Below, piece after piece: positions 1 to 64,000 of a stretch of DNA of 64,000 nucleotides (positions are counted from its first letter, which is position 1; every line of letters starts with the position of its first letter). The position numbers were made by a program, and so were the translations under genes. The notes beneath the pieces are model-generated. The model saw nothing but the letters and a program-made list of their open reading frames with translations. It had not been told where the DNA came from and did no database searches. Origin of the DNA: Morinoia aosen. Its lineage: Eukaryota; Arthropoda; Malacostraca; Amphipoda; Talitridae. Location of the stretch: the NCBI GenBank assembly GCA_030386875.1, contig CM059567.1, positions 54,358,020 through 54,422,019 on the forward strand. The letters are read 5' to 3'.

Positions 1-960
1 ATTGACGACGCAAAATCGGACCCACAAAAAATTAGCCATGGAGTTCCACAAGGATCTGTTCTTGGGCCTCTCCTTTTTCTGATTTTTATCAATGATATTA
101 TTAAATCTACATCATTTTTTAAATTCATACTTTTTGCCGATGACAGTACGCTTTCTGCGGTCCTTCCGAACGAAAATCCCACTACGATTGCGGAGAGTAT
201 AAATAATGAACTCCATAAGGTTTCACTGTGGCTTAAAGCTAATAAAATAAGCCTCAATATCGATAAAACAAATTATATTACGTTCTCATACAAGAAAAAT
301 ATATCTCTACCATCCATTAAAATTGGCGAAGGTGAAATCAAAGAAACCAACTCATGTAAATTTCTGGGCATCATAATAGATAAACATCTGACCTTCAAAG
401 AGCACATCACTCATATTAGTTCTAAATTATCAAAATCCATCGGAATCCTGAATAAAGTTAAAAATTTCCTGCCTGAAACAGCCTTACTAATGCTTTATCG
501 AACGCTCATTTCACCATACCTGCAATACGGAATAGAAGCATGGCATGGAACTGATAAAAATAAAACCAATATAATTTTTACTCTGCAAAAAAGAGCCATC
601 AGAGCGGTAAAGAACCTAGAATATAATGCTCACACAAATGATTCATTCAAAAATTTACAAATACTTAAACTCTCGGATCTCTACAAAATCTCCATCTGCA
701 ATTTCATCTACAAAACATTAGCTAATGATGGCGACAATAGCCTTCAACAGTTATTAACTGCGCAAACTGGTCATCACGACCATTTAACACGAAATAAAAG
801 TAAATTCATGCTTCCTTATTATTCAAAGGCCCGCTCGCAACATAGTATACTATTCGTTGGAACTAAAACCTGGAACTCAATACCTGCGGAGATCCGTGAA
901 AGTAATTCTTACAAGGTATTTAAAAGAAATCTTGAGTCTCACTTCTTATCAGAATACTAG
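1..960 (+). CDS. LINE reverse transcriptase, C-terminal 319 residues, 5' partial
   Basis: Frame 1 is open from the first base to a TAG at 958-960, so the true start lies upstream. Visible RT motifs: GVPQGSVLGPLLF at residues 14-26; FADDS at 45-49, the catalytic Asp pair in the YXDD-like box; LKANKISLNIDKT at 78-90; FLGIIIDKHLTF at 121-132, the thumb-proximal box of LINE RTs. The C-terminus (WNSIPAEIRESNSYKVFKRN and following) is the tail typical of Jockey/CR1-type ORF2 proteins. The family enzyme copies its own RNA at a nicked chromosomal target; the endonuclease domain would be N-terminal and is outside the window. A shorter reading from the ATG at 490 would omit the catalytic core and is not the real start. 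Confidence 0.88.
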   Translation: MDDAKSDPQKISHGVPQGSVLGPLLFLIFINDIIKSTSFFKFILFADDSTLSAVLPNENPTTIAESINNELHKVSLWLKANKISLNIDKTNYITFSYKKNISLPSIKIGEGEIKETNSCKFLGIIIDKHLTFKEHITHISSKLSKSIGILNKVKNFLPETALLMLYRTLISPYLQYGIEAWHGTDKNKTNIIFTLQKRAIRAVKNLEYNAHTNDSFKNLQILKLSDLYKISICNFIYKTLANDGDNSLQQLLTAQTGHHDHLTRNKSKFMLPYYSKARSQHSILFVGTKTWNSIPAEIRESNSYKVFKRNLESHFLSEY

Positions 961-1332
961 TCGTGTAAGATCACCAAGTCAAATCCTGCCTCCTACATGT
1001 CTGGTCCTAATAATGCAATTTGCCATGAGTAATATCGCCGATTTTCAGTCTGCTCCCAAATCGTTATCGAATATACTGTTAAATATTGTCCATATGACCT
1101 ATATTGTAAAATTAAACATCAATATTGAGTTCATTATCCTGTTGATCAGTCTAATGCGAAACTAGGCTAAGTGAATTAGGTTAAACATTATTGTACGCCC
1201 TAGAATAATGTAATGGTAGGATGCCCTAGAAGTCGCTGAACTTATTCGGGCCCACAGGTAGCTATACTCAACTCTGACCATTGTATTAGACTTAAGAAAC
1301 ATTCTACCTCTGTATCTCCTGTGGTAAATAAA

Positions 1333-1359
1333 TTGTTTAAATTGTTTAAATTGTTTAAA
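1333..1359 (+). repeat. LINE 3' tail, (TTGTTTAAA)x3
   Basis: Three perfect tandem copies of a 9-bp unit about 370 bp after the RT stop codon. This fits the 3' simple-repeat tail of a LINE and marks the probable element end. Confidence 0.7.
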
Positions 1360-1360
1360 A

Positions 1361-4330
1361 TCAATGAATGAAAGAAAAGTGTGAAAAATACTCTCAAATA
1401 TCTTCACATTAACATTCGTAGTAAATTTTCACACATTGGTATCGTAATACCTATTGCAAATTGTCGAAGCAAATGATGAGAGAAAAGACGAAAAAATGCG
1501 TTCCTTTCGCTGCGTTAATTTTATTTAGACATTGCATATAAATACAAGCACCTAAGAAAACACAATCCTAGTGACGCATTGTTGGAAACACTCCCGCATT
1601 TGTGTGCAATTATATTGAAATACGAGCATACAAGCATAGTATCTAGTGATATGAGGGATTAATGTTGAAAGTATGTAAGATTGGCTGATTTAAATTATTC
1701 TGTGTCTAAGACTATGAGGTCGACATTCGAAACAATTTTTTCATTCTTACGTATCAACTAGTACGACAAACAACGAGCTCGGAGAGAATAAAACATTTCA
1801 CCATAACACAAAATTTATGATACTTCCTACGCTAACAATACTGGCACGAAGGAGTTCACCGGAGTCGAAAATATGAGAAGTTTTGTTGCACAATGCTAAC
1901 CATAACATTTGCATCATAACTGCGACAATCCGAAAAGTTAAATACCTAAATAGTGTTGTCAATACATACTCACGAGAGTAAGAAACGATAAATTGTCACC
2001 CAAGACTCATAGGGAATTTTAGGACAGGCATGAGAATTGAAACACTGATGTTCTATAAAGTTATTACATAAGACGAATTAAGTCGCATTTTAAAATATTT
2101 TAATATTAAAGGTCCTGAGTGGATATACATAGATGGGGGCCATGACGACCCATGTCAATGTTTGTACAAAAGACTGAGAAAAAGCATGCATAAAAATGTA
2201 CCCCAGAGCTAGTTAGTTGAAGTTTAATAATGTTAATTTATGAATACAATAAAAGAAATGTACAGATGATGAAATCAGTGGGACGGGAACGCTTGTGACA
2301 GTTTCCACGTACATTGACATATGACCTTTGGCTTTCTTGACATCAGGGAATGATATTGAAAGTGTTTCTGGATAAAATATATCCATAACTACCAAATCAA
2401 AACGGCAGATGTTCTAAAATATCTTTTCGAGCGAGCTCAATAAAATAGAAGTAAACTCACTGCTTTCAAGAGCATACTTTAAGTCATACAACAAGTTTAC
2501 GATATTTCTCATTTAAATGCTTAACAATAATGCACGGAGATGATGAGGTAGATAAAGAGAAAAGTTGATAGGTATTAAAGAAATTTAAAAAATACGGTAT
2601 TTATAAAACCAATGCAAGTCGCTTGACCATCAATTTTACAGAAACTGTTGTTTGGGTATACACATGTATATTTACGTATATATGTAAGCACTACACATAC
2701 GTACCCACGTACAAACCCATAAGACACATGCATACATATTTTCATGCATGTACGCAAATATCCGCAAAGAATAGAAACAATCACATTACATCCGCATAGC
2801 CTACTAAAAAATGTGGTGCATGTGGTATAATGTAGTGAAATATAGGATAGGAAAAATATGGAACTACTGTTCTAATACGTACTACAGCTTACAATTATTG
2901 TGGACACGCAAGATGACGAGCTATTTATGATGAACTATGATACTTCTTACACTACAGGTGAGTGTAAAAAACAATATTTTTACAAGTTATTGTATCGCAA
3001 AGATGAAATGATTGTTTTTTCTTATAAATTGTTTATGATGTACATTCCATCTGACCATAACCTATAAAAACTTAATATTTCATCCAATTTTGTATCTGCA
3101 TAGAAGTGCAGCGTAATTTGAAATGTGGAGCCTAAAAGAACATTGCTGGCAACTTTCTTGACAACGCCGTACATTAATTCTGCGAAGACTGTAGAAAGAG
3201 AAAACAGTCAGTTACTTGACAACACTGTGCCTCAAGTCTGCCTTGAGTATGTCGCAGATTTTGGACGGCCCTCTCGCTGGGGTTCTTGCCCAGGCGACTT
3301 TACCTATTAAACGTCTTTGGAACTAAGGATGCTTGACATCTATGTACATTCATATTTAGCTAGGTCGGTTCCAAGACTGCTTGGCGCTCAAATTTTAATT
3401 GAAAACTGATTTAACTGAAAATTATAGCTAGCAAGAACACTCACAGTATACAAAAGTCGATTGTATAACTTACGCTGCAAGCTGTATTGCTACCACGAAT
3501 AATATGTTTGAAAGTCTTGTCTCAACTTGCAGATGCGGTGAGGAAACGCTAGCGGTCAAGTTGCAGAACTGCATGATCCAAGTAGCTAACTCTTGTTAGT
3601 GGTTATACTGTATAGTCAACAACTCACTCGTTTAGTAGTTAATCAATAAGAAATCGGTTGCTACTGGCTAAGAAGAACATCGGCATCAAGCATTTCCAAT
3701 TGATTAGCTTAGTGGAGAAGGCAATTGTAATAGTGTAGTAATTTAGAACAGAAGGTAATAGAGGAGAAGGTAATTGCACATATTTTAGCCTTGGGTTCTG
3801 TTTCAAATTTGAACTGAACACATTATACTTATTTTTCCATTTACACTAATATTTAAAAATAATTGTAGGTAGATTTTTAGACTGAAGGATGCACTGAACT
3901 CACCGGTTTCATGATCGTAATTTGCTCGTGTCAAGTATATAAATGTACCAGTCGTTTGTGTCAACACCACAAACATACTAATAAATACATTCACATTCTG
4001 AATTTCTTGAAGAGGAATAAAACTATTGTATCTACATGAGTTATTATTCATTACTACTTTACTACTTTTATTATTATTTTATTGGCTACTTTCATCTTCA
4101 ACTTTTATTTGTCTACAAATTTCTTTCAATTTTTATGTTTCTATGTGCCGAGTGTGCAGACACACCTAGTGCATTTCCCGTTCTCTTTGTTTCATACGGA
4201 ATGATGCCTACTTCTTTCTTTTCTTGAAAACAGCTTTGTTGTGGTAAGAGAGGCTTTAACTAATGTATAATCTAGAGTATTCTCCTATTCCGTATTGTCT
4301 ATGGTACAGAATAACAGGTGCTGTTATACA
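1361..4330. other. AT-rich DNA, no gene recognised
   Basis: Only short open frames with no recognisable domain. The stretch at about 2640-2770 is a patchy mix of ATACAT and ACGTAC words. I see no tRNA boxes or transposon termini. Confidence 0.5.
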
Positions 4331-4523
4331 GTGAAGTCTACCACACTATAGCATGAGATCTACCGCTAGCTAGTACGATAGCGTGAGATTAGGTTAGGTT
4401 ACTAATGGACATTACTTATTTCCATTATTTAATTTAGCGATGAGCATTTAATTTGTACATCTCAAATTGTACTTGGGTAGGCGATACAGGGCGGTAGACC
4501 TCACGCTATAGTAACACCTTCAC
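4331..4523. mobile_element. Candidate MITE with imperfect ~35-bp terminal inverted repeats
   Basis: The left end GTGAAGTCTACCACACTATA with the following CATGAGATCTACCGC is matched, reverse-complemented, by the right end near 4490-4523 (GCGGTAGACCTCACGCTATAG, then CTTCAC). The arms differ at several bases. The interior is AT-rich and non-coding and includes TTAGGTTAGGTT at about 4388. No clear target duplication is visible. The CTATAGTAACACC part recurs once more at about 4550. Confidence 0.4.
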
Positions 4524-4804
4524 GGAAAGGCGAGCTCTTATGCACACCGCTATAGTAACACCTAATACCAGATGTGTAATTTTTTCCCACTGTGAACAAA
4601 AAATCCGTATTTGGTTCATATCTACGGTCTAAAATATTGGCCTTTTCTTTGTTTGAAGTTGGGTTGAAAAGTTTTAATCGTTGTTGGGTGTGCAGTGGAC
4701 TGCACGAGATTATGCGGCTTTAAATGACCGGTGGCAAATCATAACTTGACGTTATCATTTCATGTATCGCACGTGACTTCGAATTTGTCCTCACCAGCTA
4801 AGAT

Positions 4805-5284
4805 TTAACACGCTAACTGCGGTGGATTAAACTGAAGTTCAATTTTAAATTCAAATTAGAGTTCATTTTAGAGATCAATTTTGAAAATAACGAACATTAA
4901 ATAGATTGTACCTTCATTTAGTTTTCATTAAGGATTTATGAAAATTTTGTTTATGACAGCTTGTCGGTCAGAAGCATTATCAAAATTCCCTCAGTGACCA
5001 CCGGTGGGTCACGTCACAGTCAAAGTATAAATCAAGAGGTTGACAACGACAGGCCAACCCTCCTCAACACATTGACTGCGATGTGAGGAACCGGTGACAC
5101 GGAGGGAATTTTCATTGTGCTGCTGTCCGACCACCAGTCGCTAACTCAATTTTCGAAAACATTTAATCAGAACTGAATAGAGACACAATGCAGTTAATAT
5201 TTGCTATTTTCAGAATTGCTTACAACAATGGACTTTAAATTCGAGCTGAAAATTGAACTTCAGTTCAACCCATCGCAGTCAACA
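4805..5284. mobile_element. Inverted dimer of a TTAA-type MITE
   Basis: The left end is TTAA then CACGCTAACTGCGGTGG. The right end, reverse-complemented, is GTTGACTGCGATGGGTTG followed by the same ACTGAAGTTCAATTTT. The inner parts also mirror each other: GACCACCGGTGGGTCACGTC near 4997 against GAACCGGTGACACGGAGGG near 5085. The whole is therefore two roughly 220-bp copies tail to tail around about 5045, with arms visibly diverged. A monomer with the same terminus lies at 44881. Non-coding. The TTAA is intact only on the left. A piggyBac-type relationship is inferred from TTAA. Confidence 0.6.
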
Positions 5285-7293
5285 AATAAATTACTGGACG
5301 ACCCAGAATCTTCTTGAAACTTGAACAACTGAACTACACAACGCATCACAGCTGAAATACCTTTGTTGTTGTTGCCGGGGTGAATATTGGAATTAAGTTA
5401 TAATTAAATTTAATATATAGAAGACAATGAGAGGTAAATAGTGCGCAGAGTCAATAGCTAGCATGGTAAGGTCAAACGTCTCTCTTGACTTCCGAGTACG
5501 CTGAAATACAAGTCTTTGACGTACAACTTGCAGCTGTGAGGCTGAAATGCGGAGCTCCTGCAAGTTGTGGAACAGTTCTACGAGACTTGGAGGGTGGGCC
5601 GGGCCTTAGTTTATCATATAGATTGGTCTGCATATTGAAGGCCATAGCTGCAAACTCTCGGGCACCAGCCAACACTCGAGAATAATCCAGGCAGTCACAC
5701 GGCTCCTCAACCAAATGTCACTCAGAATTACTGAGCTTCCAATTTTAAATTCACATAAAAGTATGCACATAATTTTCATCCATTCGAAACATTTTGAAAG
5801 GTGAGAAGGAAGAAATTCTGATTGTGCATAATTCGATCTCAGGTGATAAAAGTGGCTTCTGTTTCTAAACTATCGCTGAATCACATTACAGACGAAAGTC
5901 ACCATCACCATTCCCAGAATAATGTGTCAAAACAGTCAATTGCATATGGTCTTCACAGGAATCCACAATAAAGAGGCCAATTCTCCCACCCACAATACGG
6001 ATATTTTTCTCTGATATGGCGAGCTTGATAGACGCTCTCTTGTCCTCAGAGTATCTTGTCTTCGGTTGCAATGGAAGTGTTTTTTTACCCCTCGATCAAT
6101 AAGATCAGGAAAAAATTGAGGCTTTTGGAATCATTAAAATATTATGTAGTGAACTGTAGTTTTACATTTAACCTTAGTTCTGTAAAATTTATTCGGAGTT
6201 AACTGTGGTGTGGAGATTTATTTAATACTTGCACATTTTTGCATATGGAACCAAAAATAGCCCAAAACTTTGCACGAACATTGGCTGTTTTTCTAATCTT
6301 GTAGTACTGTAAATTTAGATTGATTTCCTAAATTGCAGGAAATTTATTTGTACGGTGGAAAAGCGATTCGAAACGATCTTTGTGGACCTGAAAAGTTACC
6401 AATTGCTCAGTTCGGCTTCAGGAATTGCGTTTATAAGTTTCGAGATTCGCTTCAATTCTTGCGAGCGCATGGTTTCATGCATAGCTCATGGGCAGCTCCT
6501 GAGGGAAATATCTCAGATTCCCGACTTTACGGGAGGGAATTTAAAGTTCCTATTCATAAAAGGACCGGACCGTGAAGAGCAAGTTCAGCGGGTAAAATGG
6601 CGACCGGCTCGACTGCGTTTCCACAGCCATACTCATAACTTTCTCTTCGATGTTGGAATGTTTTCTTAAGAGTGGGAAGCAAAAGTTAACTCGTCGTGTG
6701 ATGTCTGAATTAAAAGTTGGAAATTTTTCCGGCCGAAGTTTAGCGGGTAAACGAGAGGATACTCTCGAGCTTGACGGGCAACAGTAACTTAAATGGAAAA
6801 TTCATTGATCATATTTAGAATTCATTTTTATATTTGGGATTCATTGAATAGAGGATTTATTTATTATATTTGCAAGCTTCTCATAAATTGTTACTGGGAA
6901 GTTATTTTCTTAAAAAATACTCTATTTCCTTTGAAAGGTCCTGAATAATGAACTATGCATCGTTAGAACTGCGTACGTAATCCTGAACATAAATACTCAA
7001 CATGAAAATGAAGTCTGTGCACGCGCCTAGTTCAGTTATTTTAAATCAACTTGTATTTCGAAACAATGCAAGATTGAGACTAGCACATTTGAATACATCT
7101 AATTGTACTCTCAACAAACCAAGTTGAATGGAAATTTTAAGTGAATGATTCATAATATTCAGTATTAAAATTATAAATTCTTTTTTGATTAGGCTCAAGG
7201 CCACAGCACTGCATTAAATACATTTAATATCGAGATGTTCTTCGAGGAAGACGTGTGTGTGGCCCCTTGCCCAGAGAAAGTAAAATTTCGACG
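5285..7293. other. Unassigned DNA with two GC-richer patches
   Basis: Patches at about 5480-5720 and 6330-6670 are richer in GC than their surroundings and carry open frames of 60-104 codons, on both strands in the first and on + in the second. The longest is 6355-6669, with no ATG-supported homology I can name. They could be exons or conserved non-coding DNA. The rest is AT-rich with nothing recognised. Confidence 0.4.
5523..5568. other. Perfect 11-bp stem hairpin with a 24-nt loop
   Basis: ACAACTTGCAG at 5523-5533 is exactly complementary to CTGCAAGTTGT at 5558-5568. It sits in a GC-richer patch. It may be an RNA structure or chance; no flanking element termini are seen. Confidence 0.3.
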
Positions 7294-9227
7294 TCACTCA
7301 TATGCAAAGGCTTCATGCTGTCAGTAACTCATCACTCACAAGCAAAGGCATCACGCTGGCAGTAACTCATCACTCACAAGCAAAGGTATCAGGCTGTCAG
7401 TAACTCATCACTCACAAGGAAAGGCATTAGGCTGTCAGTAACTAATCACTCACATACAATGGCAACAAGCTGTCAGTAACTCATCACTCACAAGCAAAGG
7501 CATCAGGCTGTTCATCATTACTCAAGAGCAAAGGCATCACGCTGTCAGTAACTCATCACTCACAAGCAAAGGCATCACGCTGTCAGTAACTCATCACTCA
7601 CACACAAAGGCATCACGCTGTCAGTAACTCATCACTCACAAGCAAAGGCATCACGCTGTCAGTAACTCATCACTCACAAGCAAAGGCATCACGCTGTCAG
7701 TAACTCATCACTCACATACAAAGGCATCACGCTGTCAGTAACTCATCACTCACAAGCAAAGGCATCACGCTGTCAGTAACTCATCACTCACAAGCAAAGG
7801 CATCACGCTGTCAGTAACTCATCACTCACATACAAAGGCATCACGCTGTCAGTAACTCATCACTCACAAGCAAAGGCATCACGCTGTCAGTAACTCATCA
7901 CTCACAAGCAAAGGCTCCACGCTGTCAGTAACTCATCACTCACAAGCAAAGGCATCACGCTGTCAGTAACTCATCACTCACAAGCAAAGGCATCACGCTG
8001 TCAGTAACTCATCACTCACATACAAAGGCATCACGCTGTCAGTAACTCATCACTCACAAGCAAAGGCATCACGCTGTCAGTAACTCATCACTCACAAGCA
8101 AAGGCTCCACGCTGTCAGTAACTCATCACTCACATACAAAGGCATCACGCTGTCAGTAACTCATCACTCACATACAAAGGCATCTCGCTGTCAGTAACTC
8201 ATCACTCACATACAAAGGCATCACGCTGTCAGTAACTCATCACTCACAAGCAAAGGCATCACGCTGTCAGTAACTCATCACTCACAAGCAAAGGCATAAC
8301 GCTGTCAGTAACTCATCACTCACATACAAAGGCATCACGCTGTCAGTAACTCATCACTCACAAGCAAAGGCATCACGCTGTCAGTAACTCATCACTCACA
8401 AGCAAAGGCTTCACGCTGTCAGTAACTCATCACTCACAAGCAAAGGCATCACGCTGTCAGTAACTCATCACTCACATACAAAGGCATCACGCTGTCAGTA
8501 ACTCATCACTCACAAGCAAAGGCATCACGCTGTCAGTAACTCATCACTCACAAGCAAAGGCATCACGCTGTCAGTAACTCATCACTCACATACAAAGGCA
8601 TCACGCTGTCAGTAACTCATCACTCACAAGAAAAGGCATCACGCTGTCAGTAACTCATCACTCACAAGCAAAGGCTTCACGCTGTCAGTAACTCATCACT
8701 CACATACAAAGGCATCACGCTGTCAGTAACTCATCACTCACATACAAAGGCATCAGGCTGTCAGTAACTCATCACTCACAAGCAAAGGCTTCACGCTGTC
8801 AGTAACTCATCACTCACATACAAAGGCATCACGCTGTCAGTAACTCATCACTCACATACAAAGGCATCACGCTGTCAGTAACTCATCACTCACAAGAAAA
8901 GGCATCACGCTGTCAGTAACTCATCACTCACAAGCAAAGGCTTCACGCTGTCAGTAACTCATCACTCACATACAAAGGCATCACGCTGTCAGTAACTCAT
9001 CACTCACATACAAAGGCATCAGGCTGTCATTTACTCATCACTCACAAGCAAAGGCTTCACGCTGTCAATAACTCATCACTCACATACAAAGGCATCACGC
9101 TGTCAGTAACTCATCACTCACAAGCAAAGGCTTCACGCTGTCAGTAACTCATCACTCACATACAAAGGCATCACGCTGTCAGTAACTCATCACTCACATA
9201 CAAAGGCATCAGGCTGTCAGTAACTCA
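7294..9227. repeat. 38-bp minisatellite, about 51 units
   Basis: The consensus starts AAGCAAAGGCATCACGCTGT and continues CAGTAACTCATCACTCAC. Units differ mainly at AAGC versus ATAC and at GGCATCAC versus GGCTTCAC, GGCTCCAC or GGCATCAGG. The first six units are the most diverged, and unit 6 has an internal deletion near 7507. In the right third, variant types recur every seven units (266 bp). Every unit contains TAA in one frame. No coding role. Confidence 0.95.
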
Positions 9228-9805
9228 GTTCGCCGCTCACGTTTTTGAATTTCATGATCAAATTCTTACGATGGAGGTTTGTTTTGAAGCCATCTGTTTT
9301 AACGAAACATAAGTTCATGTTTTAAAACCACTCAAAATCTATGTATTCATCTGAAAAGACCAAATGCCATCGACTTGCACATGTGGACATTATTCACAGT
9401 ACACACACTAATTAGGCTCTTCAAGCTGTCAAGCTGAGTGAAAATATTGATAAAAAGTTTCAAAGGAACGTCAGAAGCGATTCAGTACCAACTGAAAATC
9501 CACTCGGATCGTTTGAGCTTCATTTTTTAGTCGCTGCAATGACAGGCTACGTGAACCCCCGCCCGTTCAACTTCAATGTTGATGACATGACAAACTTTTT
9601 CACTGCACGTGCCGCTTGCACAATGTGCTTCTTGAATTCAAGGAATCTTCCAATGCATCAGTGACGAAATTATTTTGAGGCTCAGCAGCCAAAAGCGTCA
9701 CTCTTTTTAAATTAATGACTAGTGATTGATTGTCCGTGAATGTTGGAACAGAGATGGTTAAACTCATTTGTGGACGGGACAGAATGATTGATTGGGAATA
9801 TACTT
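9228..9805. other. Unique-looking AT-rich DNA, nothing recognised
   Basis: Only short frames. The minus-strand frame at 9600-9860 runs into the MITE at 9806, so it is not a gene candidate. Confidence 0.5.
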
Positions 9806-10079
9806 TTAACACGTTGACTACGTATTGGGACATATGTGAACCACCAGGTAAATTGCTCATTTATGTTCCGGTATAAATGAATAACATTTCAATTAATTCA
9901 CTGTTTTTTTCATAACAGATTCTAGCGCACGAGTTAAAATATTATTGTGTGATTATATTTTTCTTGCTTCTTTGAAACGATAGGAATGTATTAGACATGT
10001 CTAGTCGGTTTTCAGTGTTGCTACACACAATTTAACCTAATCGACCTTTGCAACCGCGTTAACGTAGTCAACTTGTTAA
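9806..10079. mobile_element. MITE with TTAA at both ends (piggyBac-like)
   Basis: TTAA at 9806-9809 is followed by CACGTTGACTACGT. The right end reads ACGTAGTCAACTTG then TTAA at 10076-10079. The terminal inverted repeats match at 13 of 14 bases, and TTAA flanks both, as expected for a TTAA-specific (piggyBac-type) insertion. The interior of about 240 bp is AT-rich and has no transposase frame, so it would be non-autonomous. The termini resemble those at 4805 and 44881; the interior does not obviously match them. Confidence 0.7.
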
Positions 10080-10439
10080 GGTTGAAAAAAAAACTGCTAT
10101 AAATTAAATGGAAGTCGTGAGTGGAGATTAGCGGCTTTTTGTTCAACATTGCAAACCATTAAAATAAAAAAATTATTTCAATAATATTAATACGAAACTT
10201 TACAAGTTTAAAGTAACCTTTTGCATGTGAGGCAGGTCGGAGACTTTCACCAAGTTTCACTCAATCCTGATCCCGTAAATTTATTTATATTATTCTACAG
10301 CGTAATTCGTTGACGGTTCTTTCGCGTGACATAACCAACTTACCTCACCGTCTCGTTGCACTTTTTAAGCCTCTCTTTATCGACGGAGGTTTTGGGGAAT
10401 TTCGCACGAAAAATTATTACGTGATGCGGCCAATACAAA

Positions 10440-10720
10440 AAATAGAGCAGAGATGATGGAATTTATCGGCGAGCTTTTTAGAGCGTATTGGGCCGAGGCT
10501 CGGCCGGGCCGGCCCGCTGCCGTGTTTGCTAAATCAATCAAAACGAACTTATCGTTGGGGGAATTTCATTCCACGCTGCAGGCGGCGCTGCCTTCGCTCT
10601 CTCTCGAGGCTTCGGGTTAGTGATCGGTAATTCTAAAGAGGCGACAAAAACTACGACGCTTTGTTGCGTGGACTTTGCCTCAATCCCGTCAAAAAATGAG
10701 CTTTTTTGAGTCATGTGCAT
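10440..10720. other. CpG-rich patch with a GGCCGAGGCTCGGCC palindrome
   Basis: Strong GC rise in AT-rich surroundings, with GGCCGAGGCTCGGCC at about 10491 and several CG dinucleotides. It could be a promoter-proximal or exonic remnant. A 60-codon minus frame (10538-10720) has no recognisable domain. Confidence 0.3.
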
Positions 10721-10994
10721 TGCTTTGATGTCTGTGAAATACGTGTGGTTGTTTTTCGTAGAAGCTGGATGAGAATAAACGGCTTTGTATTCGAACGAAT
10801 AATATTATTTCATTGCAGTTGAATGAAATTTAGGTTCATGTTGCATGGTGCAAGGGAGAAAGATAACCGAAACCACAGAGAAACCTACGGAAATTTAAAT
10901 TAGAATTTTCATTTAATTTTAACGAGAGTGACATTGCTCATAATTCTATTGGCAAAATATTATGGCCTTCACAATTAGCGAATTTTTTTTACAA

Positions 10995-11066
10995 TAATAC
11001 TTGAAATAAAATAATTAAACAATTGGTGTATAATACTTGAAATCAAAGAATTAAACAGTTGGTGTA
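10995..11066. repeat. 36-bp tandem duplication
   Basis: TAATACTTGAAATAAAATAA begins at 10995 and a copy with four differences begins at 11031. Two units only. Confidence 0.75.
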
Positions 11067-12174
11067 ATTGTTAATTTCGGAGCGATGTGAAGGTCACCGA
11101 ATATTGTTGGTGAGAGTGACAATTTACTTGAGTGGACTTATATATCTGTTGACTCAAACAGCAACAAAGTATGCAACCAACTTAGAATAACCAATATTTT
11201 CAGATATACTGAGTTTTGCAGCGCCTTACAACTTCACTTAGCTGATACTTTATTTTAAATAGCAGTTGATGTGGAAAATTTACATTTTCTTCTAAGAAGC
11301 TAAATATTGAAAGCAAAATTTTGGTTGACATGTTCTTTGCGACGTGCTTAGGATTTTGCCTAATTTCCCTGTGGAACTACTGTGAATTGGGGGCTGATTG
11401 TTTGTTATAAAATGTCTGAAACATTCGGAAAATAAAGCGTAAAATATCAGATTCAGCTCTCATACAGGAATTAAAAAAAATAAAAATCGAAAGAAAGTAA
11501 AATTGAAAAAAAGATTATATAAACATAATAGATGGTAACTTGCGAATTCGAAGGAAATATCAAGAGTTAGTGAAATAGAAAGAACTAATACCAATACACG
11601 TGACAATAAGAAATAATGCTGAGCTGTGTATAACATTACAAATCCTAAAATTATAATGCATTCTCGTTATAATGTTTTTGAATCAAACTACTAAACGTAA
11701 TAATTTGTCAGGGTGGGAAAAAAAGCTACGTAGTACCTGATAATTCCTTACTTACGCATTTTTGAGAAACATTGGCCCTACTTCTTACCAGCAGTGCACC
11801 TGCCGAACACGCATTCTAATGAACTCCAATAGTCTACGCAACATGATTTCTCTGGTTACACGTATTCAAACCGAGATGAACAAAGACATTCGTGACCGTG
11901 GATCGCAATTTTGTACCAATTAGATTCGAAGATGCTGAAGCAATAATCTCATAGCTTCTGTGAAAACGTTGTGTCTCAGCTCCAGTTACGTTAGAGGCCA
12001 CGTTAAGTGTTTGTTTTTTGTGTCATATAGGTTTGTCAAAAAGATTATTATTATTATAAACATTATTACTACATAGTCCACCCTTCTTTATTCAAGTGAG
12101 AAAGAAGGCGAAATGAAAGGAAGACATAAAAAAATTCAATCTCTCGAGAGTTACTGAGGCCGAGCCTGTATCAC

Positions 12175-12260
12175 AGATACGCTCATCACACACTTTCGCT
12201 AGCTTCGGACAGGCAGACAGACGGACGCAGCTCTTATTGTAGTATAGATTATTATCATCA
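12175..12260 (+). mobile_element. Possible retroposon 3' end fragment
   Basis: GGACAGGCAGACAGACGGAC is followed by AGTATAGATTATTATCATCA. This general pattern (CAGACAGACGGAC, then TATAGATTATTAT) is familiar from 3' ends of dispersed invertebrate repeats. No ORF is attached. Weak call. Confidence 0.22.
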
Positions 12261-14187
12261 TTACATTCGAGCTACTCTAGTGCAGCCATAACACTAAACA
12301 TTTGTAGCTGTACACGTGTTAGGCAGCTGTAGACTATTTTCGTATCTCGTCAAATAAATCTTTGATGCGGAATGCATAGAAATACATCACAGTAGTCGAG
12401 AATGCCACCTGTATTACAGGATATTAATTATGACCCTGAGATCGGTCTTACCGATACCCCGGAGCCAATATGCTGTCTGCTGCTGAAGATATATCAATTT
12501 CCTAAGCGAGGAACACACGTAAGTTGGTTCTGGATATCAGGACATGAAGCGACAATAAAAAATATTAAATATTAGCATTAGAAATTCAAAAACAGTTTAG
12601 GGGAATATTTGTAACGGAGTAGTTTTGTGTAAGACGCATTGGGATTCAGCGAAACCAAATTTTAGGTCAAAATCCTTATTTTCGATATGCAGTACATATT
12701 TAACATACGATTGTAAAAATGAGGAAATTTTTGAGGTAGAATTCATTTAAGCCGACATAGGCCTGAGTTTCATGAAACGAAAATTTGGCAAGAACTTAGA
12801 CGCATATGACAGCTCAGTCTCCCAGCGTTTAGAAATGAATTACGCTAATTATTAAGACAGAAATACGTGAAAGCAGTCTCGTATAATTGTCATACCGATT
12901 AGTACTGTATAAATACGTAAGAACAGTTTTACTTCATTACACCACAGAGTCCAACAGACACCATCACGAAGAAAAATCATCAAATACTTTTCAAAGAACT
13001 CACAAATTAAAACAATTTTGAAATCACTAGGAAGCGCATGATATTCTGTATACGATGTGATTAACAAATTTCAAACAGACCACCACCTGCTACCAATCCA
13101 ACAGTCAAATCACTTCCTGAAGGTTTCCTAATACACGGAGCCATTTTTGACGTGATTTCAATTCCAGGTCTTCTCGAGAGCTCGCTTCAACGATTCGATT
13201 CACTCGCGCTGAACTTCACGAGCCTTTCACCGCAAAATTCCCCAAATAAAGAAGTTCATGGGGTTCCTGCTGGCTGTGGATGACGTTCATTTAACACAGT
13301 GCCTCTTTCAGGGAAACGATTTTTTCAGGGAAAATAGTGTAGTGAGAAAATTGCATGGAAAATAACAATAATAGAGTAGGAAAGGGCGAGAACAGTGATT
13401 GAAACACAACAAATATAGAACCGCACAATAGAAATAGATTAACAGTATTTTTGTGACCGTATTTTTAGTAAGCCTTGTGAACTATTAGTAGAATATGTAT
13501 CATTAGTTTCACTTATCTAAGCATATGTCCATTCAGTGGTGTACGTATACTGTATTTTTAAAGAAAAAAAAGGAAAAAAACTCGTGAGTAAAATTATTTT
13601 ATATAATTATCAAAGTGTAATACAAGGAATTAAGTGCTGAGAGAAGACATAAACGAACTTAATCTAAATATTTTGTGATCAAATTAAGGTTATTAGGAAA
13701 GCGTGTCTGGATAGGCGGTGGGATTCGATTCTCTTCAAAAAAATTAGTGAAAACAAAAACCCTGCTGTGCATAGAGCTGGCTAGGTATAAGGTACCATTT
13801 TGAACATCTTATTTGTCATCTATGAAAATATTATTTTTTTTAACCATGTTCTCAAGTTCTTCGTTTTCTTTTCTCATTTTTTTCTGCCTTGTCCAGCACG
13901 TACCTAAAAATGAAGCAATTCTTTGTCATACACAGCATACAATGTGCATTCTTTTTTCAACGATAGCGCGGTGAGTGGAAGCTGATCAAATCACTGTGAG
14001 GCCTTGTAACTGATGTTAATTAAAACTCGACAACAGTTTGTAACATGAGCACATTCACGGTTGGAAATAGAGCGAACTGCGTAAGGAAGATCAGAATTAC
14101 GTCGGACACGCAATGACGGAGAACTTTGCGTGGGATGAAAGTAATTACAAGCAATTCAATTAAAAATCAATTTCACCCACAATGCCT

Positions 14188-14437
14188 TCATTCCCCTTTG
14201 TATTTTTTCCCCATAAAAGCTATTCATCCCCTTTGTATTTTTCCCCATTAAAGCCGTTCATCTCCTCTGTATTTTTTTCCAATGAAAGCTGTTTATTTTT
14301 ACTTTTCCCCATGTAAACCGCTATCCCCTCTGTATTTTTTCCTCATGAAAGCTATTTATTTGCACTTTTTCCTCATGAAAGCTATTTATTTGTACTTTTT
14401 CCTCATGAAAGCTATTTATTTGTATTTCAAGGAGATG
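14188..14437 (+). repeat. Diverged T-rich tandem repeat, ~31-36 bp
   Basis: About seven copies of TGTATTTTTTCCYCATGAAAGC-like units. The last three are 31 bp and nearly identical; the first ones are 34-36 bp and diverged. The 74-codon frame at 14282-14506 is a by-product (repeated MKAIYLYFFL). A single unit of the same sequence recurs at 17683-17716. Confidence 0.8.
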
Positions 14438-16249
14438 CCAGCGAGGAGACGAGGAGGACGTAATCAGCAGAGGCGCGTGAGGGCTGCCACCAAACACAGC
14501 CGCTAATGATACATCAACACTGCCACCTCTCTCTCGCCTGTCTCCCGCTCTGCCTCTTCATTTCCTCGCCACGTAAAAGCGTCAAACTCGTCCGGTAAGA
14601 ACTTAATTGACAGTTGTTGTTGGAGAAAAGTTAGCGTATCAATGCAAGAAAGTAATTATCTAAATAAAGATTGATTAAAAAATGCTACGTTAGCTATTTA
14701 GCGACAATGCAAATAAGATAGAAGGAGAAAAAATATAAGAGCATGGAAAACTAACAGCAAGTTGTTATACACATTTGCTTCCAAGATTTGTGAGCTAATA
14801 AAAGTAAGTTGGAAGCGACTACTTGGCGCGACAACACGCTGTTCGTTTTCTAAGCTTCTACGTTATTGTTCCTTTCCATTTTATTTGTAATGTAGAATAG
14901 AAAATACTGCAACTTTTAAAAACCACAGCTTCTTCAATGAAGATATTTATATTTTCTCGAGTCGACGATTCTATAAAAAGAAACTCTCTAACCGAAATTT
15001 CCTAAGAATAACAATAACCATTTAAATACGAATAACTCCTGCTCTTAAAAGTCTCACTTATTTTTGAAACTGTAAACTAAATAGCATTGTGCATGCTTGC
15101 CTTTGTTTGACTTGCAAGTAAATTTTATTGCATGTAAATTTTTAACTTTTAATGTAAATCAACATTCTCTACTCACTCTTATAAACTCATCACACAGACG
15201 ACAAATGAAGATTTTGCCCAATTCCCGCGAATTATATTTCTCCAGTGTATCATCTACATTGCACGCTGATGTTGCAGAGTCTTGTCCACGGGCCTGAGAC
15301 TCTGAGTTTCGACATTTTAATTCTTCATATTTTTTCTAAGCTGTTCAACGTCGCTCGCGTAAATTTAAATTATTTGCAGAGAAGGATCAGACCAGTCGAG
15401 GCGATCTCTCGGTGGTAGTTTTAGAGCAGTGCTCTCTTAAAATCATTTTACTCCCTAAATTCACTTAGAAATTTTATTCCCATTAAAAACTTTGAACAGT
15501 GGGCACGATTTTTCTTCGTTCGGGTTTCTAAGTAAAATATAATTCTTCTTAATAAGTTTGTTCGTCATATTAATGTACTCTTAATTTTAGGTGATTGAAC
15601 GATTTGGTACAGCGTACTAAAATTCAAGGAATATACGGGGTTTAGTTGCTATATATGGCAAATGTTTTTAAATTCGTTGCGTTCTCGTTAGCAAAAAAAG
15701 TTTATTCTTTTTTTATTCACTCAGAGTCTATCATTAATATACTGAATGAATTTTTCTCTTTTTTATTCAGCAATATTATTTTGATAATCTGAAGTCTACA
15801 TTGGTGTATATTAGAGAAAATCACGTATTATTCGATCGTAAACTCACAAGTCATCCAGAAATTTCTGCTGTCCTGGTACAGGATTTTCAACATGTTTTCG
15901 TGGTCGTAATGGTACAGATATATTAAATTTTTCTAAGTAATTGGACTTACGTTGCTTGCTGCACCGCTAAGGCGACCGTTACTTACTTAGTTGGTCTTCA
16001 GACTCAAATTGTCAAAAGTGTTCTAAACCCACAATGAAGATGCATCGCCCATGAAATTGTGTTGTCTCTTATAATTATCATAACATGTATCATCAAATGT
16101 AGATTAACTAGGGAACACATTATAATTATCATTGCATGTATTATCAAATTTAGATTGAGCAAGATTAGGAGTACATTGCCCTCAATCATTTATTTTCGAC
16201 TAGTGACATGAGAATTACAATACTCGTGTGTGTGTATTATCTAGGTGAA
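14438..16249. other. AT-rich DNA, nothing recognised
   Basis: Short open frames only, e.g. 15097-15297. TAAGGCGACCGTTA near 15968 recurs near 53357, which may mark a small dispersed repeat. Confidence 0.45.
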
Positions 16250-16340
16250 TTAACTTTAAGAAATTTTAAAAACCAATGATAGTACTTTTGTACTATCTCT
16301 ATTGCAAATAAAGTGTTTTTCTTTCTTTCTTTTCTTTTTC
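16250..16340 (+). mobile_element. Retroposon 3' end (AAATAAAGTG then CTTT-rich tail)
   Basis: AATTTTAAAAACCAATGATA is followed by CTCTATTGCAAATAAAGTG and a T/C-rich tail. The layout matches 54185-54315 and, more loosely, the 3' end of the SINE at 44283. It is read as the end of a LINE or SINE whose body is missing or unrecognisable. Confidence 0.45.
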
Positions 16341-16384
16341 CTCACCAATTAAAGGTATTAGGTATTTCCTCACCAATTAAAGGT
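16337..16384. repeat. 28-bp-spaced duplication
   Basis: TTTCCTCACCAATTAAAGGT occurs exactly at 16337 and 16365, directly after the T/C-rich tail. Confidence 0.8.
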
Positions 16385-16527
16385 GCTTGATATTTGAGCT
16401 TCTAGGACGTGGTGCATTTCAAATTTCATTGGCAAGCTTGCTATCATATAGAAAGTCAAGTAGCAGCTTTGGATCAAACTGGTCGCTAAGAAGGGTTTCG
16501 ACGTTGAAAGTTATGTTTTTTGTATTT

Positions 16528-16602
16528 GCTAATTTTTTGAGAGACATTCTTTGGCGACCGGGATTCCTTGAAAGGAATCCCGGTCCTCGAGGAAAAATTA
16601 GC
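16528..16602. other. Strong foldback: 14-bp perfect arms with 2-nt centre
   Basis: GACCGGGATTCCTT at 16556-16569 pairs perfectly with AAGGAATCCCGGTC at 16572-16585, leaving GA between. After an asymmetric gap the pairing resumes with GCTAATTTTT (16528-16537) and AAAAATTAGC (16593-16602). Could be a compact palindromic MITE or a cruciform-forming site. Confidence 0.7.
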
Positions 16603-16670
16603 TCGTTGCACTCAGAGAGCGTAGCATGAATACACAGCAACATCGCCACCACCTGCATAAAGCGTACATT

Positions 16671-16782
16671 CGAGTTATGATTTCTTGGGTTATGATTCCT
16701 CGGGTTATGATTTCTTGGGTTATGATTCCTCGGGTTATGTTTTCTCGTGTTATGATTCCTCGTAACCAGGAATCATAACCCG
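16671..16782. repeat. 15-bp tandem repeat ending in a hairpin
   Basis: Six to seven GGTTATGATTYCTYG units alternate TTTCTTG and TTCCTCG, giving a 30-bp dimer period. The last unit (16746-16760) is followed after 7 nt by its reverse complement at 16768-16782 (14 of 15 bases pair). The array therefore ends in a stem-loop. The minus frame at 16598-16798 is a by-product. Confidence 0.85.
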
Positions 16783-16785
16783 AGC

Positions 16786-17248
16786 ATTGAGCGCCCAATC
16801 GCCTTGAAGCTTTGAGTTTACAGAAGAATATGCAATTTTGAAGCCTTTGTATCCCAGAAATTTAACTGTAAAATTTGGGTTCCATGGAATGTATATATAT
16901 ATGTGTGTGCTTCCACGCAAGCGTCAGGTGTTGGTTCTAGCGCAGTTGGCTCAGTTTACCAAATGGGTATAAAAAGTTTTCACTTGTTCATGTATTTATT
17001 TAATTATCGACTCCTTTAAATGATTTACGTCTCGAACAACTAAATGAAACTCGATGCAAGAGCTTTGGTAGTCATGTACACCCTATTATCCCCACAATAA
17101 TATATTACACTTAATTTATAAATGTATTTACATATTTCCTGTCTAAAACATACGCAATAATTCATATCTATGTGAATGGTATGATAGATACCTCTCAAAT
17201 AAAATAAAAATCTGCCATCCGTTCACTTTTGTTTACAAGCCAAAAAAT
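16786..17248. other. AT-rich DNA, nothing recognised
   Basis: Contains a short (AT)n/(GT)n run near 16893. No element ends or domains seen. Confidence 0.45.
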
Positions 17249-17392
17249 ATGGCTGCAATGAAAATTGAATCTATTGTTAAAGAAAATGCAACTTACCTCG
17301 AGGAAAATGATATAGCAAATTTTTCAAAAACAGCTTGTCTAACGACAAATAATAATACAGAGTTGCTGCTTTGCTGGTCCTTCTCTCTGTGA
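17249..17392 (+). other. Small open frame, 47 codons, unassigned
   Basis: An ATG in AAAATATGG context opens MAAMKIESIVKENATYLEEN and continues to a TGA at 17390-17392. The N-terminal half is polar and looks helix-forming; the end (LLLCWSFSL) is hydrophobic. An overlapping frame follows at 17371-17580 (69 codons). I do not recognise the protein. It may be a first exon, a retropseudogene piece or chance. Confidence 0.2.
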
Positions 17393-17682
17393 CGCTCTTA
17401 ACGGTGTTTTATGACCCTGTCCTGATACAAGTTTTACCAGTGCACAGCTTCAAGAACATTTTATTCTTTGGTATTATAAGGATGAATATATTTGATTGTC
17501 ATCCACGTTTGGGAAATTTCTTTAAGGAAAAACCGAATTTCGTCATTGTTGAATGGCTGTGTACACTAGTGTTAAAATAACTCGCACTAGTGTTGTCTGT
17601 CTCTTTCTTCATACGCTGTTTTATTTTCTATTATATTTGAATAGATAAATAAATGAATTGTAATTGAAATGAATTGTAATTT

Positions 17683-17760
17683 TTCCTCATGAAAGCTGTT
17701 TATTTGTATTTCAAGGCGATGTACTTCCTTTCAACCAAATGTACTTCCTTTCAACCAAAT
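17683..17760 (+). repeat. Dispersed copy of the 14.4-kb unit plus a 20-bp duplication
   Basis: TTTTCCTCATGAAAGCTGTT and the following TATTTGTATTTCAAGGCGATG closely match the end of the array at 14400-14437. Immediately after, GTACTTCCTTTCAACCAAAT occurs twice exactly (17721 and 17741). Confidence 0.7.
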
Positions 17761-19206
17761 TTACAATGTGTTCATTGGTTCATGTGCAACGTTGCTTTAA
17801 TATCTTATCAGAGCTTCTCGTTGGTAAAAGGTGAGCCGTAAATGACAAGTGACAGATCACTGCATAAAAATCGTATTCAATTTTTCACATAGCTAACAAA
17901 TATCCGAGAAAGGGAATAATTAAGAAGACGCAATAAGCTGAACACTAGTTCCAACCATATCAAATTGGGTAAAGAATTCTTTTAGTTGTGTAATAAAAGA
18001 ATAATCAAGTAAAAGGAAGCAATTAGTTAAACATTCATATATCAAAGTGGGTGAAGAATTCTTTCAGCTGCGTCTTGCGCTGCACTCAAAATGACTCACG
18101 AAAAAGCGCCACGGGTTACACACGTTTGAAGAGACGCGAGATGTTACGCGTAACAAAGACTGGCTGCAAGTTTGCGGGCTCATTTGTGTCTATGAAGTAG
18201 CAACTTGCAGTCATTTAGATCTCCCTGTCGGCGAGGCACCGAGCACGAGTTCCACCACATCTGCTGGGTGCGACTGTAACTCTTCATCTAACTTCAAAAT
18301 CGCTTCTTCTCATTCTCGGCTCACTTTCCGAGTCTTGATTTGGATACACAGACGCAATTTTATGCGTTGATGTGGCGTGGAAAATTGCAGCTTGCTGATG
18401 AGACTTAAAACTTCCTATGGATGATGTGAAGAATGATAATTTTTAATTATAGCATACGTAACCGTGAGAATAATTAATTATTTGCTATTTTGGATCGAAA
18501 ATTAACATTTACGATTATCGTACTTATACCACCTCAAAAATTAACTTTTAATGATGAAACTAAACTGACTGGAAATTTCTCTAGTAATGTTCGTCTAGAA
18601 TTTCATACTATCTAATAAAATATCTTATACACTTTCCAATAGACTTTCTTATGTAAAACAAAGCTTTCCTAAAAAAATTGGGGCACTGAACTTCAACCTA
18701 TCATATCAATCAGATATCGCAGTTTTACTCGTATAAGGGTTTCATTAGAAAGTTAACTTCAAATACTTTGCGTTATTTCCTTCTGAATGAAACCAAACAG
18801 CGTCCAGATGTATTTCTTCGTTACTCTGTACCGCCTAAAAAAATTCTCGGATTAAGAAGTTCCGTGACATTAAATTCGTGCACGACTTCAGAGTTTCAGG
18901 CAGCGTGATTTTGAGACCAAAATCGTCATTAGTTCGCATTGACCGAGTTTTGGAATTAGCTGAATTTATACGAAAGTTTTGGTTCGTTCTAAAGTGTTTT
19001 ATTGACTCACTTGTTGAATATTGGTTTTAACAAAACGTGCATAAAAATTGAAAAGCTTTTGAATTTCTACGATTCAGACTCTACAAACGTGCACTACAGT
19101 GTTTAAATTTTACAAACAATGAAAAATAAAACTTCTGCTCGACGAAATTAAATGCAAGCAAACTTCAATTAACCGCTTTACTTAACAACTCGAGGATGCT
19201 CAAGAA
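17761..19206. other. AT-rich DNA, nothing recognised
   Basis: No tandem structure, no long open frame and no tRNA boxes. Confidence 0.45.
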
Positions 19207-19860
19207 ATGCTTCAACATTTCTCAATTTTCGATCGTTTACTTGTGCAGCGTCTTGTTGAGCGCAACGTGACGACCCTCAACTCTGAAACTGCCAGCACGC
19301 ACCGAAACAAACAGAGCGTGTCAGGTATTGATAACGATTTGCAGCCTGCAGATCCAGACAGAGTCATCGTCAATCTTAGTTTAGTTAAAATTTCTTTTCG
19401 GTGTAAAACTCTTTTAGCTTTCGGGATGGATTTCTGCCTTCCTGTTTTCCATTTGGACCTTTATAGATATTTTTGACCCTGGTAACGAATGTTTGACAGA
19501 ATGAAAACGTTCAATCTCACTGCCACTTCAAAGCCAGATTTTTTTAAAAAAGTCCTATCACTTGCTCATAGGTATTTCCATGGCTTCAAGTCCTACAAAG
19601 TATTTTCCCCTATTTTTAGAAAATTAGATTTTAAGATTCTCAAGAATTTAGCTGCCAACAAATCTATTATCATCGGTAAGCCTGACAAAGGAAATGGAAT
19701 TGTGCTTCTTGACAAGTGTGTGTATACTGATGTAATGGAGAGCATTATTTTCGATTCGACTAAATTCTCTGTCATTTCTTCACCGGTTGAAAAATTCTCA
19801 CCCAAAATTGAAGATAAAATTAAAAAACTCAAATTTGTTATGAATAAAAACATGGAGTAA
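19207..19860 (+). pseudogene. Decayed Penelope-like element (PLE) reverse-transcriptase N-terminal region
   Basis: Two frame-1 stretches are separated by in-frame stops TGA at 19474 and TAA at 19483. The first ends in NLSLVKISFRCKTLLAFGMDFCLPV, which resembles the N-terminal 'NLS...L..G..F.P' block of PLE proteins. The second (19489-19860) has IIIGKPDKGNGIVLLDK at its residues 60-76, then Y..VME and FSVI, the PLE block preceding the RT core. The polymerase core and GIY-YIG endonuclease are absent downstream. The call rests on motif recognition, not alignment. The fragment is non-functional: the stops are internal and the catalytic part is missing. Confidence 0.65.
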
Positions 19861-20408
19861 AATGTTCTCGAATTCTAAGCCCGAATTCCAACTGCCAGCC
19901 CACATTTCAAATTCGGACTTGAGAGGATCGCCGTCCTTTTTACCGGTTCGAGGGCCGCCGTTCAGTTTCTATGCAATATCTCCCGACACGAATAATTTGG
20001 GTCCAATATCCCCGGTCTAAGATCAGTGAAGTGGTTACCGGGAATCCATTCAGTAAGACTTTTCTACCAGGATTTGGGCAGGAAACGACGTGAGCCGCTC
20101 GAGGCGATTCTATACAACAGGATCCGTATCATTATCGGCCGCAGCTGCGATCTATGCATGAGCGTTATTTTCTACGAGTGCTGAACTCAGAGTATGTTCC
20201 TTTTTTTGAACACTTAGAGCTGACTCACATACCTATCAAGCGAATGGCAGACAAGATTGCTTTTGTTAAAAGCAAATGCATAAAAACCGGCTTAACTTCA
20301 TGTTGTTTCAGATATTAAGTACATATACAACGACTGGCGGACTAGAAAACTGTTTTTGAGTGGCTCTTAAGGATTCATAGTTTCGTTTATTATGAGCACC
20401 CAGCTGAC
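19861..20408. other. No gene recognised
   Basis: The 3' continuation expected for a PLE is not seen. The part at 19920-20160 is somewhat GC-richer. No clear repeat. Confidence 0.4.
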
Positions 20409-20828
20409 TCAAGAACGAATACAATAGTGCAACGTGTAATAAACAAGCAAAAATATTCCCATTGTGCCGCTTGAGTCAACGGTTTTGTCGAAACCATCTC
20501 TTTTATTAAGGGAGATCGTGGTCAGAAAGATTGGCCTGTCGGAGACCCTGAGCGCGTGCCAACCATCAAGGCTATCACAGTCAACGAATGTACTGGCGGG
20601 CCCATCTGGAAGAGTTAGCCATTTTGTGGCCCATTTCAAGCCGAGTTGCTCGTCCATGTCGTCGCATTTCTGTACTGCAGTGAGACTAACAGCTTCCTGA
20701 TGATGGTTAAATGTCGGCGCAGGATGCGCGTTCTTGCCCGCTCGAGCAGCGCTGCGTCGCTGGCTATGACCTTTGAAAGAAAAACGAGTTTGAGACGATC
20801 TAAAATACAATATGCATGGAATTTTCAT
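20409..20828 (-). other. Exon-like open frame in a GC-richer patch, unassigned
   Basis: A 139-codon minus frame covers a patch clearly richer in GC than its flanks. The middle part (residues about 20-125: mixed, globular composition, QLGLKWATKWLTLPDGP and following) looks more protein-like than other anonymous frames here. On the minus strand a pyrimidine-leaning stretch ending TTTTAG lies just upstream of that part. No clear GTAAGT-type donor follows. I recognise no family. The 78-codon + frame at 20464-20700 is the opposing frame. Confidence 0.22.
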
Positions 20829-20843
20829 GAAAATCGCATATAA

Positions 20844-23800
20844 ATGTGTTTTAATTGATGAAGAGTGACACTGAAATGTTACTGATTGCGATGCTGTTGA
20901 TCAGGGTAACTGAAGTTCAAGTAGTATAACAGCATGCATATTGAAGCGTGTCACTAATGCCGTATTCTGAGGGAAGTAATGATTTCTTAGTACGCACTAA
21001 AAAGAAAATAATTCAATTTTAGGATGTTATATAGAACATGTGATATGGTTTCTTGAGTAATATTCATTTAGGGCAAAATTGTGGAATCACTCACAACTTG
21101 CCCCGCTTTGACGAAGGTAGAGCGCTTATTGTTTGCTTGATGTTAGCTCGTTATGGCCAGTAATTTGAGTTGTTAAGCAGAGACTCCCGCTGAAATTCGC
21201 CGCAAAATTGTTCAACTCATAAAGTTGGGCGCATTTTGACTCTTTATGGGCAGGAGGCCAGCCTGCAGTAGCGTGTTTGCAAGCCATACCTGCCCCATAC
21301 TTTGGCCGCCTTATGGCACCGCATCAGAAATTTCTTGTCCTTGTTGGCCGATTTTGGAGCGGGGCACTCAAAAGAACTTGCACTCTTTCGTATTAACTCT
21401 GAAGAACACGGGCACAAGTCACGAACGCTCCATATGCCAACCGCAAAAATATCGCGCAAAATTAACGGTGCTGAGGCATCTTTCAGCGCGCATAAATTAC
21501 GCCAGAAAATCGGCCAGCACGCGCAAGCTTGTTGTATATTTTTGGGTCTGAGTCATATTGGCGCGGCAAAGATTACAGAGTTATGCCGGATATTAAGGAG
21601 CTCTTTGATGAAAAGCCTCGGTCACGTATCAGTCTAGGCCTTGGGGTTCTTCTACCAAAGTTTCTCAAAATGCATTAGAAAACTGATCTCGTGCTTAACG
21701 CGTCTCTACCAAGACTACTATAACACAGGCGAGGTGTGAGAAAATTAAAGCATACTTAAAGTCATGAACTTGACCCATGCTAGTTTCAGATAATGAGAAA
21801 AAGCATTTTACAGTATACATAAGTTAGAAGACTCTTCGGTGAGATAGTAAGCAAAGGATTTTCCAGCATTTGTGTCACCTGATATGAAATCCCATCAAGG
21901 TTCCTATAAGGGGTTTGGAGTAAAAGATATTGTACGTCAGAAGTGCGTCGACTTTTTGTTAATTTGCCCCATGTGAAGTTCAGTGGAATTAATTAAGCCG
22001 AACTCACGGGTGAATTTGAGTTTTAATTAATGTAATTATGACATAACGAATTTTCGTCTGTTGTTTCAGTGTTTATAAATAATACTTTGCTTAATGTTCA
22101 CTCCTCCTACCATTTTCCAGAATGAAAAAACATACACATTCAATCGTTTTTCAGCTTTAGTAATGTAAAAAAAGTTAAGGTAGATCTGCTAAAAGCGCTC
22201 TGTTGTATTCTGTCCTCAATCTGTTTTCCATCATTCGAGATAAGAAGGAAAATTGCTTATTATTTCTCTCTGAACGTTGATTCAATGAATGTGGTATGAT
22301 TTTCACTCCATTTGAATTTTGTTGAACACATCGCAGCATGTCTGAGCAGCCCATCGATCACCTAACACGATAGGTGCTGAATATACCAGATTCTTCATTC
22401 ATTGTGACCGTATTCTTTCTCATTCTTATCCATCCGATCTGAACACAGTGATGCCTCATGAATGTCCATTGTAGTTAAATTATTGTAATTGTAATAACTA
22501 TTTGCTATTCCTCAATATTATATAACAGTCCAACTATTGAAAAACACTCATCAACAAGCATTTGATAACTTGAAGTTCAATTTATCAGATTTTCTCATTT
22601 TAGCACCTTGATATCTCCATAAACTTAAGGCAATTCCCCCTCATTGAGGAATCCTTGTGACGCTACCTCAATTGAAAGCACGGGACCTCGTTACTTCTCA
22701 TGGTTTCTTGGAAACTTTTCGGATATTTGAACATGAACTACTAAATGAATTTAATTTTACTCCGTTGCAAATGTTTATTGCGTCGAGCCCAGGCACAATT
22801 CATTCCGTTTCTTTCCTCTATCACGCTTCCGAAAAGAATAGAAGTCGAGCTTTGTTGGCGAAAGGTGATGCCATATGAAAGATCTCTAAGCAAATAACAG
22901 AACAAGTCTTATTGTAGAGTGTTTGTCTCCTGTTCAGGCAGGGCTGAAGCAGGGCTCAGTGATGTCTCCTGCGTGGTTGAAGGGTCCTTGAATAGTGCAA
23001 GAAGAAAAAGAAAATTTGAAATTTTTAGTGCAGAGACGAAGTGAACGTCGGGGGCATTTTGGCATAGTGAATAATTTAACGCTGTTGACGCAGTGTTTGA
23101 GTAAGAACAGAAGAAAATGTCTGCGTGGTGAACAACGCAGTGCTGGAATCTGGGAAGAAGGGACATGGGCAGAAATTGGTATCTGATTTTTGAAAGTAAT
23201 GCTCCCAGCTTAAAAGCGTAGCTACGGCGAACGAAGAAGTTTTACAGACAATGAAAATTTAAGAACAATGAACGTTTAATCAACATGAGAGATGGCGTTG
23301 TACTTCATTTCTTGTTTGCGTATAATTACACAAAGGCCGTGAGTCATCGGAGATTTAAGGATTTGGGAGAAAGAGATGAAGCGTCGACAATTGGGAAAAA
23401 ATTTTGGGCATGCGACAATCTTGAAATCCAGAATTTTGACGCGTTGGTATCTTTGCATTAGCGAGAATGGAATTTCGTATAAGTAGGGTTTTTATTCAAA
23501 AGGCGGTGTAACTTTAACGGCTAAGAATAGAACCGAGAAGGCCTAGGGATGAGATTTTTGAGAAGCGTTTCTCGGTTGAGGGACAAATGAGGACCTGCGA
23601 TGGAAAACAGACATAGGGTTGTAGAGTGAAGTACATCGCAATATTTAGCCGGGGATAAGGGACGTAAAGAGAATAGCAAGTAGCGTAAAGCTTCGTACAT
23701 ACATGCGATAGACTTGCCAGTGGTAAAATGATTGATCGAATATGAATGAATACGGTGAAAAGAGGGATTAATTCAAAAGTTTACTGAAACTTCGATTAAT

Positions 23801-24074
23801 GTGGTCACACGTAATATGGAAGTGGATGGAGTTGTGGTGCATGGATAACTGTGATCCAGCAGTAGAAATTCACTTGGATTTCAAACCGCAGCCTGGATTT
23901 GTAATAAATTTACATGGTCGTTGCAGCACAACTGGCAGCGTAAATCCACTCCAGAACTTAAGCTGCGAATTGCACCGCTGTCACGACGTAAATTGATTGA
24001 ATATCTGGTTTCAGGCGGGATCGAGGTCCATGCTTCACTGCAGGCTGGTGGTGTAAACAGTTTTTCGGAGGCTT
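20844..24074. other. Mostly anonymous DNA; one GC-richer patch
   Basis: The patch at 21230-21640 holds overlapping + frames of 101 and 111 codons and a minus frame; none shows a recognisable domain. The rest (21640-24074) has only short frames, and no repeats or transposon termini that I can see. Confidence 0.4.
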
Positions 24075-24175
24075 CCCAGTCTAAGCTTTTCGCCGCCTCC
24101 ATGCATGTTTTTCGCATGTTTTAAATGGCTTAGGCGGCAAAAAAATGCATGCTCCGGGGAAAAAGTTTGACTGGG
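24075..24175. mobile_element. Hairpin MITE, CCCAGTC termini with GCATGC and CGCCGCC arms
   Basis: The left end CCCAGTCTAAGCTTTTCGCC pairs with the right end GGGGAAAAAGTTTGACTGGG after reverse complementing, with mismatches. Inside, CATGCATGTTTTTCGC faces GGCGGCAAAAAAATGCATGC. Total 101 bp, foldback throughout, non-coding. A related, longer copy is at 52852-52999. Confidence 0.6.
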
Positions 24176-25821
24176 TTGGACTTTTTATAACCACCTCCAT
24201 TTTTGGAGCCTTCACTTTTGGAGAGTATCGGTGATACTCGTTTCGCAACACATTAATCTGTGTACTATGCGTATTTATTAATACATTCACAACTCACAAG
24301 TACTTAGCGACAAACTTGGAAAGAAAAAGAGGTGTTTAGACGATTTCTGGTGCTATCCTTAACGCTGAACTCAATGGAGCTGTATAACGACGCAACAACA
24401 AAGGAATAGGACACAACATTGTTTTCCGATAGCCTTTGCGGAAAAAAATTGACGACGTATGTTTAAATGCTCGTTATCACAAGTTTTCATATTGAGTCTA
24501 TTTGTATTAATTTAATTTTTTTAGGCTCTCCATTGAAAACCTCACCCCTATTTTACTTGACAGTTTTAATAAACTTATATAACCAAAAAAAAGTCGCTGA
24601 GTTATCAGCTGCATAGTTTAATTATTTAAATATTAAAACAATATATTCTATTGCCTAAGTCCTACGCGCTTAAATTTCCATATACCCCGCACTTGAACCT
24701 CTTCATATTAGTTTCAAAAAAGATGAAATATCCTTTGCGTTCATTTCAGAAATCACAAACACAATCGACCGAAACTTTTTTCAATTTGGTTACGGAGAAC
24801 TTCCATAAGGGCACAAGCTCCGCACGACGCCCGCCTTCAACTTACGAAATTTTCTGCTTCACTTTGAGCACCGAATGAGAAAAAAGCGCTAAGAGGAACA
24901 CATTATTCTTGAGAACACCTGTCATTGTGTCGAGAGGCAGCCTCCATTGTTTGTTCGAAACTCTTGGCCGCGGCCCCTCTCCCGTCGCCCCTCCGGTCTC
25001 TTGCGGACGCCTCTTTCAGCTGTCCGGGCCCGAATGATTCCATTTACAAGATGGAAAACGCAAAACTATTCTATTCGAAGGGAACCCGAGAATGGAAGCG
25101 TTGGTGTTCTCTGCATCGAGGCTACTCACAGGATTACCGACGAGGGCGAAATGTGTCCGTGGATTTGCATGAGATATTTATATGAAGACGCCACTGGATG
25201 ACGTTCTTTGTTCTTTTGCCTTCAGTCGGAGACAGAAAAGTTTCATGGACTTGATCATTGTTGGCTTACTCTGGAAAATGGGCTTCTTTTGGGGGGAATT
25301 CTCTTTTGAACTACAAGAAATGGGAACAAAGAAAGCAGCTCAAAGTCAGCGAGATGGATTACTTGTCTCCCATTTAGAGAGCTGTAAAAAATATTTTTTG
25401 GTTGGTTGATTTATATTCGGTTTTATTCCTTGTTGGAAGAACAGGAAGAATAGAGTTTAATGCATGCTGTTTTAGATAAGAGACTCGATATGACTTACCG
25501 ATGGGATTCTTAATAAAATGCTAAAGGAACATGAAATTTAGATTCGTATCGCCACAGGTCACGCTGATAAATTACGTTAGCAATTTAGTGAAGTAAGTAA
25601 CGAGGAAAACGTGATGCGCTGGAGACAGACTTTCCGTTCGGTGCGTTCTCCAACTCGGCTCCTAATTCATCATGCCGACAATTTCCACCTCCAGGCACCA
25701 ATAAAAGGTTCAGACTTGGTCGGAATGGCGATACCTCATAGGTCCAGGGAGCGCATTCGATCATTTCTTGGCAACTCATGAATATTGTAAGCATGAGCGA
25801 GATATTTCTTATCTGCTAAGA
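24176..25821. other. No gene recognised; GC-rich patch at 24920-25190
   Basis: The patch has CpG-rich sequence (GGCCGCGGCCCCTCTCCCGT) and two overlapping + frames of 84-86 codons without recognisable domains. It could be an exon or promoter-associated. The remainder is AT-rich and featureless to my eye. Confidence 0.35.
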
Positions 25822-26060
25822 TTGGTAATTACACTTTTCTCGTTGCTTAATGAAGATTTCATGATACAATTTCTTAAACTATTCTGGCTTAGGAATTTAA
25901 TTGGTAATTACACATTTCTCAGTGCGTAATGAGGGAGTTATGATAGTATTTCTCAAGATTTGTGACTTAGAAATTCGATTAATAATTAAAAATTTCTCGG
26001 TGCGTAATGATTACTTCAAGATATAACTTCTTGAGATTTTTAGTGACTTCAAAATTCGAG
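25822..26060. repeat. Three diverged tandem units of ~78 bp
   Basis: TTGGTAATTACACWTTTCTC starts at 25822 and 25901; a degenerate version (TTAATAATTAAAAATTTCTC) starts at 25979. Each carries GTGCGTAATGA-like and TTTCTYAARATT-like blocks in the same order. Confidence 0.75.
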
Positions 26061-26784
26061 ATTCTGTGTAAAATTAGTACTCCTAGCACGTGAAATGATA
26101 TAACGTAAATGAAATTCAAACGATCGAGAAAACTTATAGACATCAGCTGTTGAAACGTGGAAGTTTAACAGAATGTAAATGAATTCAGAGTTGCGTCCAT
26201 TGAGTAATCGTTTCTGTACAGTATTTTTTACGAAGTATTTCAATGATTTAAATACAAGCGGACCCCAGAAAAACACGGCGTCCCGAAGGCACTTCTGAAG
26301 GAGCAAATGGCCAGACTTGCGGATTTAGTGTGATCTTGCAGGCTTCTTTACGGGCTTCGACCAACGCCGTATTTTGTCGGAATCGCCCGCTCGGGTTGGA
26401 TTCTTCAGACTCTACCCGAATGTTGTTCTCGAACAGTGATACCATTCTAATTGCCTTGCGATTTATTCTTCCTGTTTGGAGACATTTCTGAGCTGAAAAC
26501 GCCCGGAAATTTCCAGTGAAATTTGCAAAGCCTCCGGCTGTGAAAAACTACTAATAGAATATGCTCAACATACGACCGAGGTCTCAGGGAGAGGAGCTAT
26601 ACGACGCTAATTTATGCTCTTTCTTGGGCTGCAGGAATAGTCCCCCATTATTATAGTCCGTGTAAAGTTTCCAGGTTCGCTTTGGAAACTTTAGAAGACT
26701 TCCAGGCCCATAATTAAAAAGGCCTAAGGGCAAAAATTCAGGTAGGAGACTGACGGCGAGTTCATCGTTCATAATTATATCTTC
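26061..26784. other. No gene recognised
   Basis: Two overlapping minus frames (26049-26306 and 26248-26445) lie in a slightly GC-richer part. No family is recognised and no splice structure is convincing. Confidence 0.4.
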
Positions 26785-27217
26785 AACACTTTTGTATTAA
26801 TGGGATTTAATACATTCAACTCTGTATTGTGTTATTGGGATTTAATTTATTCAACACTGTATTGTGTTAATGCAGTTTCATATGTTCAACACGTATTGTG
26901 TTAATGGAATTTAATACATTCAACTCTGTATTGTGTTATTGGGATTTAATTTATTCAACACTGTATTGTGTTAATGCAGTTTCATATATTCAACATGTAT
27001 TGTGTTAATGGAATTTAATGCATTCAACACTGTATTGTGTTAATGAAATTAATACACTCAACACTGTATTGTATTAATGAAATTAATACATTCAACACTG
27101 TATTATGTTAATGAAATTAATACATTCAACACTGTATTGTGTTGATGCAATTTAATATATTTAACACTGTATTGTGTTTACGGATTTTAATACCTTTAAC
27201 ATTATATAGTGTAATGA
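26785..27217. repeat. 33-35-bp minisatellite, ~12 units, trimeric at the left
   Basis: The unit is TTCAACACTGTATTGTGTTA followed by ATG..ATTTAATA. In the left half three variant units form a 104-bp block repeated about twice (TCTGTATTGTGTTATTGGG at 26821 and 26925). The right half has shorter units and more drift. Confidence 0.9.
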
Positions 27218-28184
27218 ACTTTTCAGTCTGAATTCAGTCGCGGCAAAACGACTGCACTGCTTATTGTTTCATAAGTCGTTCAATGCTAATAACGAGTGAA
27301 TAAAGTCACAGTCATTTTCATCATTTCAATGCTACATTCAAAATTTGAACACGAACCCCCTTCTCATGAAATGAAACACAAGTTTGATTGGTACACAATT
27401 TTTTTTCCCTCACACTTATCTCTCGAGACGATGCTTCTCGCCTTTACTTCTTCACATTGCTTCCCAGAAAAGGTTCAGGCTTTTCGACGTGAGCGCTTCA
27501 ATAGAGTTTTTCACTTCTGATAATAATTTACGAAGAAAGCAGAACACACTCGCAGGTTGCCTCTTGGTGTTGCTATACATATAAAAAGCCGCTCAGCGGG
27601 CAGCAGAGTTTGAGGTAATTTTTTCATAAAGTTTGTCTATTGTATTCACGCTATTTATCAGGATACGAGAATGGAACATATTTGCGATGTAAAGACTTTC
27701 TAATTGCTCATAATTGCCTCGCTAAAAGCTGAGCGCTGGTATTGAATTGATAGATACACTAATTAATTGCTCGAACAAATGCCTTTTGTAGCCCTGACAC
27801 GCGTTTAATCCAAGCAATTATACGTTGCCGCTAGAGCATATAATTTCATGACACAGCGCTAAATAAAAGTACAGTAGATATGCTTGCTCTCAGTCGTTCA
27901 TTATAATTACTCGCTGTCCGCGATGTAAATGAAACTTTTTGAATACATAATCAATGAAGAGAGTATTCATTTTTAAAAGGGAAGGGAAAAACACGAGAGG
28001 GCGAGCGACCGTCCGAAGAAGTAATCTTGCGTATTGCTTCTTTTTGATATTGCATATTATTTATCCATGGAGGAAGACATGATTGTGAACAAACGCTAAG
28101 TGCTTTTTAATGGGTGAGTGGTGCTGCTTTCAGCAGCGTTCATCATGTTGCTACACTGCAACTTTTCAGGACATCAGTAGAGCA
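27218..28184. other. AT-rich DNA with one possible core promoter
   Basis: Two overlapping + frames (27296-27520 and 27384-27584) have no recognisable product. A TATA candidate at 27580 is listed separately. Confidence 0.35.
27580..27616 (+). promoter_or_regulatory. Candidate TATA core promoter and short first exon
   Basis: TATAAAAAG at 27580-27588 is followed at the usual ~25-30 bp by GGGCAGCAGAG, a plausible start region, and then by TGAG|GTAATT at 27614/27615, which fits a 5' splice donor. The GC rise just after TATA is typical of arthropod TATA promoters. No downstream exon can be identified, so this may be chance. Confidence 0.25.
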
Positions 28185-28700
28185 GCTGATGATGATACAC
28201 TGATGAAATTCTAGCTGAGTATTGGAAGCACATTTCAGTTATGCGTTACGCAGGTTTACTGACAAAATTCTAGTAAATATCAGATGTACACACTGGTAAT
28301 GCGTTTCCAGTATGCGTTGATGATGTTCTAATTATATAATGATGAAATTCTGGCGTAGTATCGGAAGTATATTTTAGTAATTCGTTACTGGTGTACACTG
28401 ATGATTTACCAGCAGAGTACCAGATATTCACATTGGTAATGCGCTATACCATTGTGAGCTGATGATGAACCAGCAGTACCAGATTTACAACTGTTTTATG
28501 TACCATGCAGTGCTCTACAGCAATACAATTTTATGAAACTTTTTTCCGAACTCACAAATAGTGCTAGTGGTGTACTGATGTCGTCCCAACACAGTACCAG
28601 AAAAACACACTGTCAATGTACCACTGCTGTGTGTTGGTAATCTAACAACAGTGCTCCGGTAGTATACACTGAAATTGAATGTCCGCAATGCGTTTTGAGC
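28185..28700. repeat. Degenerate ~60-bp tandem repeat, ~8 units
   Basis: CTGATGAAATTCTAG, CTGACAAAATTCTAG, ATGATGAAATTCTGG, CTGATGATTTACCAG and CTGATGATGAACCAG recur about every 60 bp. Each is followed by a GTA(C/T)CAGAT-like and a GGTAATGCGYTA-like block. Units are heavily diverged, so the array is old. Confidence 0.6.
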
Positions 28701-31700
28701 CATTGGCATTCATTGAAGGCTGCCCATCCAATATTTTTACGGTAGCATGAAGCAGAGGAACTCGTATCTCTTCATTTCAAGTAGTCCAAAGCTACTTATA
28801 GCGGTCTATGTAAAGTTAGCAATATCTGTTGTTCAAGTTTGGTTTCTAGCTTGGTGTTAGAGGTATTAATTTTTGTTCTCATTATTTTCACAAGGCAGAG
28901 TTGAACATGGCATTCCAGCTATTTTACAAGAACTTTAGTTCAGGTTTTGCCCATTTTCTCTTTGCTATCTGTATAATTTTTTCTGCTTTGGTTGTAGCAA
29001 GCTGTGCCAGCGGCTTTGGCATTAGCCTTTGTGACGCTCAGGGTCTTTTGCAGTGAATATTTGCCAGGTTTTTGTGGAATGTGTTTTCAATGAAGCAAAA
29101 ATGAGAGCCAAATTATTTCAGTTTTTCAGAACTAACTAGATTGTTGCTCTTCTTGTAGAATTAAATTTGAAATAATTATTTTATTTCTTGACTTCAGAGT
29201 CAATATTATCCTCACCATCAAAGAATTTCAGAGAGTTCCATGCTCGTCCCCACTCGTGCACACTCTCAGAATTTTATCAATGAAGGCCGAGGTGAGCTTT
29301 AGAAAGCCATCAACCCTACGACGATACTTTGATGGTCGAGTGACGTGATCAAAAATATAAAGTCGCTAGATTAAGTTTATACGGAGCTGCCCGCCGCTTG
29401 ATTTAGAGTTGAAGCCGCGAGCTTTATCGGGCGGCGATAAATCATCTTTGGACACTGAAAATAATATCAGCTTTGACCGGCACGCTGGCCTATTCTTCGA
29501 ATATAAGCTGCTCAGCGCTTATCAAAATCATAAAATTTCTAGAAGATTTAATGACATTTTTCGCTATAAGATTCTCAAAAAATCTGCAAGAATCACATTA
29601 CGTTTCAATTTCCATACGGTTTTTCCAGACCAGATGTTATAGAGGTCTGAAATAAACGATGGAAAGATTCAAACTGCAGTCTTTAGTTGGAGTTGTGAAT
29701 TGCGCCAAATCGGTTCATAACGACACATAATAAGGAAAACAATAAGCGCAAGTGAATAGTTATTCAGACGCTCTTGGATTATTCTGTTTGAAAATGAAAT
29801 AATTTAGTCTTGGAGCTACGCTGTGTCTGTAAATCTTTGACACAATCGGGATGTCCAAATCGGACGGAATATTTGGTGAAAATCACCTTCATAGGCCTAA
29901 TTTTGAGTGTTTCACTCTAAAAACTTAGAAATTTTAAAAAATTTAACGGTGGTCCTTGGAACTTTGCAATAAATGCGACATGTGGATTCTCATTAGTCTG
30001 AGTTTTTGCATACTTTGGAACAAAAAGAACTTTTTGCCAATGACAGCATACCGCAAATCAAATCCTGGAAAGTGCAACATGAAAGAAATTATTTTTAAAT
30101 TACATTTAATTTTAGAAACACTGCTGAAACTTTAGAGAGAGTTGGAAATTGTGAACATTATGCAGAGTTGAATGGTTTAATTCTTAGTAGCACTGACGTA
30201 TGCGGTCTTCATGTTTGGCTATCACTCGCATATGAGTCAGTGAAATTCCCCGACTAGAGAGAAAACTTAACCGGACAATTTTTTGTCCGAGATTTTTTTG
30301 CGTATAGAGCAGAACATTGTTACCAAGGGTAAATGATTGTTCATCAATTCTCTCGCAAATCCTTTTACCCGAGTCACTTCTCTCGTGATATGCTGAGAGC
30401 ACTGACGGTTCTCTACGATTTTTCGCATCGTTGAACCACTAACTGGAAACTTAAAGGCCTTTGATTGGACGCGGACATCTAACGACTCACAAATTGGCAG
30501 GAGTCCATGTGCAGGCCGTCCATCGATCTGACAGCAATTCTTTGTTCTGAAATTCTCTCAGTCGCGCCAGCCTTAATGTATGAAGCTCCATATAATGCTC
30601 ATCACCTTCGGCTGTAGGAGTTCTTGACCTTTTCCTTACGATCGGTTATCATTAAGATTGCCATAAAATTCTGTTGAGAGCTTTAATCAAAATTCTGCAT
30701 GATCGATAAATAGTTACAATTTTAGCTGTTGTATCCAGCGTTCAAGTTTTAAATGCATTTTAATTTTCCTATCTACTTGAGTATGTGCAGTAATCTCCAT
30801 TGCCATGCCTCTGGGCGTGCTCGCACCCATTGCAAGTCTTCTATTAAAGAGCATATCGAAAGGTATCTGGAACAGCGGAGTTTTTCTCTACTGAACTTTC
30901 CATTCATCGACACACAACCACTTTAAGCTTTCGTAAAATGTTCTCGAACAGGCCAAAGTTTCACGGATTACATAGAAACGCGGTATTTTAAATCCTAATA
31001 GTCTCACAATTTTGTTAGTAGTTATTTCGAAGCGGCGTTTGGGTTCTAGTAAAAAGAAGTTGAATAGGACTGAAGAAGTTCTTAGCTAAGGTACATTGGT
31101 TCTCCAGAATATAGGGAACTATATTTACTCTGATCATTGCTCTCAAATTGAACGAAAAATATGTGAAATTCACTCTGCTGTGAAAGTATTACGACAGCAG
31201 TTAAACATATTGTGAGATTATGCGAATGTTTGAGCTTTAAAATTAATCGCTATATCATGTAGGTCACAAATATCTCGATTTATTTCTAGATGTTTGTGAA
31301 GGTCATGGTGATCGAGGATTGTAAGCTCACCGAACATTAACTCAACCGAGTGAATTCAATTGCCTTGTGCCCGGCTGCGTGATTTTTTCATGAGGGTGGG
31401 CTAGTCAATATGTGCGTGAAACTCGGGATTGGAAATCCACTGCGCTCGTAATATGAAATGCTGAGTTGTAGTCTGACCATCCCATTGCTTTAAAATTTTG
31501 TGCTCGCTAAAATAACTTGGAATTCATCTATAGCGGGGAAAATGAAAAGTTCATGAAAGTGCCTGGTTCGAATGATTATTTCTATTTTCCATTCTTTCAG
31601 ACCTAGCTCTCGTATTCGAGTGCTCATTGTTGACTGCTCGAGAGAGTACGATGGAGACCAAAAATCACTTTCACCACACTCAGTGTAGAAAACTAATGTT

Positions 31701-31902
31701 TTTCTTCAGCTATTCTTTATTTCAAACGTTTTTTTATGAATATATCCCCTTAAATACGAAAAATTAAGTTGCAGTAAAATTTATCTACCGAAATATAGTT
31801 CAATAAAAAGGCACAACCATTCGTTGTACTTAACAATGAAGTTCTCTGCTAAAATACACCGACGAGAAAGTCAGCCCGGCAGTTGCAGCGACCGCATCGG
31901 CT
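28701..31902. other. No gene recognised
   Basis: AT-rich with scattered short frames, e.g. 29409-29642 and minus 30184-30402. One imperfect hairpin at 30191 is listed separately. Confidence 0.45.
30191..30242. other. Imperfect hairpin
   Basis: CACTGACGTATGCG on the left faces CGCATATGAGTCAGTG on the right with about 22 nt between. The outer seven bases (CACTGAC and GTCAGTG) pair perfectly; a small bulge follows. Confidence 0.3.
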
Positions 31903-32196
31903 TTGTTGCGCACCTGCCTTCCACCTTTCGACTGCCTTCACGTTTCTTCTGTTTATTTAAGATGTACTCAAAGATTTGATCCTGAGTGTGTTTGGTGTCC
32001 TGGCTACGAGCATCTTTCCTACGTCTCTCCTGTTCATCGAGAGGATACTGTCGGTGCCATGCTGGCCAGTCTTCCCTGGCTGCCCCACTGCCTCCCAGCT
32101 CTTCACTTCTGCTTCGCCACTCGAGTTCGGCTGCTTAACGTCAGTTGCAGCTCTAAGAAGCGTGCCTTATTTACCATAAAAGTAATAGAATTTTAA
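31903..32196 (+). other. Open frame in a GC-richer patch, 97 codons, unassigned
   Basis: The patch 31860-32180 is GC-richer than its surroundings. The frame contains FDPECVWCPGYEHLSYVSPV and is rich in Cys, Leu and Pro; it overlaps a second + frame (31976-32179). The first codon is not ATG. No recognised domain; exon, pseudogene or chance cannot be separated. Confidence 0.15.
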
Positions 32197-35100
32197 ATCT
32201 CGTAACGTTTACGTAAAATGACTAAATCATTACATGAAATTGTTAACGTACTTATCGGAAAATTGTGTCCTCGTATCATTTAAGACTAGCCCTTGAATTA
32301 AATAATGTAACAGTACATTTCAAATTACTAAAATTATCTTTCGATTAGTGTACTTTGGATATAAGTTAATTAGTCTTAAGGAACTATTACCAGAAATTAC
32401 GCTAGCTGAGTTCTCGGCCCGTGCATTATATTCTGCAGAGGGACGTGTTCACCAGTACTTTAGTCCTATGTAGCGATTCCTAAATTTACGTACGGGGTCC
32501 TACGGGCTAGTTTATTTTGCAACGCGGAATGTATTACAATTGAGGAACATAACTTGGCCTGTATTTTAATCTATTAAATTTATAAGTAGTCTTGTTACCA
32601 AAAAATTCGATCCAATTGTTAATGATTTGTTCTCCCGTGACAGTGATCGTTGTACGGCACTGAGGGCGCTGAGGGCGTCGCTGTTTTCCAGTGTCTTCTT
32701 TCCTCTTTTCCGCTCGCGGGATTTGGCATTCATTCATCCAATGGATAAAATAGTGTTGATTTCAAATTTTTCCAATCCCTGATACAGTGTCACGAATTTT
32801 TATGGTCACGCTCGGTCATTTTTCATATACAGAGAACAAGCCAGGTTAGGCTTGGGGTGACAACTGACAATGCGTATGCTAAATTTAACGACTGAAACAA
32901 AGTTACCTTTTTCTTACGCCTCTCCACATCGAAGAGCACAATGCTGAGAGAGCAAACAGCAACGAAGCTTTACAAATCTCCCTTTCATCACCAGACTCAG
33001 AGAAACGACTGCACAAATAAACTACAACTAGTACGTGCTTAAGAAAGACATTGAAGTAGAGCTTAATCCCGTCGCTCAATTTACTCTGGCGCTGGCAAAC
33101 AAGACTTGAGATATTCTCTTTGATATTGATGAAGCCCGCAAGGGTAGCCATTCCCTCTCCCCACGGGAAGCGTAGCGTGAAGAGTCAGTCGCGGTCGTAC
33201 CCGTGCAGTGAGAATGCATGATTAATAACAGTTTTCTGAGAGCTTGGCGCGATAATGCCACTCAGATAGCGAGAAGTGAGCGAGGCTGATGCATTCGCGC
33301 GATTGTGCGACAAGCTCCTCGAATTATTCTCAGCACGAATTGAGAAACGGATGTTAGTCTTGCGAGAATGTTGCCGAGATCGCAGGAGCATTATATCTTA
33401 GGGTGTTAAAAGAAATGGAAAAATGTGAACCAGTTCAACAAATGCTGCGACATCGTTTTTGATAATGATCGGGAGCAAAACAGATAGTTTCTATTTCAAA
33501 ACCTATTTGCTTGAATGAGCATGTTAGAAATTCACTAGCGCGGTTATTGTTTTAAACTTTTTATACATGTAGATGCTACGCTTCTACAGTTGTCAGAGCT
33601 GCAGTTGTCAGACGAGAAATTTGAGGTCAATGGAACTTGGAGCATGGCGTGCAGCAGCTACGTCCGTGAGCTCAAATGTCAACACACTCGAATTTTGGCG
33701 GAAATTCTGTGCTATTGCGGTCATATTTTGACTGCCAGAGCTACTCCTGCTTTCGAAATAGTTTTAATGCCCTTTTTAGTTGACTTTGGTCTGATTGATA
33801 TTTCTTTTCCGTGCCCACGCTTATATTTATGTTCCTTTGGCATTTACTTTGGTTGTTTGACTATTCAGACCGCTTCATCATTGAGTTTTAAGAACCTTTA
33901 CAATTATAGGAAATATTGACGAGTCACAATTAATTTAAATTCGCACCTACGCTCATAAATCTCATGGAAAAGAGCTTACATTTCTTCTAACTGAACTCAT
34001 GTCCCCTACTCCGTTTGAATAACGTCACATTTTTGAAGTTTTTCATAACTCAAAAATTATAGCATTCTAATTTTGTTATCCTACGCGCAAATTACTCCTG
34101 GCAAATGAAAGTTAACTGTAGCTCCGTTTTTGGTGCTATTGATACGTAAGTATGCTAGTACAAAAGAACAGCTGATTTTTTTCTTCAGCTCAGTAACTGC
34201 TTTTGCGTGCTAAATTCTCTATAAAATTCAAAATATATCTAATCAGGACGTTCGATGGTGTCAATGTGGAAGATCCATTTATTCAGATAACTCTGATTAG
34301 ATTCGGTAAATAGACATAGAAAAAAACACAACTTCAGATTTGCATTACCATCCTCAGCTCAAACAAACAAGTGAAATGATGAAACGTTCTAAAGGAAGTT
34401 AGGCAAATAAATGGAGCGTTTTTTTACAAAGTGTCTGGGTCATAGGAGTTTTACAGATTAATATGATGCTAAGATACGTAAGGCTCTAACAAAGCCATAT
34501 ATTTTTAGTAGTTAATTTGATCGGAGGAAGAAGATTTTAAAAGTTACCCATAACAGAGTATGTGAGTATTGGACAGAATCCTGCACTATAAAAATAACTC
34601 ACTTACTACGATACTTCGAAGTACTCCAGGCGTTTTTGGAAGCTGCATCGAGATTGACAAGTACGAGTGCGGTCGCAGTATCTTTAGGGTAACGGTCTTT
34701 TTTCCGCCAAAATTCATCGTTCTGATCTCAAAAAAGTTTCGCCAAAATCGGGTTGGGTTTTGACCAGAAAGAAAGCCAATCGAGCCACTCTTTTCTTCAG
34801 AAAACTGCAACTTCACGTAGGTTCACTCGAGCATCACTGCGCAACTGGAATGAAATTATCTGACTGCGAGGTCGGGAGAGCATGCAGCCCTCAGCTCAGC
34901 CCATCTCCTGGACGCTTCTCCCTCTTGAGACCAAGTCTGATTTTGGTGTGCTCTCTGCTTCTATACGTTTTATGCCTTTCAAACGTTGAATTGAAAACGA
35001 AAAACAAGCAACCTATTATCGGTAAAGTAAATTAAGAGTTTATTTGTTGATCGAACGGACGTGGTCCAACGCTTGATCTATTTCGGGTTGGATAAATGTT

Positions 35101-36970
35101 TGAGAACATGTTTTGCCATCACAGTCGCAGCGGTGCTGATACAAGGCAGGCTTTGAGATACGAGTCGAGCAAAAACAGCGCACGTAGTGCAAAGGGCGTG
35201 CGGGAATTGGAGCTTTGATCTCAGGAAAACTTTCTGGCTTAAAAGCAGATGGAAGATTTTTTTAAGCGCGCAAAATGTTGTTGCGAGCTCGGAACATTTC
35301 AGTGTTTCTTCGATGCACAACACGAACTTTGGTAATTTTGTAATTCTCGTTTTCTGAGAAACTTAGAAATAATGTTTACCAGCACTGATTTTAAAAAGGC
35401 TGGGATGAAAGATGTATTAACGAACATTAGTTTGTTGAATAAAAATGATTGTAAAATGTGAAGTGTTAGTTGTTTGCTACGTTGATTAATATTTACAGTA
35501 TCAGGAATAGGACATCAGTGAACTCAAAGAAAATGAACACAAAAACATTGTAGTAAAGGCTTCTATTTCATTCGAAACTGATGGCGTTCAAGAAAAGATA
35601 AATTCATAAATCTTTTCATCGTTTCTAGCAAACTGCAATGCACAACGTCCACCAGGACACGATCATTGCATCCTTATCACATAAAACTCCCTTTGGGTTA
35701 CAGTAAGAGAAATCCTTCAACACTGAAATACCATGTTTAATTATAACGTGTTCAGCAGAATTAATTTATTTGTTGAGTTCTGTGCCGACACGAGGAGTAA
35801 GTGAGGCTGTTTAGCGGCATCCCTGCTGCGGATCACCGGGTTAATAAATTTTTTCAACTTGTATTTATATGCGAACCTAGTTTACACAACAAAGGAAAAC
35901 CATTTTTCCGTGCATTTCTCTCAATCATTTGTTTCGACCATTAACATGTGCATTACGGCACCCATGTGTGTGGATCAACTAAGGATCTTTATATTAAGAC
36001 ATTTGAAGTCCAATGATGTATTCAGTACCATGTTAAAAATAAAACTGCTTTAAAATATAAAATAAACCATAAAATAAACTGTTTTTCTTTCTGAGGAGCG
36101 AGAAACGCGTGATTGAAGAAGCTGCTGATAATAAGTTTTACTCTGGCGTCTTCATGATATGAGTACACCGTGTGTTATGAACTTTTTCGTATGAGTTCTG
36201 TTCACATGAATGCTATTACTCGGTTACAAAGCGACCATTAACTAGTTGTACTCATGCACAGCTTTTATTGTTTTTTTAAATATTTGAGTAGTTGTATCAT
36301 TCTTTTCTCCTTGCAGTTTCGTTGACGTCTCAATTTAGGTCCCCTCGCGTAATACTTCATCGTGCTGCACTCAAACTGTTTTTTTTTTCTTCATGCTGCT
36401 ACCAGCTGTGACCAACTCAAGTGAATGAGTTACAGCATCACCGACATCCCTTACTTGGTCTCATTTCCAATGAATTTCAGGGCTGTCCGCGATTAAATGT
36501 TCAAGCTCATTCATTTAATTTGGCGTGAAAACTTTTATTATCCATTGCCTAACCACAATGTGATGAATATCAGGCAGCGAGGGCTGTTGAATGAAATATC
36601 ATTGGTTATGATTTAGATAGGTGAATCATCTAGGGTGATGCAAAATAATTAACCATTTCTATTAAAGGTAAAGATACCTTTTAATTTTACGGTATTTGCT
36701 TTGAAAAGTCGACTCATAAAATTTTAAAATCATTTGAAACGTTTTAAATATTTCTATCATCAATTGAGTATTTATAAATTGTTGATCTATTGTATTTGCT
36801 GATAATTTATTTGCACTGCCACGTTTTGAAAATTTCATTGGAAATGACAGTCAGCAACATAGAACAATTATGAATTTTCGGCAGAATATTTTAGAATAAT
36901 TTGTTTGCTGCGATGTCTGTGTAAGCTGCAGCAGAGTAAATTTGACTCGTGCAGCATCCCAGACTCAGCA
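32197..36970. other. Long stretch without a recognisable gene
   Basis: Overlapping short frames on both strands at 32903-33391, 33590-33919 (109 codons, non-ATG start), 34569-35035 and minus 35078-35323 show no domain I can name. At 36040-36095 AAATAAACTGTTTTTCTTTC resembles the retroposon tails at 16.3 and 54.3 kb. Confidence 0.4.
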
Positions 36971-39900
36971 TCTTTGCTGTGGTCGTCTCTTTGCTGTGGT
37001 CATCTCTTTGCTTTCTTTGCTGTGGTCGTCTCTTTGCTCTCTGTGCTGTGGTCGTCTCTTTGCTGTGGTCGTCTCTTTGCTTTCTTTGCTGTGGTCGTCT
37101 CTTTGCTCTCTGTGCTGTGGTCGTCTCTTTGCTGTGGTCGTCTCTTTGCTCTCTGTGCTGTGGTCATCTCTTTGCTGTGGTCGTCTCTTTGCTTTCTTTG
37201 CTGTGGTCGTCTCTTTGCTCTCTGTGCTGTGGTCGTCTCTTTGCTCTCTGTGCTGTGGTCGTCTCTTTGCTCTCTGTGCTGTGATCGTCTCTTTGCTCTC
37301 TGTGCTGTGGTCGTCTCTTTGCTCTCTGTGCTGTGGTCGTCTCTTTGCTCTCTGTGCTGTGGTCGTCTCTTTGCTCTCTGTGCTGTGATCGTCTCTTTGC
37401 TCTCTGTGCTGTGATCGTCTCTTTGCTCTCTGTGCTGTGGTCGTCTCTTTGCTCTCTGTGCTGTGATCGTCTCTTTGCTCTCTGTGCTGTGATCGTCTCT
37501 TTGCTCTCTGTGCTGTGATCGTCTCTTTGCTCTCTGTGCTGTGATCGTCTCTTTGCTCTCTGTGCTGTGGTCGTCTCTTTGCTCTCTGTGCTGTGATCGT
37601 CTCTTTGCTCTCTGTGCTGTGGTCGTCTCTTTGCTCTCTGTGCTGTGGTCGTCTCTTTGCTCTCTGTGCTGTGGTCGTCTCTTTGCTCTCTGTGCTGTGA
37701 TCGTCTCTTTGCTCTCTGTGCTGTGATCGTCTCTTTGCTCTCTGTGCTGTGATCGTCTCTTTGCTCTCTGTGCTGTGGTCGTCTCTTTGCTCTCTGTGCT
37801 GTGATCGTCTCTTTGCTCTCTGTGCTGTGATCGTCTCTTTGCTCTCTGTGCTGTGGTCGTCTCTTTGCTCTCTGTGCTGTGATCGTCTCTTTGCTCTCTG
37901 TGCTGTGATCGTCTCTTTGCTCTCTGTGCTGTGATCGTCTCTTTGCTCTCTGTGCTGTGATCGTCTCTTTGCTCTCTGTGCTGTGGTCGTCTCTTTGCTC
38001 TCTGTGCTGTGATCGTCTCTTTGCTCTCTGTGCTGTGATCGTCTCTTTGCTCTCTGTGCTGTGGTCGTCTCTTTGCTCTCTGTGCTGTGGTCGTCTCTTT
38101 GCTCTCTGTGCTGTGGTCGTCTCTCTGCTCTCTGTGCTGTGATCGTCTCTTTGCTCTCTGTGCTGTGGTCGTCTCTTTGCTCTCTGTGCTGTGGTCGTCT
38201 CTTTGCTCTCTGTGCTGTGGTCGTCTCTCTGCTCTCTGTGCTGTGATCGTCTCTTTGCTCTCTGTGCTGTGATCGTCTCTTTGCTCTCTGTGCTGTGGTC
38301 GTCTCTTTGCTCTCTGTGCTGTGATCGTCTCTTTGCTCTCTGTGCTGTGGTCGTCTCTTTGCTCTCTGTGCTGTGATCGTCTCTTTGCTCTCTGTGCTGT
38401 GGTCGTCTCTTTGCTCTCTGTGCTGTGGTCGTCTCTTTGCTCTCTGTGCTGTGGTCGTCTCTTTGCTCTCTGTGCTGTGATCGTCTCTTTGCTCTCTGTG
38501 CTGTGATCGTCTCTTTGCTCTCTGTGCTGTGGTCGTCTCTTTGCTCTCTGTGCTGTGGTCGTCTCTTTGCTCTCTGTGCTGTGGTCGTCTCTCTGCTCTC
38601 TGTGCTGTGGTCGTCTCTTTGCTCTCTGTGCTGTGGTCGTCTCTTTGCTCTCTGTGCTGTGGTCGTCTCTTTGCTCTCTGTGCTGTGGTCGTCTCTTTGC
38701 TCTCTGTGCTGTGATCGTCTCTTTGCTCTCTGTGCTGTGGTCGTCTCTTTGCTCTCTGTGCTGTGGTCGTCTCTCTGCTTTCTTTGCTGTGGTCGTCTCT
38801 CTGCTTTCTTTGCTGTGGTCATCTCTCTGCTCTCTGTGCTGTGGTCATCTCTCTGCTTTCTTTGCTGTAGTCGTCTCTCTCCTCTCTGTGCTGTGGTCGT
38901 CTCTTTGCTGTGGTCGTCTCTCTGCTCTCTTTGCTGTGGTCGTCTCATTGCTCTCTTTGCTGTGGTCGTCTCTCTGCTTTCTTTGCTGTGGTCGCCTCTC
39001 TGCTCTCTGTGCTGTGGTCGTCTCTCTGCTTTTTTTGCTGTGGTCGTCTCTCTGCTTTCTTTGCTGTGGTCGTCTCTCTGCTCTCTGTGCTGTGGTCGTC
39101 TCTTTGCTCTTTGTGCTGTGATCGTCTCTTTGCTCTCTGTGCTGTGGTCGTCTCTCTGCTTTCTTTGCTGTGGTCGTCTCTCTGCTTTCTTTGCTGTGGT
39201 CGCCTCTCTGCTTTCTTTGCTGTGGTCGTCTCTCTGCTTTTTTTGCTGTGGTCGCCTCTCTGCTCTCTTTGCTGTGGTCGTCTCTCTGCTCTCTTTGCTG
39301 TGGTCGTCTCTCTGCTTTCTTTGCTGTGGTCGCCTCTCTGCTCTCTTTGCTGTGGTCGTCTCTCTGCTCTCTTTGCTGTGGTCGTCTCTCTGCTTTCTTT
39401 GCTGTGGTCGCCTCTCTGCTCTCTTTGCTGTGGTCGCCTCTCTGCTCTCTTTGCTGTGGTCGTCTCTCTGCTCTCTTTGCTGTGGTCGTCTCTCTGCTCT
39501 CTTTGCTGTGGTCGTCTCCCTGCTCTCTGTGCTGTGGTCGTCTCTTTGCTGTGGTCGTCTCCCTGCTCTCTTTGCTGTGGTCGTCTCTCTGCTCTCTTTG
39601 CTGTGGTCGTCTCTCTGCTCTCTGTGCTGTGGTCGTCTCTTTGCTGTGGTCGTCTCCCTGCTCTCTTTGCTGTGGTCGTCTCTCTGCTTTCTTTGCTGTG
39701 GTCGTCTCTCTGCTTTCTTTGCTGTGGTCGCCTCTCTGCTCTCTGTGCTGTGGTCGTCTCTCTGCTTTCTTTGCTGTGGTCGTCTCTCTGCTTTCTTTGC
39801 TGTGGTCGTCTCTCTGCTCTCTGTGCTGTGGTCGTCTCTCTGCTCTCTGTGCTGTGGTCGTCTCTTTGCTGTGATCGTCTCCCTGCTCTCTTTGCTGTGG

Positions 39901-40318
39901 TCGTCTCTCTGCTCTCTTTGCTGTGGTCGTCTCCCTGCTCTCTTTGCTGTGGTCGTCTCTCTGCTCTCTTTGCTGTGGTCGTCTCCCTGCTCTCTGTGCT
40001 GTGGTCGTCTCTTTGCTGTGGTCGTCTCCCTGCTCTCTTTGCTGTGGTCGTCTCTCTGCTCTCTTTGCTGTGGTCGTCTCTCTGCTCTCTGTGCTGTGGT
40101 CGTCTCTTTGCTGTGGTCGTCTCCCTGCTCTCTTTGCTGTGGTCGTCTCTCTGCTTTCTTTGCTGTGGTCGTCTCTCTGCTCTCTGTGCTGTGGTCGTCT
40201 CTCTGCTCTCTGTGCTGTGGTCGTCTCTTTGCTGTGGTCGTCTCCCTGCTCTCTTTGCTGTGGTCGTCTCTCTGCTCTCTTTGCTGTGGTCGTCTCATTG
40301 CTCTCTTTGCTGTGGCCG
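36971..40318. repeat. 26-bp minisatellite, roughly 130 units, + strand nearly free of A
   Basis: The unit is GCTGTGGTCGTCTCTTTGCT then CTCTGT. Shortened 17-bp units lacking the CTCTCTGTG-type 9 bp occur at both ends. Two zones: about 37.2-38.76 kb has uniform units that differ at GTGG/GTGA; about 38.76-40.3 kb has TCTCTGCTTTCTTT-type units and many 17-bp ones. Because 26 is not a multiple of 3 and the unit lacks minus-strand stops, every minus frame reads the same hydrophilic 26-residue repeat; hence the open frames of 1064 codons (-) and 639 codons (+). I call these by-products, not genes. Confidence 0.95.
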
Positions 40319-41640
40319 CAGAAAGTGTGTATTTTGCGGCCTGAGCAGCACTCATCACAATGCTAGCATAAATGCCAAAAAACTTTCGTTGGTTCGTAAG
40401 GCAACGTGCAGAGGCCTTTACAGAAGTATAAGTTCCATCCCAAAAGGTAGCTCTAACACTGTTTATGATCTACAAGTTCAACCAAACGCAACAGGTGAAA
40501 GCAGAGCTTGTGTCGACTGCCACAGGTAAAATGGAGGCGGGAAAAGAACGCATCCCAACTTTTGAAATGTCATCTCATGAAGATTGTAAAAATACTTTTC
40601 AATTAGTGTGAGGAACTAAAAAAGAGAGAAATCATACAAAAATAAAGTTCACTCCATCAGATATGAGAAAACTTGTAAAATGACTTGCAAGATTTTTTAA
40701 GTTCTACCTGCAAGTGCTCATGACAGGTCGAAAAAGAAGCGGTGCTCGTGATTTCATGTATGCTTCAATGAAAAAAAGGGGAAAACGGTGATGTGACTGA
40801 AATAATTTTTTTAAATGGATCATGTTGCAGGACAAAAGGAAAAATTGATTGAAAAAGAAGAAAATAAACTTTTCTCAGGAGCACCAGTGTTTTCTAGTTC
40901 AAGTTATTCAAGTTAAATGAAGATGTTTCAACATTAGAAGAAGTTGTTGCTGTTCTTTCACAGCCATCAACTTCGAGACAAAGTAGATCAAAGTCCAAGT
41001 TTATGAATTCTTGCGAGCTCGTATCTCTTGATGTTTCATAAGAAAGTGATAGACGTGCGTTGGAAATTTTGATTAAAATAATTAAAGTTCTCAGACAAAG
41101 CGCAACAGAGTTTGGTGTTAGTTATACATCGATAAGAAAAGCCAGGAAACGAACCGCATGGCAATGTCAGAATATATGAAAAAGGAGTTTAAAAAAACCT
41201 TCTCCTCACATATTGGACAAGCAAAATATTGAAAGTTATCACTGGTTTTAAAAACGCTGATCAATTGTCAGTTCTAATTTCAGGCCAAGGAGTTTATCAG
41301 CATGTTTGTATTACAAAACTTCTCCGAAGAACTGATCAAAACATTGCAGGTGTTGCTTGTCACATAACACTGAAGTGGAGCATATCTGATCAAGGTAAGA
41401 ACATGTGTTTTGACACCACTACTGCCAGCACAGGTTCTACGAGTGGTACTTGTGAGTTACTAGAGAAAAGGTTGGATAAAGATATGATTTGAATTGCTCG
41501 CTGACATATTTTTCTAATGGCGTTAGAAGCTAAAGTTTCTGTCTACTTGCCTTTTCTTCTGGCATACAACTGTTTAATTAAGAAATTGGAAGAAACTAAC
41601 TGAAAATTGTCAAGAAATGTTATCAAGTAACAACAGATAC
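40319..41640 (+). pseudogene. Decayed transposase-like gene (HWDGK / FDTT-NTG type, possibly hAT-related)
   Basis: The best-preserved part is 41229-41492. DQLSVLISGQGV at residues 11-22 and MCFDTTTASTGSTSGTCELL at 59-78 match a repeat-associated protein family seen in arthropods and other invertebrates. There FDTTASNTG...GAC..LE is followed by an ACRHH-type motif. Here a TGA at 41490 and a second TGA 12 nt later interrupt that motif; LMALEAKVSVYLPF then continues. Upstream, frame-shifted remnants run from about 40320, including a KCVFCG...CVDCHR segment (40322-40529) that may be an old zinc-binding N-terminus. The family is inferred to be a DDE/RNase-H-like transposase. Many stops and frameshifts: non-functional. 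Confidence 0.55.
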
Positions 41641-42820
41641 TTATTAATTAGTGAAGTCTTGTTACAAACTCTAATATCCTATTCTTGAACATGAAATTTC
41701 ACACACAATGCTTTGATAAAAGTTCATGCACAATAGGAAGGTGTCATTCAGAAAGTAGAAAAAAACACTTTCGATTCTTTTTTTGCATCACTTTACAGTA
41801 TACTAATCGGAATTCAATTTAATATCTGAATCGAAACTGCCTGTGACCGCAGCCAGAGAGTAAAATGCTGACGTGTCACTTTTTCCTTTTTGTCGTCGAT
41901 AAAGCACTTCACTTTCGTCACAGATTATAATCAGCCAAAATATCACAAAAGTGCACCGAGGATGGAGAAAACGTCACTCAAGTTATTAACTTCGACTAGC
42001 TCTGATTTACTTGTATTCAGCGTTTGTATCTAGGCTACGTGTGACCACACCTACATAGCCAACAACACGGTAGAGGAAGCAAGGTAGGGCCAATTCTATG
42101 GGAAAAAATACACGTAATCTTGTTCGGCTAGCCAATAGTAAGGCTTTATTTCAAACAAACTTTACGACGTCACCAAAATGCCATGGCGTTAGACCAATAG
42201 TGGAGCCAGATTTGGGGGGTAGCAGTGCTACCAGATGCAATATGAGCTCTGCTATTGGTTCGTTGCCGTGATGTCAGCAAAACCACACCGTCAACGAAAC
42301 AAAGACTGGTTTGACCTTACCATGTTTCCTATGCCGTGTAATAACTACAGAAACAACAGGTTCTCTGCTTAGTTTAACAGGTAACGATTTCGTAATTAAT
42401 TGCTCGCATAATATGTATGCAATGAAATATATTGTCACATAACATGTGGACAATTCTTTATCAAATAAGTAATTAAGTTCTTGGTTGTCAAGCTTTTAGT
42501 TTCTATTAATTTAGAGGAAGAAAACCATACTATAATGTAAATTTCAATACCTTTTACAAGTACGTTTGGCTAAATTACATCCTCGATAATTTGTGATTAT
42601 TATATTTTTACATTCTATTATTTTGTTTCTTTCATAACAGTCATCAACCCAATGAATCATTCCTCCAATAAAATTCATACGTTTAAATTAGGTCAAAATT
42701 ATACCCGGCTTGCAATGTATTTTATTCTTGTAAATTTTTCGAACTGATGAGAGCAGAATTCTTACTTCACAGCTTCAATTTGACGCCATTGCTGACGTCG
42801 GGGTGGAATCTGACGGTCAT
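41641..42820. other. No gene recognised; CCAAT-rich part listed separately
   Basis: AT-rich from 42380 to 42760. No transposon terminus was found that would close the decayed transposase-like gene upstream. Confidence 0.4.
42080..42385. promoter_or_regulatory. Possible promoter region with three CCAAT boxes
   Basis: GCCAATAG (about 42132), ACCAATAG (about 42200) and its reverse CTATTGGT (about 42252) occur within 130 bp. The surroundings are GC-richer. AACAG|GTAACG near 42380 fits a splice donor. No gene can be attached; this could also be a degraded element. Confidence 0.2.
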
Positions 42821-43752
42821 GAGACGCCTTTGTCGACGTGTTCGAGACGCCTTTGTCGACGTGTTCGACACGCCTTTGTCGACGTGTCCGAGACGCCTTT
42901 GTCGACGTGTTCGAGACGCCTTTGTCGACGTGTTCGAGACGCCTTTGTCGACGTGTTCGAGACGCCTTTGTCGACGTGTTCGAGACGCCTTTGTCGACGT
43001 GTTCGAGACGCCTTTGTCGACGTGTTCGAGACGCCTTTGTCGACGTGTTCGAGACGCCTTTGTCGACGTGTTCGAGACGCCTTTGTCGACGTGTTCGAGA
43101 CGCCTTTGTCGACGTGTCCGAGACGCCTTTGTCGACGTGTTCGAGACGCCTTTATCGACGTGTTCGAGACGCCTTTGTCGACGTGTTCGAGACGCCTTTG
43201 TCGACGTGTTCGAGACGCCTTTGTCGACGTGTCCGAGACGCCTTTGTCGACGTGTTTGAGACGCCTTTGTCGACGTGTTCGAGACGCCTTTGTCGACGTG
43301 TTCGAGACGCCTTTGTCGACGTTTTTGAGACGCCTTTGTCGACGTGTTCGAGACGCCTTTGTCGACGTGTTCGAGACGCCTTTGTCGACGTGTTCGAGAC
43401 GCCTTTGTCGACGTGTTCGAGACGCCTTTGTCGACGTGTTCGAGACGCCTTTGTCGACGTGTTTGAGACGCCTTTGTCGACGTGTTCGAGACGCCTTTGT
43501 CGACGTGTTCGAGACGCCTTTGTCGACGTGTTCGAGACGCCTTTGTCGACGTGTTTGAGACGCCTTTGTCGACGTGTTCGAGACGCCTTTGTCGACGTGT
43601 TCGAGACGCCTTTGTCGACGTGTTTGAGACGCCTTTGTCGACGTGTTTGAGACGCCTTTGTCGACGTGTTCGAGACGCCTTTGTCGACGTGTTCGAGACG
43701 CCTTTGTCGACGTGTTCGAGACGCCTTTGTCGACGTGTTTGAGACGCCTTTG
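42821..43752. repeat. 23-bp minisatellite, 40.5 units without indels
   Basis: The unit is GAGACGCCTTTGTCGACGTG then TTC; it contains a SalI site. The start at 42821 and the last GAGACG at 43741 are exactly 40 x 23 bp apart, so no indel survives. Substitutions: TTC to TTT or TCC before GAG, one TTTATC, one TTTTTGAG. As 23 is not a multiple of 3 and units lack stops, all six frames stay open (up to 332 codons); I do not call a gene. Confidence 0.96.
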
Positions 43753-44282
43753 CCAACACCAGCACGCACCTCCCGTGCGCCGGGTCACAGCCGTGTAGCA
43801 GCGACGCGCTGCGCAGCCCTACCGTCCCGAGAGACTTGGGCCGTGTCAGGGAGACGCGGAGGCGTCGCCTGCTGACGGGGGCAAAAAAACTGCGACATCT
43901 CTGTGGTTGTGTGCGGATGTGAAGCTCCTGTCATGAAATTAGAGCTACGATAAATTCTCGAATTTCAATCCTCGAATTATATGACGTCATCTTATGAGAA
44001 ACTCAACCTAATGGAATGAAGCTGAGTCTCAGTTGTTCGTAACTCGAATCATTCGATGAATATTCATTCGACTAACTTTCGTATGCATAAGCTGAAATTC
44101 ACACGGTGATGTTGCACCCCACCTTCAAAAAAAACATTATTTCCTTTTATGGAGGTGTCAAAATAATAGTTAAAAACTCGAGTCACATTGCAAAAATTCG
44201 TATGTGTTCATTTGAGATTCTCGAAGTATTTCTGCAGCCACTCCATTGACAGGCCCAATTGACCCGAAGTGCAAGTGCATGT
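43753..44282. other. GC-rich edge, then AT-rich DNA
   Basis: 43753-43890 is GC- and CpG-rich and borders the 23-bp array. From 43900 the sequence is AT-rich with nothing recognised. Confidence 0.4.
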
Positions 44283-44550
44283 GCTCTCCGTGGCACAGTG
44301 GTTAAGGGATCAGCCTTGTATGTTGGAGACGAGGGTTCGTATCCCGGCGCTGGCGCGGAGATTTTCCCCGTTGGGTATAAGGGAAAGCTCAAGCACAATA
44401 CCCCACTCAACCCAGGTGTCGGAAATGGGTACCGGCTTTACGGGGGAACCGTCATGGTGTCCTGTATATAGGGTTAGTTATAAGACATTTGAAAAACCAA
44501 TGCTTAAGATCATATGTATCAGGCTTGATTGGAAATAAAGCATCCCAAAG
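44283..44550 (+). mobile_element. tRNA-derived SINE
   Basis: A perfect A box, TGGCACAGTGG, lies at 44291-44301. A B box, GGTTCGTATCC, one base from the GGTTCGANTCC consensus, lies at 44334-44344, giving normal Pol III spacing. The tRNA-like head (44283 to about 44358) continues into a non-tRNA body with CCGGCTTTACGGGGGAACCG and a 3' end ACATTTGAAAAACCAATGCT ... GATTGGAAATAAAGC. The extension and tail separate it from a genuine tRNA gene. The 3' end resembles the retroposon ends at 16.3 and 54.3 kb. Open frames across it are incidental. Confidence 0.75.
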
Positions 44551-44880
44551 ATGTCGATGTTTGATTTAGAGAGTGAATTTTATGATCAGAGTTTTCTCCA
44601 ACTATATAACGCAAATGAAATTACGCATTCGCGCTTTATAAGTATTGTAAAATTTTTGAGCATGTACGCGTTACTTGCTTAATAAATTTTGAGTGATAAC
44701 ATTCTAGCTCGTTATATTTCATAATTTCCTAAATTATTTCTAAACAATTTTTGCCGATCTGCGCACAGTATGAAAATTTCCCAAGTAGTTCTACGTTAAA
44801 TGAATACGTTGGAGTTCATGACTGTTCAATTGAAAATAAGTGCGGATGATAAAGCTAGGGGCAAGTAAGGAAAGGCGGTG
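44551..44880. other. AT-rich DNA, nothing recognised
   Basis: No open frame of note and no repeat structure seen. Confidence 0.45.
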
Positions 44881-45096
44881 TTAATTGCACGTTGACTGCG
44901 ATGAGTCAAGCCGAAGTTCAATATTCAACTCAAATTTAAAATCAAAAGTTGTCAGCAATTTTTTTAATGCCTGCCAAATATTAAGTGGATCCGTTAAATA
45001 CTATTAATTTAAAAAAAATTAAAAGTTTTCAAACGACCCATCGATGGGCCGTTTCGCAGTGGGGAGAACGTAAGCACGACCCGCCGATGGGTCGTA
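44881..45096. mobile_element. TTAA-type MITE, monomer copy
   Basis: TTAA at 44881 is followed after 3 nt by CACGTTGACTGCGATGAGTC and CCGAAGTTCAATATTCAACTC, the same terminus as both ends of 4805-5284. The other end carries a near-palindrome AAACGACCCATCGATGGGCC (45031-45050; mirrored to 45054) and ACGACCC/GGGTCGT arms (45076-45095), equivalent to the CCGGTGGGTCAC block of the 4.8-kb copy. Non-coding. The right boundary is approximate. Confidence 0.5.
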
Positions 45097-45251
45097 TCAC
45101 AAGCGACGTGATAGAACTGCGTGGTTCACTGAAGCAATGGTGCACTGAAACGTGGTCTCTTTTAAATGCTCGGGGAAGACTTTAGGTGGACTCAAGGTCA
45201 CATTGGAGGACATGTGACACACTTTACCAGGATCTGAACGACATGTGAGAC

Positions 45252-45575
45252 GGCGGAGAGAGTCTGAGGAATGCTTCAAGGGATTTTTGGGATGCTGTGG
45301 AGCGTCTGGAGGACGCTTTAGAAGGTTTGTCAGACGCTGAGGAGAGCTTGAGGAACATGTTATAGGATCTGTGGGATGCTGTGGAGAGTCTGAGGGACAC
45401 TTCAGAGGATCTGTGGAATGCTGTGGAGAGTCTGGGGACACATCAGAGGATCTGTGGGATGCTGTGGAGAGTCTGAGGGACCCTTCAGAGGATCTGTGGG
45501 ATGCTGTGGGGAGCCTGAGGGACACTTAAGAGGATCTGTGGGATGCTGTGGAGAGTCTGTGGGACCCTTTATCGG
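45252..45575. repeat. 42-bp tandem repeat, ~7 units
   Basis: GGATCTGTGGGATGCTGTGG starts at 45365, 45407, 45448, 45490 and 45532, so the period is 42 bp with a single 1-bp deletion. Earlier units (45252-45360) are diverged. Since 42 is a multiple of 3, the minus strand reads a 14-residue PTDPLKCPSDSPQH-type repeat in frames of 142 and 78 codons, split by the deletion. No start, domain or neighbour supports a real protein. Confidence 0.85.
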
Positions 45576-46832
45576 CTTAATGGAACCATGGGAATCTTGC
45601 ACTTGAGAAAAACTTACAAGAGAACCGTCAGATTTCAAAGGGGTTCGCCCTCAGAATCTTGAAGATCAGGCATTTTGTCAACGTATTTCATCGTCACCAC
45701 CACGAAAGATTGAGCTAAAAAATGGCACGATAATACGAGATATTTCCAGCTAATATGTACAACATTGCAGCCATTTATCGAGGCGAGTCTTAAAACAGAT
45801 GAATATTTTGAATCCAATTGGTCTGGGTACTTCTTCATTAAATAATTACGGAACAAGTTGTGTCCGCTACCTGACTCTGAACGGTAAATGTTTAGGCGCA
45901 TAATTTTAGATGCTCATGTTTGAATACTTTATTTGGCAAGAACTCTAGCCCTATAGGAAAGGACCGTTTAAACAGAATGTGCACTTTACATCACCTTCCA
46001 TGACACTTTTAAGAACTCTGTACATCCGAGTGAGATAGAGAATAGTTCAAAAGATAGATGCTATAACATTCTGAAAAAAAATTGCTCAGTGCAAGTTTGT
46101 ACTAACTTAGACAACTTTTCTGATGTTAAGTGCATCCAGTTTCTAAGAAATGATTTAACATAGCGAATATTAAATGATGCTGCACAAGAATTTTTTAAAT
46201 GGTCGTTACAAGTGTGAATGATGATGTAAACTACGTACGTAAATGACTGATATTTTAACGCTGGAGTTTTTGCAAAATTAATTAACTGACTTATATTGAG
46301 TAGAATGAGGAAACATAGAATTTTTTAACAGAATATGTGGGTTGGCTGAGTTTGCTCAAAAAGGAATAAATTTGAAAAAAACCCTCAAGGTCGGTTCAAA
46401 TTAATTAGAGCGAAATTAAACAAACTCGTGTTTTATGCTTCAACTTGAGTTGTACGTCCTTACGAAGAATGTCAGACTTAAAATGAAAGAGCGAAAATGT
46501 TCTTTAATTAAAACTTTCCGCTAAATTACATCATAGCTTTTATTTTTCTATGACGAAAGAAAAATGTACTTTAAATTCCGCGTTGAGTTTTCTCTGCAAA
46601 CCATGATGTAATTCGCAAATGATCTTGATCTCATTCAAATTTTGCGAGAAGCTCGACCATCATTGAGTGAGTTTTGTGACAAGCGATGTTACAAGACAGG
46701 AAACGTCAGGGAACAAGTTAAATGTCTGCCAAAGCAGGAATATTTCAGTACATATTATTTTATTCAATTCATGGGCATAAAACTAGACACAGTGAGACGC
46801 ATAAACAAGAAAATCTGTGATGGCGTCTGACG
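45576..46832. other. AT-rich DNA, nothing recognised
   Basis: A minus frame at 45635-45901 (88 codons) and a + frame at 46642-46830 are anonymous. Confidence 0.45.
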
Positions 46833-46934
46833 CAGAGCTGTGGATTGTTGTTTCTCTGACCACGTTATAAAAATATTGTTTTTCAGAGCTGTGGATTGGT
46901 GTTTCTCTGATCACGTTATAAAAATATGGTTTTT
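46833..46934. repeat. 51-bp tandem duplication
   Basis: CAGAGCTGTGGATTGKTGTT starts at 46833 and 46884, with only a few differences over 51 bp. Confidence 0.85.
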
Positions 46935-49900
46935 CAAATCCATCACGAATAACCTCGGTACAGTTGAGAAATATGCTATTCAATACATGTCACCAAACAT
47001 CATCAAACCTGAAGTGATTCTGATGCTTTACAAAAGGGAATTTTTCAAGGTTTACAGTACATGATATGAGTAGAGTTTTAAAGGATTTTTCGAACAGTTT
47101 CAAGTATTCATGTCTCAAGTAAGCAATATGCCTGATGTTTTTTTTTGTTTTATGTAAACAATACAAAAGAGAAAAAATTCCTCTTGAATGTAATACAACA
47201 ACACAATTACACTGAACTAAAATAAATTGCATTTGACAGGAGCGCATTCGTGCAATTAGAGCATAGAAATAGCATCTCGCACTGGAGTTCATTTCCCGAC
47301 TGCAGGGCGGGAAATTAGCAGATCAACACGCAGCGTCCCTCGGCCAGTGATGAGTAATTAAGGAAATGGATGAGAAGGTTATGAAATTTCCGTGACGCTC
47401 ACTCCATATGCAGGCATCTCTCTCTGTCGTCATTTGGTATGTGAAGTAACTCTTTGGCTTCATTCCTCTATTTGTTATAACTGTAAATTCAAATTCACGG
47501 AAAGAAGAAGGTACGTTGGTTAATTCCGTATGCAAATTGAAGTAACAAAAATCTCTTTGTTGCACGCTTTTTAACGAAACTCCAACGGCAATAAAATTGC
47601 TAATAAAATTAAAATTCCTGCACATGACTTGTAAGATGAAGACTAGAACGTCACTTGGGATGATACAAGGAATTTGAGCTCATTTTATTTTTATTTCCCC
47701 ATGAGAGCAACATCTTTTGTCCGAGATTCAAATTACTGTAGTCAGTAAATGTCGAGAGCAATAAATGCGTTTATGAGTACAGAATCTACGTCTGCTCTCT
47801 AGCGATGAATCGTGACCGATGAGGATGAGGCTCATTACATAGAACAGAAGTTCAGTATCTGCACTGCACGTACAGGAAAATATGTACCGGAGATTTAAAA
47901 AGTATAAGTGTATTGATTTCACGACTCAAAGTATCATTTGAGGGCTTAGAAGAGTAAGTTCGTCAATTTACTGTTTTCAGCGATGTTGTCACTGACGGTC
48001 TTTAACAGTCGCTGCAATGAGCGTGAGGGTTCTCCTGCAATGCCGGTTTTCACTCGGTCAAAAGATCTTAAATTGTTCCAGTCTAAAAATGTTTTTCAAC
48101 AACATGAGAAAATTGTTTTTCAACAACGAGAGATGTACCTACACCCTCTATGATTTTCTTTTATGAAGTAAGAACAATGCAGGGGAGAAATAATTACGCA
48201 ATGTCTGGGAAAACGTAACGGGATGTGTAAAAAATAGTTAAGAAGTTGGACACTCACTTATTCTTGATGACAGGACTTATGGAAATGAATTAATTAAGAA
48301 TACAATAAAAAACGTCCTTCCAATTGTTGCACTGAAAGTTCGTTTTCCCTTTCCGATACGGCAAAAAATCAAGCGGCAGGCTTTCTTAGAGTGCGTTCAG
48401 ATACAGATGTCAACTGAAGATGGTCGCCACTTCAGGTGAACTGCCTTAAAGGCACGTGATTGAGAAGATCTCTTTAGCGTGGTAGGCAGGCCATTCGAAA
48501 AGCAAGCTCCTTATCTGCTAAAGTAACGAGCTACGGATACGCTGCGCGGTTTGCTTTGGACCAGTGTGAGCTAGGGAGGCGGATTTGTCTTTTCCTCTGA
48601 AAATTCTAAACTGCAAACTGAGTGGGAGATTTCAACATTCATAATACATAGTTTCTGGCATTTTTTAGCGTTTATGTTATGAGCTTGTTACTTTACTTTC
48701 GCTTAAGTTCTTGTCTTTCAGCGAAGTACGCTATGACAAGCAATACACACTCAATATTAAAGCTCCACTTCACACCACATTTCAGTTTTGTTTTCCATTT
48801 ATTAACTTTCAAGCACAACGTTCATTTATGAGTTTTGGTCTTGAATAAAACTTTCGTACTGAAAATGATGCTGCTCTCACAAACGCAAATCGAATGACAC
48901 AAATTCAAACAATACTCTGGCCTGTCGAACAATCAACTTTGTGGAAAATTTAACTTCGTCGCCAGAAGAATTGCAGAAATAACAGAGCAAAGTAATTAAC
49001 TGTGACGAACTTGAGACCGTTCTCCAATATCATCCAAATTGAATGCTTCTCAAATTTTGATGGAATTGATATTCCATTTCTCAGTAACTTCAACTGGAAA
49101 CATATTGAGAATCACCTTCCGCTATCGGCACACAATGGAGAGGGAAGTTCTTCGAAGCGACCTTGGTAAAAATTGTTCTTTTTCCAATAGTCCGCAGACG
49201 AGATAGCAGTTGACCTCGAGGAGCTTCACTGTTCTGTGATTGAGTTTGTTCATATTTAAATCATCGATGGGAATTTTTCCCGCTGGTTAAATGCGAGTTG
49301 ATCTCCTCTATGTATTTTACGAGTATTTTGCCTTTTCTCTACGCGCGCGTGCGCATCCATTTTTGGAGTTCTTCCTTCTCCGGCGATTGCACTCCAGCTC
49401 TTCTTTGTGATCCGAGGAGAAGTGGATGAAAGATCTCTACACTTCTTGTTTTCGGCAAATTTTTCCAGAGAGATTTTCTAGCCAATGTTGATACAAGGTT
49501 TTCTAGTTTCTCATTTTCTCACTTCTTTGAGGATTAAAGTGAGTCCGAAACAAAAGGAATTCCTCTATTGCACTCTCGTGAAACTGAGGGTTGGACTTTT
49601 CGTGGAGTGAAATTTGCTGTAGCTTTCATATCAAGCGAAATCTTTCGGATGTTTAGGCACTTGCATCTCAGGAAATCTTCGGTCAATGAGAAGACATGTT
49701 GGTTAATTTTGCATTTTTTTAAAAATGTTAGTTAAAAGTGTGGAGATACTGGCAAAAACGATGAATGGAGTCATTGAAAGGAAAGGGGAGAATTAAACTT
49801 AATTTATTGCCAATAAAGTTATTGCATAAAATGTACTACAGCACATTGTTTTTTCAATATTTCTTAGTTTGAAATCCTTAATCGACAGATAAACAATAAT

Positions 49901-50502
49901 AAACCGGTATCGTAATAGCTGACAATGGTTGGTGAAAAGAGGGAGTGGAAAACATGGAAAGGTATTCTGTTGGTTAATTTCATCTCGCTTTTGAAATGCT
50001 TAAGACATCGGTGAACATTGGTTAAGAACGTCTTGGAGGACATATTTGGTCTCCATATACATTGAAGTGTGAACTTAGCGATTCGGTGATACTAAGCGAT
50101 GTCGTTGAAAGCTTAGTGAGTGGGAATAAAAGGGTGTAGAGCGAACCACAGAAGTAGATTTTTCGTTAATTTCATATTAGCTTTTCGAGCATGTACATCA
50201 AACTTGTACTTAGTTACGAGTGTCTATGTATAATAAGAACATGCCTTACATGCACGAGATATTCCTAAAATTTCTTCAGGTATTAAAGATTCCCAAAAAT
50301 AAAAAATGAAAAGAATAGTCACACAATTCAATAGTCACACAATTCTGACAAGCAGATGAGCGTAGCGTTAAAATTAAAAAAAAATACGAGTATCTTACAT
50401 AATGTAGAAGATTCCATTTTAAAATATAAATCAATGATTTCTAGCGCTCTCAGAGGTAGAGATTATTGTGAAAAAGCACCTTAGATTTGAATCAGTTTGC
50501 AC
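46935..50502. other. No gene recognised
   Basis: Short anonymous frames only (e.g. minus 46990-47292 and 47323-47625). Small features: a 24-bp duplication at 48091-48135 (GTTTTTCAACAAC twice) and an alternating purine-pyrimidine run ACGCGCGCGTGCGC near 49340. Confidence 0.45.
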
Positions 50503-51108
50503 GAGCAATTAGTTACTCGGCAGTGTACCCTGAAAGAATTTCTATTTCCATTTAAATAGATGTCCATTTGACCAGCATGTTATGTACTTAGGATCATAGT
50601 TCAGCGTAGCTCATGCGCTAGCAATTAATTACCCATCAATGTACCCTGAAAGAATTTCTATTTCCATTTAAATAGATATCCATTTGACTAGCATGTTATG
50701 TACTTAGGATCATATTTCAGCGTAGCTCATGCGCTAGCAATTAATTACCCATCAATGTACCCTGAAAGAATTTCTATTTCCATTTAAATAGATATCCATT
50801 TGACTAGCATGTTATGTACTTAGGATCATAGTTCAGCGTAGCTCATGCGCTAGCAATTAATTACCCATCAATGTACCCTGAAAGAATTTCTATTTCCATT
50901 TAAATAGATATCCATTTGACTAGCATGTTATGTACTTAGGATCATATTTCAGCGTAGCTCATGCGCTAGCAATTAATTACCCATCAATGTACCCTGAAAG
51001 AATTTCTATTTCCATTTAATAGATATCCATTTGACTAGCATGTTATGTACTTAGGATCATAGTTCAGCGTAGCTCATGCGCTAGCAATTAATTACCCGGC
51101 AGTGTACT
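50503..51108. repeat. 116-bp tandem repeat, ~5.2 units, alternating variants
   Basis: GCTAGCAATTAATTACCCAT starts at 50617, 50733, 50849 and 50965, and GCTAGC again at 51080 (the last unit has lost one A). CATAGTTCAG and CATATTTCAG alternate strictly between units, giving a 232-bp dimer period. Units are otherwise almost identical, so the array is young. The first and last partial units are more diverged. Confidence 0.95.
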
Positions 51109-51921
51109 CTGAAAGAACCCTTTCTGTTCAGGGTAAACTGGGCGCGCTCCCTGCGTCGCTCGCTCACGACAATAACGCTAACTCAAGTCAAGTTATAATT
51201 AGGTTTGCTAGCTCGTAACTGCCTCCCAATGGCTTCTGAACGCAACCTGTTTGAATAGAAGGCTGTTGCCTCCGTGAATTGCCTCAAATTTGAGACTGAA
51301 ACTGAACCCATGATGCTCAAGGGGCCTGCACTAACGTGCAGCCTCCATGTCGTGAAGAGTTGATCAAAGTTCTTGTTTGAAAATGGTTCTAAATTTCTTT
51401 TAACGAATTGCAGTTTATTGCAATTGAAGAGTTACAAAGTGAATTTTCGAATGTTATCGGTTTGTTGTTGATGCCAAGTACTATACTAGATGAAGAGATA
51501 CTCTAATACTGAATAAAAATTACAGTATCCTAAAGTGATATAATGTGAACAACATAATTTAGAAATTATTTCGTATCGGACTATAAATGAGGGCAAACAT
51601 AACGATCTGCACTCACTCTGAATAATTTAATCATTGTTTTCATGTGTTTTCCAGGTATAAGTATGGGCTTTGAATGAATAGTAAGTTATTAGCATGGTTA
51701 ATCACCAACGCACTTTTTATGAAGTTTTTCTAGTCATCAGAACATTTTATCAACGGTACAACATGGTGTTAGACCTCAACAGATCAGGTAATACATCGTA
51801 TTCAATGCGCAATTTCATGTATGCTTAGTAGATTATTAAAGAAGTCTTCGTTCTTCCAAGACTTTCACATACTGAAATTCCTCACAAATGTTTTCCAATA
51901 TTCCAGCTGGGTTTGCAACAG
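51109..51921. other. No gene recognised
   Basis: 51130-51370 is GC-richer, with GGGCGCGCTCCCTGCGTCGC and a small CTGCAC/GTGCAG hairpin. The remainder is AT-rich. Confidence 0.4.
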
Positions 51922-52180
51922 ACTTCTATTTTTTGCAGAAGACTTCTCTATTTTCTGTAGGAGCCCTCTTTGTTTTCTGCAGGAGCCCTCTTTGTTTTCT
52001 GCAGGAGCCCTCTTTGTTTTCTGCAGGAGCCCTCTTTGTTTTCTGCAGGAGCCCTCTTTGTTTTCTGCAGGAGCCCTCTTTGTTTTCTGCAGAAGACCTC
52101 TCTATTTTCTGCAGGAGCCCTTTTTTTTGCAAGAGGTTTCTGGTTTCTGCAGGAGCCCTCTCTGTTTTCTGCAGAGCCTA
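51922..52180. repeat. 22-bp minisatellite, ~11 units
   Basis: The unit is TGCAGGAGCCCTCTTTGTTT then TC, with a PstI site. The central six units are identical; the flanks carry GAAGACCTCTCTATT variants. As 22 is not a multiple of 3, overlapping frames on both strands stay open (80-139 codons); not a gene. Confidence 0.93.
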
Positions 52181-52851
52181 TCTACCCCTCAAGTTTTCTC
52201 AGGTTTTTATAACTTTATTTCCGCTCATTCACTACATTAACTGAGTGTATTAGAAAACAGATCTCAGTTGGATAACTTTACTAAGCCTCCGCGGTGTTCG
52301 TAAGGCAACTAGCTGCAATAATTTAATCAGCTTCCAGTTCATATCCTCTACACATACCATTGTACTCATAGTACTTAAGTTTACTTTCTGGTCGTTCTTC
52401 GTAGATATGTTGATGTGAGGTCAACTAGGCTTATAAAAAACATTGTTGGGTTATTTATTTAGTTTCGCTTACCCTCAATTGAGGGGAATGTAGCCGGGCA
52501 CTCATCTAGTTAAAGCTTTACTCTACGAACTGCTGAATATATGTTGATGGAGTGCATAAGTTTGTTTACGCTTTCCAAAATGAACCATAAAATTCATCCG
52601 CTTCTATTCTTTCTCTCGAAATGGAGCATTTGATGTTATAGAGTATTTCAATTTTTTAAAACTTTATCTTTTCGTGTTTTCTAGATGCTACGCTGCATTT
52701 ACCACCATGTAGTTAACTTACTCTCTGAGACGTCGCAAACTTGAGTCCTTAATTCATCCCCTTAGTTTGAAGCTCCTTTTCGTGAAGATCGCTGCAAGTG
52801 GTAGAACCTGCTCATGAAATTGTGTTAGCCAAAAAAACTCAAGTGTCTATG
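52181..52851. other. AT-rich DNA, nothing recognised
   Basis: No frame above about 60 codons and no repeat structure seen. Confidence 0.45.
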
Positions 52852-52999
52852 CCTAGTATAACTTTTTCGCCGCCTGCCTGCATGTTTTTCGCCGCCTAAG
52901 CGATTTAATCGCCTAAATCGATTAAATTAAGCGATTTAATCACCTAAATCGCTTAGGCGGCGAAAAACATGCATGAGGCGGCGAAATAATTAGTCTGGG
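52852..52999. mobile_element. Hairpin MITE with CGCCGCCT / GCATGC arms (second copy)
   Basis: The outer arms at 52864-52908 and 52944-52987 pair over about 43 bp: TTTCGCCGCCT, CTGCATGTTTTTCGCCGCC and TAAGCGATTTA on the left, their reverse complements on the right, with a 2-nt bulge. A GATTTAATC-type palindromic core lies between. The right end GACTAA/CCCAGA-type border matches the CCCAGTC border of the 24075 copy. Confidence 0.65.
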
Positions 53000-54184
53000 A
53001 TGGCCTCAGTCGGGATATTAGATTTCGTTTCTTCGTTCCATTTGAAATGCTAGAACCTACGAAATTATATGATAAGTCGTTCTCGTTCATTCCACCATGT
53101 CTTTTGATGCATCTATAACACTTTTTAAAAAATTCCAGGTTCTCCAGCTACTATAAAAATGATATTCCCGCTTCTCTAAGTATCAGTATTTTTAAACAGC
53201 ACAGGTCAGAGTTGTAATACAAACACCAACACGAACAACAGTAACACGCAGTGTCTGTAACACTTAAGCAGTTTGAAAAAAACTCAGTTCGAGTCTTTGC
53301 TGAATTAGCATGCTTGGTTCCGTAAAAAGAACTGCGGTTCAACTCTTTAGCTAACCGTTAAGGCGACCGTTAATCAGCAGTTGCTGTCCGGTCCAAGTAC
53401 GGTTTGAGCGTTACGGCCGCTCGATCAGGCGTTTGAGGCCGTAGTTTCGACTAACGGCCGCTCCAACGGCTGAATCAATTGAAGGCTATGGCTTCCTATC
53501 AGCATTTGACAATCGTCACGCGTTTTTTACTAAAAGGGCTCTTCTTTTCTTTCCTCTCGCAGAAATTAGCGTATGGAGAAAAATTGGAGTTCTGAAATGC
53601 ATGACATGAAAAAGAATTTATGCGATCGCTGTCAAAAACAATGAGGTTTGTAAATAGAAATGGACGCAGAAATAATATTCATAGTTAATACTGAATATCA
53701 CAATTTTTCAGTCAGTATATATTTCTGAGAACTCACCGGTTTACTCTTGAAAAAAAATACTAATTAGTGTAAAACTAGTGCATCTGTAGATTGTAAATCT
53801 CTAGGGTCTCTGTTATGTTGAGTGGTAGAACGCTGTGATAGAATTTATTTTCTTGTCTGTTTAATGCTTTTCTTGTCTGTTCAATGCATGAAAAATATGG
53901 ATAAAATCGTCACTGGGTAGTAGCTTACTCAGTTTTGTGGTAGCGGCAATAGCTTTATCTCACACCGTCATATAAGAGATCAAAGACTCCTCTGCATCCC
54001 TCTCATGTAGAAAAACTCTCACACCTGACACGCTGCAGAAAAAGAAACCTTCGAGGCAAGAGAAAGGTGTCAAACAGTATAATTGCTTTGATCATTCCGC
54101 CTGTAGGACGCATGACCACCCATTGCCTGCTGATGAATTTTTCTTATCCGTGATTATCTCTCCTTTTCGGATTAAATCCTAAGT
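53000..54184. other. No gene recognised
   Basis: 53340-53480 is GC-rich with repeated ACGGCCGCT and TTAAGGCGACCGTTA; a 20-bp duplication (TTTTCTTGTCTGTTYAATGC) lies at 53848-53887. The rest is AT-rich. Confidence 0.4.
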
Positions 54185-54315
54185 TTGCCACCTTGTGCCA
54201 TTAAATTGTGCCCTATATGTATCAATGTTAAGATATTTAAAAACAAATGTTAAACATTTCATGTTTTAACTCTATTGGAAATAAACTGTTTTTCTTTTTC
54301 TTTCTTCTTTCTCAA
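54185..54315 (+). mobile_element. Retroposon 3' end
   Basis: ATATTTAAAAACAAATGTTA ... TAACTCTATTGGAAATAAACTG is followed by a (T)nC-rich tail. This parallels 16250-16340 and the SINE 3' end. The upstream ORF is missing or beyond recognition. Confidence 0.45.
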
Positions 54316-57300
54316 ATTGACCATATCATAAGGCACTCTCTAACGTCTTACGGCAATTAATTCGACACCGAATAATTACAGGTTTATAGGACAACCCGTT
54401 TCCACCAGAATTTTGTACAACATGTACGTGTAAATTCAAATGGTTTTACCATATTTAGAAAAAAATATTCGCATGCACTGAGACATCCGAAGTTGATCTA
54501 CGTTTTTCATCCACGAGATGAAGAGTCGTACTGAAATTTTACATTCCCTTAAGTGCAAGTGGCAAACGCAAGTAAGCCCTGAAAAAATATAAGCCATTTT
54601 TTGGCTCACCTGTCACAATAATAATGAACGCGAGTGAGCCTAGAAAGTCAGCCGGAAAGTTTTTCATAAGTGAAATAAACTTTCATGTTTCTTGTGTTGG
54701 TGATATTTCTCACGGGACGCGTCCGACGTCCGTCAGCTTGGATCAAAAATTCATTCGATTTCCTCGGCAACAAACACGAGGCTGGGACTAAAATTTCTTC
54801 AAATACTGAAAATCGACCCAACAAAGGCAAAAAATAGTAAGTTAATTTGTTATTCTTTCCGACAATGTAAGTTTGCTCGGCATGGATAAATTTTTACACT
54901 TGGTCAGTTTTTGAGTATTTCTTGGATTAAGATTGCTTATGTATCATGGTTTTTCTCGTTTTTAATAATTTTTAGGTTGGTTCATTCACTCAAGGTTTAA
55001 TTATTGAGCTCTATTCATTTATAGTTTCATCTGAAACACCAGAGAAAGAATGAAATTTTATACCACCAAAGAACATATTATTTATTGATTTTTTAAAGAA
55101 GAAAGGCTAATGATTTTAGTTGGCCAAACTCAAGTGTATTCATGCGTTTAATCTGAGAATTACATTATTTACTTGCGTATGTCAGTCCTATGAATGCGAA
55201 TAATCGCGCGTATTCGCCTGTGTATAACAAATATCTTGAATATTTGTTTACATAAAAATGATGGCGCATATTCACTAGAACATAAATATATCGTGCATGC
55301 TCTCTATTATATAATGTATCGTGCATATTTACTAGTACACAAGTTAACTTTACTCCTGCACCGATATGATCAGTTTCAAAGTGCTGAGTAGACATGGATT
55401 AAAGATATTCTGTTTACCATGAAATACCGGAAAATGATCACATAAATCTGAAGTTAGTGCTTCTGTTAGAAAGTTAGTTGGGTCTGTCAAGACTATATAA
55501 ATCAATATATATGTATATATATATATATTTTATATAAATATATCTCAAAAAGAATGTCACAGCCTGGAGAGAGACGTGTGGACTTAGTGATTATAGGAAA
55601 CAGGATCTACAGAGCATTGCCTCTAAAAAATTAGATGTTGGCTTCCAGTATCCATGCTTGTGAAGACCATAATTAAAAGCACCGCATATTATAATACACT
55701 GATAAGGAATCTTATGTATAGGTCTATAGTATTAATGAACTCATTCAAGGAAGGCACTTGACAGGCTTTAGGCCTGTAAACCGTTCCTAAAAAAATCGTA
55801 TTTATCGCTTTTTACTTATTTAAAAGATGGAAATTTTCATATATATGATTTACAGTAGCATTTGTTATAAGAAATAGAATTTATTTGTTTGGACGTATAC
55901 GTACTTATGTTTTTACTAGTTTTTTTTGCATTGGATGATAACCAGTAGAGGTTTCATTTTGAATAATATATTTACCTCATTTTGAGTGAAATTAAGAAAG
56001 ATAAAGCCACAGTAAAATTCAGCTGTCATGAAATGATTTAATCTAATCGTATTTTAGATAAATTGATCTAAAAGTAAAACTTTATATGGAAAAATCTTTG
56101 GTGTTTGCCGATATTTTTTATTAAATCTTTAAATATGAACATACTCACGAATTCTAGAATCATTTACGAATCATTTAGATTCGAAAAGAAAAAATAGTAA
56201 ATCATTGAGATCTGGGCCGATATCAGTAAACATTACCATCCTGATTGTTCATTAAACCTGATTGCAAGATTTTCGTATGAATAGGCACACAATTTCAAAT
56301 GATATTGGGAAAATAAAATAAAAAATACCTACTAGCATTTACAGAAAATTAATTTGAGGCAGGAAAAGAGATAACGAATCACACTTGGATAAAACGTGAG
56401 TTCAAATAAAATTATTAGAACAGGAACGCGTACGGATACGTTTCATGAGAGATGACATTCGAAATTTCAACACAAAGGTGTAAATTTTTTTATTATTTTG
56501 TTTAAATTGTAAATTCTATTTATTTAGTTTATCTGTACAAAAAACGCTGATGCCTTCATCGAAAGTGCGGATGTATTCAATCATGCTAGTGAAAGATATT
56601 TTCACTTTTCATATTACATGTTTCAAGTTCGCTCGAGAGGTGATGAGATATTCGTTGACACAAACAGCTGGTTTTCCTCCTTGGCATCAAATGAGAAAAC
56701 AAAAGTATGAGAGGCTATGATGATAAAATATTATAATATTTGGGAAGGGAAACTTTTTAAAATAACCAGGGGTACAATTTTTAAAATGTATGATTTTACA
56801 TGAAAACAAGCATAAACCGAAAATGCGATACTGTTTATTTTGGGCAAGGGCAAATTAATTATCCGCATTTCGTTACATGCATGTGGGAGAAAAAGTATGA
56901 ATTTTTATAATCCAGTTGTGTGTCGATTGCTTAAATTCTAGACTTTTGTTCAGGCTGTTCCGTAGATCTCCATCGAGAGTGTGGATATTGCTAACTTCGC
57001 TAAGTAAAATATTTCAGCAACAAGGAATTCGTTGTTATAAAAAGGCTGACATCTTCCACGACATATAGCGATAATCTCACGTTCTATTCCTTACTGCTTT
57101 AATTCGAAAGCAAGGAATCTCTTGTCTGTTATTCCAGCAGCGTTATTTCTTCCAATTCGGTGTGCAAAGGTGAAGTCAGAGGCCTTTACATTGATGTTTA
57201 TTCGATTTTTCATAAAGCCTCTGAACGATAGCCATCCTCTTTCTACTTTCAGACGAATGTGCTGGTTCTTCCGAGACAGTCAGTATTGCTTTTTTGCTTC

Positions 57301-59041
57301 ATGAATTGTCTTGTTCCTTTTTTTCATCTGACTGGCCTACCCCGGAGTTGTAGACTCTTCTCTGTTGATCGATAATATTTTTTGTAGCGTTTTATTTTTC
57401 GATAATGTTTCAACTTGCACATTAGGATCATCAATTTTGCGTTGATATAATTTTGGAGCATTGTGAAAGTGATCTATGGAAACAACGAGCCTTGCTTGTT
57501 TAGTGTAGAGAGTTTATTATTGTCAGAAAATGAAATATAGTCAGGCAATTATTTTCACAATTTCTTCGTCTCTCCATTGTGTTGACAGCCGCCATCTTGA
57601 ACGCTGAGGGCGAAACATTTCGAATTATGAGATGCCGACTCTTTTTTGACGGGCAATCACACTTTTATTTTGTTTTCAGTCATAATTTTGAATAGGTTAC
57701 GCGTACATGGTTATGGATTAAGTATTCACTCTTTTCGTTTAGACGAACTTTTACTGGATAAGTTGCTGGCATGTCGAGTTGGAGCAAATTATCTAGCGAT
57801 CTCACTGCAACACGACGTCGGCATGACGACTTTGCCATTCTATATAAGAATTGCCCAACACCGTGGAGTCAGCTACCGTGGCGGAAGGCCTCTGACCCAA
57901 CCCCCTCATTCATTCATCCACTTGCCTTCACAGAGAGCAGGTTGTGACTATATAGGTAGTAGAGTACAATTTTTCAATTAAAGCTGCAGTTTAAAATAAT
58001 CCAGATTTACGCATTTTAGAATCTCTTCATATCTCTGAAGAAAAACAGGATCTCAATAGCACCAATAGTTCATGTTCTTTGCAAATTTACTAACAGATTT
58101 TACTGGGTCATTGTATGTTATAAAATAAATGAATTTTTTCATTATGTTTAAATCTTTCACACTGTAAACGTTTATGGAACTGACGTAATATATTTATTTT
58201 ATATTCAGAATGTGGGAAATATTTATAAAATAAAATTTCAATACCTAGCGCTTTCTTCGTTTTTAAATTTCTGAAAAGATTGCTGTTTCACGTGACTTAG
58301 TTCTCTTGTAAATTTAAAAACAGTCGTGTGTGCGGCCTCAAATGTTCACCCAAAAATGCATTAAAAGTAATTTATGCTCAAATTCACCGTCGTAGCTTAT
58401 TTTACGCGTAAGCATGTCTAAACTACATTTTAAGTAAAAATAAAACCATCGTACCTTCTGTAAATGTTTCAGTAGCATTAAAATAGATAAGAATATATTC
58501 GGAATTGGGCATATTTAAATACATATCATTAATTTTCGCAAAAGTGTTTAGCAACAGCGAATTTTTTCATGACCCTATTTTTAAAGCATTATGTTCTTTT
58601 AACGTCCAAGCTCATGATGAACTATTGGTCACAAATAAGTTTCTTGCTGGTTAAAGACCTGCTTGTAAGAGCCTCAAATCATCATAGGACAAACTCTGTG
58701 ATTAAGCTGTCATTCGAGAGATAAAAAGCATTTGCTGATACAAAATTGTTCTTCTGAACAATTTGGTACGATCAATATTTACACCATTGAATTTATTCAG
58801 CACCAACTCAATCTGCAAAATATTCAATCAGATTATCCCACTCCACGGGATTTAGTGCACAAGATTACACTCGCCAATGCCGCTCTAGATGATTTCTCAA
58901 TGGAAATAAAAAGATGAGGTTTGCGTCGGGGCTAAAAGTCGTGAGCTCGCTCACAAGTGGCGTCAATTTTTCACACAGAAGTCGATAACCAATTTCCTGT
59001 ATGGTCTGCAGGAGGTGTTCATCCAGCGAACGTGCGGATGG
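54316..59041. other. Long AT-rich stretch, no gene recognised
   Basis: Only short anonymous frames (e.g. 57646-57981, 58732-58917). An (AT)n-like microsatellite lies at 55501-55545 and a degenerate ~57-bp repeat at 55208-55345 (GCATATTCACTAGAACA, GCATATTTACTAGTACA). A TATATAAGA at about 57842 has no further promoter support. Confidence 0.45.
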
Positions 59042-59372
59042 ACGGCAAAACCTTCCATCATCGAAGCTTTAATCGGTCTTCCGGTGGTTCCAATTCACGG
59101 ATGAGTATATTCGCATGGATTTTAAATAGAACTAATGTAGAAAGAGTCTAAATCTTCCATCGTAGAAGCCTAACATAATCGGTCTCCGTGTGATGCCTAT
59201 TCACTGTATTCACCGTGTTTTTTCACATAGATTTCAAAAATAACTATTAGAGTAAAAGTCTAAATCTTCCATCTTAGAAGCATTCATTAGTCGGTCTTTC
59301 TGTGGTTTCTGTTCACGGAAGAGTATATTGACATAGATCATAAATATAACTATGACCTTAAAAGTTCAGAGT
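59042..59372. repeat. Three diverged tandem units of ~102-112 bp
   Basis: CTTCCATC starts the same block at 59052, 59154 and 59266: CTTCCATC.TAGAAGC, then RTCGGTCT, then TTCACGGAWGAGTATATT, then a TAAATAKAACTA-like part. It ends just before the Foldback-like element. Confidence 0.65.
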
Positions 59373-59429
59373 CAGGCCAGAAGCTGACTTTCTAGCGAGA
59401 CGCACACAAATACTACACCTTTTTCATTT

Positions 59430-59630
59430 CAAATTAATCTAAGTCAAGTTTAATTTAATCGAAGTGAAGTTCAATTTAATCCAAGTCAAGTTCAAATTAA
59501 TCCGAGTCAAGTTCAAATTAATCCAAGTCAAGTTCAAATTAATCCAAGTCAAGTTCAAATTAGTCCAAGTTAAGTTCAATTTAATCCAAGTCAAGTTCAA
59601 ATTAATCCAAGTCAAGTTCAAATTAATCCA
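59430..59630 (+). repeat. 21-bp tandem repeat, left arm
   Basis: About ten units of AAGTCAAGTTCAAATTAATC+C. Because 21 is a multiple of 3, it reads as a 7-residue repeat (IQVKFKL, or LNLTWIN on the other strand). These are by-products. Confidence 0.95.
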
Positions 59631-60623
59631 ACCCTCAGTTGAGTTATAAAAGGACATAATAATTTGTTAATATGAGTTTTTTTTGTGTTAAATATGAATC
59701 TATTGGTTGTTTTAAGCAAGACTGGTTTCGAGGATTTTTTTACACTCATTGATATTTATATACGTGATATTCTACTTTATCACATCAATGAAATCATAAC
59801 ATGCAAATACAAAAGGTTATCATTGAACGATATGTAGATTTAATCTTTAAAAGAAATACACAAATGCGATTCACTGAGCACTAATGTACGATTCCGTTTG
59901 AGTAAAATTACGTTACTACCCAGGTACATTCTTGCATTAGCAATATAAATGTTGACGTTCATTCTAATTCCGTGTTAGGCAATGTAAAGAAATGTAGTAT
60001 CCACTTACCATACGCAATAATCATACAAGAAACATTGTTTCTAACTTACTACTGATTTTATTTGTGTGTGTTCACAATTCAGTATATAATACTTTCAAGA
60101 CTTAAATATTCATAAAATGATTATTATAAAAGTTATTTAAGCCTTAAAAGTATTATGTATTGAATTGTAAACACACACAAATAAAATCAGTAGTGAATTG
60201 GAAACATTGTTTCTTGTATTATTATTGTCTATTGCAAGCGGTCGTACATTTCTTCACATTGACTAACACGGAATTAGAATGAATGGCAACATTTTTATTG
60301 CTAATGTAGGAATGCTTCTGGGTAGTAATGTACAAGTACGAGTATAAATTGTAATTAAACGGAATCGTACATTAGTACTCACTGAATCGCACTTGTATAT
60401 TTCTTTTAAAGATTAAATCTACATATCGTCCAATGATGATATTTTGTACTCGCATGTATTTGATTTCATATATGTGGTAAAATTGAATTTCACGTATATA
60501 AATATCTATGAGTGGAAATAAAGCCTCGAAACCAGTTTTGGTCATCACATCCAATAGATCCATATTTAACACAAAAAACTCAAATAAACAAATTATTATG
60601 TAATTTTTTAACTCAACTGAGGT

Positions 60624-60825
60624 TTGGATTAATTTGAACTTGACTTGGATTAATTTCAACTTGACTTGGATTAATTTGAACTTGACTTGGACTAAATTGA
60701 ACATTATTTGAATTAATTTGAACTTGACTTGGATTAATTTGAACTTGAGTCGGATTAACTTGAACTTGACTCGGATTAATTTGAACTTGACTTGGATTAA
60801 ATTGAACTTGACTTAGATTAATTTG
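60624..60825 (-). repeat. 21-bp tandem repeat, right arm, inverted
   Basis: The same unit as at 59430-59630, on the opposite strand (GGATTAATTTGAACTTGACT+T). Some units differ from the left arm, e.g. one with ACATTATTTGAATT. Confidence 0.95.
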
Positions 60826-60851
60826 AAGTGAAAAAGGTGTAGTTACGAATA

Positions 60852-62411
60852 TTAAGATGGAGAAAGCTTGCTTTTCCAACTTGCGATAATTTTGGGGGCA
60901 TGTATCATGAGCAGCCAATGTTACAAGCAAATAAATTGCGTTCGTCTTCATTGATCTTTATGTGTCAGCAAATATTGACCACCAGACCTTTTGTTCGCAA
61001 AAAGTATTGCAGTGCATGAAGCCAATATACAATTACTATTTTCGTAACAATGAAGATGTCCGTGAAAAAACAGTAAAGTTTCCACAGCTTCTTTGAACTG
61101 TAAGCTAAAACTAAATAAAAATGAAATATCTTTTTTTGAGACTACCTCAAAAAATTGCTTCGACTCTTTCATCCCCTAATAACGCGAAAGCAATTAAATA
61201 ACCCTAGTTTCTGTAATTTTGTATTCAAACTTGGATTTATAATTGAGTTCGGAATTAGTTTCTTGAATAGAACTCTAATTGAATTCGAAATTTGATTCTG
61301 ATATGGAATTTATGGGGGGAATCGCAACTCAATGTAGTGTAAAGTTGTTGCTTTTACCTCACGCGTAAGACTTTCAATACCGAGAAGGAAAACATTTTAT
61401 TACCGCGTAGGATCATTTGTGAAAGGGGCGGCTCTGTTTAACCGAGCTCCTAAATATTTCAGCACACCCACATACAACAGCAAGTCTTCCACGCTATGCT
61501 AGCGGGTAAATAAAAAATTGTCGGGCTATTTCTGAAACCTGAATAAATTGCGCTCCTTGCCTGATGATTTCCAGAATATGTAATATTCAAGAATAGAACA
61601 CGCATGGTTGATATTGACATGTAACTCCACTTATTGCTAGAGGCATGGCTGCTCTATATTATCAATAGGAGTAGTTTTGCTTATGAATTTTATTAACATA
61701 TATTCACAAATGAGAAAATGCATCGTTTTATAGAGAAATAACTTTTAAGAGCAGACAGTTTCATCGATGCAAGCTTGTTAATTTAACGAGTAACAAAAAG
61801 CTCGATATACTCAGGCCGAGGCTGGAAAGAAATATTTTTACCAGTTTGCTATTTTGAAATGAACCAGGATTGACAGACGTGAGAAAGCGGTAATTCAGTA
61901 CTCTTGTGATTTGCTCCTATGATTATTTGAGGTCTTTTGTAAATCCCTGCCTTAATTTTATTGCAATGCTTCAGCTAAAGTGACTCGATTTGAGTCATTG
62001 ACCTTGAATACAATTTTATTTTTATTTTAATGCTGAGAAAATTTTTCTCTGGTATTAGAAAAATTTAATTATAAACAGAAAATATTTTTCCTCACAGCAG
62101 ACGCTCGACGCAACGAAAAGTACAGGAGCAATACATTTTAAATAATACATGACATTCTTGGACCATTCTTCCGCAGTTTGGGCATTGCAAGGTGGCTCGT
62201 ATCTTTTCACCTCGAGCTCTTGCAAAGTTTAGCATTGTTTTAAGTTTGTGGTTCACCAAATTCCGACCCTCAGGACAACTTTTTTGAGCGCCTCACTCAA
62301 AGTTGTGCGGCGGAAACGATTTTCTTGCCCGGGGTCATGCGGCGGTCGTCGCCCTCAAATATTCCACGTTCTGTTGCTGCTCAGATTTGTCAAACTGGGG
62401 AGCAGGAAACG
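60852..62411. other. No gene recognised
   Basis: AT-rich up to about 62200, then GC-richer (62250-62400) next to the 45-bp array. Frames on the minus strand (60948-61172) and + strand (62248-62451) show no domain. Confidence 0.4.
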
Positions 62412-64000
62412 TCTTGCAACACTTCTTGCTTGTCTCCTTTGTAGTCCTTGAGATTGTATTGCAACGCTTCTTGCTTGTCTCCTTTGTAGTCCGTGAGATT
62501 GTATTGCAACGCTTCTTGCTTGTCTCCTTTGTAGTCCGTGAGATTGTATTGCATCGCTTCTTGCATGTCTCCTTTGTGGTCCGTGAGATTGTACTGCAAC
62601 ACTACTTGCTTGTCTCCTTTGTAGTCCGTGAGATTGTATTGCAGCGCTTCTTGGTTGTCTCCTTTGTAGTCCTTGAGATTGTATTGCAACGCTTCTTGCT
62701 TGTCTCCTTTGTAGTCCGTGAGATTGTATTGCAGCGCTTCTTGGTTGTCTCCTTTGTAGTCCTTGAGATTGTATTGCAACGCTTCTTGCTTGTCTCCTTT
62801 GTAGTCCGTGAGATTGTATTGCAGCGCTTCTTGGTTGTCTCCTTTGTAGTCCTTGAGATTGTATTGCAACGCTTCTTGCTTGTCTCCTTTGTAGTCCGTG
62901 AGATTGTATTGCAACGCTTCTTGCTTGTCTCCTTTGTAGTCCGTGAGATTGTATTGCAACGCTTCTTGCTTGTCTCCTTTGTAGTCCGTGAGATTGTATT
63001 GCAGCGCTTCTTGGTTGTCTCCTTTGTAGTCCGTGAGATTGTATTGCAACGCTTCTTGCTTGTCTCCTTTGTAGTCCGTGAGATTGTATTGCAGCGCTTC
63101 TTGGTTGTCTCCTTTGTAGTCCGTGAGATTGTATTGCAACGCTTCTTGCTTGTCTCCTTTGTAGTCCGTGAGATTGTATTGCAGCGCTTCTTGGTTGTCT
63201 CCTTTGTAGTCCTTGAGATTGTATTGCAACGCTTCTTGCTTGTCTCCTTTGTAGTCCGTGAGATTGTATTGCAGCGCTTCTTGGTTGTCTCCTTTGTAGT
63301 CCGTGAGATTGTATTGCAGCGCTTCTTGGTTGTCTCCTTTGTAGTCCTTGAGATTGTATTGCAACGCTTCTTGCTTGTCTCCTTTGTAGTCCGTGAGATT
63401 GTATTGCAACACTTCTTGGTTGTCTCCTTTGTAGTCCTTGAGATTGTATTGCAACGCTTCTTGCTTGTCTCCTTTGTGGTCCGTGAGATTGTATTGCAAC
63501 GCTTCTTGGTTGTCTCCTTTGTAGTCCGTGAGATTGTATTGCAACGCTTCTTGCTTGTCTCCTTTGTAGTCCGTGAGATTGTATTGCAGCGCTTCTTGGT
63601 TGTCTCCTTTGTAGTCCTTGAGATTGTACTGCAACACTTCTTGGTTGTCTCCTTTGTGGTCCGTGAGATTGTATTGCAGCGCTTCTTGGTTGTCTCCTTT
63701 GTAGTCCTTGAGATTGTATTGCAACGCTTCTTGCTTGTCTCCTTTGTAGTCCGTGAGATTGTATTGCAGCGCTTCTTGGTTGTCTCCTTTGTAGTCCTTG
63801 AGATTGTATTGCAACGCTTCTTGCTTGTCTCCTTTGTAGTCCGTGAGATTGTATTGCAACGCTTCTTGGTTGTCTCCTTTGTAGTCCTTGAGATTGTATT
63901 GCAACGCTTCTTGCTTGTCTCCTTTGTAGTCCGTGAGATTGTATTGCAGCGCTTCTTGGTTGTCTCCTTTGTAGTCCTTGAGATTGTATTGCAACGCTTC
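62412..64000. repeat. 45-bp minisatellite, ~35 units, continues past the right edge
   Basis: The + strand unit starts GTCCGTGAGATTGTATTGCA and continues ACGCTTCTTGCTTGTCTCCTTTGTA. Variants CCGTGAG/CCTTGAG and CTTGCTTG/CTTGGTTG largely alternate, giving a 90-bp dimer period. The minus strand reads a 15-residue repeat (QYNLTDYKGDKQEAL / QYNLKDYKGDNQEAL) in an open frame of at least 534 codons ending in a TGA at 62390. The other two minus frames of the unit, and one plus frame, also contain no stop. The open frame alone is therefore weak evidence for a protein. No leader, start or domain is visible inside the window. Confidence 0.93.

Follow-up and report, generated by a model that had tools for sequence, protein, structure and literature searches.

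The Tc4 element of Caenorhabditis elegans, a DDD element of the Tc1/mariner superfamily, reportedly has a fold-back structure (a description attributed to Yuan et al., 1991), and IS630, which is not known to be a foldback, is said to prefer the TA of 5'-CTAG-3' as its target (a finding attributed to Tenzen and Ohtsubo, 1991). In the sea urchin TU elements, the outer domain of the inverted repeats consists of short direct repeats, and the duplication is 8 bp long; Sleeping Beauty and Bari-like elements duplicate TA and have few sites per end; Helitrons and Spy elements insert without target duplication. According to the papers cited here, Tc1/mariner/IS630 elements duplicate TA (PMC2170065, PMC7325037), Tc4 recognises CTNAG, inserts as C/TNA/G and duplicates only TNA (PMC11071193), and the bacterial IS630 produces a transposase of its own (PMC2170065). 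Published accounts also describe foldback anatomy together with 8–10-bp duplications in Tetris and Tm1 (PMC4079207, PMC3169594), further transposase-binding sites within the tandem repeats of the long terminal inverted repeats (TIRs) of Galileo, and secondary transposase-binding sites present as TIR repeats in Sleeping Beauty and Bari-like elements (PMC3688188).

The locus analyzed here lies in a 64,000-nucleotide stretch of the amphipod Morinoia aosen (the window; contig C12:54358020-54422019), and the genome searched comprised 1.99 Gb in 29 contigs. Self-comparison of the window showed that positions 59412-60843 form a near-complete palindrome with mirrored 21-bp arrays. The outermost inverted blocks, 59412-59686/60569-60843, are 275 nt long and 92% complementary, and they are followed inward by 59679-59796/60461-60578 (86%), 59799-59909/60347-60457 (88%), 59909-59996/60245-60332 (88%) and 60001-60108/60134-60241 (86%), with 25 nt separating the innermost arms. 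Tandem Repeats Finder placed 21-bp arrays at 59428-59631 (9.7 copies, 91% matches) and 60624-60827 (9.7 copies, 87%), that is, one unit, mirrored, on both sides. Both analyses agree with the preliminary description, in which an FB layout of long inverted repeats with outer 21-bp direct-repeat arrays of the same unit had been recognised. With regard to the extent given there (59412..60843), the palindrome was recovered in full, but the outer four bases at each end belong to the target and not to the element. Because the TA of CTAG is duplicated at five other insertion sites whose empty alleles were read, we infer that the element proper spans 59416-60839 (1,424 bp) and that the outer ACTA and TAGT are target sequence. 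The features are as follows:

59412..59415, no strand: left half of the target site, ACTA, in which TA 59414-59415 is one copy of the duplication (from the empty alleles of five other insertions and terminal-base counts)
59416..60839, no strand: foldback element, 1,424 bp, CACCTTTTTCA...GAAAAAGGTG (from the palindrome, arm alignment and ORF list)
59416..59427, forward strand: left terminal inverted repeat, outer end
59428..59631, forward strand: left array, 21-bp unit TTCAAATTAATCCAAGTCAAG, 9.7 copies (Tandem Repeats Finder)
59632..60108, forward strand: left inner arm, non-tandem (from the inverted blocks and arm alignment)
60109..60133, no strand: loop, 25 nt (from the inverted blocks and folding)
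60134..60623, reverse strand: right inner arm, non-tandem (from the inverted blocks and arm alignment)
60624..60827, reverse strand: right array, unit TTCAAATTAATCCAAGTCAAG inverted, 9.7 copies (Tandem Repeats Finder)
60828..60839, reverse strand: right terminal inverted repeat, outer end
60840..60843, no strand: right half of the target site, TAGT, in which TA 60840-60841 represents the other duplicate (same basis as the left half)

A full-length alignment of the two arms of the window copy had 613 identities among 695 aligned bases, with 34 additional gapped columns. The array part was gap-free (200/216 identical), and the inner part (413/479 identical plus 34 gapped columns) showed 14% mismatches, or about 20% including gapped columns, which matches the difference of some 20% first estimated for the non-tandem part. 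No open reading frame of at least 130 aa overlapped the element (59416-60839), as had been proposed. Folding of the central 241 nt as DNA yielded -65.1 kcal/mol, compared with an average of -18.0 for shuffled sequences (z -15.25), none of 200 shuffles folding as well. The window copy is an apparently non-coding, foldback-shaped mobile element that folds into a long hairpin. Directly before it, at 59069-59352, the window also contains diverged direct repeats with spacings of 112 and 218 and a unit of about 110 bp.

Genome-wide searches showed that the element belongs to a dispersed family. The 15-base terminus given in the preliminary description occurred 882+891 times, compared with 6+5 for the pattern read backwards, and exact 21-base termini occurred 1,893 times (reversed patterns, 0). 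When the left inner arm was used as the query, 40 of 2,016 candidates were scored and yielded 77 matches on many contigs. Other genomic copies with the same termini, on which the initial reading had been made to depend, are thus abundant. Three nearly identical matches (two on C12, one on C24) have common flanks and represent one segmental duplication, and the copies sit in unrelated flanks in the 38 non-redundant flank pairs compared (from 37 elements, L016 contributing two left ends). Copy number is on the order of several hundred or more, the 1,893 exact termini including segmental duplicates, and in 37 elements, subfamily variants included, copy length from CTA to TAG ranged from 1,027 to 3,655 bp.

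Many of these loci were retrieved by an exact terminus, so that end conservation is overstated among them; copies retrieved by their arms (L029-L058) are free of this bias, but only pairs with recognisable ends were kept in the flank and array analyses. Divergence from the consensus was determined in 20 arm-retrieved copies, those lacking recognisable ends having been dropped, and amounted to 14/600 sites in the terminal 15 nt including CTA and to 3.0% at 19 unit positions (270 units). The corresponding inner-arm value, 6.9% (39 arms), is inflated by the mixing of two arm lineages.

The base preceding CTACACCTTTTTCACTTCAA was A in 1,388 cases (686+702), T in 451 (221+230) and C or G in 54 (28+26), with reversed controls of 0; W therefore precedes 1,839 of 1,893 termini (97%), compared with a background of 130/230 (57%) in the window and 477/945 (50%) in the retrieved loci for W before CTAG strands. 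Exact matches directly at the ends were found in 12 of the 38 flank pairs at 1 bp, 2 at 2 bp, 0 at 3 bp and 1 at 4 bp, and no pair was exact at 5 to 14 bp. Similarly, a comparison of 34 pairs at several offsets near the termini, for lengths of 2–12, gave scattered short matches only. A mechanism without duplication, first suggested by these flank pairs, was overturned by the empty alleles.

In a single assembly, an empty allele is visible only where the flank itself is repeated. Empty alleles were read at five insertion sites, all five being WCTAGW with one exact CTAG at the junction, where the filled site reads WCTA[CACC...GGTG]TAGW. One of them is the insertion in L016/L028/L001. The host, a dispersed repeat with CCGGGG motifs, occurs without insert at three places as ...TTGTACTAGTG[T/C]GCCC (one locus retrieved, the others seen as matched strings); when filled, it reads ...TTGTAC[T/G]A followed by CNCC at the left end and GGTGTAGTGT at the right. 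A search with the joined flanks of 32 sites, one CTAG placed between them, gave 39 matches to the L058 site and 1 to the L055 site among the 40 scored; three L058 loci and one L055 locus were read, with 2–3 mismatches each and none in CTAG. The search was repeated with 29 sites (without L005, L058 and L055) and gave strong matches at L041, L050, L014, L015 and L067. At L041 and L014, one locus each was read, and CTAG was exact at the junction; these matches were 3–4 bases shorter than predicted, the gaps lying away from the junction. As judged from the search rows, L050, L015 and L067 each had one or more matches that crossed the junction without a length difference; further L050 and L015 matches differed in length, and L017 had a weak match of 43 bases vs 45 in the query. 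No strong junction-spanning match appeared at 24 of the 29 sites, L017 included, among the 40 scored candidates. An empty-site pattern for the L005/L058 repeat had 0 matches, its chosen letters differing from other copies of that repeat; L090, L091 and L094 read CGAGCTCACC at the differing place. For the window copy, the query lacked the junction bases ACTAGT and returned no empty allele, its 6 matches being both flanks of the three filled segmental-duplication copies; no other locus matched either flank.

Since the empty alleles hold one TA and the filled sites two, the family targets the TA within CTAG and duplicates only this dinucleotide; the target is WCTAGW, because all five empty sites have this form and W precedes 97% of the termini. 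The constant-length target duplication for which the flanks were to be inspected proved to be a 2-bp TA inside CTAG, not the 8–10 bp of FB/Mutator-type foldbacks. Such a duplication can hide, as both TA copies look like part of a conserved end (CTA/TAG), and only the empty alleles exposed them. Mobility of the family is supported by dispersed copies with fixed ends together with the five insertion sites with readable empty alleles.

Some further features of the flanks were observed. In the flanks of L003, L016, L028 and L086, the foldback is a passenger of the GC-rich dispersed repeat that has CCGGGG motifs. L005 and L058 have the foldback at an identical position within one dispersed repeat, L005 showing a short deletion next to it, and both may perhaps derive from one insertion spread by the host repeat. 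Several termini (flanks of L002, L017 and L054) directly follow GGGGGGTGG, possibly a shared or preferred target sequence.

We consider it probable that these copies constitute a non-autonomous, CTAG-targeting foldback family of DNA transposons of the Tc1/mariner type. TA duplication, read at five sites, and terminal inverted repeats both point to the IS630-Tc1-mariner superfamily; the sole Tc1/mariner-like frame encountered in a partial search lies in a nested element whose termini are different. As TA duplication marks this superfamily, and as Tc4 and IS630 provide parallels in target choice, a Tc1/mariner-type transposase would mobilise the family in trans. Such an enzyme, encoded elsewhere, would cut the element out at CACC...GGTG, and the excised element would enter a palindromic WCTAGW target at its TA, with the central TA being duplicated and the outer C and G staying single.

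The closest published behaviour is that of Tc4, which, in the description cited above, shares with the Morinoia family a fold-back structure and a palindromic CT(N)AG target of which the middle alone is duplicated. The two differ in the target and duplication, CTNAG/TNA in Tc4 and CTAG/TA here, and also in the 21-bp arrays of the Morinoia arms, which are not known from Tc4; no transposase was found for the Morinoia family in a partial search. IS630 is likewise said to prefer the TA of CTAG and duplicates TA, but is bacterial and has its own transposase. Sleeping Beauty and Bari-like elements also duplicate TA and have transposase-binding repeats within their TIRs, as the Morinoia arrays may be, but are not fold-backs, and the Morinoia arrays reach 112 units. 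TU elements have the outer domain of short direct repeats in common with the Morinoia family and differ by their 8-bp duplication. With Tetris, Tm1, Galileo and FB, which are assigned to the Mutator or P superfamilies, the common ground is long inverted repeats with internal tandem repeats and many non-coding copies, and the difference lies in duplications of 8–10 bp (Tetris and Tm1) or 7 bp (Galileo) vs TA. The family is therefore foldback in anatomy, Tc1/mariner-like in insertion and Tc4-like in combination; it is not Tc4, because its target is CTAG and not CTNAG, nor FB/Mutator, because its duplication is TA. Thus, of the FB likeness given at the outset, the anatomy stands, with its inverted repeats and arrays, and membership in FB/Mutator is not supported, with TA only at the five sites. 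A foldback combining arrays with TA-in-CTAG insertion was not found in literature titles and abstracts, which is weak evidence of absence. The Morinoia family adds to the case that the foldback shape arises independently in different superfamilies.

Four other explanations were weighed against a Tc1/mariner-type foldback. It is unlikely, though it deserves consideration, that the family is a CMC (CACTA/Mirage-type) element, with CAC termini, subterminal clusters of a protein-binding motif and short duplications. The termini read CACCTTTTTCAC once TA is removed, the subterminal repeats resemble the clustered motifs of En/Spm, and TA duplication is reported for some Mirage elements; against this, the target is strictly CTAG with TA duplicated at the five sites read, and the ends are CACC (CACCT), whereas CMC elements are defined by CACTA or CACTG. 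A true foldback of the FB/Mutator type, the group in which most foldbacks are usually placed, would explain long inverted repeats that consist in part of short direct repeats, and Tetris and Tm1 are described with a like anatomy (PMC4079207, PMC3169594), but the lack of any exact flank pair at 5 to 14 bp (0/38), and hence of a duplication of 8–10 bp, and the empty alleles with TA only make it very improbable. Insertion without duplication in the manner of Helitrons or Spy, the outer A and T being host bases, would fit the observation that nothing beyond chance matches is repeated outside CTACACC...GGTGTAG in the 38 flank pairs; with one TA in the empty alleles and two in the filled sites, hardly any credence can be given to it. 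Finally, a local inverted duplication (named at the outset as what might overturn a mobile element) or a dispersed satellite palindrome that is no transposon would account for satellite-like arrays, of which an exact double unit was counted 2,143+1,968 times (none for the reversed control), and is virtually eliminated by many dispersed fixed-end copies in unrelated flanks and by precise empty alleles at five sites.

The relationship between the two arms was examined in the copies with both arms aligned, in which they were mutually closest in only 1 of 33 (L016). In the tree, the window left arm clusters with a single arm from each of five copies (L033, L034, L036, L037 and L041), and the window right arm with the opposite arm in three of these (L036, L037 and L041); the arm difference therefore predates the spread of that group. 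Unit numbers of the two arms were uncorrelated (rho -0.12, p 0.51), and array similarity was only slightly higher within the same copy (0.898) than between different copies (0.894; permutation p 0.0037, 30 copies). Some copies had rather similar arms (L050, 0.940; L052, 0.928; L044, 0.916), the arms of L013 and L044 pair in the tree, and occasional arm conversion may occur. In most copies, the two arms have separate ancestry. The preliminary description had offered either array expansion after divergence or sequence exchange between arms as the reason for the shared unit; these results do not support exchange, leaving independent growth and shrinkage of the arrays.

Array length varies widely and freely in a 21-bp register. 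In 37 elements, a unit-walking script counted from 0 to 112 units per arm (112 in L009), low counts being lower bounds, as the script stops at indels. Of 767 distances of at most 45 bases between the starts of adjacent units, 753 measured exactly 21 bases, and in 559 interior units from 30 copies, positions 6 (A/T) and 14 (A/G) were polymorphic and the other 19 strongly conserved. Because the tandem repeats of Galileo hold such sites, the 21-bp units are candidates for repeated transposase-binding sites, which may recruit the enzyme. The DNA helix has 10.5 bp per turn, and the fit of the 21-bp register to two helical turns is suggestive for this reading, since every unit would then face the same side of the DNA. 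More tentatively, the arrays might form a transposase-binding lattice, on which an enzyme of the Tc1/mariner type, with a CTAG specificity like that of IS630, would assemble over as many as 112 units per arm; we regard this as possible rather than probable. If true, the Morinoia family would represent a foldback lineage of animals whose mobility in trans is adjusted through the length of its arrays. Copies with arrays of up to 112 units provide a natural series for testing whether subterminal arrays aid transposition.

In order to find a partner element, a partial search for a transposase-bearing copy was performed, covering frames in six loci, 103 terminus matches and an array-less pattern, and none was found. 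Stop-to-stop frames of at least 80 aa in L009, L013, L014, L016, L049 and L053 comprised array read-through, a nested mariner-like frame in L016 and short frames. Among the retrieved loci and the window, 101 of 103 terminus-like matches were followed by the array. Exact termini without an array in register occurred 16+12 times genome-wide (reversed control, 1+0), many of them representing small shifts; the pattern demands four non-consensus bases and catches about one-third of unrelated continuations. Three termini were plainly array-less, among which L095 showed nothing transposon-like by eye in 601 bases and L096 gave an uninformative interior stretch of 111 bases. A 5.4-kb facing terminus pair on C4 was rejected as one element owing to an opposite-sense terminus at about 69985010; other widely spaced facing termini were a 5.3-kb pair (C4:93689906-93695181), 4.6-kb, 3.3-kb and 2.2-kb pairs on C2 and a 2.5-kb pair on C3. 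The L016 frame has 370 aa from stop to stop, and the 355 aa from its first methionine gave weak Pfam matches, with DUF4817 and HTH_24 above the cut-offs and HTH_Tnp_Tc3_2, HTH_32 and DDE_3 below them. This frame was rejected as the enzyme of the foldback family, because ACAGGGTGTTTC inverted ends of a separate element enclose it, and this element is nested in an arm of a foldback copy. The inspected copies showed no coding capacity of their own, which supports the earlier suggestion that mobility would depend on a partner.

The nested mariner-like element is a separate one, located at about 840-2331 of L016 with ends ACAGGGTGTTTCAAAAATAC. Elsewhere in the window, a 156-aa open frame at 490-960 resembles the C-terminal part of a LINE reverse transcriptase. 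The window also contains very long minisatellites at 7294-9227 (38-bp unit), 36986-40315 (26/52), 42821-43752 (23) and 62414-64000 (45), the last three of which read as long open frames.
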